From: Lysobacterales bacterium
GTDB taxonomy: Bacteria; Pseudomonadota; Gammaproteobacteria; Xanthomonadales; Xanthomonadaceae
DNA length: 64,000 nucleotides
Direction of reading: 5' to 3'
Assembly (NCBI GenBank): GCA_019510125.1
Contig: JAEKKX010000006.1
Location: 248,001-312,000 of the forward strand
Shown: in pieces, positions 1 through 64,000 of the stretch
Numbering within the stretch: the first letter of the stretch is position 1
Layout of the letters: each line of letters opens with the position of its first letter
The notes under the pieces: model-generated
Seen by the model: only the letters and a program-made list of their open reading frames with translations
What the model was told of the DNA's origin: nothing
The model's database searches: none
Made by a program: the position numbers and the translations under genes

Positions 1-825
1 GCCTTCCCGCTGGTGCTCGCGCTGCCGCCGCGCCAGCGCGAGGAGGCGCGGGCGCTGCTCGCACGCGCGGTGCGCGCCTGCGCGCCGGGCGGCACGGTGG
101 CGGTCTGCGCGACCAACGACGAAGGCGCGAAATCGCTGGAAGGCGACCTGAAACGGCTCGCCGGCCTCGGCGGGATGCTGTCCAAGCATCACTGCCGGGT
201 GGCGTGGTCGCGGATCGCTGCGGACACGGTCGACGTCGCCCTGCTCGACGCCTGGTCCGCGCTCGACGCGCCGCGGGCGATCGCCGACGGCCGCTTCGTC
301 AGTCGTCCGGGCGTGTTCGCCTGGGACCGCATCGACGCCGCGTCGGCGCTGCTGGCCGCGCACCTGCCGGGCGATCTCGCCGGGCGCGCCGCCGACCTCG
401 GCTGCGGCTACGGTTATCTCTCCGCCGAACTGCTGGCGCGCTGTCCCGGGATCGTCTCGCTCGACCTGTACGAGGCCGAGGCGCGCGCGCTGGACCTTGC
501 CCGCCGCAATCTCGCCGGCAGCAATCCCGCCGGCGCCCGCGCGGCACTGGCGTTCCACTGGCACGACGTCACCGCGGGGCTGTCCGCGCGCTACGACGTC
601 ATCGTCGCCAACCCGCCGTTCCACGCACAGGGCCGCGCCGACCGGCCGGACATCGGCCGTGCGTTCATCGCCGCGGCGGCGGACGCGCTCGATCCCGGCG
701 GTCGCCTGTGGCTGGTGGCGAACCGGCACCTGCCCTACGAAGCCGTGCTCGACGCGCGCTTCGCCGAGGTGCGCACGGTCGCGCAGACGCAGGGCTTCAA
801 GGTGATCGCGGCGACCAGACGATGA
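1..825 (+). CDS. rsmC: 16S rRNA (guanine-N2)-methyltransferase RsmC-like, 5' partial
   Basis: The frame is open at the left window edge, so the N-terminus is missing; 274 residues are visible. The C-terminal half is a class I SAM-dependent methyltransferase with the glycine-rich motif DLGCGYGYLS (about 397-426) and the N-P-P-F signature VANPPFHAQG (about 604-633), which in this family marks amino-group methylation of a nucleic-acid base. The less conserved first half fits the duplicated, non-catalytic MTS_N domain of RsmC, which methylates G1207 of 16S rRNA. rsuA, another small-subunit rRNA modifier, follows after 24 bases, so the two are probably co-transcribed. Assignment to RsmC rather than another MTS-domain methyltransferase is likely but not certain. 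Confidence 0.8.
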   Translation, partial: AFPLVLALPPRQREEARALLARAVRACAPGGTVAVCATNDEGAKSLEGDLKRLAGLGGMLSKHHCRVAWSRIAADTVDVALLDAWSALDAPRAIADGRFVSRPGVFAWDRIDAASALLAAHLPGDLAGRAADLGCGYGYLSAELLARCPGIVSLDLYEAEARALDLARRNLAGSNPAGARAALAFHWHDVTAGLSARYDVIVANPPFHAQGRADRPDIGRAFIAAAADALDPGGRLWLVANRHLPYEAVLDARFAEVRTVAQTQGFKVIAATRR

Positions 826-849
826 GGACAATGCCTTGAGAACGATTCG

Positions 850-1572
850 ATGAAGCTCCTGCGCCGCATCGCCAATCTCGGCTACGGCAGCCGCAAGCAG
901 GTCACGGCGCTGTTCCGCGAGGGCCGCGTGACCGATGCGAACGGCGACGTGCTGTACGCCGACGACGAACTCGACGTGCATGCGCGCCACGAGGACGTGC
1001 GCATCGACGGCGAGCCGCTGGATCCCGCGCCGGGCCTGCTGCTGATGCTGCACAAGCCGGTCGGCGTGACCTGTTCGACCAAGGACCAGGGGCGGCTGGT
1101 GTACGACCTGCTGCCGCCGCGGTTCCGCCTGCGCGATCCGCTGCTGTCGACCGTCGGCCGGCTCGATCGCGAGACCAGCGGGCTGCTGCTGTTCACCGAC
1201 GACGGCGCGCTGCTGCACCGGATCATCTCGCCGAAGGCCGAACTGCCGAAGACCTACGAGGCGACCCTGGCGCAGCCGCTGCGTGGCGACGAGGCGGCGC
1301 TGTTCGCCAGCGGGACGCTGCTGCTGGAATCCGAAACGAAACCGCTGCTGCCGGCGGAGCTGACCGCGCTCGACGCGCGACGCGTGCGGCTGGTGCTGCA
1401 CGAGGGCCGCTACCACCAGGTGCGGCGGATGTTCGCCGCGGTCGGCAACCATGTCGAGGCGCTGCACCGGCCGCAGGTCGGCGGCCTGGCGCTGGACGAC
1501 CTCGCCGAGGGCGACTGGCGGGCGCTGGACGAGGACGATCGTGCGCGCCTGTTCGCCGAGGGGGCGGCATGA
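850..1572 (+). CDS. rsuA: 16S rRNA pseudouridine(516) synthase RsuA
   Basis: This 240-residue protein has an N-terminal S4-type RNA-binding region (MKLLRRIANLGYGSRKQV) and the RsuA/RluB/E/F catalytic signature GRLDRETSGLLLFTDDG, where the Asp is the catalytic nucleophile. The C-terminal LHEGRYHQVRRMFAAVGN motif is also typical. RsuA of E. coli is 231 residues, so the length fits. It isomerises U516 of 16S rRNA during 30S assembly. It lies between rsmC and a HAD phosphatase and overlaps the latter by four bases (ATGA), indicating translational coupling. A related synthase (RluE or RluF type) is the main alternative. Confidence 0.85.
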   Translation: MKLLRRIANLGYGSRKQVTALFREGRVTDANGDVLYADDELDVHARHEDVRIDGEPLDPAPGLLLMLHKPVGVTCSTKDQGRLVYDLLPPRFRLRDPLLSTVGRLDRETSGLLLFTDDGALLHRIISPKAELPKTYEATLAQPLRGDEAALFASGTLLLESETKPLLPAELTALDARRVRLVLHEGRYHQVRRMFAAVGNHVEALHRPQVGGLALDDLAEGDWRALDEDDRARLFAEGAA

Positions 1573-2228
1573 GCCGGATTCCGTTCGTCCCCGAGGCCGT
1601 GCTGTTCGACATGGACGGGCTGATGCTCGACAGCGAGCGGGCGATCATCGACTGCTGGCGCGCGGCCGCGCGCGAGCTCGCGCTGGAGGTCGACGACGCC
1701 CTGTGGTTCCGCATGATCGGCATGCACGACCGCGACTACGTGCCGCTGCTGCTGCGAAGCATGAGCGAGGCGCAGGTCCACGCGCTGCGCGAGGGCTGTT
1801 ACGCGCGCTACCGGCAGCGCATCGAGGACGGCATGCCGCTGCAGCCGCACGTCCGCGACGTGCTCGACGACCTGCAGTCGCGCGGCATGCCGCGCGCGGT
1901 GGTCACCTCCACCCATCGCGAGCGCGCGCTGCGCAAGCTCGAGACCAGCCGCATCGCGCATTACTTCGAGGTGGTGGTCACCGGCAGCGACGTGGTCGAG
2001 CCCAAGCCCGCGCCGGAAGGCTATCTCAAGGCCGCCGCCGCGCTCGGCGTCGATCCCGCGCGCTGCGTCGTGTTCGAGGACTCGGCCTTCGGCGTGCGCG
2101 CGGCGCTCGCGGCCGGGATGACGCCGGTGCAGGTCCCCGACCTGGTGCCGCCGGACGAGGCGACGCGGGCGCTGGGGCACCGGATCGCCGCGTCGCTGGG
2201 CGAGGCGTATGCATGGATCGGCAGGTGA
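1569..2228 (+). CDS. HAD-IA family phosphatase
   Basis: The 219-residue protein opens with the HAD motif I FDMDGLMLDSE, containing the nucleophile and acid Asp pair. It has motif II (VVTST), a motif III lysine in EPKPAPEGYL and motif IV in VVFEDSAFGVRAA. The cap lies between motifs I and II, as in the beta-phosphoglucomutase-like subfamily. It is expected to be a cytosolic phosphatase or phosphomutase acting on a small phosphorylated metabolite, but the substrate cannot be read from the sequence. The start codon overlaps the rsuA stop, so it is the last gene of the rsmC-rsuA group. Confidence 0.85.
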   Translation: MSRIPFVPEAVLFDMDGLMLDSERAIIDCWRAAARELALEVDDALWFRMIGMHDRDYVPLLLRSMSEAQVHALREGCYARYRQRIEDGMPLQPHVRDVLDDLQSRGMPRAVVTSTHRERALRKLETSRIAHYFEVVVTGSDVVEPKPAPEGYLKAAAALGVDPARCVVFEDSAFGVRAALAAGMTPVQVPDLVPPDEATRALGHRIAASLGEAYAWIGR

Positions 2229-2288
2229 CCGCGATTCGCAGGTGATCGCGCTCGCAAGTGACCGCGCTCCGCGTGCCGCGCGCTCTTC

Positions 2289-2483
2289 TCCCCTCTCCCC
2301 TCGCGGGAGAGGGGCCGGGGGAGAGGGGCGCCGCTCCGCCGCGTTTGTCCGAAGGCGATCGTCGTTCACCCCCTCTCCCCAACCCCTCTCCCGCGAGGGG
2401 AGAGGGGCTTGAAGCGGATGTTTCGAGAGGCGTCGTCAGTTCTGGGCACGTTCTTCTCGCCTCTCCCCCTCGCGGGAGAGGGG
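2289..2483. repeat. Cluster of CCCTCTCCC-type palindromic repeats
   Basis: Three palindromic units of the form CCCTCTCCC-n-GGGAGAGGG lie around 2289-2327, 2371-2408 and 2461-2483. The first two are mutually inverted, so together they can form a long imperfect hairpin. A related pair lies at 20411-20500. They fill the 323-base gap between the converging HAD and DUF1415 genes. No protein-coding signal is seen here. They may act as a bidirectional transcription end or mRNA stabiliser, but that is inference. Confidence 0.75.
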
Positions 2484-2551
2484 CTGAAAGTCGCGGCTTC
2501 CAAGGCTGGGTCGATTGCGGATCGGCCGACGGCGCATCAGCCGATCGCGGG

Positions 2552-3130
2552 TCACGTGTCGTGCGCGGCCGGCTTCTCGTCTTCGAGCAGGCGCTGCAGG
2601 CCGTCCAGGCCCAGCGCTTCCATCGTCGCCAGATTCCGCTGCACGATCGCGTCCGGATCGGGATACGCCGCCACCGCGCGGTCGAGGCTCTCCTCGCGCA
2701 GCAGGTGCAGGGTGGGGTAGGGCGCGCGGTTGGTGCCGTTGCCCGGGTCGTCGGGGTCGGTGTCGGCGAACCTGTACTGCGGGTGGAAACTCGCGACCTG
2801 CAGCACGCCGTCGAGGTCCAGCGCCTCGACCAGCGCGTCGACGCGGTCGAGGAAGTCGTTGTACTCGAGGAAGTCGGCCAGCACCCGCGGATGCACCAGC
2901 AGCGTGGTGTCGATCTCGTCCGCAGGCGTATCGCGCAGGCGCAGCAGTTCTTCGGCCAGTTCCTCCAGCAGGTCGTCCTCCAGCTCCGCGTCGCTGAGCA
3001 CGAAGCGCACCTGCTGCTTGACGTACACCGACTTGGCGAACGGGCACAGGTTCAGCCCGATCACCGCGCGCTCCAGCCAGCGGCGGGTGGCGGCGAGTTC
3101 GGGGGCGTCGTCGGACGCTGCGGGGTCCAC
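2552..3130 (-). CDS. DUF1415 family protein
   Basis: This 192-residue cytosolic protein of unknown function has the features of DUF1415: an early RRWLERAVIGLNLCPFAK segment with a single conserved cysteine, an acidic helical stretch (SDAELEDDLLEELAEELL), and the late motif VASFHPQYRFADTDPDD followed by NRAPYPTLHLLRE. The GTG start is chosen because it lies five bases after the yajQ stop and gives the usual family length; no ATG is available at that point. Tight spacing to yajQ suggests co-transcription. No biochemical role is established for the family. Confidence 0.8.
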   Translation of the reverse strand: MDPAASDDAPELAATRRWLERAVIGLNLCPFAKSVYVKQQVRFVLSDAELEDDLLEELAEELLRLRDTPADEIDTTLLVHPRVLADFLEYNDFLDRVDALVEALDLDGVLQVASFHPQYRFADTDPDDPGNGTNRAPYPTLHLLREESLDRAVAAYPDPDAIVQRNLATMEALGLDGLQRLLEDEKPAAHDT

Positions 3131-3135
3131 GGCGT

Positions 3136-3618
3136 TCAGTCCCGGAAGTTGTCGAACTGCAGCGGCCGCTCGAAGGTCTGGCCGCGCAGCAGCGCCATCG
3201 TCGCCTGCAGGTCGTCGCGCTTCTTGCCGGTGACGCGCAGCTTGTCGCCGTTGATCTGGGCCTCGACCTTGAGCTTGGCGTCCTTGATCGTCGTCTGGAT
3301 CTTCTTCGCGAGGTCGCGCTCGATGCCCTGCTTGACCGTGATCTTCTGGCGCGCGCCGGCGAGGTTGGTCTCGATGTCGGCGAAGTCGAGGCAGCGGGCG
3401 TCGATGCCGCGCGCGATCAGCCGGGCGCGGAGGATGTCGGTCATCTGCTGGAGCTGGAATTCGCTGGGTGCGGACTGGGTGATCAGCTTGTCGTCGAGCG
3501 CGAACTTCGCGTCGACGTTCTTGAAGTCGAAACGATTGGCCAGCTCGCGGTTGGCCTGGTCGACGGCGTTGGTCAGCTCGTGGACGTCGACTTCCGAGAC
3601 GATGTCGAAGGAGGGCAT
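3136..3618 (-). CDS. yajQ: YajQ family cyclic-di-GMP-binding protein
   Basis: The 160-residue sequence matches YajQ from end to end: MPSFDIVSEVDVHELTNAVD at the start, FDFKNVDAKFALDD, and FERPLQFDNFRD at the C-terminus. YajQ proteins are two-domain nucleotide-binding proteins. In Xanthomonas a YajQ homologue binds cyclic di-GMP and modulates gene expression together with a LysR-type factor. It is read before the DUF1415 gene with a five-base gap. No membrane segment or signal peptide is present, so it acts in the cytoplasm. Confidence 0.93.
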   Translation of the reverse strand: MPSFDIVSEVDVHELTNAVDQANRELANRFDFKNVDAKFALDDKLITQSAPSEFQLQQMTDILRARLIARGIDARCLDFADIETNLAGARQKITVKQGIERDLAKKIQTTIKDAKLKVEAQINGDKLRVTGKKRDDLQATMALLRGQTFERPLQFDNFRD

Positions 3619-3759
3619 GGCGGTGTACGCAGATCGTGGGGGCGCACAGGGTAGCCCATGTGGGGCGAGCCTTGGCCCGCCGTCGCGATGCGTCCGGCGA
3701 GGCCGAACGTTGATTGAAACGGCTCCGATGCCTTGCGCGGCGACCGCAGACGCCGCAAT

Positions 3760-3823
3760 GGCGGGCCCAGGGCCGCCCTACGGATCGTCCGGGCCGCAAC
3801 GGCGGGCCAGGGGGCCGCCCTAC
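3760..3823 (-). repeat. Two GTAG-ended palindromic (REP/SMAG-like) repeats
   Basis: Two copies read on the minus strand as GTAG followed by a GGGCGG...CCGCC palindrome: 3760-3781 and 3801-3823. They lie directly downstream of the OmpA-like gene. The TAG of the second copy's GTAG is the stop codon of that gene (bases 3820-3822). The same GTAG-palindrome theme recurs at 12447, 18028, 21020, 24998 and 38270. The rest of the 3619-3819 gap shows no gene. Confidence 0.75.
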
Positions 3824-4881
3824 CGCTTCACCAGCTCCACGCGGCGGTTCTGCGCGCGGCCGTCCTCGGTGCCGTTGTCGGCGACCGGCTTGTCCTGGCC
3901 GAAGCCCCTGGACGACAGCCGCGCCGGGTCGATGCCCAGCCCGACCAGCGCCCCCAGCACGCTGCGCGCGCGGGCCGTGGACAGGTCCTGGTTGTGCGCC
4001 GGGGCGCCGGTGTTGTCGGTGTGGCCCTCGATCGACAGCTTCAGCCCGGGATCGCCGGACAGCAGCTTGTGGATCTCCTCGATCACCGGCTGTGCGTCCG
4101 GACGCAGGGTCGCCTTGTCGGTATCGAAGTTGATGTGCAGGGCGACGCGGCCGTCCTTGTCGATCGCCTGCTTCATGGCCGCGGCGTCGAGGAAGCCCAG
4201 CGACTGCTGCATGCCTTCCTTCTCCAGCACCACGACGTAGCCGTGCAGCGGGAACGAGCCGGTGCTGACGTCGATCCACCACTCCTTGCCGCCCTGGCGC
4301 AGCAGGTAGATGTCGTGACGGTAGTCCGGGACCATCGCCGCGGCGTAGTTGGTCTTCTCCAGCGCATCGCGGCCGCCGGCGGCATCGACGACCTCGTAGG
4401 TGTACTGCACGTCGTTGATCTTCTTCGCGCCGAGGGCCAGGGCCGCGTTCTCGTAGTTGCGCAGGAATTCGGTTTCGCTGTAGGTGCGTTTGCCGCCGTC
4501 GAGCTTGAAGCGGTCGTGGAAGATCTTCCCTTCCACCGGCACCGCCTTGCCGCCGGCGATGAAGAACTGGCGGTCGAAGTTCGCGAGCTTGTCCTTGTCG
4601 TCGAAGGTGCTTTCCATGCCGTCGGGGATCGCGAAGAACGGGAACGGCGGCAGGGTCGCGGTGCTTTCCGGGACGCTGGCGGGGTCGAAGTCGGCGGCGG
4701 GCGCCGGGGCGGCCGCTGGCGGGGCCTCGGCCGGCGCGGGCGCCGGGGTCGCGGCGGCGTCCGCAGCGGTCGCCGTCGGCTGCGCCTCCGCGGGCGCGGC
4801 CTCGCGCTTGCAGGCGGGCAGCACCAGCAGGCAGGTCAGCAGGCAGGACAACGACAGCGCGCGTGCGGCGTTCGACGGCAT
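3820..4881 (-). CDS. OmpA-family outer-membrane lipoprotein
   Basis: The protein (353 residues) begins with a lipoprotein signal peptide ending in the lipobox VLPAC, then an Ala/Pro-rich linker to about residue 75. A central domain of unrecognised family follows. The C-terminal 110 residues are an OmpA-like peptidoglycan-binding domain (INFDTDKATLRPDAQP, IEGHTDNTG, LSTARARSVLGALV, GRAQNRRVELVKR) with the Asp and Arg that bind diaminopimelate. It is expected to be anchored in the outer membrane and to contact the cell wall. The stop codon lies inside a palindromic repeat, so the last residue is set by the repeat boundary. It is transcribed divergently from the EamA gene. Confidence 0.88.
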   Translation of the reverse strand: MPSNAARALSLSCLLTCLLVLPACKREAAPAEAQPTATAADAAATPAPAPAEAPPAAAPAPAADFDPASVPESTATLPPFPFFAIPDGMESTFDDKDKLANFDRQFFIAGGKAVPVEGKIFHDRFKLDGGKRTYSETEFLRNYENAALALGAKKINDVQYTYEVVDAAGGRDALEKTNYAAAMVPDYRHDIYLLRQGGKEWWIDVSTGSFPLHGYVVVLEKEGMQQSLGFLDAAAMKQAIDKDGRVALHINFDTDKATLRPDAQPVIEEIHKLLSGDPGLKLSIEGHTDNTGAPAHNQDLSTARARSVLGALVGLGIDPARLSSRGFGQDKPVADNGTEDGRAQNRRVELVKR

Positions 4882-5008
4882 GGCGAGGGGCTCCGGGCAG
4901 GGATGTTCGGTGGAGACAACGGCGGAACCGCCGCAAGCGGGTCAGCCGCGACGCGATGTTGCGCCCGGCGGGCTGGTGTGCGCCGGACGCGGCGGGCATG
5001 CTGGCGCG

Positions 5009-5902
5009 ATGTCTCCCCCCGTCGCCAATGTCCGCCACCCCTTGGGGGCGGCCCTGCGCATGCTCGTCGCCGTCGGCTGTTTCGCGCTGATGGACGCCGG
5101 GCTGAAACTGCTGTCCGCCCGCTACCCGCCGCTCCAGGTGGCGTCGCTGCGCGGCATGGCCTCGCTGCCGCTGGTGCTGGCGTGGGCGCTGGCCACGGTC
5201 GGTCCGGGCCGGTTGCTGCGGGTGCGCTGGCCGTTGCACCTGCTGCGCGGCGCGCTGGGCGTGGTGATGATGGTCGCGTTCGTGTACGCGCTGCGCACGC
5301 TGCCGCTGTCCACCGCCTACACCCTGTTCTTCGTGGCCCCGATGATGATCACCGCGCTGTCGGTGCCGGTGCTGGGCGAGCGGGTCGGGCCGCGCCGCTG
5401 GGCCGCGATCCTGGTCGGCTTCCTCGGGGTGATGGTGGTGCTGCGCCCGACCGGCGAGGGCGTGCTGACCCTCGCCGGCGGTGCGGTGCTGCTGTCGGCG
5501 CTGGGCTACGCGGTGTCGGCGATCACCGTCCGCGTGCTGGCCCGCACCGACAGCAGCCAGGCGATGGTGGTGTGGCTGCTGGCCTGCATCGCGGCCGGCG
5601 CCGGCGCGCTGGCCGCACCGTCCTGGGTGCCGGTGGCGGCGGACGACCTGGGGTTGATCGCCGGCGTCGGCGTGGCCGGGGCGCTCGGCCAGTACTTCGT
5701 GACCGAGGCGTTCCGGCTGGGCGAGGCGTCGTCGATCGCGCCGCTGGAGTACACCGCGCTGCTGTGGGGCGTGCTGCTGGACTTCGGCCTGTGGCGCGTG
5801 CTCCCGGACGGCGTGACCTGGGTCGGGGCGGGGATCATCGTGACCAGCGGCCTGTACCTGCTGCATCGCGAACGGGTGCATCTGGAGGCCGAGCATCCCT
5901 GA
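5009..5902 (+). CDS. EamA/DMT family inner-membrane transporter
   Basis: This 297-residue protein has about ten hydrophobic segments arranged as two repeats of the drug/metabolite transporter fold: ALRMLVAVGCFALMDAGLKL at the start of the first half and LAGGAVLLSALGYAVSAITV at the start of the second. It carries typical DMT motifs such as AFVYALRTLPLSTAYTLFF and LLWGVLLDFGLW. The substrate cannot be inferred; relatives move amino acids, nucleotides or metabolites out of the cell. The ATG at 5009 was chosen because it immediately precedes the first transmembrane repeat. It is transcribed away from the OmpA-like gene. Confidence 0.85.
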   Translation: MSPPVANVRHPLGAALRMLVAVGCFALMDAGLKLLSARYPPLQVASLRGMASLPLVLAWALATVGPGRLLRVRWPLHLLRGALGVVMMVAFVYALRTLPLSTAYTLFFVAPMMITALSVPVLGERVGPRRWAAILVGFLGVMVVLRPTGEGVLTLAGGAVLLSALGYAVSAITVRVLARTDSSQAMVVWLLACIAAGAGALAAPSWVPVAADDLGLIAGVGVAGALGQYFVTEAFRLGEASSIAPLEYTALLWGVLLDFGLWRVLPDGVTWVGAGIIVTSGLYLLHRERVHLEAEHP

Positions 5903-5980
5903 GCGGCCTGTCCGCCCCGCCGCCTCTCCTGCGTATTGCTCCGGTTGTCACGCCATTCCAACCGACCCGGAGTCCCGCCG

Positions 5981-6871
5981 ATGTCCCGCAAGCTTCCGTT
6001 CGCCAAGTCCGCCCTCGTCCTCGGCCTCGCCGCCGTGGGCGCCATGGCCGCCGCCTACGCCGCCCGCAGCCTGCCGCTGCGCACCGACGCCCCGCGCGGG
6101 GTGTCCGCCGACCTGCAGAACTACCCGCAGCAGCGCCTGCTGGCCCAGCGCGCAGGGCAGGCCAAGCGTGCGCCTGCCGCCCGCACCGGCGTCACTGCCA
6201 AGCTGGCGCCGCCGCTGTATCCGGTGACCACGGACGAGGTCTACGACGTCGATTCCTTCGGCCGCAACGTGCGCTGGCTGGGCCTGACCAGCGCCTTCGT
6301 CAGCGTCGAGAGCGGCTGTCCGAAGCCGACCCAGCCGGACGAGTTCTGCCAGGAAATGAACCCCGCCGTCGGCGCCACCACCAGCTTCGCCTTCAACGAC
6401 GCCGTGCGCATCAAGCTGCCGAAATACGCCAGCAATTCGATCCTGTGCTACTGGCTGTCGCCCGTGCTCACCTACACCTGGAGCAACCCGACCGCCTCGC
6501 GCGTGATCGGCCAGTTGCGCTACTCGCCGACCCTGACCATCGAGAACCCGGTGCTGGCCGATCCCAGTCTGATCGACCCGACCACCGGCGTGCCGTTCGG
6601 CGGCAAGCTGCAGACCTCGATGACCTCCAACGAACTGTTCCAGGAGGCGCTGGAGCCCGGCGTGACCCTGACCGAGCGCAGCCGCGATTCCACGGTGTGC
6701 ATGGCCGGCCTGATCAGCCACAAGTCGCTGATCGAGAACTACGGCCTGACCCCTGGGCAGGCCGACGATTTCTTCGCCAATCCGATGACGGTGAGCATGA
6801 ACGTCAGCGGCAACGTCCGCTACGTGTCCAGCGCCTCGCTCGTGCTCGGCCTGCGCATCGTCGGCGACTGA
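5981..6871 (+). CDS. Secreted four-cysteine protein, paralogue A (unknown function)
   Basis: I do not recognise the family. The 296-residue product starts with a basic stretch and hydrophobic segment (SALVLGLAAVGAMAAAYAA), consistent with export. A proline/alanine region leads to a compact domain from about residue 80. That domain starts DEVYDVDSFGRNVRWLGL, includes LLCYW-like ILCYWLSPVLTYTWSNP and DPTTGVPFGGKL, and ends LVLGLRIVGD. Four cysteines (in SGCP, EFCQ, ILCYW, TVCMAG) are shared with the next gene, suggesting two disulfides. Start: CGGAG lies eight bases before the ATG. No transmembrane segment follows the leader, so a periplasmic or extracellular location is likely. Confidence 0.75.
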   Translation: MSRKLPFAKSALVLGLAAVGAMAAAYAARSLPLRTDAPRGVSADLQNYPQQRLLAQRAGQAKRAPAARTGVTAKLAPPLYPVTTDEVYDVDSFGRNVRWLGLTSAFVSVESGCPKPTQPDEFCQEMNPAVGATTSFAFNDAVRIKLPKYASNSILCYWLSPVLTYTWSNPTASRVIGQLRYSPTLTIENPVLADPSLIDPTTGVPFGGKLQTSMTSNELFQEALEPGVTLTERSRDSTVCMAGLISHKSLIENYGLTPGQADDFFANPMTVSMNVSGNVRYVSSASLVLGLRIVGD

Positions 6872-7013
6872 CCCGCATCGCCGCCGCCCGCGCCGTCGGC
6901 GTGGGCGGCGGCAAGGCACTTCCCCGGACGGCCGTGGGCTGTCCGTTCCGCGCCGGGCGCCGCGTTGTGCTCGGTGCCGTCCCCGTACCGGCCCAACCCC
7001 GGAGCACATGCCC

Positions 7014-7877
7014 ATGCAACGCAAGCACCTGATCGGCCTCGCCGTCGCCACGGCCCTCGTCTCGCTCGCCGTCCACGCGCAGCAGAACGTCCCGTCGCGG
7101 CACGACATCGCCGAAGCCGTTTCTTCCGATCTCCCGGTCCATCGCGCCCAGGCGCAGCCCGGCGCCCGCGCGGTGGCCGCGAAGGTCGCCGCCGCGCGCG
7201 CCGGCGTCGCCAAGGCCGCCGGCCCCACCGTCGAAGACGTCTACGACGTCGATTCGTTCGGGCGTCCGGTCGTCTACCTCGGCCTCGCCAGCGCCTTCAT
7301 CAACCTCAGCGACACCTGCCCGACCGACCCGTCCAATCCGGACGAACTGTGCACCGTGCTCAATCCGGCGCCGGCCCTCACCGCCTTCACCTATGAGGAC
7401 GCCGCCCACATCACGCTGCCGGCGAAGTCGACCAACTCGCTGCTGTGCTACTGGTTCTCGCCGCTGCTCACCGTGAACTGGAGCAACCCCGGCGCGACGC
7501 CGGCGCTGGGCCGCCTGCGCTACAACCCGACCCTGACCGTCGAGAATCCGGTGCTGAACGACCCGGCGCTGATCGATCCGACCACCGGCGTGCCGTTCGG
7601 CGGCAAGCTGCTGACCTCGATGAGCTCCAGCGAGATCCTGGCGACGCCGCTGGATCCGGGCCAGACCTTCGTCGAGCGCACCCGCGACTCCGCCGTCTGC
7701 ATGGCCGGGCTGCTGTCCAAGCAGGCGCTGATCGACAGCTACGGCCTCACCGAGGCCCAGGCCAAGGACTTCTTCAAGAAGCCCACGACGATCCGCCTCA
7801 ACGTCACCGGCAGCGCGCAGAACGTCTCGTTCGCCACGATGGTGTTCGGCCTGCGCATCGTCGGCGACCAGCGCTGA
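7014..7877 (+). CDS. Secreted four-cysteine protein, paralogue B (unknown function)
   Basis: This is a tandem paralogue of the preceding gene (287 residues). The two align without large gaps from DVYDVDSFGR to FGLRIVGD, with runs such as DPTTGVPFGGKL identical and all four cysteines conserved (DTCP, ELCT, LLCYW, AVCMAG). The N-terminus (MQRKHLIGLAVATALVSLAVHA) is a standard cleavable signal peptide. Start: GGAG at 7001-7004 is nine bases from this ATG but only three from the ATG at 7008, so 7014 is preferred. The intergenic space holds a GC-rich inverted repeat (6880-6912) without a U tract, so the genes could be one transcript or two. Function unknown. Confidence 0.75.
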   Translation: MQRKHLIGLAVATALVSLAVHAQQNVPSRHDIAEAVSSDLPVHRAQAQPGARAVAAKVAAARAGVAKAAGPTVEDVYDVDSFGRPVVYLGLASAFINLSDTCPTDPSNPDELCTVLNPAPALTAFTYEDAAHITLPAKSTNSLLCYWFSPLLTVNWSNPGATPALGRLRYNPTLTVENPVLNDPALIDPTTGVPFGGKLLTSMSSSEILATPLDPGQTFVERTRDSAVCMAGLLSKQALIDSYGLTEAQAKDFFKKPTTIRLNVTGSAQNVSFATMVFGLRIVGDQR

Positions 7878-7898
7878 GCCCCCTCCCGCGACGCCTCC

Positions 7899-7923
7899 GA
7901 AGCCCGGCCTCGCGCCGGGCTTC
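7899..7923 (+). terminator. Rho-independent-like terminator after the paralogue pair
   Basis: A ten-base-pair stem GAAGCCCGGC / GCCGGGCTTC with a five-base loop is followed by GTCGTTT, a weak U tract. It lies 22 bases after the stop of paralogue B and separates that pair from aceF. The remaining bases up to 8147 should hold the aceF promoter, but no clear -35/-10 pair was identified. Confidence 0.6.
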
Positions 7924-8147
7924 GTCGTTTGCGGCCGCGAAGGCCGCGGACGCAGATCGACACCGTACGCCACCGCACGCTGGCGCACGCGCCGCGGTGA
8001 ATACGTTTTCGACCGCGCGCGGGCCTCGTGCGCGGGCCCGGCGGGGACGCCGCGGTTGGCGTGCGCGCCGGGTGCGGCCACAATAGCCCGTTCCCGCGCC
8101 GGGTCCGCCCGCGCCGCGTCATCGAGTCTCCCGCACAAGGCCACGCC

Positions 8148-9506
8148 ATGACCGCACCGAAGGAAGCCCGCGTTCCCGATATCGGCGATTTCACCGACAT
8201 TCCGGTGATCGAGATCCTGGTCGCCGTCGGCGACACCGTGGCGAAGGACCAGGGCCTGGCGACGCTGGAGTCGGACAAGGCGACGATGGAAGTGCCCGCG
8301 CCGTTCGCCGGCGTCGTCCGCGAACTCAGGGTCAAGCTCGGCGACACCGTCTCCGAGGGCAGCGTGGTGGCGATCATCGAGCCCGCCGAAGCCGCCGAGG
8401 CCGCCGCCGCGCCGCCGGTGCCGAAGCCGGTGGCCGATCCGCCGCCGCCCGCGCCTGCGCCTGCGCCCGCTCCGGTGTCCGCCCCGGCGCCCGCGCCCGC
8501 TGCGTCGCCTGCGCCCGCCGCCGTCGCGCCGATGGGCGCCGGCCTGCCGCCGGTGCGCTTCGAGGCCGACGCCGTGCTGCCGGAGAAGGTGCCGCACGCC
8601 AGCCCGGCGGTGCGCCTGTTCGCGCGCGAACTGGGCGTCGACCTGTCCCGCGTCGCCGGCAGCGCGCGCGGCGGCCGGATCACGAAGCAGGACGTGCAGG
8701 GCTTCGTGAAGGCCGCGATGCAGGGCGGCGCGTCCGCCGGCGTCGCATCCGCCGCGTCCGGCGGCGGCCTGCAGCTGCTGCCGTGGCCGAAGGTCGACTT
8801 CGCGAAGTTCGGCGAGATCGAGGTGCGCGAACTCTCGCGCATCAAGAAGCTCTCCGGCGCCAACCTCGCCCGCAACTGGGCGATGATCCCGCACGTCACC
8901 CAGCACGACGAGGCCGACATCACCGACCTCGAGGCGCTGCGCGTGCAGCTCAACAAGGAGCACGAGAAGGCCGGCGTCAAGCTGACCATGCTCGCGTTCC
9001 TGATGAAGGCCGTGGTCGCGCTGCTGAAGCAGTACCCGGACTTCAACGCCTCGCTCGACGAGAGCGGCGAGAAGCTGGTGCTGAAGAAGTATTTCCACGT
9101 CGGCTTCGCCGCCGACACCCCGAACGGGCTGGTGGTGCCGGTGATCCGCGACGTCGACCGCAAGGGCGTGATCGAAATCGCCCGCGAGACCTCGGAACTG
9201 GCGAAGAAGGCCCGCGACGGCAAGCTCGGCCCGGCCGACATGAGCGGCGGCTGCTTCTCGATCAGCTCGCTCGGCGGCATCGGCGGCACCGCCTTCACGC
9301 CGATCGTCAACGCGCCGGAAGTCGCGATCCTCGGCGTGTCGAAGTCGTCGATCAAGCCGGTGTGGGACGGCCAGCAGTTCCAGCCCAGGCTGATGCTGCC
9401 GCTGTCGCTGAGCTACGACCACCGCGTGATCGACGGCGCCGCCGCGGCGCGTTTCGCCGCGTCGCTGGCGCAGTTGCTCGCGGACATGCGCCGGGTCCTG
9501 CTGTAA
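8148..9506 (+). CDS. aceF: Pyruvate dehydrogenase E2, dihydrolipoyllysine acetyltransferase
   Basis: The 452-residue protein has one lipoyl domain (lipoylated Lys44 in [10 protein letters not shown]), a long Ala/Pro linker (about 85-140), a peripheral subunit-binding domain (about 147-183, [18 protein letters not shown]) and the 2-oxoacid acyltransferase domain with the catalytic His-Asp motif SYDHRVIDG near the C-terminus. It transfers the acetyl group from lipoyl to CoA and forms the core of the complex. A single lipoyl domain is fewer than the three in E. coli AceF. No E1 (aceE) gene is in the window. ATG 8148 follows AAGG by seven bases. The mscS-like gene starts four bases after its stop, so all three genes to 12436 probably form one operon. 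Confidence 0.92.
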
Positions 9507-9510
9507 GGCG

Positions 9511-10638
9511 ATGACCACGACCGCGGACACCGCAGCGCGCAGCGCGCAGGACCGCATCGACGCGGTCGCGCAGCGGGTCGCCGATCGCGGCCGCGTCGAT
9601 TTCCACGCCATGCTCGGTTACAGGCCGCTGGAATACTTCGGCCTGGACGTCACCGTCGGCGGTCTGCTCGCGGCGGTGCTCGCCGTCGCCGGCGCGTGGC
9701 TGCTGTCGGCGCTGGTGCGCCACTGGCTCACCGGCTACGCCCGGCGCAATCCCAACGCCAACCGCGCTTCGCTCTACACCTTGTCCCGGCTGGTGCAGTA
9801 CGTCCTGCTGCTGGTCGGCGCGCTGATCGGGCTGGACCACGCCGGCATTCCGGTCAGCAAGCTCACCGTGTTCGCCGGCGCGATCGGCGTCGGCCTCGGC
9901 TTCGGCCTGCAGGCGATCTTCAGCAACTTCGTCTCGGGCCTGATCCTGCTGTTCGACCGTTCGCTGAAGGTCGGCGATTTCGTCGAACTCGAATCCGGCG
10001 CGCGCGGCGAGGTGCGCGACATCAAGATCCGCGCGACCCGCATCGCCACCAACGACAACATCGACATCCTGGTGCCGAATTCCGAATTCGTCACCGGCAA
10101 GGTCACCAACTGGACGCTGTACGACGGCTCGCGCCGGGTCCGCATCCCGTTCGGCGTGGGCTACGGCAGCGACAAGGACACGGTCCGCGCCGCCGCGCTG
10201 GAAGCCGCGGCCGAGGTGCCGTTCACGCTCGCCCAGGACGGCCCGCGCGCGCCGCAGGTGTGGCTGGTCGAATTCGGCGACAACAGTCTGAACTTCGAGC
10301 TGGTGGTGTGGCTCACCGCCGAAGCCACCAAGCGTCCCGGCGCGGTGAAGGCCGCCTACCTGTGGGCGCTGCACAGCGCGCTGGTGCGCCACGCGATCGA
10401 GATCCCGTTCCCGCAGCGCGACCTGCACCTGCGCAGCATGTTCGGCCGCGAGGGCGAGGACGCGATCGCGCTGCTGCGCGCGCAGCCCGCGCCGGCGTCG
10501 CCCGCGGGCCCGCGGGCCGAGCGCACGCGCGCCGGCGACCTGTCCATCAACGACGCCGTCCGCGAGGTGGAGGCCGACCTGGCGCGCGACGCCGAGGCCG
10601 CCGCCGCGCGCGACGACGCCACGAACCGGAATCCCTGA
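9511..10638 (+). CDS. MscS-family mechanosensitive channel
   Basis: The 375-residue protein has an N-terminal amphipathic region, about three transmembrane segments, and the MscS pore signature FAGAIGVGLGFGLQAIFSNF followed by SGLILLFDRSLKVGDFVEL, the start of the beta domain. The C-terminal 60 residues are hydrophilic and Ala/Arg/Asp-rich, longer than in E. coli MscS (286 residues). It is expected in the inner membrane as a tension-gated channel for osmotic release. It is unusual in sitting between aceF and lpd, with gaps of only 4 and 10 bases. A possible ribosome site, TAAGG, overlaps the aceF stop. Confidence 0.9.
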   Translation: MTTTADTAARSAQDRIDAVAQRVADRGRVDFHAMLGYRPLEYFGLDVTVGGLLAAVLAVAGAWLLSALVRHWLTGYARRNPNANRASLYTLSRLVQYVLLLVGALIGLDHAGIPVSKLTVFAGAIGVGLGFGLQAIFSNFVSGLILLFDRSLKVGDFVELESGARGEVRDIKIRATRIATNDNIDILVPNSEFVTGKVTNWTLYDGSRRVRIPFGVGYGSDKDTVRAAALEAAAEVPFTLAQDGPRAPQVWLVEFGDNSLNFELVVWLTAEATKRPGAVKAAYLWALHSALVRHAIEIPFPQRDLHLRSMFGREGEDAIALLRAQPAPASPAGPRAERTRAGDLSINDAVREVEADLARDAEAAAARDDATNRNP

Positions 10639-10648
10639 GGAGAACCGC

Positions 10649-12436
10649 ATGTCCCAGTCCATCGAAGTGAAAGTGCCGGACATCGGCGACTTCGAGCACA
10701 TCCCGGTCATCGAACTGCTGGTCGCGGTCGGCGACACCGTCGCCAAGGACCAGGGCCTGGTCACGCTCGAATCCGACAAGGCGACGATGGAAGTGCCGTC
10801 GTCCGCCGCCGGCGTGGTGAAGGAACTGCGGGTGAAGCTCGGCGACACGGTGTCCGAGGGCAGCGTGATCGCGGTGCTGGAAGCCGCCGATGGCGCCGCG
10901 GCCGCACCCGCCGCAGCTCCTGTCTCCGCACCTGCGCCCGCCGCCACGCCCGCGGCTGCCCCCGCACCGGCCCCTGCCTCTGCAGCGCCCGCACCGGCCG
11001 CCGCCGCGGCCACCGGCCGCAAGGCCGACATCGAATGCCGCATGCTGGTGCTCGGCGCCGGCCCGGGCGGCTACACCGCCGCGTTCCGCAGCGCCGACCT
11101 CGGCCTCGACACCGTGCTGGTCGAGCGCTACCCGTCGCTCGGCGGCGTCTGCCTCAACGTCGGCTGCATCCCGTCGAAGGCGCTGCTGCACGCGGCGAAC
11201 GTGATCGACGAGGCGGCGCACGCGAAGGATTACGGCATCGACTTCGGTGCGCCGACCATCGCGCTCGACACCCTGCGCGGCTACAAGGACAAGGTCGTCG
11301 GCCAGCTCACCAAGGGCCTGTCCGGCATGGCGAAGCAGCGAAAGGTGCGGGTGGTGCAGGGCGCCGGCAAGTTCGTGTCGCCGAACGAGATCGAAGTCGC
11401 CGGGGACGGCGGCACGCAGCTCGTGCGCTTCGAACAGTGCATCATCGCCGCCGGCTCGCAGCCGGTGAAGCTGCCGGCGTTCCCCTGGGATGACCCGCGG
11501 GTGATGGACTCCACCGACGCGCTGATGCTGGCCGACGTGCCGAAGTCGCTGCTCGTCGTCGGCGGCGGCATCATCGGCCTGGAGATGGCGACGGTGTACC
11601 GCGCGCTGGGCGCGGCGGTCACCGTGGTCGAGTTCATGGACCAGATCATGCCCGGCGCCGACACCGACCTGATCAAGCCGCTGGTCGATCGCCTGAAGAA
11701 GCAGGGCGTCGCGATCCATCTCAAGACCAAGGTGGTCGAGGCCAAGGCGACCAAGGCCGGCATCGTCTGCGGCTTCGAGGGCGCCGGCATTCCCGCAAGC
11801 GACACCTACGATCGCGTGCTGGTCGCCGTCGGCCGGTCGCCGAACGGCAGGAAGATCGATGCCGACAAGGCCGGCGTCGCGGTCACCGAGCGCGGCTTCA
11901 TCGAGGTCGATCGCCAGATGCGCACGAACGTGCCGCACATCTTCGCGATCGGCGACATCGTCGGCCAGCCGATGCTGGCGCACAAGGCGACGCACGAAGG
12001 CAAGCTCGCCGCGGAAGTCGCCGCCGGCGAGAAGAAGGAGTGGGTGGCGCGCGTCATCCCGTCGGTCGCCTACACCGATCCGGAAATCGCCTGGGTCGGC
12101 GTCACCGAGACCGAAGCGAAGGCCAAGGGCCTGAAGGTCGGCGTCGGCAAGTTCCCGTGGGCCGCGTCCGGCCGCGCGATCGGGCTCGGCCGCACCGAGG
12201 GCTTCACCAAGCTGATCTTCGACGAGGCCAGCCATCGCATCATCGGCGCCGGCATCGTCGGCGTGCATGCGGGCGACCTGATCGCCGAGGCGGCGCTGGC
12301 GATCGAGATGGGCTGCGAGGTCGCCGACATCGGCCACACCATCCATCCGCATCCCACGCTGAGCGAGTCGGTGGGCATGGCCGCGGAAGTGTTCGACGGC
12401 ACCATCACCGACCTGTACATCCCGAAGAAGAAATGA
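10649..12436 (+). CDS. lpdA: Dihydrolipoyl dehydrogenase (E3) with N-terminal lipoyl domain
   Basis: This 595-residue fusion has a lipoyl domain (about 1-80; lipoyl Lys44 in [10 protein letters not shown]), an Ala/Pro linker (about 85-125), and a full flavoprotein disulfide reductase: FAD-binding LGAGPGGYTAAFRSADLG, redox-active CLNVGC around residue 170, NAD-binding VVGGGIIGLEMATV, and the C-terminal HIS-Glu motif HPHPTLSESV. It reoxidises dihydrolipoamide with NAD+. The lipoyl domain is nearly identical to that of the neighbouring aceF, with Lys at the same residue number, implying a shared origin. Lipoyl-E3 fusions are known in several proteobacteria. GAGGAG lies seven bases before the ATG. 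Confidence 0.93.
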   Translation: MSQSIEVKVPDIGDFEHIPVIELLVAVGDTVAKDQGLVTLESDKATMEVPSSAAGVVKELRVKLGDTVSEGSVIAVLEAADGAAAAPAAAPVSAPAPAATPAAAPAPAPASAAPAPAAAAATGRKADIECRMLVLGAGPGGYTAAFRSADLGLDTVLVERYPSLGGVCLNVGCIPSKALLHAANVIDEAAHAKDYGIDFGAPTIALDTLRGYKDKVVGQLTKGLSGMAKQRKVRVVQGAGKFVSPNEIEVAGDGGTQLVRFEQCIIAAGSQPVKLPAFPWDDPRVMDSTDALMLADVPKSLLVVGGGIIGLEMATVYRALGAAVTVVEFMDQIMPGADTDLIKPLVDRLKKQGVAIHLKTKVVEAKATKAGIVCGFEGAGIPASDTYDRVLVAVGRSPNGRKIDADKAGVAVTERGFIEVDRQMRTNVPHIFAIGDIVGQPMLAHKATHEGKLAAEVAAGEKKEWVARVIPSVAYTDPEIAWVGVTETEAKAKGLKVGVGKFPWAASGRAIGLGRTEGFTKLIFDEASHRIIGAGIVGVHAGDLIAEAALAIEMGCEVADIGHTIHPHPTLSESVGMAAEVFDGTITDLYIPKKK

Positions 12437-12446
12437 CCGCAGCGAT

Positions 12447-12478
12447 CCGGTAGAGCGGCCTGAAGGCCGCTCTACCGG
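12447..12478. repeat. Perfect GTAG palindrome (REP/SMAG-like)
   Basis: A perfect 14-base-pair inverted repeat, CCGGTAGAGCGGCC, with a four-base loop (TGAA), starts 11 bases after the lpdA stop. The same arms appear, split by a spacer, at 21020 and 24998. It may act as a 3' mRNA stabiliser or weak terminator of the aceF-mscS-lpdA operon; there is no U tract. Confidence 0.8.
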
Positions 12479-12507
12479 GAAGAAGGAAACGCAACAGGGA
12501 GCGCCCG

Positions 12508-13200
12508 ATGAAAACCCTCGGCCTGCTCGGCGGGATGAGCTGGGAATCGACGCTGCCGTACTACCGCATCGTCAACGAACGCGTGCGCGCACGCCTCGGC
12601 GGCCTGCATTCGGCCCGGCTCGTGCTGCACAGCGTCGATTTCGCGGAGATCGAGGCGCTGCAGCACGCCGACCGCTGGGACGACGCCGGCGCCTTGCTCG
12701 CCGCCGCCGCGCGCGGGTTGCGCGCCGCGGGCGCGGAGGCGCTCGTGCTGTGCACCAACACCATGCATCGCGTCGCCCCGGCGATCGAGGCCGCGGTCGA
12801 TCTTCCGCTGCTGCACATCGCCGACGCCACCGCGGCGCGGATCCGCGCGGCCGGGCTGGAGCGGGTCGCACTGCTTGGCACGCGGTTCACGATGGAGCAG
12901 GCGTTCTATCGCGATCGGATCGCGGCGGCGGGCATCGCCGTGCTGGTGCCCGACGCCGAAGAACGCGAGCGCGTGCATCGGGTGATCTACGATGAGCTGT
13001 GCCTGGGCCGCCTGCACGACGCCTCGCGCGCCGACTACCGGGCGATCATCGCCGGGCTGGTCGCGCGCGGCGCGCAGGGCGTGATCCTCGGCTGCACCGA
13101 GATCGGTCTGCTGGTGGGCGAGGGCGACGCCGACGCGCCGCTGTTCGACACCGCCCGGATCCACGCCGAGGCCGCCGCCGACTGGGCGCTGGAGGGCTGA
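12508..13200 (+). CDS. Aspartate/glutamate racemase family protein
   Basis: The 230-residue protein begins with MKTLGLLGGMSWESTLPYYR, the hallmark of the YgeA/RacX-like subfamily. It has both catalytic cysteines of the two-base mechanism, in VLCTNTMH and ILGCTEIGLL. It is expected to be a cytosolic PLP-independent amino-acid racemase. Substrate preference is not readable; E. coli YgeA is a broad-specificity racemase. GGGAG precedes the ATG by seven bases. It stands alone between the palindromic repeat and a GC-rich hairpin, so it is likely monocistronic. Confidence 0.85.
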   Translation: MKTLGLLGGMSWESTLPYYRIVNERVRARLGGLHSARLVLHSVDFAEIEALQHADRWDDAGALLAAAARGLRAAGAEALVLCTNTMHRVAPAIEAAVDLPLLHIADATAARIRAAGLERVALLGTRFTMEQAFYRDRIAAAGIAVLVPDAEERERVHRVIYDELCLGRLHDASRADYRAIIAGLVARGAQGVILGCTEIGLLVGEGDADAPLFDTARIHAEAAADWALEG

Positions 13201-13217
13201 GCGCCGCACATGAAAGA

Positions 13218-13247
13218 GGAGCCCCGGCCGGGGAATGCCGGGGCTCC
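13218..13247. terminator. GC-rich hairpin after the racemase gene
   Basis: An 11-base-pair stem GGAGCCCCGGC / GCCGGGGCTCC encloses an eight-base loop, 18 bases after the racemase stop. No U tract follows on the plus strand, so it is a candidate rather than a proven terminator. The rest of the 361-base gap to atpI holds the promoter described next and no recognisable gene. Confidence 0.5.
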
Positions 13248-13451
13248 GGTGCCTGCGGGCCGCCGAGGTACGGCCGGATGCGTCGTGCAGGACGTTTCCA
13301 TGGACCGGCCACTGGCGCGGAAGTTCCCGCGGGGCCGCGACGGCCGCGAATGTGACGACGGTCGTCCGCCGGCCGGAAGCGCCTTCGGGATCAATGGCTT
13401 GCGATCGAACGCCCGGGCGGCGGGGCGGCCCGGCTTCGACGATGGCCGCGG

Positions 13452-13481
13452 TTGCCCCGGAAAACCGGCCGCTGCTATACT
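13452..13481 (+). promoter_or_regulatory. Candidate sigma-70 promoter of the atp operon
   Basis: TTGCCC (13452-13457) and TATACT (13476-13481) are separated by 18 bases, a good match to a housekeeping promoter. It lies about 80 bases upstream of the atpI start and is the only such pair seen between the racemase gene and the ATP synthase genes. It would place the transcription start near 13488. The assignment is by pattern only. Confidence 0.5.
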
Positions 13482-13561
13482 TTTGCGGCTTCGCAGGACG
13501 GTTTTCGGCTGCCATCGGCGCCGCGCCGGCCTGTCGTCTTCGCCAATTCCCCGGGTGCCGC

Positions 13562-13939
13562 GTGCTGAATTCTGTCGCCGCGGGCCGCCGGTTGGCGCGA
13601 CGCACGGTGCTGTTGCAGGCCGTCGCGGTCGCGATCGCCGCCGTGGCCTGTCTGACGTTCGGAGGTCCGGCCGCGCTCGCCGCGCTGGTCGGGGGCGCCG
13701 CGATGACGCTCGGGACCGCCCTGGCGGCCTGGGGCGCGTTCCCCGGCCGCGTGGTCGGCGCGGAACTGGCGTTCGGTCGCCTGCTCCTCGGAGTGGCGGC
13801 GAAATGGATCGTGGTGGCCGTGGGCCTGTGGCTCGCGATCGCCGTGTGGAAGCTGCCGGCGGTGCCGGCGCTCGTCGGTGCGGCCGCGGCCGCGGCGGGC
13901 GTGCTGTTCTCCGCGAGGTCCGGCCTGCGCTCGCCCTGA
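13562..13939 (+). CDS. atpI: ATP synthase subunit I (AtpI)
   Basis: The 125-residue protein has four hydrophobic segments (for example LLQAVAVAIAAVACLTFGG and VVAVGLWLAIAVWKLPAVPALVGAAAA). It occupies the first position of the ATP synthase operon, the usual place of the poorly conserved AtpI. AtpI assists c-ring assembly in the inner membrane. The GTG start at 13562 gives a normal length; an upstream extension in the same frame is possible but would cross the candidate promoter. Identification rests on topology and position more than on sequence motifs. Confidence 0.75.
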   Translation: MLNSVAAGRRLARRTVLLQAVAVAIAAVACLTFGGPAALAALVGGAAMTLGTALAAWGAFPGRVVGAELAFGRLLLGVAAKWIVVAVGLWLAIAVWKLPAVPALVGAAAAAAGVLFSARSGLRSP

Positions 13940-14031
13940 GCGCTGCGGACCGCGCGGATCGCGTGACTCCCGCGTCGTGGAATTCCCGCGGCGCGACCAG
14001 TGGCAATGACCTGCAAGCAAGTGACCCGTAA

Positions 14032-15223
<1,192 letters not shown>

Positions 15224-15332
15224 TCGGCACCGGCACGGGGCCGTTCGCGGCCCCGCGCCCCCGTACGCGCAGACCGCGGCCCCGCGCCGCGGCTTGCGCC
15301 GATTCGCAGGACACGCTTCCTCAGGGCACGTC

Positions 15333-15803
15333 ATGAATCCGAATATCACCCTGTTGGGCCAGATGATCTCGTTCGCGATCCTCATCTGGTTCACCGTCAA
15401 GTTCATCTGGCCGCCGCTGATGAAGGCGATCGAGGAACGTCAGCAGAAGATCGCCGACGGCCTCGCCGCCGCCGACAAGGCCAAGGCCGACCTCGAACAG
15501 GCCGAAGACAAGGTCAACGAGGAGCTGAAGGTCGCCCGCGCCAAGGCCAACGAGATCATCGAACAGGCCCACCAGCGCGCCAACCAGATCGTCGACCAGG
15601 CCAAGAACGACGCCGTCGCCGAAGCCGGTCGGCAGAAGGCGCTGGCCGAGGCCGAGATCGCCGCCGCCGCCAACCGCGCCAAGGAAGACCTGCGCAAGCA
15701 GGTGTCCGCCCTGGCCGTGTCGGGCGCCGAGAAGCTGCTCAAGCGCGAGATCGACGCCAACGCCCACAAGGCGCTGATCGACGACCTCGCCGCCCAGCTC
15801 TGA
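15333..15803 (+). CDS. atpF: F0F1 ATP synthase subunit b
   Basis: The 156-residue subunit has one N-terminal transmembrane helix ([18 protein letters not shown]) followed by a long charged, Ala-rich coiled coil, the peripheral stalk that links F0 to F1 through the delta subunit. Length equals that of E. coli AtpF (156). The ATG at 15333 is preferred over an in-frame start 39 bases upstream because it begins with the conserved [10 protein letters not shown] and has CAGGG at a suitable distance. Confidence 0.95.
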
Positions 15804-15819
15804 CGGCACGGAGACTCCG

Positions 15820-16347
15820 ATGAGCCAGGCTCTCACCCTCGCCCGCCCCTACGCCCGCGCCGCCTACGCGATCGCGCGCGAGGCCGGCGCCGCCGCGGCG
15901 TGGTCCGACGCGCTCGCCTTCGCGGCGCGCGTCGCCGCGGAATCGCGCGTGCATGCGCTGCTCGGCCACCCGCAGCTCGGCCGCGACGATGCGGTGACGC
16001 TGCTCGCCCCGGACGACGCGCCCGCCGCGTTCTGCGATTTCCTCGCCCTGCTGGCGGACAACCGCCGGCTGCCGCTGCTGACCGAGATCGCGGGGCTGTA
16101 CGAGGAACTGCGCGCGGACGCCGAGCGCATCGTCAAGGCGAAGGTGACCTCGGCGACGGCGCTGCCGGCCGCGGAGCTGGACACGATCAAGGCCGCGCTC
16201 AAGCGCCGTTTCGGCCGCGAGGTCGAGGTCGAGACCTCGGTCGACGCGTCGCTGATCGGCGGCGCGGTGATCGACGCCGGCGACGTGGTGATCGACGGCT
16301 CGCTGCGCAGCAAGCTCGCCCGCCTGCAATCGGCGCTCGCCCACTGA
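15820..16347 (+). CDS. atpH: F0F1 ATP synthase subunit delta
   Basis: The 175-residue subunit begins [20 protein letters not shown], typical of delta/OSCP. It has the conserved C-terminal [23 protein letters not shown] segment. It caps the F1 hexamer and binds the b-subunit stalk. GGAG precedes the ATG by five bases. It follows atpF after 16 bases in the standard operon order. Confidence 0.94.
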
Positions 16348-16408
16348 CGCGCCCGCACACACGCATTCATTTCATCGTCGGCGGCGACGCCGGCACAAGG
16401 GAACCACC

Positions 16409-17959
<1,551 letters not shown>

Positions 17960-18027
17960 TGCGCGGGGTGGGCCTCCGGCCCATCCTTCGCGGCGGCGAA
18001 ACGCCGGCGCAGGTGTGACCTCACGAC

Positions 18028-18049
18028 GGCGGGCCGAAGCCCGCCCTAC
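18028..18049 (-). repeat. GTAG-ended palindrome between atpA and atpG
   Basis: Read on the minus strand this is GTAGGGCGGGCTTCGGCCCGCC, a member of the GTAG-palindrome family seen elsewhere in the window. It lies in the 102-base atpA-atpG gap, and its plus-strand flank (GGGAAGAAAGAG) supplies the purine-rich ribosome site of atpG. Nothing else is seen in that gap. Confidence 0.65.
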
Positions 18050-18061
18050 GGGAAGAAAGAG

Positions 18062-20402
<2,341 letters not shown>

Positions 20403-20410
20403 TGCGTGTT

Positions 20411-20500
20411 CCCTCTCCCGCCAGCGGGAGAGGGTCAGGGTGAGGGCGTCGCGGCTCGTCACCCTCACCCCCGCCCTCTCCCGTGAACGGGAGAGGGGGA
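20411..20500. repeat. Paired CCCTCTCCC palindromes inside the atp operon
   Basis: Two palindromic units (20411-20434 and about 20475-20500), with mutually complementary flanks TCAGGGTGAGGG and CACCCTCACCC, form a nested inverted repeat filling the atpD-atpC gap. The family matches the 2289-2483 cluster. The right arm ends in a G-rich run a few bases before an ATG (20503) that is out of frame with atpC, 20 bases before the atpC start. It may lower or tune atpC expression. Confidence 0.75.
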
Positions 20501-20522
20501 CCATGAACAAGAGCGTTTACCT

Positions 20523-20945
20523 ATGGCTACCATCCGTTGCGACATCGTCAGCGCCGAAGCCGAGATCTTCCACGGCGAAGCCACGCTCGTGGTCGCCACC
20601 GGCGAACAGGGCGAACTCGGCATCGCGCCGCGCCATGCGCCGCTGATCACCCGCCTGAAGCCGGGCAAGGTCGTCGTCACCACGGCGAACGGCGAGACCC
20701 TGGATTTCGCGATCTCCGGCGGTATCCTCGAAGTGCAGCCGCAGGTCGTGACAGTGCTGGCCGACACCGCGGTCCGCGCGCAGGACATCGACGAGGCCGC
20801 GGTCAAGGCCGCGATGGAAGAAGCCAGGCGCGCGCTGGAACACAAGGATCCGAAGATGTCGGCCGAAGAGGCCCAGTCGCAGTTGGCGATGAGCCTCGCC
20901 CAGCTCAGCGCGCTGGAGCGCCTGCGCAAGAACCTCAAGCACTGA
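20523..20945 (+). CDS. atpC: F0F1 ATP synthase subunit epsilon
   Basis: The 140-residue subunit begins [20 protein letters not shown] and contains the beta-sandwich signature [19 protein letters not shown], then a C-terminal helical hairpin (residues about 90-138). It binds gamma and can inhibit ATP hydrolysis. Its ribosome site is weak (AAGAGCG), and the palindromic repeat just upstream separates it from atpD by 120 bases, unlike the tight spacing common at this junction. Confidence 0.95.
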
Positions 20946-20970
20946 GGCGCCTGCCTTCGCGACACCCGGA

Positions 20971-20994
20971 ACGCCGGCGCAAGCCGGCGTTTTT
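20971..20994 (+). terminator. Rho-independent terminator of the atp operon
   Basis: The stem ACGCCGGC/GCCGGCGT with a short GCAA-type loop is followed directly by TTTT, 26 bases after the atpC stop. It is one of the clearest intrinsic terminators in the window and marks the end of atpIBEFHAGDC. Confidence 0.8.
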
Positions 20995-21019
20995 CGTGGG
21001 ACGGTTCGCGCATCCCGCC

Positions 21020-21103
21020 CCGGTAGAGCGGCCTTCAGGCCGCTGTTCCCATCCAATTCGCCTCGCCATCAACAAAGCAGCGGCCTGAAGGCCGCCCTAC
21101 CGG
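21020..21103. repeat. Inverted pair of GTAG repeats between atpC and gtrA-like gene
   Basis: The left unit (21020-21045) and right unit (21078-21103) are inverted copies of the GTAG palindrome family, separated by 32 unrelated bases. The arrangement is that of a bacterial interspersed mosaic element. It lies between the converging atpC and GtrA-family genes, so it may help end transcription from both sides. Confidence 0.8.
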
Positions 21104-21108
21104 CGGCG

Positions 21109-21492
21109 TCAGCGCTTGTAGACCCAGTGCCGCGAGACCAGGAAGCCGGCGAGCCCCAGCGTCAGTTCGATCGCCGGTTTCGCCAGCCATGCGCCGCGCA
21201 GGCCGAACACCTCGTCGACCCGGCCCATCGCCAGCGTGCTGAGCGCGGTGCTGGTCAGCCACATCAGCATGAACCGGCGCAGTTGCGCACCGCCGACGCG
21301 GGTGTCCTCGCCGGCGAAGGTGATCTTGCCGTTGAGCCAGAAACCGAGCATCGCGCCGCTGATGCGGCCGCAGACGTTCGCCGGTTCGATCGGCAGGCCG
21401 AGGTGGCTGGCGAGGACGGTCACGCCCCAGTCCAGCAGCCACTGCAGGCCGCCGAACAGCAGGTAATGCCCGCCCTGGCGGGTCAGGCTCAT
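21109..21492 (-). CDS. GtrA-family membrane protein
   Basis: The 127-residue protein has four predicted transmembrane helices and GtrA-family features: YLLFGGLQWLLDWGV at the start, FWLNGKITFAGE in the middle, and the C-terminal GFLVSRHWVYKR. GtrA proteins are thought to flip polyprenyl-linked sugars for cell-envelope glycosylation. Its ATG overlaps the stop of the upstream GT-C-like gene by four bases, so the two are translationally coupled and probably act together. Confidence 0.85.
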   Translation of the reverse strand: MSLTRQGGHYLLFGGLQWLLDWGVTVLASHLGLPIEPANVCGRISGAMLGFWLNGKITFAGEDTRVGGAQLRRFMLMWLTSTALSTLAMGRVDEVFGLRGAWLAKPAIELTLGLAGFLVSRHWVYKR

Positions 21493-23516
21493 GGCGCCTC
21501 CGGTGCGGAAGCGGGCGGAAGCCGCCAGAGCGTCGTCGTGCCCTCGCGCGCGAACGTTTGCGCGCCGGCGCGATCCAGGCCCGCCCGCAGCGCGGGGCTG
21601 GCGTCGGCGGCGTCGCCGAGGACCCAGCGGATCCCGTGCGCGGCGAACAGCCGCCGCCACGCCGCGCCCGAGCCGTCGCCGTCCGCGGCCTGCGCCTCGC
21701 GCTGCAACCAGGGCGCGTGCGGCGAGACCGTGCGTCCGCGTCCGCCGAGTTCGGCCACGAAGCCGCGCCCGGGGTCGGCGGCCAGCACCGCGCCTCGATC
21801 ACCGGGGGGCAGCCGGCGCAGCAGCAGGCGCTCGGGCAGCCAGTCGCGCAGCAGTGCGGCGTCGTCGAACGGACTGCGCAGCGTCCGCTTCATCACCGAA
21901 GCGTGGTGCAGCCAGCTCGCGTTCGCCTGGAAGGCGAGATCGAGCACGCACAGCGCGACGAAACTCCAGGCGAAGGCGCGCCTGCCCAGTCGCGCCTCTG
22001 CGCCGATCGGCAGCAGCACCAGCAGCAGGCACAGCCCGGGCCAGGCGTAGCGCGCGTACTGCATCGGCAGCAGCGGCAGCAGCATCGCCAGCGAGGCGGA
22101 AACGAGCAGGCCGCGCCGCGGCCCGCGCAGCAGCGCGAGCAGCCACAGGCCGCCGAGCGCGATCGCCGCGAAGCCGAGCGCGCCGTCCCAGCCCTCGTAG
22201 TAGCGATCGGTGTCGAAGGTCATGCGCCAGAGCAGGTCCGGCGCGAAGCCCGCATGCCAGCGCGCGTCGTCGAGCGCGATCGGCGGCATCGCCGGTGCGC
22301 GGAACACGTGGTTGAACAGGGGCAGCAGCGGATTGCCGGTGGCGCGCCAGGCCATCGCTTCGCTGGACAGCGCGACGAGCGCGAACAGCGCGATCGCGGC
22401 CGGCATCCGCGACCACGGCAGCGTATGCCGGTGCCGCCAGGCCGCGTACGCGAGCAACGGCAGCGCCGCGATGCCGTGGACCGGCTTCAGCGCGAACAGG
22501 CCGGCGAACAGCACCGTACCGGCCCACAGCCGGCCCGGCGCATCGGCGACGATCACCGCCGCCAGCGCGAGGGTGACCGCGGTGGCGGCGAGTTCGGTCT
22601 GCTGCCCGGCGGCCATCCACACCAGCGGCGGCAGGCTGGCGAGCAGCGCCAGCGCCGCCCAGCGTTCGCGCGGCGCGGCGTGCAGCGCCGTGAGCAGCGC
22701 GCCCGCGGCGCCGGCCGTCAGCAGCAGCCACAGCGCGTTCATCGCGCCGTGCGCCTCGCGTCCGGCCATCACTCCGACGAGGCCGTGCAGCACGTCGCCC
22801 GCCCACGGCGCGTACGCCCACATCTGCACGCGGGCGTCGGGTGCGTAGGCGGCGTGCAGGCGCAATTGCGCCGGCAGGCCGAGGTGGTAGGTGAGGTCGT
22901 CCATCTGCAGCGAAGGCAGCCAGCACGCCGTCGAGGCCAGGCCGAACAACAGCACGGTGGCCGCCGCCGCGCGCGGTGCAGCGTCCACCGCCGCGCGCCA
23001 ACCGGCGAGGGCCGGACGCAAGGCGTCGAGGATGGCGCGATGTCGCCACGCGACGACGACCACCAGCAGCGGCCACCAGACGACGGCGCGGTGGATCGGC
23101 CACGCCAGCGTCCAGCCCGCGAGCCCGGCGATTGCGATCAGCCCGACGCTGGCGGCGATCGCGGCGCGCGCCGGCATCCGCACGGGCACCAGCCACAGCC
23201 CGACGCCCAGCGCCGCGAGGCCCAGCGCCGCCGCCGCCAGCACCGGCAGCGCGCCGGCGTAGACGACCAGCGCGAGGAACCAGATCGCGGCGATCGCGCT
23301 CGCCATCTTCCCGCGCAGGCGCGCGCGCAGCGGCCAGGCGAGGAGGCAGGCGAGCGCGGCGAGCACCAGCGACAGCGCGAAGCGCTCGGCGGGCAGCGCG
23401 CGCCAGGTGTCGTGGACGAACAGGCCCGCGGCGGTGGCCGCGAAACCGAGCGCCAGCGCCGTGCGCATCGCCCGCGAAGGCAGTGGCGGATCGATGGCGA
23501 GGGGCGATGCGGACAT
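21489..23516 (-). CDS. Polytopic membrane protein, putative GT-C-type glycosyltransferase
   Basis: The 675-residue protein has a dozen or more hydrophobic helices over residues 1-500 and a soluble C-terminal domain. An acidic LQMDDLTYHLGLPAQL segment lies in an early periplasmic-loop position, as in GT-C enzymes that use polyprenyl-phosphate sugars. No strict family motif was recognised, so catalytic function is inference. Coupling to the GtrA-like gene supports a role in transfer of a lipid-linked sugar to an envelope target. The ATG at 23514-23516 is chosen as the first start before the hydrophobic segment; the 90-base gap upstream is shared with divergent glmU. Confidence 0.6.
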   Translation of the reverse strand: MSASPLAIDPPLPSRAMRTALALGFAATAAGLFVHDTWRALPAERFALSLVLAALACLLAWPLRARLRGKMASAIAAIWFLALVVYAGALPVLAAAALGLAALGVGLWLVPVRMPARAAIAASVGLIAIAGLAGWTLAWPIHRAVVWWPLLVVVVAWRHRAILDALRPALAGWRAAVDAAPRAAAATVLLFGLASTACWLPSLQMDDLTYHLGLPAQLRLHAAYAPDARVQMWAYAPWAGDVLHGLVGVMAGREAHGAMNALWLLLTAGAAGALLTALHAAPRERWAALALLASLPPLVWMAAGQQTELAATAVTLALAAVIVADAPGRLWAGTVLFAGLFALKPVHGIAALPLLAYAAWRHRHTLPWSRMPAAIALFALVALSSEAMAWRATGNPLLPLFNHVFRAPAMPPIALDDARWHAGFAPDLLWRMTFDTDRYYEGWDGALGFAAIALGGLWLLALLRGPRRGLLVSASLAMLLPLLPMQYARYAWPGLCLLLVLLPIGAEARLGRRAFAWSFVALCVLDLAFQANASWLHHASVMKRTLRSPFDDAALLRDWLPERLLLRRLPPGDRGAVLAADPGRGFVAELGGRGRTVSPHAPWLQREAQAADGDGSGAAWRRLFAAHGIRWVLGDAADASPALRAGLDRAGAQTFAREGTTTLWRLPPASAPEAP

Positions 23517-23606
23517 GCGCGGGACGGGCGGGCGGGGGAATGCGGGCGCCGGCATCGTAGCAGCCGCTGCCGCTAGAATGCCGGCATTCCCGGCCCCGGA
23601 GTCCGC

Positions 23607-24980
23607 ATGACCGCTCCCCTCCACGTCGTCGTCCTCGCCGCGGGCGAGGGCAAGCGGATGAAGTCCGCGCTGCCCAAGGTGCTGCAGAAGATCGCCGGCG
23701 TGCCGATGCTCGCGCACGTGATCGCCAGCGCCCGCGCGCTCGATCCGGCCGGCATCCACATCGTCTACGGCCACGGCGGCGACGCGGTGCGCGCGGCCTT
23801 CTCCGGCCAGCTCGACCTGCAGTGGGCCGAACAGGCCGAGCAGCTCGGCACCGGCCATGCGGTGCAGCAGGCGATGCCCGGCGTCCCCGACGATGCGCGC
23901 GTGCTCGTGCTGTACGGCGACGTGCCGCTGATCCGCGCGGAGACCCTGCGCCGGCTGCTCGATGCGCCGGGGCGGTTGGCGGTGCTGGTCGCCGAGGTCG
24001 CCGACCCGACCGGCTACGGCCGCATCGTCCGCGACGCGCAGGGCCGGGTCGCCGCGATCGTCGAGCACAAGGACGCCGACGAGGCGACCCGCCGGATCCG
24101 TTCGATCAACACCGGCATCATCGCCGCCGACGCCAACGCGCTGGTGCCGTGGCTGGACCGGTTGTCGAACGGCAACGCGCAGGGCGAGTACTACCTCACC
24201 GACGTGTTCGCGATGGCCGCCGACGAGTTCCTGCCGGCCGAAATCGTGACGGTCGCCGATCCGATGGAAACCGAGGGCGCGAACGACCCGTGGCAGCTCG
24301 CCCAGCTCGAGCGCGCCTGCCAGCGCCGACGGGTGCGCGCGCTGTGCGATGCCGGGGCGCGCTTCGCCGACACCGATCGCGTCGACGTGCGCGGCGAGGT
24401 CGTGGTCGGCCGCGATGTCGAGATCGACGTCGACGTGGTGTTCGAAGGCCGGGTGGTGCTCGGCGACGGCGTGCGCATCGGCCCGTTCTGCCGGCTGAAG
24501 GACATCGCCCTCGCCGCCGGTACCGAAGTGCGCGCGCACTGCGACCTCGAGGGCGCGCAGACCGAAGGCGCGGTGCAGATCGGCCCGTTCGCGCGGCTTC
24601 GGCCGGGGACGGTGCTCGCCGACGGCGTCCACATCGGCAACTTCGTCGAGGTGAAGAACGCGACCCTCGGCATCGGCAGCAAGGCCAATCACCTGACCTA
24701 CCTCGGCGACGCGGTGATCGGCGCCGGCGTGAACGTCGGCGCCGGCACCATCACCTGCAACTACGACGGCGCCAACAAGTGGACCACGACGATCGCCGAT
24801 GGCGCTTTCATCGGCTCCAACGCCGCGCTGGTCGCGCCGGTGACCATCGGCGCGGGCGCGACCATCGCCGCCGGCTCCGTGATCAACAAGGAGGCGCCGG
24901 CGGGCAAGCTCACCGTCGCGCGGGCGCGGCAGGTCACGCTCGACGGCTGGAAGCGGCCGGTGAAGAAGCCGAAGGATTGA
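23607..24980 (+). CDS. glmU: Bifunctional GlmU: GlcNAc-1-P uridyltransferase / GlcN-1-P acetyltransferase
   Basis: The 457-residue enzyme has the nucleotidyltransferase motif [17 protein letters not shown] at its start and a C-terminal left-handed beta-helix of hexapeptide repeats. The acetyltransferase site is visible in [19 protein letters not shown] and CNYDGANKW. It makes UDP-GlcNAc for peptidoglycan and lipopolysaccharide. Length equals E. coli GlmU (456). CGGAG lies six bases before the ATG. Its pathway partner glmS lies 8 kb downstream, beyond an inserted exporter/two-component module. Confidence 0.96.
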
Positions 24981-24997
24981 CGGTGGCCCGCATGCAT

Positions 24998-25089
24998 CCG
25001 GTAGAGCGGCCTTCAGGCCGCTGCCCCGTTCAATCACCGACCGACCTCTGACCTGTCGCCCATCAGCGGCCTGAAGGCCGCTCTACCGG
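24998..25089. repeat. Inverted pair of GTAG repeats between glmU and the kinase gene
   Basis: Units at 24998-25023 and 25064-25089 are inverted copies of the GTAG palindrome, with a 40-base spacer unlike those of the other copies. They sit between the converging glmU and histidine-kinase genes, three bases from the kinase stop. The arms match those at 12447 and 21020 almost base for base. Confidence 0.8.
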
Positions 25090-25092
25090 GGC

Positions 25093-26406
25093 TCAGCGCG
25101 TCGGCAGGCTCAGGCTGACCCACAGCCCGCCGCCATCGCGGTTCTGCAGGGCGATGCGGCCGCCGTGGGCCTCGATGATGTCGCGGCACAGCGCCAGGCC
25201 GAGGCCGGTGCCGTGGCGCTTGGTCGAATAGAACGGCAGCAGCGCCTGCGCCAGCACCGCCTCGCTCATGCCGCTGCCGCGGTCGAGGATGTCGATGCGC
25301 CAGGCGTCGGGCTGCCGGCGCAGCCGCAGTTGCACGTCCTCCGGCGCCGAGCCGGACTCGTGCGCGTTCTTCACCAGGTTCAGCAGGGTCTGCTCGAATT
25401 GCGCGGCGTCGGCCTGGAACACGCCGTCGCCGTGCTGGCCGTCCCACGCGAATTCGACCTGGCTGCGCAACTGCGCGAGGAAGCGCGACCATTCCAGCGG
25501 CTGCAGGCGCGGCGCTGGCAGCTTCGCGAAGCGCGCGTAGTCGCGGATGAAGCCTTCCAGATGCCGCGCGCGCTCCTCGATCGTCGCCAGCGCGTTCGGG
25601 ATGCGTTCGAGCTGGCCGCGCCGCATCAGCTCGGCGCTGGAATGCGCGAGCGAGGCGATCGGCGCCAGCGAATTGTTGAGTTCGTGGCTGATCACCCGGA
25701 TCACCTTCTTCCAGGTCTGCACTTCCTGCCGCCGCAGTTCGGCGGTGAGCTGGCGCAGCAGCACCAGTTCGTGGCGGCGGCCGTTGAGGCGGAAGCCGCG
25801 GCGCGAGAGATGGAAGATCTCCTCGTTGTCCTCGTCGCCGACCGCGAAGATGCCGTCGCCGTCGCGCTCGAACGCGTCGCGCAGCGCCTGCGGGGCGCGG
25901 GTGAGCACCGCGTCGAAGGCCTGGCCTTCCAGCCGCCGTCCCTGGCCGAGCAGCTTGCGCGCGGCGAGGTTGCCCAGCACCACGCGCCGGGCGGGGTCGA
26001 GCAGCACCATCGCCACCGGCGTGTTCTGCACCATCGTGTCGAGCAGCAGTTCGCGCTGGACCAGCGACAGCCGCTGCTCGCGCAGCGCCGTGCCGAGCGC
26101 GTTGTGCGCATCGACCAGCTCGGCGAGATCGCGGTCGCGGTCCCAGGCGATGCCAAAGCTGAAGTCGCCGTCGCGATAGCTCGCGACCGTGCCGGCGAGC
26201 GCGCGGAACAGGCCGCGCATCGGCTTGAGCGTGCGCCGCAGCGCGGCGATCGCCAGCAGCGCGGACAGGGTCGAGGCCAGCGCCGCCGCCGCCCACGGCG
26301 TCAGCCAGCGCGCGAGCAGCGTGGTCGCGACCGCGGCGCAGACGACGCCGAGCACCGCCGGAACCCCGATCCGGATCGACAGCGGCCAGCGGCGGAGACG
26401 CGACAT
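25093..26406 (-). CDS. NtrY-like sensor histidine kinase
   Basis: The 437-residue kinase has two N-terminal transmembrane segments (about 10-58), a HAMP-like linker, a PAS-like region (about 120-225), the phosphoacceptor His241 in RVISHELNNSLAPI, and the ATPase N-box NLVKNAHESG with G boxes (RGSGMS, GTGLGLALC). The HELNNSLAPI form of the H-box is typical of NtrY-type kinases paired with NtrC-type regulators. It is the last gene of the minus-strand exporter module; its ATG lies 10 bases after the regulator's stop. The two are a cognate pair by position. The signal sensed is unknown. Confidence 0.87.
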   Translation of the reverse strand: MSRLRRWPLSIRIGVPAVLGVVCAAVATTLLARWLTPWAAAALASTLSALLAIAALRRTLKPMRGLFRALAGTVASYRDGDFSFGIAWDRDRDLAELVDAHNALGTALREQRLSLVQRELLLDTMVQNTPVAMVLLDPARRVVLGNLAARKLLGQGRRLEGQAFDAVLTRAPQALRDAFERDGDGIFAVGDEDNEEIFHLSRRGFRLNGRRHELVLLRQLTAELRRQEVQTWKKVIRVISHELNNSLAPIASLAHSSAELMRRGQLERIPNALATIEERARHLEGFIRDYARFAKLPAPRLQPLEWSRFLAQLRSQVEFAWDGQHGDGVFQADAAQFEQTLLNLVKNAHESGSAPEDVQLRLRRQPDAWRIDILDRGSGMSEAVLAQALLPFYSTKRHGTGLGLALCRDIIEAHGGRIALQNRDGGGLWVSLSLPTR

Positions 26407-26416
26407 CGGCACGCGT

Positions 26417-27757
<1,341 letters not shown>

Positions 27758-27790
27758 GCGCGAAGCCTAGCAGGTCGTCGGAAGCGGGCG

Positions 27791-29032
27791 TCAGACGCTG
27801 CGCGTCGCCACCGCCGGCGGCACCGCCGCCGCGCGACGTGCGGGACCGAACACCGCGACCTGTCCCAGCAACCACAGCGCGATCGCGCCGGCCGGCAGGT
27901 AGGTCCACGGCAGCCGCTCCAGTTCGTAGTGCGACATCAGCAACTGGTTCAGGCCGTAGGCGCCGAGCATGCCGAGGGTGATGCCCAGCGTCGCCAGCAG
28001 GAAGTTCTCGGTCTGGAAGTAGCGCAGGATCTGGCCGCGGGTCGCGCCCAGCGCCCGGCGCACGCCGATCTGCTTGGTGCGCTGCTGCACCCAGAAGCTG
28101 GCGAGCCCGACGATGCCCAGCGCGGTGATGAACAGCAGCCCGATGCAGACCGCCGCCAGCAGCCAGGCCATCGTGCGCGGGGCCTGGTAGAACTCGCCGC
28201 GCAGCTCCTCCATGGTCTTGGTGTTGTCGTCGAGGATGATCCGGTTGGGGCCGTTGGCGCGCAGCGCCGCGACCGCGGCCTTGAGCACCTCGTCGCGGCG
28301 GCCCGGCTCGGTGCGCAGCACGTAGTTGCCGCCCACGTCGTAGTGCGGTCGGACCGGCAGCACCATCGAGTATTCGCGTGCGTCCGGCCCACCCTGCATG
28401 CTGGGGCGGACCAGATGGTCGAGCACGCCGATGATCCGGGTCGGCTCCGAGCCCCAGACGTAGATCGCCTTTCCGAGCGCCTTCTCCGCCGGCGTGTCCG
28501 GGAACAGCTTCTCGGCCATCTTCCGGGTGATGATCACGGCGGGGTAGCGGACCGGGCCTTCGGCCTTCTCCACCGTGTCCCACTCCAGGTATTCGTCGGG
28601 CGTGAAATTGCGGCCCGCGATCAACTGCAGCCCGAACGTGTCGATGAACTGGTCCTCGGCCATGTAGTTGCTGGCGTTCAGCGTCGGCCGTTCCTGGTCC
28701 GGCTTGAGGCTCACGCCGCTGTTCCAGGAGGAATTCACGAACGGCACCTGGTTGGTCACGGTGGCGGCCTTGACCCCGGGCAGGCCGCGCAGCGAGGCGA
28801 GGTCGGTGCGGGTGAGCGCGGCGGCGTTGTCGTTCGACCCGATGCTGGTGATCTGCACGCGCACCAGTTCGTTTTCGGCGAGGCCGCTGGTTTCGCGGAC
28901 CTGGCGGATGCGGTCGCCGATCATGAACAGGGCGTTGCAGATGATCGCGCAGGTCATGGCGATCTCCAGCACGATCAGGGACGCCGCGGTCTTGTGGCGC
29001 ATCAGGGTGGAGAGGATGGGGCGGAGTTCCAT
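27791..29032 (-). CDS. ABC transporter permease, MacB/FtsX type (second copy)
   Basis: The 413-residue permease has one N-terminal transmembrane helix (AASLIVLEIAMTCAIICNALF), a large periplasmic domain (about 50-280), and three C-terminal helices with the FtsX motif VQQRTKQIGVRRALGATRGQI. This is the fold of MacB-like exporters, which push substrates from the periplasm rather than across the inner membrane. A separate ATPase gene and an adaptor are in the same operon. It is paralogous to the next permease and likely forms a heterodimer with it. Confidence 0.87.
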   Translation of the reverse strand: MELRPILSTLMRHKTAASLIVLEIAMTCAIICNALFMIGDRIRQVRETSGLAENELVRVQITSIGSNDNAAALTRTDLASLRGLPGVKAATVTNQVPFVNSSWNSGVSLKPDQERPTLNASNYMAEDQFIDTFGLQLIAGRNFTPDEYLEWDTVEKAEGPVRYPAVIITRKMAEKLFPDTPAEKALGKAIYVWGSEPTRIIGVLDHLVRPSMQGGPDAREYSMVLPVRPHYDVGGNYVLRTEPGRRDEVLKAAVAALRANGPNRIILDDNTKTMEELRGEFYQAPRTMAWLLAAVCIGLLFITALGIVGLASFWVQQRTKQIGVRRALGATRGQILRYFQTENFLLATLGITLGMLGAYGLNQLLMSHYELERLPWTYLPAGAIALWLLGQVAVFGPARRAAAVPPAVATRSV

Positions 29033-29092
29033 GGCGTTTTCCTGGTCCCGGGGGCGGGACGGACGAAGTGGGTCCGGACGAAGCGCCGGGGA

Positions 29093-30394
29093 TTACTGCG
29101 ACTTCAACTGCATCGCCGGCGTGATCTGCATCGCGCGCCAGGCGGGAAGCAGGCCGGCGAGCAGGCTGGCGACGATCGCGAGCACGAACGTGGACAGCAG
29201 CATGCCGATGTCGAGGTGGGCGAGCTTGGCGTAGCTGGCTGGCTGCAGGCGCACCGCCCACAGGCCGAGCAGCGACAGCCCCAGCCCGAGGATGCCGCCG
29301 GCGAGGCCGACCGTCCCCGCTTCCACCAGGCACTGGGTGAAGATCGCCCTGCGCGAGGCGCCCAGCGCGCGGCGCACGCCGATCTCGCCGCCGCGGCGCA
29401 GGAACTTGGCCAGCAGCAGGCCGACGGTGTTGACCAGGCAGACCAGCAGGAAGCCGAAGCCCAGCCACATCTGCACGACCACGTCGTTGGGCACGACCTT
29501 GTTGTAGTCCAGCCACGCCATGACGTCGCGCAGGCGAACGTTGGCGGGCCGCTCGAATCGGCCCGCGCTGCGCTGTTGGTTGGAATAGTTGACCAGGTAG
29601 TCCTTGTATTCCGCCGCCGCCTGCGCGCTGTCCAGTTGCACCCAGTACTGGATCCACACGCACGGGGCGTTGAGGTCGGTGGCGTCGGCGCTGGTGTCGC
29701 CCCAGCAGTTCATGCTGCCGCTGCGGCTCATCTCCAGGTCGCGCGAGGTCGAGAACGGCAGGAACACGTCCTCCAGCGTGCCGAAGCGGTCGGTGTTCAT
29801 GTCGTAGAAGCGCGGCGTCGGCCGCCACTCGTCGATCACGCCGGCCACGGTGAAGTCGGTCTTGTCCAGCCGGATCTGCTTGCCGACGCTGTCGCCGCCG
29901 GCGAACAGCTTGTCGTTCAGCGCCTTGGAAATCACCGCCACGCGGGCGCGGGCGTCGTCGTCCTTGGCGGTCCAGCCGTGGCCGTAGAGGAACGGCACCT
30001 CGAACATCGGGAAGAAGTCCGCCGAGGTGTAGCGCGAATCGGAGTAGAACGGCGTGAGGCCGGACTGCTGCGGCGTGATGGAGACGCCGCCGCCGGTCAT
30101 CATCGCCTGGCGCTTGCCGCGCTTCTCGCGCAGCAGGGTTTCGGCGTCGAAGCGGGTCACCTGGTCCGACGGCTCCTCCCCGGGGCGGTAGCCGGCCTTG
30201 CCCTCCGGGTCGAGCTGCACGTAGAACAGCGTCGAGCTCTTGCCGGGCAGCGGGTCGCCGGACAGCACGTGGAACACCGTCAGCGTGGTCATGCAGGCGC
30301 CGATGCCCATCGCGATCGCCAGCACCATCAGCGTCGTCAGCGCCTTGTTGCGCTTGAAGCTGCGCAGGGCGAGGTTGAAGTAGTAACCGAACAT
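29093..30394 (-). CDS. ABC transporter permease, MacB/FtsX type (first copy)
   Basis: This 433-residue permease has the same layout as its downstream neighbour: N-terminal helix (ALTTLMVLAIAMGIGACMTTL), periplasmic domain, and three C-terminal helices with FLRRGGEIGVRRALGASRRAI. It lies 10 bases downstream of the ATPase gene, implying coupled translation. The two permeases differ clearly in their periplasmic domains, so a heterodimeric transporter is more likely than redundancy. Substrate unknown. Confidence 0.87.
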   Translation of the reverse strand: MFGYYFNLALRSFKRNKALTTLMVLAIAMGIGACMTTLTVFHVLSGDPLPGKSSTLFYVQLDPEGKAGYRPGEEPSDQVTRFDAETLLREKRGKRQAMMTGGGVSITPQQSGLTPFYSDSRYTSADFFPMFEVPFLYGHGWTAKDDDARARVAVISKALNDKLFAGGDSVGKQIRLDKTDFTVAGVIDEWRPTPRFYDMNTDRFGTLEDVFLPFSTSRDLEMSRSGSMNCWGDTSADATDLNAPCVWIQYWVQLDSAQAAAEYKDYLVNYSNQQRSAGRFERPANVRLRDVMAWLDYNKVVPNDVVVQMWLGFGFLLVCLVNTVGLLLAKFLRRGGEIGVRRALGASRRAIFTQCLVEAGTVGLAGGILGLGLSLLGLWAVRLQPASYAKLAHLDIGMLLSTFVLAIVASLLAGLLPAWRAMQITPAMQLKSQ

Positions 30395-30404
30395 GGCGGT
30401 GTCC

Positions 30405-31133
30405 TCAGGCCGACGCCGGGGCGCCGGCCTCGGCCGAGCGGGCGACGCGGACCAGGCTCGGCTCCACCGACAGGTCGGTGGCCATGCCGTCGACGATGTG
30501 CACGTTGCGCTGCGCGCGCGCCGCGAGCTCGGGATCGTGGGTGACCATGATGATGGTGGTGCCGCGGCTGTTGATGTCCTCCAGCAGTTCCATCACGCCG
30601 CGCGCCATCTGCGAGTCGAGGTTGCCGGTCGGTTCGTCCGCGAGCAGCAGGCGCGGGCTGCCGGCCAGGGCGCGTGCGATGGCCGCGCGCTGCTGCTGGC
30701 CGCCGGACAGCTCGGCCGGGAAGTGCTTCATGCGCGAGCCCAGCCCGACCTTGGCCAGCGCGTCCTCGATGCGGGATTTGCGCTCGGGCGCGGACATGCC
30801 GCGGTAGCGCAGCGGCACGTCGACGTTGTCGAACAGGTTGAGGTCGGGGATCAGGTTGAAGCCCTGGAAGATGAAGCCGATCTTCTGGTTGCGCAGCCTG
30901 CTGCGCGCGTCGTCGGACAGGCCCTTGACGTTCTGGCCGTCGAGCACGAACTCGCCGCCGGTGAAGGTTTCCAGCAGGCCCGCGATGTTGAGGAAGGTGG
31001 TCTTGCCCGAACCGGACGGCCCGGTGACGGCGACGAACTCGCCTTCCTTCACGTGCAGGTCCAGCGACCGCAGCGCGTGGGTTTCGACCAGTTCGGTGTG
31101 ATAGACCTTGGTGACGCCTTGCATGTGCAACAT
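30405..31133 (-). CDS. ABC transporter ATP-binding protein (MacB/LolD type)
   Basis: The 242-residue ATPase has Walker A GPSGSGKT, a Q-loop in GFIFQGFNLIPDLNLFDNV, the signature LSGGQQQRAAIARAL, Walker B LLLADEPTGNLDS and the switch His in MVTHD. The sequence is of the LolD/MacB class that works with FtsX-type permeases. Its C-terminal extension of about 20 residues after the H-loop is not unusual. The ATG at 31131-31133 was chosen because it begins MLHMQGVTKVYHTE at the normal family start; longer in-frame extensions run through the preceding small ORF. Confidence 0.93.
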   Translation of the reverse strand: MLHMQGVTKVYHTELVETHALRSLDLHVKEGEFVAVTGPSGSGKTTFLNIAGLLETFTGGEFVLDGQNVKGLSDDARSRLRNQKIGFIFQGFNLIPDLNLFDNVDVPLRYRGMSAPERKSRIEDALAKVGLGSRMKHFPAELSGGQQQRAAIARALAGSPRLLLADEPTGNLDSQMARGVMELLEDINSRGTTIIMVTHDPELAARAQRNVHIVDGMATDLSVEPSLVRVARSAEAGAPASA

Positions 31134-31186
31134 GGGGAACTCCGGGAAGGGAAGGGGGCGCGGGAGGCGGCGCGGTCGCGCCGCGC

Positions 31187-31393
31187 TCAGCCGATGCGGA
31201 AGCGCGAGGGCAGCGTCGGCGCCGGCGCGAAGCCGCCGTCGCGGTGCGGGCGATGCGCCTCGGCGTCGTTCGCCGAGGGCGCGAAGGCGACGGTGTGCAG
31301 CGGCGGCGGCCGGCGCTGCACCGCCGCGGCAAGCGCGTCGGCGTTCCAGTGCAGGGCGAGGGGGAAGGCGTCGTGGGCGGTGGACATGGTCAT
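31187..31393 (-). CDS. Small hypothetical protein in the exporter operon
   Basis: I do not recognise this 68-residue product. Its ATG overlaps the stop of the adaptor gene (ATGA), and nearly all its codons end in G or C, as in the flanking genes, which supports real translation. It has no transmembrane helix or obvious signal peptide and no cysteine. It is rich in His (six), Pro and Ala, with central RRPPPLHTVAFAPSA and C-terminal PAPTLPSRFRIG. An alternative start (MSTAHD) lies two codons later. It could be an exporter accessory peptide or a substrate; nothing in the sequence decides this. Confidence 0.6.
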   Translation of the reverse strand: MTMSTAHDAFPLALHWNADALAAAVQRRPPPLHTVAFAPSANDAEAHRPHRDGGFAPAPTLPSRFRIG

Positions 31394-32658
31394 TCTCCGG
31401 TGATGCGGATGCGTTCGGCGTCGCCGAACCGGTCGGCGCCGGAGACCACGATGCGGTCCCCCGGCTTGGCGCCATCGAGGATTTCAACGGCGGCGAGGCT
31501 GCTGACGCCGGTGCGGATGCGGCGTTTCACCGCGGTGTCGCCGTCCATGACGTAGACGGCGCCGCCGCCCTGCTCCAGGAACGGGCCACGTTCGACCATC
31601 AGCACGTCGCGCCGGGTGTCGAGCACGATCCGCGCGCTGAGGCGCTGGTTCTGGCGCAGGCCCGGCGGCTGGCGGTCCTTGAAGCGCAGGCGGGCGGCGA
31701 CTTCGCCGTTCACCACTTCCGGCGATACGGCGGAGATCGACGCGGCGTAGGTGTCGCCGGTGGCGGAGATCTCCGCCGGGATGCCGATGCCGAGGTCGCG
31801 GGCGAAGCTCTCGGGCACCTTGATCTCGACCTCGAACACCGACAGGTCGACAACGCTGAGCACCGGCGCGTTGTCGGCGACGTTCGCGCGCTGCGCGATC
31901 ATCACCTGGCCGACCTGGCCGTCGAACGGCGCGCGCAGCGACAGCGCCTCCACCTGCCGGCGCAGCTCGTCGACCACGGCGCGCTGGCGGTCGGCCTGCA
32001 GCCGCTTGTTGCGGCTGTCGAGATCAGCGCCGCGGCCCTGCAGCGCGAACTCCTGCTGCGCGGCGGCGAGCGCGAGTTCCGATTTCCTGAGCGCGTCCTG
32101 GGCGCGGGCGACGTCGATCTGCGCGACCGCGCCGCCGTCGAACGCGCGTTTGTTGCGTTCCAGGTCGCGGGCCGCCGCGGTGCGGTCCACCGTGGCCTGG
32201 TCGAGCTGCTTGCGCGCGTTGGCGCGGGTGAGCGCGCCGTCGAGCGTCGCGCGGGAGGTCTCGGCCTCGAGGCCGGCGAGGGTCGCCTCCTCCTGCGCGA
32301 GCCGGCTGCGCAGCTCGGGGCTGTCGATCTCGGCGAGCACCTGGCCCTGCTTCACCGCGTCGCCGGCGACCACCTTCAGGGTGACGGTGCCGGCGGAGAT
32401 CGCGTACAGCGTGGGGCTGTTCGCCGAGATCACCCGGCCTTCGGCCGACAGGTCGCGGACCAGGTCGCCGCGGCGCACTTCGGCGATGCGCACCCGCGCG
32501 GCGTCGACCGAGCGGCTGCCGCCGCGCCAGGCCGACACGGTGGCTGCCGCCGCGATCGCGACGCCGAGCGCGACGATCACCGGCAGGCGCCAGCGTCGGC
32601 GGGCGCGGGAGGAGGGGGTGAGGACGGTGTCCTGGGCGGCGGTGTCGCGAATGGACAT
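31390..32658 (-). CDS. HlyD/MacA-type periplasmic adaptor (membrane fusion protein)
   Basis: The 422-residue protein has one N-terminal membrane anchor (LPVIVALGVAIAAAATVSAW), a barrel-sandwich/lipoyl segment with APFDGQVGQVMIAQRANVAD, a long coiled coil (about residues 120-230, heptad-rich Ala/Leu/Arg/Glu), and a C-terminal beta-barrel region. It should bridge the ABC permeases to an outer-membrane channel encoded elsewhere. First gene of the operon. The ATG at 32656-32658 is preferred over one 60 bases upstream because the sigma-54 promoter at 32691-32707 would lie inside that longer frame. Confidence 0.87.
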   Translation of the reverse strand: MSIRDTAAQDTVLTPSSRARRRWRLPVIVALGVAIAAAATVSAWRGGSRSVDAARVRIAEVRRGDLVRDLSAEGRVISANSPTLYAISAGTVTLKVVAGDAVKQGQVLAEIDSPELRSRLAQEEATLAGLEAETSRATLDGALTRANARKQLDQATVDRTAAARDLERNKRAFDGGAVAQIDVARAQDALRKSELALAAAQQEFALQGRGADLDSRNKRLQADRQRAVVDELRRQVEALSLRAPFDGQVGQVMIAQRANVADNAPVLSVVDLSVFEVEIKVPESFARDLGIGIPAEISATGDTYAASISAVSPEVVNGEVAARLRFKDRQPPGLRQNQRLSARIVLDTRRDVLMVERGPFLEQGGGAVYVMDGDTAVKRRIRTGVSSLAAVEILDGAKPGDRIVVSGADRFGDAERIRITGE

Positions 32659-32690
32659 GGCAGTGGAATGCTTGGGTTCGCGGTAATGAA

Positions 32691-32707
32691 TGCAAACCTC
32701 GTGCCAA
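32691..32707 (-). promoter_or_regulatory. Sigma-54 (-24/-12) promoter of the exporter/two-component operon
   Basis: On the minus strand this reads TTGGCACGAGGTTTGCA, matching the sigma-54 consensus TTGGCACG-N4-TTGC at every fixed position, with GG and GC in the invariant -24 and -12 sites. Transcription would begin near 32680, giving a leader of about 22 bases before the adaptor ATG. The operon encodes an NtrC-type activator, which makes a functional sigma-54 promoter here much more likely than chance. Confidence 0.8.
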
Positions 32708-32750
32708 CTACAAGGCAATGATTTTCAATGGTTTTTTGTCGGAGGTCGGC

Positions 32751-32784
32751 TGTCCGTCCGCTGTCCGGACGTGTCCGCGCGGAC
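32751..32784. promoter_or_regulatory. Three phased TGTCCG repeats, candidate activator binding sites
   Basis: TGTCCG occurs at 32751, 32762 and 32772, at 11- and 10-base steps, i.e. on one face of the helix. The last two are embedded in palindromes GTCCGGAC (32763-32770) and GTCCGCGCGGAC (32773-32784). They lie about 70-105 bases upstream of the predicted sigma-54 start, the usual place for enhancer sites of NtrC-type regulators. The sites also lie upstream of glmS on the other strand. Confidence 0.5.
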
Positions 32785-32888
32785 GCCCGCGGCGGGTTTC
32801 GTCGTTACACTAGCCGCCCTCGGAGACGCCGCCCGCCGGGTCGTCCGCCGCCCGTCCATCCGTCCAACCCTGAGAGGACTCCAGACCC

Positions 32889-34730
<1,842 letters not shown>

Positions 34731-34771
34731 CGGGCGCCCGCGCCGCCGCCCGGTTCCGCGCGGATCGGCGC

Positions 34772-34802
34772 AAAAAAAAGACCCCGGCGCGAGGCCGGGG
34801 TC
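34772..34802 (-). terminator. Intrinsic terminator of the PKD-domain gene
   Basis: On the minus strand, a nine-base-pair stem GACCCCGGC/GCCGGGGTC with a five-base loop is followed by eight T residues, a strong rho-independent terminator. It lies about 58 bases after the stop of the minus-strand secreted-protein gene and between it and the converging glmS. Confidence 0.85.
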
Positions 34803-34859
34803 CATCGGTGCCGGGGCGTCCCCGGGGAGAAACGTCCCGGGCACCGCGAGGCGCGACGC

Positions 34860-36569
34860 TTACGGCGAGATCGTCGCCTTCAGGCTGACGCCGGAGTACG
34901 CGGCGTAGGCGCGGACGCCCACGTAGTACGTGCCCGCGGTCGGCGCGTTGAAGGTGCAGGTCTCGGCGTTGCCGGTGGTGTACGGACGGCAGTTGTACGA
35001 CGTCGTGGTCGGCGCGCTGCCGATCCGCACGTACAGGTCCGCGTCGCCGGTGCCGCCGGAGATGTTGAACACGACGCTGGTCTTGCCGGCCGGGACGGCG
35101 ATCGTGTAGATCGGCGACCACGCACCGGTCGCCACCGACGGCAGCGCCACGGCGGTGCCGCTGCACAGCACGGTGCCGCCGCAGCTTCCGCTGCCGGAGA
35201 CCGTCACGGACATCGTCTTGGTGCTGCTCAGGCCGCCGGTGTCGGTGACCGTCTCGCTGACCGAGTAGGTGCCCGCGGCCGCGTAGGCGTGGCTCGGGTT
35301 GGTCGCGGTGGAGGTCCCGCCGTCGCCGAAGGTCCAGCTATGGGTGCTGATGTTGTTCTCGGCGTCGGTGGACGTGTCGGTGAAGGTCGCGGTCAGGCCG
35401 CTGGAGGTCGCGCTGAAGTTCGCCACCGGCGCGGTGTTGGTGCTGCCGCCGGTCACGATCGCGTGCGAGATCGCGCAGTTGTTGGTGTCGTTCGACCAAC
35501 TGGCCTGCTGGGTGAAGGTGCCGGTGCTGAAGGCGACGTTGGCCGCGCCGCCGGCGCTGCCCGCGGCGATCCACGCGCATTCGTCCGAATTCTCGTAGCC
35601 GCTGTTGGCGGTCCAGCCGCCGGCCGGGAACTGGTCGGACATCATTTCGTGCCACTCGTGGCCCAGCGTCATCGTGTAGCCGTCGAGCTTGCCGGCGGTG
35701 CCCGAGTTGACGAAGTTCACGCCGCAGGACGAGCCGACGTCGATGTTGTACGGCTGGTTGCTGAAGGCCAGGGGACCGTAGGTGGTCGGGGTGGAGATGC
35801 CCGGGTCGCCGACGTAGTCGTGCCAAGCGCAGTAGCCCTGGGTCGGGCTCTTGTAGTTGTCCGGGTTGGTGCCGGTCGGCGAGAGGATCACGTAGTAGGT
35901 GTAGCGGTTGGACGCCGCGGTGGTGTTGCCGAAGTGCGCGGCGGCCTTGTTGGCCTCGGCGGCGAGCTGGGCGGCGGTGGCGCCGGCGGGCGACGCGGCC
36001 GAGTTGTCGTACCACACGCCGGCCAGCACGTTCTGCTGGTACGGGATGCGCGCGATGGTGCCGGTCGACGGGCAACTGCTGGCGCCGGTGGCGACGCCGG
36101 GGCCGTCGCACCACTGGGTCAGTTCCGCCGACCACAGTTCGCCGTTGGTGCCGATGCCCTTGAACATCTTCTGCGCCGCGGGGCCGGCGCCGGCGGCGTC
36201 GTTGCTGAAGTTGAGGTAGCCGTTGGCGTCGGTGGTGGAGGTGCCCCACTGGCTGCCGTAGAAGATCAGGTAGACCTTGGACTGGCCGCTGAGCACGCCG
36301 ACGCCGCCGGTGCCGCCGCGGTAGTACAGCGTGTTGGTCGAGGTGGCCTTGGCGATGCCGGACTTGGTCGCCCACTGCTGGATCGCGATCTTGCCCTGGC
36401 GCGTGGGGATCGCGCCGTGGCGGTAGCCGTGCATGTACGCGGGGGCGTAGGGGTTGCGCTCGGGCTGCGGCGGCGCGGCCGAGGCGGCGAAGGTCGCGCA
36501 TGCGGCGGCGGCGAGCGCGGCGCAGGAGAGCGTCCGGAAACCGGGCTTGAGGGACATCGGAAGCATCAC
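34860..36569 (-). CDS. Secreted protein with PKD and PPC domains, putative peptidase-like
   Basis: The 569-residue protein has a signal peptide (cleavage likely after ATFAASA). A large N-terminal domain (about 50-380) with VYLIFYGSQWG and the conserved TLGHEWHEMMSDQFP...GYENSDECAWI region is followed by a PKD domain (about 390-465, FTDTSTDAENNISTHSWTFGDGG) and a pre-peptidase C-terminal domain (about 480-569). PPC tails are typical of type II-secreted, processed enzymes in this group of bacteria. The N-terminal domain resembles EXORDIUM-like/peptidase-like proteins, but HEWHE is not a standard HExxH zinc motif. Function therefore uncertain. The ATG four codons downstream (MSLKPGF) is an equally good start. 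Confidence 0.7.
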   Translation of the reverse strand: MMLPMSLKPGFRTLSCAALAAAACATFAASAAPPQPERNPYAPAYMHGYRHGAIPTRQGKIAIQQWATKSGIAKATSTNTLYYRGGTGGVGVLSGQSKVYLIFYGSQWGTSTTDANGYLNFSNDAAGAGPAAQKMFKGIGTNGELWSAELTQWCDGPGVATGASSCPSTGTIARIPYQQNVLAGVWYDNSAASPAGATAAQLAAEANKAAAHFGNTTAASNRYTYYVILSPTGTNPDNYKSPTQGYCAWHDYVGDPGISTPTTYGPLAFSNQPYNIDVGSSCGVNFVNSGTAGKLDGYTMTLGHEWHEMMSDQFPAGGWTANSGYENSDECAWIAAGSAGGAANVAFSTGTFTQQASWSNDTNNCAISHAIVTGGSTNTAPVANFSATSSGLTATFTDTSTDAENNISTHSWTFGDGGTSTATNPSHAYAAAGTYSVSETVTDTGGLSSTKTMSVTVSGSGSCGGTVLCSGTAVALPSVATGAWSPIYTIAVPAGKTSVVFNISGGTGDADLYVRIGSAPTTTSYNCRPYTTGNAETCTFNAPTAGTYYVGVRAYAAYSGVSLKATISP

Positions 36570-37174
36570 GGGTCAGAATCCTTTGGAAGGGTGGTGGTGC
36601 GCGCCGGTCGCGGGGGGACGGCGCGAGCGATGCAGGGCCTGGCGCGGGGCCAATCGAGTCCGTTCCCGCTTCGCCGGTGGCGCTGCGGGTGGGGTCGGGG
36701 AAGGCTTTGCGCTGCGTCTCCCGTTCCGTGGGGAGAGCGCGGATCGAAGCTAGCAACGGCGCTGCGCGCGCTCAATCCCGGCGCCGTGGCCGCTTGGGCG
36801 CTCCGTTGCGAGCAATTTTCATCCGGTGAGGATTCGTCGACTTCCCGGGGTCGTGCGGCGTCGGGAAGTGCAGGAATCCGCGACCGTGCCCGGGGGGATG
36901 CGCATCATTACGGTTTGGTAATGGCCGGCTTAATGTTGCGAAAAGAAATCGCGCTTTTTCTGGAAATCCCCGGGGAAAACCGTTTTCCCGCGGGCTTCGG
37001 GCGGGCGTTCTCCGGCCGAAGCCGCATTGCGCCGCAGCAGCGCGCCGCCGGGCGTGCCGGGCGTGCGGGCGAACGCGCGAACGCGCAGCGGCGTGGCGGC
37101 ATGCCGTGCGCCGGCCGCGTTCGGCGCGCGACCGGATCGGGTATGGTGGCGGCGCTCTCCGTTGCCGTCGATCC
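36570..37174. other. 605-base intergenic region without a supported gene
   Basis: The region separates the divergent secreted-protein and dinB genes. Reading frames here have arginine/proline-rich translations unlike the neighbours, so none is called. Around 36900-36990 the sequence is locally AT-richer (CATTACGGTTTGGTAATG, GAAAAGAAATCGCGCTTTTT) and is the likeliest place for promoters. No clear -35/-10 pair, LexA-like box or repeat family was identified. Confidence 0.5.
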
Positions 37175-38245
37175 ATGCGCAAGATCCTCCACATCGACAT
37201 GGACGCGTTCTACGCGTCGGTGGAACAGCGCGACGATCCGACGCTGCGCGGCCGTCCGGTGGTGGTCGCCTGGCGCGGCGAGCGCTCGGTGGTCTGCGCC
37301 GCGTCCTACGAGGCGCGCAGGTTCGGCGTGCGCTCGGCGATGCCGGCGGTGCGCGCCGAGCGCCTGTGTCCGGAGGCGGTGTTCGTGCCGCCGGATTTCG
37401 CGCGCTACAAGGCCGTGTCGCGCCAGGTGCGCGCGATCTTCGCCCGCCACACCGACCTGATCGAGCCGCTGTCGCTGGACGAGGCCTACCTCGACGTCAC
37501 CGCGCCGGCCAGCGGCCTCGCCACCGCGACCGAGGTCGCGCAGGCGATCCGAGCGCAGATCCGCGAGGAGACGCAGCTCACCGCATCGGCCGGCGTGGCG
37601 CCGAACAAGTTCCTCGCCAAGATCGCCTCCGACTGGAAGAAGCCCGACGGGCTGTTCGTGATCCGCCCGCACCAGGTCTTCGATTTCCTCACGCCGCTGC
37701 CGGTGGGATGCATCCCGGGCGTGGGCAAGGTCGCGCAGCGCCGGCTGGAGGCGCTCGGCGTGAACACCGTCGGCGACCTGCGCGGCATCGATATCGCGAC
37801 GCTGCAGGACGCGTTCGGCAGTTTCGGCCTGCGCCTGCACGAACGCGCGCAGGGCATCGACGAGCGTCCGGTCGAGCCCGACCAGCCGGTGCAGTCGATC
37901 TCCTCCGAGGACACCTTCGCCCGCGACGTGCCGCTGGCCGAGATCGAACCGATGATCCGCACGCTCGCCGAAAAGACCTGGGCCGCGTCGCGCAAGACCG
38001 AGCGGGTCGGGCGCACCGTGGTGCTGAAGCTGAAGACCGCGCAGTTCCGCATCCTCACCCGCAGCCATACGCCGGAGACGCCGCCGGATTCGCTGGCGCG
38101 GTTCACCGAACTGGCGCTGTCGCTGCGCGACCGGGTCGATCTGCCGCCGCGCACGCTGTATCGCCTGGTCGGCGTGGGGCTGGGCAATTTCCGCGATCGC
38201 GAGGCGCTGGCGCCGCCGCAGCCGGCGCTGTTCCCGGCGGAGTGA
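37175..38245 (+). CDS. dinB: DNA polymerase IV (DinB)
   Basis: The 356-residue Y-family polymerase has the catalytic motif HIDMDAFYASVE with the first metal-binding Asp, and SLDEAYLDVT with the second Asp-Glu pair. It also has ASAGVAPNKFLAKIASDWKKP and a helix-hairpin-helix PVGCIPGVGKVAQRRLEALG. The C-terminus LFPAE differs from the classical beta-clamp-binding pentapeptide but has the same hydrophobic character (ALFPAE). It performs error-prone translesion synthesis. The ATG at 37175 is preferred as it begins MRKILHIDMD, the normal start. Confidence 0.95.
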   Translation: MRKILHIDMDAFYASVEQRDDPTLRGRPVVVAWRGERSVVCAASYEARRFGVRSAMPAVRAERLCPEAVFVPPDFARYKAVSRQVRAIFARHTDLIEPLSLDEAYLDVTAPASGLATATEVAQAIRAQIREETQLTASAGVAPNKFLAKIASDWKKPDGLFVIRPHQVFDFLTPLPVGCIPGVGKVAQRRLEALGVNTVGDLRGIDIATLQDAFGSFGLRLHERAQGIDERPVEPDQPVQSISSEDTFARDVPLAEIEPMIRTLAEKTWAASRKTERVGRTVVLKLKTAQFRILTRSHTPETPPDSLARFTELALSLRDRVDLPPRTLYRLVGVGLGNFRDREALAPPQPALFPAE

Positions 38246-38269
38246 GTCTGGGGAGCCGTCCGCCGCTTC

Positions 38270-38630
38270 GGTAGAGCGGGCTTCAGCCCGCTGCCACGCT
38301 TCCGGCGAACGGCAGCGGCCTGAAGGCCGCTCTACCGGGGCATCGGCACCGCTTCATCGACATCGGGTCATCGACACCAGGCCATCGACACCAGGCCATC
38401 GACTGATCGCGGCGTTGGTTTTCGTAGAGCGGGCTTCAGCCCGCTGCTAGGCTTCCGGCAAGCGGCAGCGGCCTGAAGGCCGCTCTGCCGGGGCGCCGGC
38501 ACCCCTTCATCGACATCGGGTTATCGACACCAGTCCATCGGCTGATCGCGGCGTTGATTTTCGTAGAGCGGGCTTCAGCCCGCTGCCACGCTTCCGGCAA
38601 ACGGCAGCGGCCTGAAGGCCGCTCTACCGA
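38270..38630. repeat. Three-copy array of GTAG inverted-pair repeats
   Basis: Three near-identical elements of about 68 bases start at GTAG positions 38271, 38424 and 38563. Each has a GTAGAGCGGGCTTCAGCCCG arm, a short spacer (CCACGCTTCCGGC-type) and the inverted GGCCTGAAGGCCGCTCTACC arm. The intervening spacers are also related (CATCGACATCGG, ATCGACACCAG, CTGATCGCGGCGTTG), so the whole 139-154-base unit has been tandemly duplicated. In the first spacer CCATCGACACCAGG repeats. The array fills the 431-base convergent gap between dinB and the subtilase gene. No coding signal is seen. Confidence 0.85.
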
Positions 38631-38676
38631 GGCGTCGGCAGCGGGTCATCGACACCGTGCGACCAGCACCGCGCGG

Positions 38677-40335
38677 TCAGTCCGCCGGCGGCTTCCACGC
38701 CTTCGCCAGCGCCACCGCCTTCGCGGCGTCGATGCGGCCGTGGCCGAATTTGTTGGAATGCCCGTTGGCCTTGTACGCCGAGGCCGGGCCGATCTTCTTC
38801 GCGCTGGCGATCAGGATCGCGCGCACGTCGTCGGGCGTCATTTCCGGCTTCAGCGACAGGATCAGCGCGCACAGGCCGGCGACCAGCGGCGTCGCCGAGG
38901 ACGTGCCGCCGAAGTCGTTGGTGAACAGCCCGTCCGCACCGCCGGCAGCGACCTTGCCGGTGTTGAAGCCGCGCCCCGGGGTGGACACGTCGGTGGTGAA
39001 GATGCCGCGCGCGCCGCCGTTGGAGGGCGCGACCACGCACAGTTGCGGGCCGCTGTTGGAGTACCAGGCGAGATCGTCGCCGTCGGTGGAGGCGCCGATC
39101 GCCATCGCGTTGGCGTCGGAGGCCGGATAGTCGACCTGCTTGCGCTCCTCGTTGCCGGAGGCGCAGACCACCACCGCGCCGCGGCCCTTGCGCCCGATCG
39201 CGCGCGCGTCGCGCAGCGCGAATTCGATGTCGGGGCTCTTGGCGCCGCCCCACGAGCACGAGATCACGTCGGCGAACTGCGCCGCATAGCGGATCGCGTC
39301 GGCGACGCGGCTGTCGCTGGCGAGATCGTCGGCGTGGAAGACCTTGACCGGCAGCAGCCTGCAGTTCGGCGCCAGCCCGTAGGCCTTCGGGCCGCGGCCC
39401 ACGGCCACGCCGGCGCAGCAGGTGCCGTGGATGTCGTTGCCGGCCATCTCCTCGAACGGCGTCCGGAAGCGCTTGGGTCGCGGATTGAAGTGGTCGGGGT
39501 CGTCGTCGGCGAGATAGAAGTCGCGGCCGCAGAGGTCGCGCGCTTCGTCGGGATCGGGGTGGCGCAGCACGTTCGTGCGCAGCTCCGGATGCTCGATGTC
39601 GATGCCGTCGTCGAGCACCGCCACCACCACCCCGCGCTTGCCGCGGCCGTGCTTCCACGCCTGCGTCGCGCCGATCAGCTTCAGGTGCCACTGCTTCGTC
39701 GAGGGCGTGCCGCTCGCGGCCGGCAGGCTGCGCCGGTACTGCGAGATGAAGTCCGGGGTGGCGAAGGCGACTTCGTCCAGGGTCGCCAACTGCGCGGCCA
39801 GGCGGACCAGCGCCTCGCCGGGATGCAGCTTCGCGTCGTCGCTGAGCGTGACCTGGCCGGGCGCGAGCGGGTTTTCGGCGAGCAGGCGCAGGCCGCTGTC
39901 GCGGATGATCGCGTTGCGCAGCTTCTGCGGCGTCCCCGCCCTGAAGCGCAGCACGATCTGCTTGTAGAGGATGCGCATCAGCCGGGTGTCGGCGTCGAGG
40001 TACGCGCTGATGGTCTTGCGTTCGAGCACGTTGCCCAGCGCGCGGGTGGAGGCCTTAGAGCGCGAGGCCACCACCGGCGCCGCGGCCGGCGTCGGTGCCC
40101 GGCTCGGCAGCTCGAAGAAGGCCTGCGCGGCGCGCATCACCCGGGCGGTGGCCATCTCCGCGACCGGGGTGCCCGACAACCGGGCCACGGTGGTGCCGGC
40201 GACGGCTTCCAACTGCAGCGGCAGCGGCTGCAGGCCGACCCAACTGCCGTCGGCCATGCGCATGCCGAGGGCCTCCGGGACGGGCACGGCGATGCCCGGG
40301 AGGGGGTTCGGGGGAGCGATCGGCGATGCGGGCAT
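38677..40335 (-). CDS. S8 (subtilisin-like) serine peptidase without signal peptide
   Basis: The 552-residue protein has a propeptide-like region (about 120-200, KQIVLRFRAGTPQKLRN through DEVAFATPDF) and a subtilase domain with Asp242 (VAVLDDGIDIEHPEL), His303 (NDIHGTCCAG), oxyanion Asn395 (CASGNEE) and Ser479 (FGGTSSATPLVAGL): all catalytic residues are present. The N-terminus (MPASPIAPPNPLPGIAVPVP) has no hydrophobic leader or transmembrane segment, unusual for this family, so it may act in the cytoplasm or leave by a leaderless route. It follows a gene for a propeptide-like protein by 75 bases and is probably co-transcribed with it. Confidence 0.85.
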   Translation of the reverse strand: MPASPIAPPNPLPGIAVPVPEALGMRMADGSWVGLQPLPLQLEAVAGTTVARLSGTPVAEMATARVMRAAQAFFELPSRAPTPAAAPVVASRSKASTRALGNVLERKTISAYLDADTRLMRILYKQIVLRFRAGTPQKLRNAIIRDSGLRLLAENPLAPGQVTLSDDAKLHPGEALVRLAAQLATLDEVAFATPDFISQYRRSLPAASGTPSTKQWHLKLIGATQAWKHGRGKRGVVVAVLDDGIDIEHPELRTNVLRHPDPDEARDLCGRDFYLADDDPDHFNPRPKRFRTPFEEMAGNDIHGTCCAGVAVGRGPKAYGLAPNCRLLPVKVFHADDLASDSRVADAIRYAAQFADVISCSWGGAKSPDIEFALRDARAIGRKGRGAVVVCASGNEERKQVDYPASDANAMAIGASTDGDDLAWYSNSGPQLCVVAPSNGGARGIFTTDVSTPGRGFNTGKVAAGGADGLFTNDFGGTSSATPLVAGLCALILSLKPEMTPDDVRAILIASAKKIGPASAYKANGHSNKFGHGRIDAAKAVALAKAWKPPAD

Positions 40336-40410
40336 GCGGGCGTCCTCACGTCCTGTGGCGGGAAGGCCGGTCGGCAGGCCGGCGCAGGGGCCGGATCGAA
40401 ACCCGGCGGG

Positions 40411-40935
40411 TCACGTCCGGGTGAACGCGCTTTCGGCATCGAACCAGACGGCCTCGACCTTGTCGTCGCGTTCGATCCGGCCGCTCACGTCGGGCAGGAA
40501 CACCTCGCTGCCGCCGGCCGGGCGGAACAGCGCCTGTTGCCGCGTGAAGCGGGTGCGGCCGACCAGTTCCAGACCATAGTGCATGCCGATCTCATGCAAC
40601 GCTTCCTCACTGGCATCGTTGCCGAATCTCAGCGAGAGCAGACCGGTGGGATAGCGCGCGCGACCGGCGTCGTCGACGATCGCCGGCAGCACCACGTAGG
40701 CGTCGCCGAGCAGGCGATGCAGGCTGTTCCAGCCGGCGCGGGCGGTCTTCGGCGCGCGCTTGAGCTTCACCAGCCAGCCCGGGGTCGGGCCGGACAGCGC
40801 TTCGACCCGGGCGCTGGCGCCCAGGCGCGACTGCAGGTCCTGGTCGACCGGGGCCTTCGCCTGCTTCTGCGCGGAGGCAGCCGCGGGCCTGACCACGAAG
40901 AGGCCGGGGCTGAGCTGTTCGGGCGTGGACGGCAT
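40411..40935 (-). CDS. Propeptide-like partner protein of the adjacent subtilase
   Basis: I know no named family for this 174-residue protein. Its C-terminal half (about 95-172: TGLLSLRFGNDASEEALHEI, LELVGRTRFTRQQALFRP, DDKVEAVWFDAESAF) has the pattern of a subtilase propeptide, a strand-helix-strand-helix-strand unit ending in an acidic 'V-E-x-x-x-x-D' strand. The same layout appears inside the neighbouring peptidase. The first half (with PTPGWLVKLKRAPK) is less clear. No signal peptide or membrane segment. It may inhibit, fold or target the peptidase encoded 75 bases downstream; this is inference. Confidence 0.65.
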   Translation of the reverse strand: MPSTPEQLSPGLFVVRPAAASAQKQAKAPVDQDLQSRLGASARVEALSGPTPGWLVKLKRAPKTARAGWNSLHRLLGDAYVVLPAIVDDAGRARYPTGLLSLRFGNDASEEALHEIGMHYGLELVGRTRFTRQQALFRPAGGSEVFLPDVSGRIERDDKVEAVWFDAESAFTRT

Positions 40936-41108
40936 GGCGGGCGCCGGGAAGAGATGTCGCGGAGGAAATCAGCGGTCGGGAGGGTCGCGTCGATGGCGAT
41001 CACAGGAATGCAGCGGGCGACGCGGCGCCCGCTGCATTGTGGTACCACGCCGCCGCCGTCCGGCGCAACCGCGCGCCGGACGGGCCGTTTCGACGAGCCG
41101 GCTTCAGG

Positions 41109-41150
41109 GGGCCGACATCAGAGGGCCGACATCAGCGGGCCGACTTCAGC
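41109..41150. repeat. Three tandem 14-base repeats
   Basis: GGGCCGACATCAGA, GGGCCGACATCAGC and GGGCCGACTTCAGC follow one another without gaps, ten bases beyond the btuB stop (minus strand). A fourth, degenerate copy may flank on the left. They lie in the 224-base gap before the propeptide-like gene, which shows no other feature. No function is suggested. Confidence 0.7.
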
Positions 41151-41159
41151 AGGTCCGGC

Positions 41160-43049
41160 TCAGCGCGCCGGGTCGAACCGCAGCGCCACCGTCCAGGTGC
41201 GGCCGGGCTGGTTGTAGTAGGCCGCGGTCTCGTAGTGGCGATCGAACACGTTGGCGACGCCGGCCTGCAGCGTCCATGCGTCGGCGATCCGGTATTCGCC
41301 GCGCAGGTCGAGCGTGGCGAAACCGCCGAGGCGACGGGTGTTGGCGACGTCGTCCCAGCGCGCGCCCTCGGCGATGGCGGTGAGGCCGAACCCGAAGGCG
41401 CCGAACGCGCGATCGAGGTCCAGTCGCGCGCTCTCCCGGGCCCGGCGCGGCAGGTCCTTGCCGCGGTTGCCGCCGACGGCCAGGTTCTCGGTGTCCAGCC
41501 AACTGGCGCTGGCGGCCAGCGTCCAGTCCCACAGCGTCGCGTCGGCGCGCAGTTCAGCGCCGCGCAGGCGGGCCTCGTCGAGGTTGTTCGGCAGGCCGAG
41601 CGAGGCGTCGTAGGCGATCAGGTCCTTCACCCGGGTCTCGAACGCGTCCAGGTGCAGGCCGATGTCCGCGCCGCGCCAGGCGAGTCCGGCCTCGGCGGTG
41701 CGCGAGGATTCCGGGCGCAGCGCCGGGTTGCCGAAGAACGGGTAGTACAGCTCGTTGAAGGTCGGCGCCTTGAACGCGGTGCCGTAGCCCGCCGTCACCC
41801 GCCAGCCGTCGCCGAAGCCCAGGCCCCACGCGGCGTTGCCGGTGGTCTTGCCGCCGAACTGATCGTTGTCGTCGCGGCGCAGCGCGAGCTGCACGTCCTG
41901 CGCGCCGAACCGTCCCTGGTACTGCGCGAACGCGGCGCGGTCCGCGCGGCGCCTGTCGTCGTACGCGGTGTCGCTGCCGATGCGGTCGCGCAGCCAGTCC
42001 GCGCCGACGGTCACCGTGTGGCCCTCGGCCACCGCGACGTCGGCCTGCACCGACGCGGTGTCGCGGCGGCTGGAGAAGAAGCCCGCCGGCGCATCGCCGA
42101 GGAAGTTGTCGGAGCTGTCCTTGTTGCTGCCGGCCGCGACGGTGAGCGTGAACGCATCGTTCGCCTTCCACTGCAACCGGGCGCCGACCGCCTGCTGCAC
42201 GATGTCGGAGTTGTCGACGAAGCCGCCGTCGTATTCGTTGTGGCCGCTGACGTGCAGCGCGTGCGCCTGGAGCGTGGCGCGGTCGCCGATGTCGACGCCG
42301 CCGCGCACCGACACCGCGCGGTTCTCGTAGCCGTCGCGGTCGGTCTGGCCGTTCACGAAGCAGCCGGCGTAGACGAAGTTGACGTCGTCGGCGATGCCGC
42401 GGCAGGCGTCGATGCCGTCGGTCCGTACCAGTCCGGCGTCGAAGCCGAACCAGCCGCGCGCGTTGCCGCCGCCGAAGCCGACGCCGCCCTCGCGGCGGCC
42501 GTGGCTGCCGGCGCCGACGTGGAACCGCAGCGACGGCGTGCCGCGGTCGCGACGGGTGAAGATCTGGATCACGCCGCCGATGGCGTCGGAGCCGTAGAGG
42601 CTGGAGCGCGGGCCGCGCACGATCTCGATGCGGTCGATCAGGGCGATCGGCAGATCCTGGAACGACGCCAGGCCCGAGGTCGCCGAGCCGATGCGCACGC
42701 CGTCCACCAGCACCAGCACGTGGTCGGATTCGGCGCCGCGCACGAACAGCGTGCTGAGCTTGCCTTCGCCGCCCTGGTTGCTGACGGCGATGCCGGCGCG
42801 GCCGCGCAGCAGGTCGCCGAGCGATGCCGCCTGGCTGCGGCGGATCGCGTCGGCGTCGATCACTTCGACCGGGGCCAGCGACGCGTCGACGGTGACCGCG
42901 GTGCGGGTGGCGGTGACGACGACGGCGTCGAGCGCGTCGGCGCCGTCGCGGCGGTCCGCATCGGCGGCGCGGGCGGACGGGGAAACGGTGGACAGGGCGC
43001 ACAGCGCGGCCGGGACGGCCAGCGCCAGCGGAAGACGGCGGAATTGCAT
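41160..43049 (-). CDS. btuB: TonB-dependent outer-membrane receptor, BtuB-like (cobalamin)
   Basis: The 629-residue receptor has a signal peptide (LALAVPAALCALSTVSPSARA), a TonB box (DALDAVVVTATRT), a plug domain (LGDLLRGRAGIAVSNQGG, VLVDGVRIGS, IEIVRGPRSSLYGSDAIGGV) and a 22-strand-type barrel ending in aromatic-flanked WTVALRFDPAR. Length is close to E. coli BtuB (614). It lies directly downstream of a cobalamin riboswitch, which makes vitamin B12 or a corrinoid the likely ligand. The ATG at 43049 is chosen because GGAG lies six bases upstream; an ATG four codons earlier is possible. Confidence 0.88.
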   Translation of the reverse strand: MQFRRLPLALAVPAALCALSTVSPSARAADADRRDGADALDAVVVTATRTAVTVDASLAPVEVIDADAIRRSQAASLGDLLRGRAGIAVSNQGGEGKLSTLFVRGAESDHVLVLVDGVRIGSATSGLASFQDLPIALIDRIEIVRGPRSSLYGSDAIGGVIQIFTRRDRGTPSLRFHVGAGSHGRREGGVGFGGGNARGWFGFDAGLVRTDGIDACRGIADDVNFVYAGCFVNGQTDRDGYENRAVSVRGGVDIGDRATLQAHALHVSGHNEYDGGFVDNSDIVQQAVGARLQWKANDAFTLTVAAGSNKDSSDNFLGDAPAGFFSSRRDTASVQADVAVAEGHTVTVGADWLRDRIGSDTAYDDRRRADRAAFAQYQGRFGAQDVQLALRRDDNDQFGGKTTGNAAWGLGFGDGWRVTAGYGTAFKAPTFNELYYPFFGNPALRPESSRTAEAGLAWRGADIGLHLDAFETRVKDLIAYDASLGLPNNLDEARLRGAELRADATLWDWTLAASASWLDTENLAVGGNRGKDLPRRARESARLDLDRAFGAFGFGLTAIAEGARWDDVANTRRLGGFATLDLRGEYRIADAWTLQAGVANVFDRHYETAAYYNQPGRTWTVALRFDPAR

Positions 43050-43182
43050 TCGGGACTCCATCGCGCGCACCCGCGCGGTGAGAAGGACGGGAGTCGCGAT
43101 CGGAGGACAGGGAAGCGAGACGGACCGCGCGCGCGGCGACGACATCGCCGCGACGCCCTCCGCATCGCAACCGTGTGGACTT

Positions 43183-43372
43183 CGTGGCCGGTCTCCGGGC
43201 TCGCGCGCGGAGGACGAGGCCTCCGGCCGTCGCGCCTTCCCGTGGTCGAGAGAACCACAGTGGCGGATGCGACGGTTTCACGCGCTTACCGTTGCGGGGG
43301 CAGCGCCGGAATCACCCCGGCATCCCGGGGTCCACCGGCTTCCCGTTTCAATCCTCGGACGAACGTCTCCGG
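43183..43372 (-). ncRNA. Cobalamin riboswitch
   Basis: Read on the minus strand, the leader holds the classical elements in order: GGGAAGCCGGTG, the B12 box GCTGCCCCCGCAACGGTAA, GCCACTG, CGGGAAGGC, and the 3' closing GAGCCCGGAGACCGGCC (near 43183-43202). This is the standard AdoCbl aptamer that represses B12 uptake genes when cobalamin is abundant. It ends about 130 bases before the BtuB-like receptor start. Ends are set by the conserved helices and are accurate to within about ten bases. Confidence 0.92.
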
Positions 43373-43420
43373 ATCACCGCGAAGCGCGCGCAGTGTACTC
43401 CATGCGGCGCGGGCGGCGGC

Positions 43421-43795
43421 TCATTCGCCGCTGTCGGGTTCGTCGAACAGGCGGAAGGCCGGTGCGGCGGACTCTTCGCGGGCCGCGTGGGTGGTGGTCA
43501 CCGGGGCGGCCGCGGGACGGCCGCGCGGCGGCGGCAGCAGGGCGATGGCGGCGTCGGCCGCGACCAGCAGCTCGCTGCGCCGTTCCGCCGGGACTTCCTG
43601 CCAGTGGCAGTCGGTCAGCGCGCCTTCCAGCGCGTACAGCAGGTTCAGGCTCGGCTTGAAGCCCGCGCGCTTGACGCGCATGAACGCCTCGAGTGCGCCG
43701 ATCGCGCGCAGGTCCTCTTCGGTGCGCAGGCCCACCTGGCGCAGCCAGGCGGCGCTTTTCGGGCCGATGTTGCGGAGTTTGATGGAAGTCGCCAT
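43421..43795 (-). CDS. TfoX C-terminal-domain protein
   Basis: The 124-residue protein contains the TfoX/Sxy C-terminal helix-hairpin-helix domain: KLRNIGPKSAAWLRQVGLRTEEDLRAIGALEAF, then NLLYALEGALTDCHW. The N-terminal TfoX domain is absent, and about 40 C-terminal residues are disordered, Ala/Pro-rich. TfoX proteins regulate competence in other bacteria; stand-alone C-terminal proteins have no established role. It lies 35 bases after the fRMsr gene on the same strand and just upstream of the riboswitch. The ATG at 43795 starts the conserved block. Confidence 0.8.
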   Translation of the reverse strand: MATSIKLRNIGPKSAAWLRQVGLRTEEDLRAIGALEAFMRVKRAGFKPSLNLLYALEGALTDCHWQEVPAERRSELLVAADAAIALLPPPRGRPAAAPVTTTHAAREESAAPAFRLFDEPDSGE

Positions 43796-43830
43796 GCGTG
43801 ATCGCGGTCCGGAAGTCGTGTGGTCGCGGC

Positions 43831-44325
43831 TCAACCGTCCGTGCCCAGACTGCGCACGAACAGCGCCGCGATGGTTTCGAGCCCTGCCTGATCTTCAACG
43901 TCGAATCGTTCGGGAACCGGACTGTCGAGGTCGAACACGCCGAGCAGCGCGCCGTCGCGCACCAGCGGCACCACCAGTTCCGAACGCGAGGCCGCATCGC
44001 AGGCGATGTGGCCGGGGAAGGCGTGCACGTCGGCGATGCGCTGGGTGGTGCGGGTGCGCGCCGCGGCGCCGCAGACGCCGCGGTCCAGCGGGATCCGCAC
44101 GCAGGCGGGCAGCCCCTGGAACGGGCCGACCACCAGTTCGGCGCCGTCGAAGAAATAGAAGCCGACCCAGTTCAGCGCCGGCAGCGCGTGGTAGACCAGC
44201 GCCGACAGGTTGGCGGCGTTGGCGATGCGGTCGTGCTCGCCCGCGAGCAGCGCTTCGGCCTGCGCGGCGAGTTGGGCGTACTGGTCCGGCTTGCTGCCGG
44301 TAAGCGGGACGGCGGCGAAACTCAT
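43831..44325 (-). CDS. msrC: Free methionine-(R)-sulfoxide reductase (GAF domain)
   Basis: The 164-residue GAF protein has the three fRMsr cysteines at 75, 85 and 109 (LPACVRIPLD, RGVCGAAA, GHIACDAASR). Their 10- and 24-residue spacings match the yeast and E. coli enzymes, plus the NWVGFYFFDG substrate region. It reduces free Met-R-sulfoxide in the cytosol, part of oxidative-damage repair. The ATG at 44325 gives the normal length; an ATG 15 bases upstream is also possible. It is divergent from bioD. Confidence 0.9.
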   Translation of the reverse strand: MSFAAVPLTGSKPDQYAQLAAQAEALLAGEHDRIANAANLSALVYHALPALNWVGFYFFDGAELVVGPFQGLPACVRIPLDRGVCGAAARTRTTQRIADVHAFPGHIACDAASRSELVVPLVRDGALLGVFDLDSPVPERFDVEDQAGLETIAALFVRSLGTDG

Positions 44326-44413
44326 GCGGCCAGTGTACATGCCCACCGCTGGAGCGGCGGCATCGTGCGTCTTACCATGCGCGTCCGCAACCGAGCGTTC
44401 CGCCACGACCACG

Positions 44414-45097
44414 ATGACCGCGCCCGCCACCGCCCGCAGCCTCTACGTCACCGGCACCGACACCGGCGTCGGCAAGACCGTCGCCAGCGTCGCGCTGGTG
44501 CGCGCATGGCGCGCGCGCGGGCTGCGCACGATCGGCATGAAGCCGGTCGCCAGCGGCTGCGAACGCACGCCCGAAGGCTGGCGCAACGCCGATGCCCTGC
44601 GCCTGCAGGCGGCCAGCGATCCGCGGCCGGCCTACGGCGACCTCAATCCGTGGGCGCTGCCGGCCGCGACCGCGCCCGAATTCGCCGCGCGCGAAGTAGG
44701 CGCGACGCTGACCATCGGGCCGATCCTCGACGCCCATGCCCGGCTCGCCGCGCAGGCCGACCTGGTCGTGGTCGAAGGCGTCGGCGGCTGGGCCGCGCCG
44801 ATCGACGACGGCCTGGTCCAGGCCGACCTGGTCGGCGCGCTGTCGCTGCCGGTGGTGCTGGTGGTCGGGCTGCGCCTGGGCTGCCTCAACCATGCCGCGC
44901 TCACCGCGCGGGCGATCGCCGCCGACGGCGGCAGGCTGTCGGGATGGATCGCTTCGGAGATCGAACCGGACATGCCGTATCGCGACGACAACCTCGCCTG
45001 GCTGCAGCGCCACCTCCCCGCCCCCTGCTGGGGCGTGTTGCCGTTCCGGGCGGATGCCGACGAGGCCGACCTCTCGGGCTTCCTGTCGCCGCGATAG
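44414..45097 (+). CDS. bioD: Dethiobiotin synthetase
   Basis: The 227-residue enzyme has the P-loop YVTGTDTGVGKT at its start, the substrate Lys region GMKPVASG, and VEGVGGWAAPID, the family's glycine-rich VEGAGG motif with Val for Ala. It forms the ureido ring of dethiobiotin from DAPA, CO2 and ATP, the penultimate biotin step. No other bio gene is in the window. It is transcribed divergently from the fRMsr gene; the efflux operon starts 92 bases downstream. Confidence 0.92.
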   Translation: MTAPATARSLYVTGTDTGVGKTVASVALVRAWRARGLRTIGMKPVASGCERTPEGWRNADALRLQAASDPRPAYGDLNPWALPAATAPEFAAREVGATLTIGPILDAHARLAAQADLVVVEGVGGWAAPIDDGLVQADLVGALSLPVVLVVGLRLGCLNHAALTARAIAADGGRLSGWIASEIEPDMPYRDDNLAWLQRHLPAPCWGVLPFRADADEADLSGFLSPR

Positions 45098-45189
45098 GCA
45101 ACGCCAACGCCGGGCCGATACTTCCGGCACGCGCCGGGGGTGGGCCCGCGGCTAAACTGGACTGCCGTCGCGATTTGCGTGAGGTCGCC

Positions 45190-46383
45190 ATGCGTCTTCG
45201 ACGTGTTCCCGCCGTAATGACGATGGCCTGCGCGCTGGTGCTGGCGGCCTGCGGCGACAAGCCGCCCGAAGCCCAGGGTGGCGAAGGCGGGCCGCCCGGC
45301 GGCGGCGAGATGCAACTGCCGGTCGAAGCGATCACCGTCGCGCCGCAGCCGCTGTCCGCCGGCCTGCAGACCGTCGGCAGCCTGCGTGCCGACGAGACCG
45401 TCACGGTGCGCGCGGAAGTGCCGGCGCGCATCACCCGCATCCATTTCGAGGAGGGCGGCCACGTCGTCGAGGGGCAGCCGCTGTTCACGCTCGACGCCAG
45501 CCTGCCCGAGGCCGCGCTGAAGGAGGCGCAGGCCAATCTCGAGAACAGCCGCCGCGCCGCCGCGCGCAGCAAGGAACTGCTGGCCGGCAAGCTGGTCGCG
45601 CAGGCCGATTACGACAAGGCGCGCGCCGCGCTCGGCGTGGACGAGGCGCGGGTGAACTCGGCGCAGGCCACGCTCGCGAAATACACCATCCGCGCGCCGT
45701 TCTCGGGCCAGGTCGGCCTGCGCAACGTCAGCGTCGGCGCGTTCGTCACAGCGGGCCAGGAGCTGATCAGCCTGGTGCGGATCGATCCGATCGAGGTCGA
45801 CTTCAGCGTGCCCGAGCGCGCCCTGACCCAGTTGTCGCGCGGGCAGGCGATCCGGATCGAGGTCGACGCCTTCCCGGGCGACCGCTTCGGCGGACGCGTG
45901 CTGGCGATCGATCCCAGCATCGACGCCGGCACCCGCAGCGTGAAGCTCCGCGCGCAGATCGGCAATCCCGACGGCCGCCTGCGCCCGGGCCAGTTCGCGC
46001 GCCTGCAGCTCGAACAGGCCGGCGACGCACAGGCGCTGCTGGTGCCCGAGCAGGCGCTGATGCAGGACGGCGACACCCGTTTCGTCTACACCGTCGTCGA
46101 CGGCAAGGCCAGGAAGACCGTGGTCAAGACCGGGGCCCGCGTGCCGGGCAAGGTCGAGATCGTCGAAGGCCTGCAGGCGGGCGCGGTGGTGATCACCGCC
46201 GGCCAGGCCAAGCCGATGATGCACGACGGCATGGGCGTGATGGTGCTGCCGCCGGACGACGCCGAGCAGAAGCCCGCCGCGCCGGCGGCCGCGCAGCCCG
46301 CCGCCGCAAAGCCACAGGCCGAGAAATCCCAGGCCGAGAAATCCCAGACGGCCGCCGCGCCGGCCGCGAAGCAGGGCGGCTGA
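45190..46383 (+). CDS. RND efflux periplasmic adaptor lipoprotein
   Basis: The 397-residue lipoprotein (lipobox LAAC near residue 20) has the barrel-sandwich motif RAEVPARITRIHFEEGGHVVEGQPL, a helical hairpin, the second lipoyl half YTIRAPFSGQVGLRNVSVGAFV and a beta-barrel domain. The last 45 residues are an Ala/Lys/Gln tail with the repeat QAEKSQAEKSQ, which is unusual. It is a MexA/AcrA-type adaptor for the pump encoded three bases downstream. No outer-membrane channel or regulator gene is adjacent. Confidence 0.9.
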   Translation: MRLRRVPAVMTMACALVLAACGDKPPEAQGGEGGPPGGGEMQLPVEAITVAPQPLSAGLQTVGSLRADETVTVRAEVPARITRIHFEEGGHVVEGQPLFTLDASLPEAALKEAQANLENSRRAAARSKELLAGKLVAQADYDKARAALGVDEARVNSAQATLAKYTIRAPFSGQVGLRNVSVGAFVTAGQELISLVRIDPIEVDFSVPERALTQLSRGQAIRIEVDAFPGDRFGGRVLAIDPSIDAGTRSVKLRAQIGNPDGRLRPGQFARLQLEQAGDAQALLVPEQALMQDGDTRFVYTVVDGKARKTVVKTGARVPGKVEIVEGLQAGAVVITAGQAKPMMHDGMGVMVLPPDDAEQKPAAPAAAQPAAAKPQAEKSQAEKSQTAAAPAAKQGG

Positions 46384-46386
46384 GCC

Positions 46387-49300
46387 ATGATGCTCTCCGA
46401 CCTCTCGATCCGCCGCCCCGTCTTCGCGACGGTGATCAACCTCATCGTGCTGCTGATCGGCCTGATCGCCTACCAGCGCCTGCCCGTGCGGTTGATCCCC
46501 AAGGTCGACGAACCGGTGGTGACGGTGAACACGACCTACCCCGGCGCCAGCGCGCAGGTGATCGAGTCGCAGATCACCCAGCCGATCGAGGACGCGCTGT
46601 CCGGCGTCGAGGGCATCCAGTACATCCAGTCGGTCAGCCGCGAGCAGTCCAGCCAGGTCACGATCCGGTTCCGGCTGGATCGCGATCCCGACGGCGCCGC
46701 GTCCGACGTGCGCGACCGGGTCGGCCAGGCCCGCGATTTCCTGCCCGAGGAAGCGCGCGAGCCGATCGTGCAGAAGCAGGAAGCCGACGCGCAGCCGATC
46801 ATCTACCTCGCCTTCTCCTCGCCGCGGCACTCGCAGGTGGAGCTCGCCGACCTCGCCGACCGACTGGTGAAGGATCGCGTGCAGACGATCCCCGGCGTCG
46901 CTCAGGCGCAGGTGTTCAGCCCGACCTACGCGATGCGCGTGTGGCTGCAGCCGCAGCGCCTCGCCGGTTTCGACCTCACGCCCGCCGACGTCGAGGCCGC
47001 GCTGCGCGCGCAGAACGTCGAGATCCCCGCCGGCCGCGTCGAAGGCACGATGCGCGAATTCACGGTGCTGTCCGAGACCGACCTGAAGACGCCGGAGGAA
47101 TTCGGCGCGATCGTGCTGCGCGACGACGGCCAGGGCGTCGTCCGCCTGCGCGACGTGGCCAAGGTCGAGCTGGGCGCGCAGGAAACCCGCTTCCGGGCCC
47201 GCTACAACGGCCGGGACGCGGTGCCGCTGGGCATCGTCAAGCAGGCCGTCGCCAATCCGCTGGAGATCTCCACGGCGCTGAAGGCGATGATCCCGCAGAT
47301 CCAGCGCACGCTGCCGGAAGGGGTGAAGGTCGACATCGCCTACGACTCCACCATCTTCATCGAGAAGTCCATCGACGAGGTCTACAAGACCGTCGGCGAG
47401 GCGATCGTGCTGGTGGTGCTGGTGATCTTCCTGTTCCTGCGCAGCGCCCGCGCCACGTTGATCCCGCTGGTGACGATCCCGGTGTCGCTGGTCGGCGCGT
47501 TCGCGCTGATGTACGCCTTCGGCTTCACCATCAATACATTGACCCTGCTGGCGATGGTGCTGGCGATCGGCCTGGTGGTGGACGACGCGATCGTCATGCT
47601 GGAGAACATCTACCGCCACGTCGAGGAAGGCATGCCGCCGTTCGAGGCGGCGCTGAAGGGCAGCAAGGAAATCGGTTTCGCCATCGTCGCGATGACCCTG
47701 ACCCTGGCGGCGGTCTACCTGCCGCTGGCGTTCTCCACCGGTCGCACCGGCAAGCTGTTCGTCGAGTTCGCGCTGACCCTCGCCGGCGCGGTGCTGGTCT
47801 CGGGCTTCACCGCGCTGACCCTGTCGCCGATGATGTCGTCGAAGCTGCTGCGGCACCAGGAGAAGCCCGGCCGCTTCTACCTCGCCGGCGAGCGCATGCT
47901 GGCCGCCATCGACCGCGGCTATCGCGGGCTGCTGCAGCGGGTGCTGGCGTGGCGCTGGGTCACGGTCGGCGCGGCGGCCGCGGTCTTCGCCGGCGCCGCG
48001 TTGCTGTGGACGGGCCTGCCGCGCGAGCTCGCACCGCAGGAGGACCAGGGCTTCATCATCGGCTTCGGCATCGCGCCGGAAGGCTCCACCGTCGAATACA
48101 CCGACAAGTACGCAAAGCAGATGGAGGCGCAGTTCCGGCAGTTGCCCGACCTGCAGCGCCAGTTCCAGATCGTGGGCTTCCCGTCGATCACCACCACGAT
48201 CGGCTTCGTGATGCTCAAGGACTGGGAACAACGCAAGGTCTCGACCCAGGAAGTGCAGGGCCGGTTGTTCCCGCAGTTCATGGGCATCCCCGGGATCATG
48301 GCCTTCCCGACGCTGCCGCCGCCGCTGGGCCAGGAGGGCTTCGGCCAGCCGGTGAGCTTCGTCGTGCAGAGCACCGGCACCTGGGACGAACTGGGCGGCA
48401 CCGTGCAGCAACTGATGGCGAAGATGCGCGAGAACCCGAACCTCACCAACCCCGACAGCGACCTCAAGCTCGACAAGCCGCAGTTGCGGGTCGCGGTCGA
48501 TCGCGACAAGGTCGCGGCGGTGGGCAGCGACGTCGCCACGGTCGGGCACACGCTGGAGACGATGCTGGGCGGGCGCAACGTCACCCGCTTCAAGCGCGGC
48601 TCGGAGCAGTACGACGTGATCGTGCAGGTCGAGGACGCCGACCGGCGCACGCCCGGCGACCTCGACAACATCTTCGTCCGCGCCGGCGACGGCGGGATGG
48701 TGCAGTTGTCGAACCTGGTCGACGTCAACGAGGCGGTCGCCGCCAAGGAACTGAACCACTTCAACAAGCTGCGCTCCGCGACGATCAGCGCCGGCCTCGC
48801 GCCGGGCTATTCGATGGGCGAGGCGCTGGCCTGGATGGAAACGGCGCTCAAGGAGGTCGCGCCCGACGCCCAGTACGACCTGTCCGGGCAGAGCCGCGAG
48901 TTCCGCGAATCCGCCGGCGATTTCGGCCTGATCTTCGGCCTCGCCATCGCCTTCATCTTCCTGGTGCTGGCGGCGCAGTTCGAGAGCTGGGTCGATCCGC
49001 TGGTGATCATGCTGGCGGTGCCGCTGGCGATGTTCGGCGCGTTCCTGGCGCTCAAGCTGACCGGCGGGAGCTGGAACATCTACTCGCAGATCGGCGTGGT
49101 GACCCTGGTCGGACTGATCGCCAAGCACGGCATCCTGATCGTCGAGTTCTCCAACCAGTTGCAGGAAGCCGGCAAGACCAAGCTGCAGGCGGTCGTCGAC
49201 GCCGCCGCGCTGCGCCTGCGCCCGATCCTGATGACCACCGGCGCGATGGTGCTCGGCGCGCTGCCGCTGGCGCTGGCCAGCGGCGCCGGCGCCGAGGCCC

Positions 49301-49458
49301 GCAACCAGATCGGCTGGGTGATCGTCGGCGGCATGGGGATCGGCACCGTGTTCACGCTGTTCGTCGTGCCGGTGGTCTACCTGCTGATCGGTCGCGACCA
49401 CCATCGCCGGCAGGCCGAAGCGCCGCAGGCCGCGCCCGCCCACCCCGCCGCAGGCTGA
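46387..49458 (+). CDS. RND multidrug efflux permease (HAE1 family)
   Basis: The 1023-residue pump begins LSDLSIRRPVFATVINLIVLLIGLIAY. It has the two tandem repeats of six helices each with large periplasmic loops, and the proton-relay Asp-Asp in LVVDDAIVMLENIYRHVEEG, plus VGLIAKHGILIVEFSNQLQE in the second half. It exports drugs or lipophilic compounds with the adaptor encoded upstream. Length and motifs are complete. The nearest relatives by sequence style are the MexF/MdtBC-like pumps with RLIPKVDEPVV rather than the AcrB type. Substrate unknown. Confidence 0.93.
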   Translation: MMLSDLSIRRPVFATVINLIVLLIGLIAYQRLPVRLIPKVDEPVVTVNTTYPGASAQVIESQITQPIEDALSGVEGIQYIQSVSREQSSQVTIRFRLDRDPDGAASDVRDRVGQARDFLPEEAREPIVQKQEADAQPIIYLAFSSPRHSQVELADLADRLVKDRVQTIPGVAQAQVFSPTYAMRVWLQPQRLAGFDLTPADVEAALRAQNVEIPAGRVEGTMREFTVLSETDLKTPEEFGAIVLRDDGQGVVRLRDVAKVELGAQETRFRARYNGRDAVPLGIVKQAVANPLEISTALKAMIPQIQRTLPEGVKVDIAYDSTIFIEKSIDEVYKTVGEAIVLVVLVIFLFLRSARATLIPLVTIPVSLVGAFALMYAFGFTINTLTLLAMVLAIGLVVDDAIVMLENIYRHVEEGMPPFEAALKGSKEIGFAIVAMTLTLAAVYLPLAFSTGRTGKLFVEFALTLAGAVLVSGFTALTLSPMMSSKLLRHQEKPGRFYLAGERMLAAIDRGYRGLLQRVLAWRWVTVGAAAAVFAGAALLWTGLPRELAPQEDQGFIIGFGIAPEGSTVEYTDKYAKQMEAQFRQLPDLQRQFQIVGFPSITTTIGFVMLKDWEQRKVSTQEVQGRLFPQFMGIPGIMAFPTLPPPLGQEGFGQPVSFVVQSTGTWDELGGTVQQLMAKMRENPNLTNPDSDLKLDKPQLRVAVDRDKVAAVGSDVATVGHTLETMLGGRNVTRFKRGSEQYDVIVQVEDADRRTPGDLDNIFVRAGDGGMVQLSNLVDVNEAVAAKELNHFNKLRSATISAGLAPGYSMGEALAWMETALKEVAPDAQYDLSGQSREFRESAGDFGLIFGLAIAFIFLVLAAQFESWVDPLVIMLAVPLAMFGAFLALKLTGGSWNIYSQIGVVTLVGLIAKHGILIVEFSNQLQEAGKTKLQAVVDAAALRLRPILMTTGAMVLGALPLALASGAGAEARNQIGWVIVGGMGIGTVFTLFVVPVVYLLIGRDHHRRQAEAPQAAPAHPAAG

Positions 49459-49527
49459 GGCCGCGGCGCGGCGGGCCGCCGGGCCGGGTCGCGGACAAGA
49501 ACATCCCGGACAACGCCATCGCGGGCA

Positions 49528-49557
49528 AGAAAAAACCCGGTCGCTGGGCGACCGGGT
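49528..49557 (-). terminator. Intrinsic terminator of the phasin gene
   Basis: On the minus strand, ACCCGGTCGC (49535-49544) pairs with GCGACCGGGT (49548-49557), a ten-base-pair stem with a three-base loop, followed by TTTTT and C TT. It lies about 55 bases after the phasin stop, in the convergent gap with the RND pump gene. Confidence 0.8.
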
Positions 49558-49611
49558 CGAAAGAGAGAGACAGCAGGCGCCGGGGAGGGACGGCGCCCTT
49601 GCAGCGATGGA

Positions 49612-50013
49612 TCAACGCGCCTTGCGGGCGCTGGCGGCCTTGACCACCTTTTCGGCGTCGGCCTGCACGGTGGCGGCGACGGTCTCGAACTGCGACTTGG
49701 CGATCTGGGCGATGGCTTCGTTGGTCTTCAGCGTACGGCCGAAGGCTTCCTGGCCGGCGCCGATGCTGCGCTCGACGTTCTCGCGGGCGACTTGGGCGCC
49801 CTTCGGCCACGCGGCCTTGAGGCCGTCGAAATCGCGCACGTCGGCCAGCTCGCCCCAGAAGGCGAAGGTGGCGTTCATGTTCTCTTCGATGGCGGCGAGC
49901 TGCAGGCCGAAGACGGCCTCGGTGTTCTCGAGGGCCAGGCGACCGACCTGCGCGGTGGTGTCCGCGAACTGGCGGGCCGACTTGGCGAACTGATCGTTGA
50001 ACTGCGGGTACAT
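49612..50013 (-). CDS. Phasin family protein
   Basis: The 133-residue acidic/amphipathic helical protein begins MYPQFNDQFAKSARQFADTTAQVGRLALENTEAVFGLQLAAIEEN, the pattern of Phasin_2 proteins that coat polyhydroxyalkanoate granules. It ends in an Ala/Lys tail (VVKAASARKAR). No PHA synthase or depolymerase gene is in the window. AGGAG lies seven bases before the ATG. Two 25/26-base direct repeats upstream are candidate operators. Low confidence only in the precise role: some phasin-like proteins do not bind PHA. Confidence 0.8.
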   Translation of the reverse strand: MYPQFNDQFAKSARQFADTTAQVGRLALENTEAVFGLQLAAIEENMNATFAFWGELADVRDFDGLKAAWPKGAQVARENVERSIGAGQEAFGRTLKTNEAIAQIAKSQFETVAATVQADAEKVVKAASARKAR

Positions 50014-50051
50014 GACGGACTCCTGGGCGGGGTGCCGGCAGGGCTGCCGGT

Positions 50052-50103
50052 TTGTGCAGTGCAACATAGGCCCGACTTTGCTGCATTGCAACATGAGCCC
50101 GAC
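50052..50103 (-). promoter_or_regulatory. Tandem direct repeats upstream of the phasin gene
   Basis: TTGTGCAGTGCAACATAGGCCCGAC (50052-50076, shown in parts here) is followed by a second, 26-base copy at 50078-50103. The shared core is TGCA-GTGCAACAT and GCCCGAC. The TGC/GCA-rich cores (CTGCATTGCA) resemble the binding motif of PhaR, the repressor that controls phaP phasin genes in other bacteria. They lie about 40-90 bases upstream of the phasin ATG. The PhaR assignment is inference. Confidence 0.5.
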
Positions 50104-50200
50104 GAACGGCGGCCTCCTGTTCAGGATTCCATGGGAAATCAACGGGTTGAGGCCGATTTTCGGCTGAATCCGGCCGGAGGCCGCCGAAAAACGGCCGGAC

Positions 50201-50554
50201 TCAGCCGCGGTGGCGGCAGCCGGACGTGCAGGTTTCGTGGACCACGACCTCGCTCAACAGCGGCAGATCGGGCTTGAGCCGGTCCCAGATCCACGCCGCC
50301 AGGCGCTCGCTGGTCGGGTTCTCCAGGCCCTCGATCTCGTTGAGGTAGTGGTGGTCCAGACGGTCGTACAGCGGCTTGAAGGCGGCCTTGATGTCGGCGA
50401 AGTCCATCACCCAGCCGGTCTGCGGATCGATCTCGCCGGAGACGTGGATCTCGACCCGGAAGGAATGGCCGTGCAGCCGCGCGCACTTGTGCCCGGGCGG
50501 GACGTGGGGCAGCCGGTGGGCGGCCTCGAGGGTGAAGACCTTGAAGATGTCCAT
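50201..50554 (-). CDS. queD: 6-carboxy-5,6,7,8-tetrahydropterin synthase QueD
   Basis: The 117-residue enzyme has the zinc-binding histidines in FTLEAAHRL and [10 protein letters not shown], the catalytic Cys in HKCARLHGH, and the Glu in VVHETCTSG. It converts dihydroneopterin triphosphate to carboxytetrahydropterin in queuosine biosynthesis. Length equals E. coli QueD (121). It lies upstream of the phasin gene on the same strand with a 187-base gap, probably a separate unit. Confidence 0.92.
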
Positions 50555-50626
50555 GGCGGACTCCGTGCGGGGGCGGGCGGGCCGGACGGGGAGGACCGGG
50601 CGCCGGGGCTGCGTGGCCGGAAACGG

Positions 50627-50647
50627 AAAACCCGCCTGCCGGCGGGT
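50627..50647 (-). terminator. Terminator of the tRNA-Met gene
   Basis: On the minus strand ACCCGCC and GGCGGGT pair across a four-base loop and are followed by TTTT. It lies about 50 bases beyond the 3' end of the tRNA, where a primary transcript would end. The short stem makes this a moderate call. Confidence 0.6.
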
Positions 50648-50697
50648 CGTCGGTCGCGCCCGTGGGCGGACGGGAATATCGGGTAACGGCGGAGCGA

Positions 50698-50774
50698 TGG
50701 TGGCTATGGGTGGACTCGAACCACCGACCCCAGCATTATGAGTGCTGTGCTCTAACCGGCTGAGCTACATAGCC
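50698..50774 (-). tRNA. tRNA-Met (CAT), elongator
   Basis: The 77-base gene on the minus strand starts GGCTATGTAGCTCAG and ends with the encoded CCA (50698-50700). All four arms fold. The anticodon loop is CTCATAA, anticodon CAT. The acceptor begins with a G-C pair, so it is not the initiator. The stem bases match elongator Met rather than the modified isoleucine tRNA with CAT. The T-arm contains GGTTCGAGTCC. It lies between queD and acnD. Confidence 0.93.
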
Positions 50775-50943
50775 ACGGGGCCGAACATTGTCCGCGTCGT
50801 GCGGACGGCCGTCAACCATTCCAAAGTGCGGATGACGGCAACGACGGGTCCTCGGATAATCGGGCGCTCCCCCTCGCGACCCGTGCCCAGCGTCGGCGTC
50901 CCGCCCGCTCCGCGCCTGCGCGACCCCCACGTCCGGACCCGCC

Positions 50944-53562
50944 ATGAACCAGACCCACCGCAAGCCGCTGCCCGGCACCGCCCTCGACTATTTCGACGCC
51001 CGCGCGGCGGTGGAAGCGCTCCGGCCCGGCGCCTGGGACGGCCTGCCGTACACCTCCCGGGTGCTCGCCGAGAACCTCGTGCGCCGCGCCGAGCCGTCGC
51101 AGGTCGACGCCTTCCTCGGCCAGCTCATCGGGCGCAAGCGCGACCTCGACTTCCCGTGGTTCCCGGCGCGGGTGGTCTGCCACGACATCCTCGGCCAGAC
51201 CGCGCTGGTCGACCTCGCCGGCCTGCGCGACGCCATCGCCGACCAGGGCGGCGACCCGGCGCAGGTGAATCCGGTCGTTCCCGTCCAACTGATCGTCGAC
51301 CACTCGCTCGCGGTCGAATGCGGCGGCGACGACCCGGACGCGTTCGCGAAGAACCGCGCGATCGAGGATCGCCGCAACGAGGACCGCTTCCACTTCATCG
51401 ACTGGACGAAGCTGGCGTTCCGCAACGTCGACGTGATCCCGCCGGGCAACGGGATCATGCACCAGATCAACCTGGAGCGGATGTCGCCGGTGATCGGTAC
51501 CCAGGATGGCGTCGCCTATCCCGACACCTGCGTCGGCACCGACAGCCACACGCCGCACGTCGATGCGCTGGGCGTGATCGCGATCGGTGTCGGCGGGCTC
51601 GAGGCCGAGAACGTGATGCTGGGTCGCGCCTCGTGGATGCGCCTGCCCGACATCGTGGGCGTCGAACTCACCGGCAAGCCGCAGCCGGGCATCACCGCGA
51701 CCGACATCGTGCTCGCGCTGACCGAATTCCTGCGCAAGCAGAAGGTCGTCGGCGCCTACCTCGAATTCCGCGGCGAAGGCGCGGCGGCGCTCACGCTGGG
51801 CGACCGCGCGACGATCTCGAACATGGCGCCGGAATACGGCGCGACCGCGGCGATGTTCTTCATCGACGGCAACACCCTCGACTACCTGCGCCTCACCGGC
51901 CGCAGCGACGAGCAGGTCGCGCTGGTCGAGACCTACGCGAAGACCGCAGGCCTGTGGGCCGACGATCTCGCCGCCGCGCAGTACGAACGCATGTTGACCT
52001 TCGATCTGTCCACGGTCGTGCGCAACATGGCCGGTCCGTCGAACCCGCACGCCCGCGTCGCGGTGAGCGACCTCGCCGCGAAGGGCATCGCCGACGAATC
52101 GAAGCTGGGAGCGGGCAAGGCGCAGGAAGCCGAAGGCCTGATGCCCGACGGCGCGGTGATCATCGCCGCGATCACCAGTTGCACCAACACCTCCAATCCG
52201 CGCAACGTCATCGCCGCCGGCCTGCTCGCGCGCAACGCGCGCCGCGCCGGCCTGATGCGCAAGCCGTGGGTGAAGAGTTCGCTCGCGCCGGGCTCCAAGG
52301 CGGTCGCGCTGTACCTCGAAGAAGCCGGACTGAAGGACGACCTCGAAGCGCTGGGCTTCGGCATCGTCGCCTTCGCCTGCACCACATGCAACGGGATGAG
52401 CGGCGCGCTCGATCCGCAGATCCAGCAGGAAATCATGGACCGCGACCTCTACGCGACCGCGGTGCTGTCGGGCAACCGCAACTTCGACGGCCGCATCCAT
52501 CCCTACGCGAAGCAGGCGTTCCTGGCCTCGCCGCCGCTGGTGGTCGCCTACGCCATCGCCGGCACGATCCGCTTCGACATCGAGAAGGACGCGCTGGGCT
52601 TCGACGCGGCCGGCAATCCGGTCACGCTGAAGGACATCTGGCCGGCCGACGCCGAGATCGACGCGATCGTGAAGGCGAGCGTGAAGCCGGAGCAGTTCCG
52701 CAGGGTGTACGAACCGATGTTCAACGTGCGCGTCGAACACGGCGCGCCGGTCAAGCCGCTGTACGACTGGCGCCCGATGAGCACCTATATCCGCCGCCCG
52801 CCGTACTGGGAAGGCGCGCTCGCCAAGCCGCGCACGCTGCACGGCCTGCGTCCGCTGGCGGTGCTGGGCGACAACATCACCACCGACCACCTGTCGCCGT
52901 CGAACGCGATCCTCGCCAGCAGCGCCGCCGGCGAATACCTGGCGAAGATGGGTTTGCCAGAAGAGGACTTCAATTCGTACGCGACGCACCGGGGCGACCA
53001 CCTCACCGCGCAGCGGGCGACGTTCGCCAACCCGACCCTGCTCAACGAGATGGTGCGCAACGCCGACGGTACGGTGAAGAAGGGTTCGCTCGCACGCGTC
53101 GAGCCGGAAGGCCAGGTCATGCGCATGTGGGAAGCGATCGAAACCTACATGGACCGCGGCCAGCCGCTGATCATCGTCGCCGGCGCCGACTACGGCCAGG
53201 GCAGTTCGCGCGACTGGGCGGCCAAGGGCGTGCGCCTCGCCGGCGTGGAAGCGATCGTCGCCGAAGGTTTCGAGCGGATCCACCGCACCAACCTGATCGG
53301 CATGGGCGTGCTGCCGCTGGAGTTCAAGCCCGGCACCACCCGGCTGACGCTCGGCCTCGACGGCACCGAGACCTACGACGTGATCGGCGCCCGCACCCCG
53401 CGCGCCGACCTCACCCTCGTCGTGCATCGCCGCAGCGGCGAGCGCCTCGAAGTCCCGGTCACGTGCCGCCTCGATACCGCCGAGGAAGTCTCGATCTACG
53501 AAGCCGGCGGCGTCCTGCAGCGGTTCGCGCAGGATTTTCTCGAAGCGAGCAAGGTGCACTGA
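50944..53562 (+). CDS. acnD: Fe-S-dependent 2-methylcitrate dehydratase AcnD
   Basis: The 872-residue aconitase-family enzyme has the three cluster-binding cysteines (ITSCTNTSNP and the ACTTCNG pair) and the substrate-binding GADYGQGSSRDWAAKG. The N-terminal run PLPGTALDYFDARAAVEAL and GLPYTSRVLAENLVRR matches AcnD rather than AcnA, and a PrpF gene follows. AcnD with PrpF converts 2-methylcitrate in propionate breakdown. The usual prpB and prpC partners are not upstream, where tRNA-Met and queD lie instead. No strong ribosome site is seen. Confidence 0.9.
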   Translation: MNQTHRKPLPGTALDYFDARAAVEALRPGAWDGLPYTSRVLAENLVRRAEPSQVDAFLGQLIGRKRDLDFPWFPARVVCHDILGQTALVDLAGLRDAIADQGGDPAQVNPVVPVQLIVDHSLAVECGGDDPDAFAKNRAIEDRRNEDRFHFIDWTKLAFRNVDVIPPGNGIMHQINLERMSPVIGTQDGVAYPDTCVGTDSHTPHVDALGVIAIGVGGLEAENVMLGRASWMRLPDIVGVELTGKPQPGITATDIVLALTEFLRKQKVVGAYLEFRGEGAAALTLGDRATISNMAPEYGATAAMFFIDGNTLDYLRLTGRSDEQVALVETYAKTAGLWADDLAAAQYERMLTFDLSTVVRNMAGPSNPHARVAVSDLAAKGIADESKLGAGKAQEAEGLMPDGAVIIAAITSCTNTSNPRNVIAAGLLARNARRAGLMRKPWVKSSLAPGSKAVALYLEEAGLKDDLEALGFGIVAFACTTCNGMSGALDPQIQQEIMDRDLYATAVLSGNRNFDGRIHPYAKQAFLASPPLVVAYAIAGTIRFDIEKDALGFDAAGNPVTLKDIWPADAEIDAIVKASVKPEQFRRVYEPMFNVRVEHGAPVKPLYDWRPMSTYIRRPPYWEGALAKPRTLHGLRPLAVLGDNITTDHLSPSNAILASSAAGEYLAKMGLPEEDFNSYATHRGDHLTAQRATFANPTLLNEMVRNADGTVKKGSLARVEPEGQVMRMWEAIETYMDRGQPLIIVAGADYGQGSSRDWAAKGVRLAGVEAIVAEGFERIHRTNLIGMGVLPLEFKPGTTRLTLGLDGTETYDVIGARTPRADLTLVVHRRSGERLEVPVTCRLDTAEEVSIYEAGGVLQRFAQDFLEASKVH

Positions 53563-53581
53563 GAGAGGACAGGAGGCCACG

Positions 53582-54235
53582 ATGGGAGCGAAGACCTGCC
53601 TGCTGATCCACACCGATGGGGATGCCGGTGCGTTGCTTCGCGATCGGCCGCAACTCGACCGTGAGGCTGCCGCGCGCATGGTGGCGACGCTGTTCCCGAA
53701 GGAACGGCTGCATGCGGACGGCGAGGTCGACCTCACACATACCTATCCCGCAGACGATGAAGTCCTGGTGGCGTGCTATCCGAGGTTGTCGATCGTGATC
53801 GCGCGTGATTTCGGGTTGGATCGGCCGTCGGAGTTGCCCCGCCGCTTCATCGAAGCTGCCGGGTCAGGCGATGTGATGGTGCATGCGATGCATTCGGTCG
53901 TGGACTGGTTCGCTTTCGCGATCTGGAAGCAAGGCCAACTGCACCGGTCGCTCAGCCTGTCTCCCGACAGCGGTATCCTCGAAAATTCTGGCCAACCGCT
54001 TCCCGTGGAAGTGCCGTACTGGAATGGCGATCGTCCCCTCTTCGATGACGGTGAAGACGAGGGCGAAGGCTACCCGTTCCGTTTCCATCCACTCGAACTC
54101 GGAGAAGCCGTGCTCCATGCCTTCCTCGGGTTCCATCTCGAAGGTCATACCAGCGAGGATGTCGTGGACCCCGAATCCATCGTGTTGCTGCGATATCGCC
54201 GAGAACCACGTCCTTGGTGGAAGTTCTGGGCGTGA
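53582..54235 (+). CDS. Uncharacterised protein between acnD and prpF (DUF6928-like)
   Basis: The 217-residue protein starts MGAKTCLLIHTDGDAGALLR, a beginning I recall from an uncharacterised family (DUF6928) common in actinobacteria; that match is from memory. No signal peptide or membrane helix. C-terminal half is acidic and aromatic, ending RREPRPWWKFWA. An excellent ribosome site (AGGAGG, 53571-53576) precedes the ATG. Base composition is visibly lower in GC than the flanks (35 of 60 bases in 53761-53820, against 41 of 60 in 52561-52620), suggesting later acquisition. Its position separates two genes whose products act together. Function unknown. Confidence 0.75.
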   Translation: MGAKTCLLIHTDGDAGALLRDRPQLDREAAARMVATLFPKERLHADGEVDLTHTYPADDEVLVACYPRLSIVIARDFGLDRPSELPRRFIEAAGSGDVMVHAMHSVVDWFAFAIWKQGQLHRSLSLSPDSGILENSGQPLPVEVPYWNGDRPLFDDGEDEGEGYPFRFHPLELGEAVLHAFLGFHLEGHTSEDVVDPESIVLLRYRREPRPWWKFWA

Positions 54236-54269
54236 CTGCATTTCCATCTCCCTTGCACGGATGTCTGCA

Positions 54270-55475
54270 ATGACCGATCGCCGGCGTTACGCGCCTCAAC
54301 TGAAAATCCCCGCCACCTACATGCGCGGCGGCACGTCGAAGGGCGTGTTCTTCCGGCTCGACGATCTGCCGGAGGCGGCGCGGGCGCCGGGGCCGGCGCG
54401 CGATGCGCTCCTCATGCGTGTCATCGGCAGTCCCGACCCCTATGGCAAGCACACCGACGGCATGGGCGGGGCGACGTCGAGTACCAGCAAGTGCGTGATC
54501 ATTTCGCGCAGCAGCCGGCCGGACCACGATGTCGACTATCTCTACGGACAGGTGTCGATCGACACCGCATTCGTCGACTGGAGCGGCAACTGCGGCAACC
54601 TGTCGACGGCGGTGGGGCCGTTCGCGATCGCCAACGGCTTCATCGACCGGGCGCGGCTGCCGGAGAACGGCACGTTCCCGGTGCGGGTGTGGCAGGCGAA
54701 CATCGGCAAGACCATCGTCTGCCACGTGCCGATCGCCAACGGCGAAGTGCAGGAAACCGGCGATTTCGAGCTGGACGGGGTGACCTTCCCGGCGGCGGAG
54801 ATCGTGCTGGAGTTCCTCGATCCCGCGGACGAGGGTGAAGACGGGGGCGGCGGTTCCATGTTTCCCACCGGCCGCCTGGTCGACGATCTCGACGTGCCGG
54901 GCGTGGGCACGCTGAAGGCGACGATGATCAACGCCGGCATTCCGACCGTGTTCGTGCGCGCGGCCGACATCGGCTACACCGGCGCCGAGCTGCAGGGCGA
55001 GATCAACGGCGACGCGAAGGTGCTGGCGATGTTCGAGGCGATCCGCGCCCACGGCGCGGTGCGCATGGGCCTGATCGCCGATGTGGCCGATGCGGCGAAA
55101 CGCCAGCACACGCCGAAGGTGGCGTTCGTGGCGCCGGCGGCTGACTACACGGCGTCCAGCGGCAAGCGCATCGCGGCCGGCGACATCGACCTGCTGGCGC
55201 GGGCGATGTCGATGGGCAAGCTGCACCACGCGATGATGGGCACGGCCTCGGTCGCGATCGCCACCGCCGCGGCCGTGCCGGGCACGCTGGTGAGCGATGC
55301 CGCGGGCGGCGGTGCGCGCACCTCGGTGTGCTTCGGCCATCCGTCGGGCACGCTGCGCGTCGGCGCCGAGGCGCTGCAGGTCGACGGCCAGTGGACCGTG
55401 CGCAAGGCGGTGATGAGCCGCAGCGCGCGGGTGCTGATGGAAGGCGCGGTGCGGGTGCCGGCCGACGCTTTCTGA
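54270..55475 (+). CDS. prpF: PrpF, AcnD-accessory 2-methylaconitate isomerase
   Basis: The 401-residue protein matches PrpF ([54 protein letters not shown]). Its two halves have the diaminopimelate-epimerase-like fold. PrpF isomerises trans-2-methylaconitate to the cis form, letting AcnD complete methylcitrate hydration. Two ATGs are possible, 54261 and 54270; the latter is chosen because GGA lies eight bases upstream. It is 34 bases after the intervening unknown gene, so all three are likely one transcript. Confidence 0.9.
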
Positions 55476-55849
55476 TCCGTCGCCGATCGTCCCGGGGCTG
55501 CCGTCCTTTCCGCGGCGGCGGGACTGAACGCGCCGTCGCCGCATCGCGACGCCCCGGATCGTTCGGCGGACCTCGCCGGATCTCGGCCGGACCTCGGCCG
55601 GACCGCGACAGGCGGTGCCCGCCGGCTGGCGTGGGCCGGGCAGCGGACCCGCGCCCGGGGCCCGGGATCGGACTCCTCCAGGCCCCGGCCATGATCGCCT
55701 GCGGACGCCCGCGGCGGCGCGCAACGGGGCCGGCGCGTCTCCGGGATCGTTCACATGAATCGCACCGGGCCACGGCTTGTCCTCGTCACGGTCGCGTGGC
55801 AGAGTCGGGGACAGCGGCCATTGGCCAACCAGAATCAGGAGTCCGCATC
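55476..55849. other. 374-base GC-rich gap between prpF and rppH
   Basis: No gene is supported here. There are short direct repeats of CTCGGCCGGAC/CTCGCCGGATC near 55572-55605. A CGGCCATTGGCCAACC inverted motif lies near 55817. AGGAG at 55837-55841 is the rppH ribosome site. No promoter could be assigned with confidence. Confidence 0.5.
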
Positions 55850-56446
55850 GTGATCGATCCGGACGGTTACCGACCGAACGTCGCCATCGTCCTGATGCAC
55901 CCGGATGGCCGGGTGTTCTGGGCGCGTCGTGTCCGTCGCGACGGATGGCAGTTCCCGCAGGGCGGGATGAACAGCGACGAGACGCCCACCGAGGCGATGT
56001 ACCGCGAACTGCGCGAGGAAACCGGGCTGCTGCCCGAGCACGTCGACGTGATCGGCAGCACGCCGGGCTGGCTGCGCTACCGACTGCCGCCGCGCGCGGT
56101 GCGCCACAACGAGCGCCTGGTCTGCATCGGCCAGAAGCAGGTGTGGTTCCTGCTGCGCTTCACCGGCGAGGAGAGCGACCTCAAGCTCGACCTCACCGAG
56201 TCGCCCGAGTTCGACCACTGGCGGTGGGTCGATTTCTGGTACCCGCTGGAGCACGTGGTGAACTTCAAGCGCTCGGTCTACGCCAACGCGCTGCGCCACC
56301 TGGCGCCGTTCGCGCGGCAGGTGGCGGGGACCCAGGCGATCCCGCCGCAGACCATCGAGTCGCGGCGCTGGTCGCGGACCCGCGGGCGTCGGCGCGGGCC
56401 GGCGACGAGCCGCGACGGGCAGGGGTCCGGGCCCGAGCACGGCTGA
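55850..56446 (+). CDS. rppH: RNA pyrophosphohydrolase RppH
   Basis: The 198-residue Nudix hydrolase has the full Nudix box [23 protein letters not shown] (shown only by its ends here: GGMNSDE and REETGL), plus [11 protein letters not shown] and the aromatic GWQFPQGG. RppH removes pyrophosphate from mRNA 5' ends to begin decay. The GTG start is supported by AGGAG eight bases upstream. The C-terminal 40 residues are Arg/Gly-rich, longer than E. coli RppH (176). Confidence 0.92.
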
Positions 56447-56479
56447 GCGCGTGCCGGCTGAACCGCCGCCAGGGGGGAA

Positions 56480-56500
56480 TTGACAATCATTCTCATTCAT
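56480..56500 (+). promoter_or_regulatory. Fur box upstream of bfd
   Basis: TTGACAATCATTCTCATTCAT, 37 bases before the bfd ATG, matches the Fur consensus of NAT triplets (GACAAT-CATTCT-CATTCAT). Its first six bases TTGACA also form a perfect -35 element, so Fur with iron would block this promoter. No good -10 was found at the expected distance. This fits iron-starvation induction of bfd. Confidence 0.7.
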
Positions 56501-56536
56501 GGCGGAATGGTGGCGTTCCCCGCTCCCGTTCCCGCC

Positions 56537-56725
56537 ATGTACGTCTGTCTCTGCAACGGCATCACCGAACGCGACATCCGCCAGGCCGCGACCGCAGGTT
56601 GCCGGTCGATGGCCGAGCTGACCATGCGCACCGGCTGCGGCGCCGGCTGCGGGAGCTGCATCGAGACGGCGAGCCGGCTGCTCGAAGAGACGGTCGCCGA
56701 AGGCGAGGTCGCGCGCGCCGCGTGA
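56537..56725 (+). CDS. bfd: Bacterioferritin-associated ferredoxin Bfd
   Basis: The 62-residue [2Fe-2S] protein has four cysteines in the BFD arrangement: YVCLCNG (two) and [11 protein letters not shown] (the second pair, Cys-x2-Cys at GCGSC). It docks on bacterioferritin and donates electrons that release stored iron. bfr lies 145 bases downstream on the same strand. It is under a Fur box, consistent with iron-starvation expression. ATG 56537 gives the normal length of about 64 residues. Confidence 0.9.
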
Positions 56726-56870
56726 TCCGCGGCCCGTCTTCGCGGGTCCATCCCCGATCCGCCGTGCGCCGCAAGTCGTCCGCCATGAAGGAGGACTCGT
56801 GCGCGCCCGGCCCGCGCGCCGGGCGGCCGATGCGTTTACAGTGCCCGAGTCCCGCGAACAGGAGCCTGCC

Positions 56871-57341
56871 GTGAAAGGCGACCCCAAGACCATCGAGTTC
56901 CTCAACAAGGCGCTCTACAACGAGCTGACCGCCATCAACCAGTATTTCCTTCACGCGAAGATGCTGAAGAACTGGGGGCTGAAGGAACTCGCTGAACACG
57001 AGTACCACGAGTCGATCGACGAGATGAAGCACGCCGACAAGCTGGCGGAGCGCATCCTGTTCCTCGACGGCCTCCCGAATTTCCAGGCGCTGGGCAAGCT
57101 GCGCATCGGCGAGAATCCGAAGGAAGTCCTGGCCTGCGACCTCGCGCTGGAGATGGAAGCCCTGCCGCTGCTGCGCGAGGCGATCGCCCACTGCGAGCGC
57201 CTCGGCGACTACGTCAGCCGCCAGTTGTTCGCCGACATCCTCGATTCCGAGGAAGAGCACATCGACTGGATCGAGACCCAGCTCGCGCTGATCGAGCGGG
57301 TCGGCGAGCAGAACTACCTGTCGATGAAGATCGACGGCTGA
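56871..57341 (+). CDS. bfr: Bacterioferritin
   Basis: The 156-residue four-helix-bundle protein has the ferroxidase ligands ([10 protein letters not shown] Glu; DEMKHADK Glu and His; LEMEALP Glu; EEEHIDW Glu and His) and the haem-ligand Met in IDEMKHAD. It stores iron in a 24-subunit shell. Length is that of E. coli Bfr (158). The GTG start follows AGGAG by six bases and gives the usual [11 protein letters not shown] beginning. Confidence 0.94.
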
Positions 57342-57480
57342 CGCGGCGCGCGGCGCCGCCGGTTCGCGCCGGCGCCGCGCTTGAGCCGGACCGTCTCCCC
57401 GGCGCGCCTTCGAGGCGCACACGTCGCCCGGCCTGCCCCGATCGCAGCGCCTTCAGCCGGTCTGCTTCAACCGCTGGGCT

Positions 57481-60225
<2,745 letters not shown>

Positions 60226-60330
60226 CCGGGACCTCGGTGCCCCCTCCGGCGCCGGCCGGAGCGTCGATGATGCCCCACAGCGCGCCGGGTTGACCAGCGC
60301 GGGCGGCGGGAAGACGGCGTCGGGAAGCGG

Positions 60331-62196
60331 TTAGAGCAGCGCGGACTGGAAGTCGAAGTCCATGGCGTCCGCGGCGCGCTGGACCAGATCGCCCTGGATG
60401 TAATCGATGCCGCTGAGCCAGAGCTTGGCCGCGGTCTGCGGATCTTCCACGTGCTGGCCGATGACCTGCAGGCCCTGCAGATGGGCGCGTTCGATCACCT
60501 GGCGCATCTCGTCGTGGACCGCCTGCTGGTCGATCCGCGCGGCGTAGTGCGGCGACAGCCGCAAGTAGCTCAGCGGCAACTGGGCCATCAGCGCGTCGGC
60601 CTCGGGATTCGACTGGAACTGGCTCAGGCACAGGCGCACGCCGGCGGTCATCATCCGCTCGCAGAACTCGCGCAGCAGCACCGAATGCACCAGCGCGTCG
60701 CCCAGGCGCACGTCCACCACCAGCAGGCGGCCTTCGATGCCGAGGTCGGTCATCGCGCCGAGCAGCCAGTCGCTGTAGCCGTCCTGGCCGAGGGTGCGCG
60801 CCGCCTGCGGCACGAACAGCCGCGCCCGCTGGCTGCCGCGCAACTGTTCGCCGAGGATCGCCATCGCCCGGGTCATCACCCGGCGGTCGATCTCGTGGAC
60901 CAGGCCGGCGCGCTCGGCCACCGGCACGATTTCGGCGGCGGTGTGCAGCCGGCCCTCGGCGTCGCGCAGGCGGACCAGCGTCTGGTACTGCTGCTGGTCG
61001 CTGCCGACCACCGAGACGATCGGCTGGAACGCCAGTTCGAGGCGCTCGTGCGCGAGCGCATCCTGCACCTGCGCCAGCACCTGCGCGGCCTGCTCGCTGA
61101 CCGCGTCGGCGGGCGGGCGATAGGCGGCGATGCCGGTCGCTTCGGCGCGGGCCAGGCGCAGCGCCTCTTCCGCGGCGGCCAGCGCGCCGCCGGCGTCGGG
61201 GAAGCCACGGGCGAGGTCGACGTAGCCGACGCAGGCGCGCAGCCGCACCGGGTCGCCGTTGATCTCGAGGGTCTGGCCGAGGAAGGCGTCGCGCAGTTGC
61301 CGCGCCCACACCGCATGGCGATCCGCGGGCAGGCCCGGCCAGTAGACGACGAAGGTGTTGTCGTTGAGGCGCGAGGCCGCGCGCTCGCCGGCGGTCGCGG
61401 CGACCAGCTTCCCGGCCTCGGTCAGGATCGCGTCCAGCGCCGCGTAGCCGTAGTGGTCGCGCAGCGCGGAGGTGCCTTCGATCACCACGAAATGCACCGC
61501 GCCGGAGGTCTGCGCCGGGAACGCCAGCGACAGTTGCTGCAGCATGTAGTTGCGGGTCAGCAGGCCGGTGGCCGGATGCCGCCGGACTTCCTGCTCGCGC
61601 TGCTGCTTCAGCGCGCGGGCGCGGCGGACGCGGTTCTGCACCGCGGCGATCAGGTGGCGCGGGCGCACCGGCTTGCTCAGGTAGTCGTCGGCGCCGCTGT
61701 CGAGCACCTCGAGGTGGCGCTCGGGATCGGTGTCGCCGGTGAGAAACACCACCGGGGTGTGGGCGTAGGCGGCGTTGCTGCGGATCTGCGCGGTCAGCTC
61801 GGTGCCGGACATGCCCGGCATGTGCAGGTCCATCAGCATGAGGTCGGGCTGGAAGCGCTCCATCGCGGCCAGCGCCTCGCTGGCGAGCGCCACGACCTCG
61901 GTGTCCATGCCCGAACCCTTGAGGATGCTCTGCGCGAACAGCGCCTGGGTGCGGTCGTCCTCGACGATCAGGATGCGGTACGGCGGCTCGCCGCGTTCGG
62001 CCGGAACCACCTGCGGGGGACGCTCGGCCTCGGGCTTCGCCGCGGCGTTGCCGCTGGCGGGCGTCTGCGCGGGCGCGGCGTCCGCGCACCAGCGCCGCCA
62101 GTAGCCGGCCGGCGGCATCTCGGCCCGCACGGCGTCCGGACCCCCTCCCGGAGGAGAGGCGAACGACGAGCCGGGCGCGCTGGGAACGAAGGACAT
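60331..62196 (-). CDS. REC protein with degenerate GGDEF and EAL domains
   Basis: The 621-residue protein has a Pro/Ala-rich start (1-70), a receiver (Asp123 in LMLMDLHMPGMS, Lys in DYLSKPV), a diguanylate-cyclase fold in which GGDEF is replaced by RLNDNTF, and an EAL fold (about 370-621) in which E-A-L is replaced by Q-T-L (QTLVRLRD) and the usual DDFG segment by LSQFQSNPEA. Neither enzyme site is intact, so it probably binds rather than makes or cleaves cyclic di-GMP, as in FimX. It lies directly upstream of a hybrid kinase, its likely partner. The start could lie further in; residues 1-70 look disordered. Confidence 0.82.
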   Translation of the reverse strand: MSFVPSAPGSSFASPPGGGPDAVRAEMPPAGYWRRWCADAAPAQTPASGNAAAKPEAERPPQVVPAERGEPPYRILIVEDDRTQALFAQSILKGSGMDTEVVALASEALAAMERFQPDLMLMDLHMPGMSGTELTAQIRSNAAYAHTPVVFLTGDTDPERHLEVLDSGADDYLSKPVRPRHLIAAVQNRVRRARALKQQREQEVRRHPATGLLTRNYMLQQLSLAFPAQTSGAVHFVVIEGTSALRDHYGYAALDAILTEAGKLVAATAGERAASRLNDNTFVVYWPGLPADRHAVWARQLRDAFLGQTLEINGDPVRLRACVGYVDLARGFPDAGGALAAAEEALRLARAEATGIAAYRPPADAVSEQAAQVLAQVQDALAHERLELAFQPIVSVVGSDQQQYQTLVRLRDAEGRLHTAAEIVPVAERAGLVHEIDRRVMTRAMAILGEQLRGSQRARLFVPQAARTLGQDGYSDWLLGAMTDLGIEGRLLVVDVRLGDALVHSVLLREFCERMMTAGVRLCLSQFQSNPEADALMAQLPLSYLRLSPHYAARIDQQAVHDEMRQVIERAHLQGLQVIGQHVEDPQTAAKLWLSGIDYIQGDLVQRAADAMDFDFQSALL

Positions 62197-62278
62197 CGGG
62201 ACTCCAGGGGCGAACCCGCATTATGCGGCTTCGTCCCCGGATGGGAAGCGCCGCGCCGCCGGAGCGCGGCGGTGCGGC

Positions 62279-62911
62279 TCAGCGCGACGGGTCGAGAGCG
62301 TTCGTGGTCGCCGCGGGCGGGGCGATCTCGCCCCCCGAAAACAGCCGCGCGAGGCCGCGGGTCACCTTGCGCCACAGCCACCAGACCACCAGCGCGGCGA
62401 TCAGGCCCGTGCCGACGACCAGGATCAGCGCGATCCACGGGTGCGCCCAGGCCAGCGCCAGGCCGCCGACGACCATGCCGTCCTCGACCACCGACGCGGT
62501 CCAGTTGGTGACCGGTTCGGGCGAGGTGTTGAGCAGGGCGCGGGTGCCGGCCTTCAGGACGTGGCTGGTCAGCGCCGCGCCGGCGCCGGCCGCCAGCATG
62601 CCGCCGGCGAGGTCGCCGTCCGGCGACATCGCGGCCGCGGCGAGGAAGGCGCCGGCCGGAATGCGCAGCAGGGTATGCAGCAGGTCCCAGCCGGAATCGA
62701 CGCCGGGGATCTTGTCGGCGAAGAACTCCACCGCCGCCAGCAGTCCCGAGATGCCGAGCACCCAGGGCGAGGTGGTGACTTCCAGCGCGGGCGGCAGGTG
62801 CAGCCAGCCGAAATAGCCGGCGATGCCGACCCCGAACACGGTGAGATAGGCGCGCACGCCGGCGAGCCAGGCCAGCAGGATGCCGATGGCGAACACGTGG
62901 GCTTCGGACAT
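62279..62911 (-). CDS. DUF4126 family membrane protein
   Basis: The 210-residue protein has about five hydrophobic segments, starting AHVFAIGILLAWLAGVRAYLTVFGVGIAGYFGW, and the conserved VEFFADKIPGVDSGWDLLHTLLRIPAG of DUF4126, ending in a basic tail after VVWWLWRKV. Function unknown; likely inner membrane. GGGGAG lies six bases before the ATG. It ends 82 bases upstream of the cyclic-di-GMP-type gene on the same strand. Confidence 0.85.
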   Translation of the reverse strand: MSEAHVFAIGILLAWLAGVRAYLTVFGVGIAGYFGWLHLPPALEVTTSPWVLGISGLLAAVEFFADKIPGVDSGWDLLHTLLRIPAGAFLAAAAMSPDGDLAGGMLAAGAGAALTSHVLKAGTRALLNTSPEPVTNWTASVVEDGMVVGGLALAWAHPWIALILVVGTGLIAALVVWWLWRKVTRGLARLFSGGEIAPPAATTNALDPSR

Positions 62912-63113
62912 GGTGACACTCCCCCAGCGAATCCCGGCAGCGTCGCGGCCGGGCGCGGTGGCGACCGGTCGGGCCGCACGGGCGCAGAGTATCAGCCGCG
63001 CGGCTTGACGCAGGCTTAAGGGCCACCGGTCACGGTTTTGCCCGCTCGCCCCTTCCCGGGGCGTGAACGACGGCAGCGCACGCGCCGGGACGCTGCGGGT
63101 ACGATGGTCGGCG

Positions 63114-64000
63114 ATGAGCGAGTCCTCCGACACCACCGCCCCGCGGCGGCGCAATCGCCGCCGCAAAGTGCCCGCCGCCGCCGCGCCGCCGGCCGAACCG
63201 GCGGTGCGGGCGATCCTGGAGCAGGCGCTGCACCCGGATCAGACGGCGCTCGATGCCGAGGCCGGCGACGGCGCGGACGCGCCGCCGGCGCCTGACGCCA
63301 GGCCCCGCCGCGGCCGCCGCAAGCCCGCCGCAGCGCCTGCGGCCGAGCCTGCGGCGGAAACGTCCCGGAAACCCCAGACGCCGCGCAAACGACGTCGCCG
63401 TGGCGCGTCGTCGCCCGAGGCGGTCGCCGTGGAAGTGGTGGTCGAACGCGCCGCGGAGGACGTGGCGGCCGAAGGCGTCGCAGTGGAAAGCGTCCCGACG
63501 GAAAGCGTCGCGGCCGAGGGCGCCATCGTCGCCGCGGAGCCGGAGACGGCCGCCGCCGACGTTCCGGCGGCGACCGCGGCGTGGCCCGAGGCGACCGAAT
63601 GCTGGTCGCCCGCGCAGGACATCGCGGCGACGGCGGAGCACGCGCCCGCCGAGCTGCCGGCGGACGAGGCGTTCGCCGCTGCGGAGGCGCCGCCGCCGGA
63701 CGAGGCGGGTGGCGAAGCGGACCCCGGCGCGGCCCCCGGCGAGACCGAGGGCGGCGCCGTCGCCGAGGCGCGATCGCATGCGTCGCCGCATGAACTGCCG
63801 GATGCGCCGCCGCCGGAGCCGCCCGGACCTCCCCACGAACCGCCGCCCGGACCGCCGCCCGGACCGCCCCCGGCATCGTCCGCCGCCGCCCCCGGGCATC
63901 CGCCGGTCGCGCACGGCTGGGTCTACCTCGCCGTCGGCCTGTTCCTCGCCGCGCTCGGCTTCGGCGTGTGGGGCGTGTGGAACGTCTTCTTCACCGATGG
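63114..64000 (+). CDS. Low-complexity protein with C-terminal-side transmembrane helix, 3' partial
   Basis: The frame from this ATG is open to the window end (295 residues seen). Residues 10-20 are basic (PRRRNRRRK), with similar basic patches near 65 and 95; the middle is Ala/Glu/Pro-rich and probably disordered, with a proline run near residues 240-255. A hydrophobic segment WVYLAVGLFLAALGFGVWGVW begins near residue 270. The codons have the usual high third-position GC, and the minus-strand frame over the same bases is Arg/Gly-rich and implausible. Not recognised. It is divergent from the DUF4126 gene. Confidence 0.6.
   Translation, partial: MSESSDTTAPRRRNRRRKVPAAAAPPAEPAVRAILEQALHPDQTALDAEAGDGADAPPAPDARPRRGRRKPAAAPAAEPAAETSRKPQTPRKRRRRGASSPEAVAVEVVVERAAEDVAAEGVAVESVPTESVAAEGAIVAAEPETAAADVPAATAAWPEATECWSPAQDIAATAEHAPAELPADEAFAAAEAPPPDEAGGEADPGAAPGETEGGAVAEARSHASPHELPDAPPPEPPGPPHEPPPGPPPGPPPASSAAAPGHPPVAHGWVYLAVGLFLAALGFGVWGVWNVFFTD

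Follow-up and report, generated by a model that had tools for sequence, protein, structure and literature searches.

Related regulators and exporters

At the glmY promoter of Enterobacteriaceae, QseF is associated with three TGTN12ACA sites and IHF, as described in the accessible part of PMC6075780. The exporter operon considered here lies in a 64,000-nucleotide stretch of DNA that was analyzed as a whole (the window), and it resembles QseF/GlrR, as presented in that part of PMC6075780, in combining an NtrC-type regulator with a putative sigma-54 promoter, an IHF-like site and several TGT...ACA sites. The same portion of PMC6075780 also ties QseF/GlrR to glmS, with the small RNA GlmY as the intermediary in that system. 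Unlike the TGTN12ACA sites of QseF in that text (PMC6075780), the paired half-sites here are mostly N2-N4 apart, and the target, unlike that of QseF/GlrR, is an exporter operon. A GlrR-like spacing (TGTCN10GACA) is rejected, since it occurs in 3 of the 123 promoters compared below, and the operon's regulator scores 288.8 against a GlrR/QseF cut-off of 763. It scores 338.9 bits against the NtrC equivalog (TIGR01818), where the cut-off is 558.6. Like NtrC (NR(I)), it has receiver, AAA+ and Fis-type HTH domains; unlike NtrC, it appears to use a different operator, and no link to nitrogen genes was seen.

The exporter itself is related to MacAB-TolC in its MacB_PCD/FtsX permease domains and MacA-like adaptor, and is unlike it in having ATPase and permease as separate genes, two permeases, and a score below the MacA cut-off. 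Against the fused MacB family, with its cut-off of 966 bits, the ATPase reaches 210.1 and the permeases 49.3 and 41.1. The two permeases match positions 7-401 and 411-801 of the 803-position ADOP model (TIGR03434), as two proteins of 169.7 and 191.0 bits rather than the single protein expected above 622.3 bits. The darobactin exporter DarBCD shares the adaptor, the LolD/MacB-like ATPase and MacB-type permease parts, and DarD is the top-scoring family for the operon ATPase; all three equivalog cut-offs lie above the scores obtained (DarD 262.8 of 375, DarC 46.4 of 450, DarB 26.1 of 700). Unlike DarBCD, the operon has two separate permeases, and family searches indicated no peptide precursor or maturation gene within it.

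Sigma-54 promoters have been predicted for ABC transporters with FtsX-like permeases, the class to which the present exporter belongs, in what the accessible part of PMC12316311 terms first evidence, with COG0577 also enriched in gammaproteobacteria. That work, as far as this part of PMC12316311 extends, is a count by gene class; for this operon it names neither a regulator nor additional targets, and gives no enhancer sequence and no register. The accessible portions of PMC3162934 and PMC7280030 give no sign of the operon, and neither promoter nor operon was met in any title or abstract of the literature searched, which was mostly without subscription papers. A kind of system that is known has here an operator, a register and a regulon that appear undescribed in the searchable literature. 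Their interest lies in a specific proposed operator (YGTCC/GGACR at fixed distances upstream of -24) for an NtrC-type regulator without a name in family libraries, and in an operon that occurs in most genera sampled from one family, among them Stenotrophomonas, and also outside that family.

The exporter operon and its candidate control region

Positions 32680-32785 very probably form the region through which sigma-54 controls the exporter operon, and at which the operon's own NtrC-type regulator would act through the half-sites and activate its own synthesis. The features are collected in Table 1.

Table 1. Features of the operon, its candidate control region and the divergent glmS gene (window positions)
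Feature	Position	Strand	Remarks
Sigma-54 -24/-12 element (predicted) TTGGCACGAGGTTTGCA	32691..32707	-	unique in genome; 123/124 orthologues keep the element
IHF-like site AATCATTGCCTTG	32711..32723	-	8/9 fixed bases of WATCAANNNNTTR, read by eye
Candidate enhancer block	32751..32785	-	GGACR starts 49, 53, 60, 70 upstream of TGGCAC
YGTCC half-sites in candidate enhancer block	32751..32785	-	starts 65, 79 upstream of TGGCAC
Periplasmic adaptor (HlyD/RND_mfp type)	31390..32658	-	most orthologues align at the N-terminus
Small open frame, 68 aa	31187..31393	-	start overlaps adaptor stop
ABC ATPase (LolD/MacB/DarD type)	30405..31133	-	DarD is best-scoring family
FtsX/MacB_PCD permease 1, like first ADOP half	29093..30394	-	
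FtsX/MacB_PCD permease 2, like second ADOP half	27791..29032	-	
NtrC-type response regulator	26417..27757	-	receiver D52, AAA+ with GAYTGA, Fis-type HTH
Sensor histidine kinase	25093..26406	-	HATPase_c; HisKA and PAS weak
glmS, divergent	32889..34730	+	-10-like TACACT at 32806-32811

The operon runs from adaptor through ATPase, two permeases and NtrC-type regulator to kinase, with gaps of 256, 10, 60, 33 and 10 bases, and is flanked by glmS, divergent at its start, and glmU, facing its end. Three loci of the same genus have an identical order, again with glmU and glmS, and in these three, frames similar to the small 68 aa frame follow the adaptor. Because of the 256-base gap after the adaptor, a single RNA for the whole operon is uncertain. 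A scan returned no sigma-70 promoter and one terminator, on the other strand and not exceeding shuffles, and the same scan also missed the glmS promoter, which leaves its outcome with little weight.

That the operon ends with an NtrC-family regulator and its kinase, as the first-pass annotation had it, agrees with the two genes found there. The regulator has the features by which NtrC-type proteins are recognized, namely a receiver Asp, Walker A, the GAFTGA loop (which reads GAYTGA) and a Fis-type HTH, and its orthologues retain D52, GAYTGA or GAFTGA, and the helix SRQ[AS][LF]YRR. Paralogous regulators of about 43-45% identity (L195 of the source genome, at G000:C32, with L173 and L174) have GAYTDA or GAFTDA in the loop where it could be aligned; in L195 the regulator and kinase lie amid apparent genes for acyl-carrier and ketosynthase proteins. 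In another genome (G006, loci L140/L259), the two permease types alternate between ATPase and regulator, forming five pairs rather than one.

The predicted sigma-54 promoter

The element TTGGCACGAGGTTTGCA ends 33 bases 5' of the adaptor ATG at 32658, where the first-pass annotation had placed it. It has the GG and GC that sigma-54 promoters conserve at a distance of ten bases, and within it TGGCACGAGGTTTGCA (32706-32691, minus) matches 12 of the 12 fixed bases of the -24/-12 pattern, which would put the start of the operon RNA near 32680 on the minus strand. Sigma-54 itself is encoded in the source genome (PF04552 at G000:C1:121037-121510). Weak -24/-12 matches, with up to 2 mismatches, number 2 in the window against 10.6 expected, a count that is uninformative by itself. 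In the 4.08 Mb genome, TGGCACGN4TTGCW occurs once, at this element (0 in the reversed control), as does GGACAN{20,50}TGGCACGN5TGC (again 0), while the looser TGGCACGN5TGC has 13 sites and 31 in the reversed control. Among these 13, the exporter promoter is the one site with at least two TGTCC/GGACA within 110 nt upstream; two others have a single one in that interval. One of the 13 other than the exporter promoter (L204) precedes a frame that looks glutamine-synthetase-like.

Conservation was followed in the stretches upstream of 124 adaptor orthologues, found by searching 149 genomes of the family (54 genera as sampled). A -24/-12 site of at least 9/12 is present in 123 of the 124, the sole exception being genome G034. 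Two of the 123 sites score 9, 20 score 10, 83 score 11 and 18 score 12, against 7-9 of 12 for the second-best site within the same stretches, and their median distance to the mapped adaptor start is 52 bases. In 109 non-redundant promoters the T, G, G, C and A of -24 and the G and C of -12 are invariant, and T precedes the -12 GC in 99%. The comparison confirms 32691-32707 as a predicted sigma-54 promoter and strengthens the earlier observation.

Half-sites and helical register

Upstream of this element, the TGTCCG copies reported earlier at 32751, 32762 and 32772 are indeed present, and the two said to lie within palindromes do so, the second in GTCCGGAC and the third in GTCCGCGCGGAC. TGTCCG by itself turns up in the window about as often as expected (53 copies against 49.9), as it should if a GC-rich spacer merely held fortuitous repeats beside a sigma-54-like match. 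Such a coincidence has next to no probability in the light of the shuffle controls, the uniqueness of the arrangement in the genome and its conservation also in AT-rich loci.

Exact TGTCC/GGACA has 449 occurrences across the stretches upstream of the 123 promoters, none longer than 150 bases, and 39.5 in shuffles, an 11-fold enrichment. At least one exact copy is found in 120 of the 123 promoters, and 121 have at least three YGTCCG/CGGACR, so that in relatives keeping the operon the half-sites and the -24/-12 element both pass the conservation check proposed for them. Pairs of the form YGTCC-N0..6-GGACR number 157 against 1.5 in shuffles. Spacers of 0, 2, 3 and 4 account for 20, 35, 47 and 57 cases, and a spacer of 1 is almost absent (1 case); this varied arrangement, with four spacers all in use, counts against the reading preferred here.

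Measured from the T of TGGCAC in the 109 non-redundant promoters, clusters lie at 48-51, 57-61 and 69-71 for GGACR and at 55-59, 64-67 and 76-80 for YGTCC, and the window's GGACR register of 49, 60 and 70 is the usual one. Periodicity peaks at 10.0 for GGACR (power 89; null maxima 12.7 for 500 random-offset and 13.5 for 500 jitter trials) and at 11.25 for YGTCC (power 78; null maxima 19.9 and 12.4, likewise for 500 trials each), in nulls that assume independent promoters, an assumption that related genomes violate. The helical phasing claimed from three repeats in one sequence is thereby upheld as a 10 bp period relative to the -24 element.

An IHF-like site and a proposed mechanism

The first-pass annotation passed over an IHF-like site, as it did the wider set of putative targets described below. 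The IHF consensus is WATCAANNNNTTR, with 9 fixed bases, and a candidate match to it lies in the window where it would be looked for, between the putative enhancer and the promoter. Within the last 60 bases before TGGCAC, 85 of the 123 promoters have a match of 8-9/9, compared with 1.3 of 123 in shuffles, and in 81 it stands at offset -17/-18. The remaining 38 score 7/9 or less, and the window itself stops at 8/9, both of which count against the preferred reading.

Comparison with relatives demonstrates joint conservation of the predicted promoter, the candidate half-sites with their register, the IHF-like site and the gene order. From this arrangement we infer a chain of events in which the operon kinase would phosphorylate the NtrC-type regulator, the regulator would bind the phased TGTCC/GGACA half-sites, which lie some 75-105 bases ahead of the RNA start, and IHF would bend the DNA between half-sites and promoter. 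The AAA+ ring would then open sigma-54 polymerase at 32691-32707, and this polymerase would transcribe adaptor, ATPase, two permeases, regulator and kinase, possibly as one RNA. Because the regulator gene lies inside the transcribed operon, the regulator would raise its own level, and positive feedback is proposed on that ground.

The divergent glmS gene

The half-site block lies between two genes and stops about 105 bases short of the glmS ATG, its far end 20 bases from the -10-like TACACT, so that binding in this common intergenic region might instead chiefly regulate glmS, or act on the two genes alike. Exporter-less genomes bear on this directly. From 22 genomes without an intact adaptor beside glmS, 23 glmS loci were collected and four incomplete ones set aside, as were, among the remaining 19, G030 and G014 (adaptor pieces, broken contigs), G034 (operon elsewhere), G136 and G110. 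In 13 of the resulting 14 exporter-less genomes, two of them incomplete (G023 89%, G094 75%), 0-1 TGTCC/GGACA is present in the 300 bases before glmS; G050 has three, a point against the preferred reading. None of the 14 has a -24/-12 site above 9/12 before glmS, and none has an orthologue-level regulator match. The median in 107 exporter loci with adjacent glmS is 4 in the 300 bases next to glmS, and 9 of these loci have at most one exact copy, which counts against the preferred reading.

Conversely, glmS was not found in the stretch at 15 of the 124 adaptor loci (some stretches being short), and 14 of these keep promoter and half-sites, G034 being excepted. Between the glmS -10 and the first half-site lie anywhere from 0 to 219 bases (median 20, middle half 10-30; measurable in 102 of 107), and phase power is 36 against the glmS -10 and 79 against the -24 element; some phase against the former arises because many spacers are similar in length. 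Control of glmS by the half-sites, raised in the first-pass annotation, is therefore not supported, and a predominant or shared role for glmS is very unlikely. The half-sites are best read as belonging to the exporter operon.

In G136 and G110, promoter and half-sites remain before a decayed adaptor, the adaptor start being fused into the kinase frame in G110. At three loci (in G005, G057 and G035), trmL stands in place of glmS directly upstream of the exporter promoter.

Occurrence beyond the family

Among 369 genomes of the class, 11 have a match to the regulator with E no worse than 1e-95, and the source genome and members of its family make up four of these; six of the seven outside-family loci were read, and G406 was left out. 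G512 (same order) and G327, G390 and G485 (same class) have an identical exporter gene order, and they also have half-sites and -24/-12 scores of 12, 12, 10 and 10 of 12; in the AT-rich G390 and G485 the half-sites take the form CGGACA-N9-TGTCCG. G187 and G477 (regulator 44-46% identity) have permease and kinase homologues, and neither an adaptor match nor a promoter/half-site block was found in them, which counts against the preferred reading.

The best named relatives of the regulator (best 5 of at least 80 loci) are in Pseudoalteromonas sp. XMcav2-N, the Burkholderiales-labelled MAG PBB3, Dyella and two Stenotrophomonas, and point to a host of Xanthomonadaceae type. Among these best five, all save Dyella halodurans, whose stretch stops short of the adaptor, have a site of 10 or 11/12 together with half-sites. 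In 75 more distant named loci (L265-L339), three matches combine a site of at least 11/12 with at least two half-sites; those of L271 and L292 look accidental, and that of L307 (Pelomonas) may be a real promoter.

A self-encoded activator accompanied by promoter and half-sites, the central proposal of the first-pass annotation, has thus stood up well, since the three are kept together in four outside-family loci and in Pseudoalteromonas.

A regulator in a genome without detectable rpoN

PF04552 was not found in 3 of the 149 family genomes, namely G034 (99% complete), G014 (82%) and G080 (86%). G034 (loci L112 and L194) keeps the operon, yet has neither a detectable rpoN nor a -24/-12 element. 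In its regulator (56% identity), GAFAGV takes the place of the GAYTGA or GAFTGA seen in nine orthologues with which it was aligned. The stretch upstream of its adaptor retains the half-sites TGTCCACTCGGACA and TGTCCGCGGACA, the latter string having as its sole match in the full texts searched a paper on a human gene. Half-sites that are kept apart from sigma-54 are therefore most likely bound by the regulator, and G034 offers a natural case of an NtrC-type regulator persisting after apparent sigma-54 loss.

These observations weigh on a further reading, in which the promoter is sigma-54-dependent and another enhancer-binding protein occupies the half-sites, with no feedback loop. The genome encodes seven strong sigma-54 activator domains, the operon regulator among them, so that candidates for such a role exist. 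The half-sites are nevertheless absent or single before glmS in 13 of 14 exporter-less genomes, are kept with regulator orthologues outside the family, and persist with the regulator in the rpoN-less G034; these points tie the sites to the operon without strictly singling out the regulator. Another activator at these sites is accordingly improbable, and the operon's own NtrC-type regulator is most likely the protein that would bind them.

Small secreted-looking proteins with a similar predicted promoter

The pattern GGACAN{20,50}TGGCACGN5TGC recurs in at least 120 of the 149 family genomes, often more than once per genome, and 16 extra matches were chosen by eye and read. In 13 of them the next gene encodes a small protein whose start resembles a signal peptide, and trmL comes after it; in at least 7 of these 13 loci trmL is followed by an outer-membrane protein that we take to be Ax21-like. 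Of the others, L191 has a small frame elsewhere, L185 is glutamine-synthetase-like and L181 looks accidental. A trmL match was found in 142 genomes, and 12 of the 30 best trmL loci combine TGGCAC-type sites with half-sites; trmL of the source genome (L231) is without a sigma-54/half-site promoter.

Of the three small proteins compared with family libraries, two had no match; one type of small protein belongs to NCBIfam XAC0231. XAC0231 is present in 35 of the 149 family genomes (20 above cut-off), was not found in the source genome, and had no mention in the full texts searched, mostly without subscription papers. At 29 of 30 XAC0231 loci examined, L353 being the exception, a site of at least 10/12 is accompanied by at least two half-sites, most often with GGACR at 48 and YGTCC at 59-60.

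Exporter and XAC0231 are linked through this shared promoter design, which hints at the purpose of the exporter's control system. It is conceivable, as a tentative proposal, that the regulator governs a small regulon of its own exporter and, in some relatives, secreted small proteins (XAC0231 and the unrelated trmL-side ones) that would be exporter cargo or a kinase signal, and that in G034 it outlived sigma-54 and uses an ordinary promoter. Through the shared promoter design, the question of the exporter's cargo becomes a short testable list.

The small secreted-looking proteins beside trmL (L340-L369, L176-L190) share the sigma-54, IHF-like and half-site layout of the exporter promoter. The XAC0231 family carries repeats like LPTVTVRPSAEQ, and the other short proteins on the trmL side are unrelated to it.
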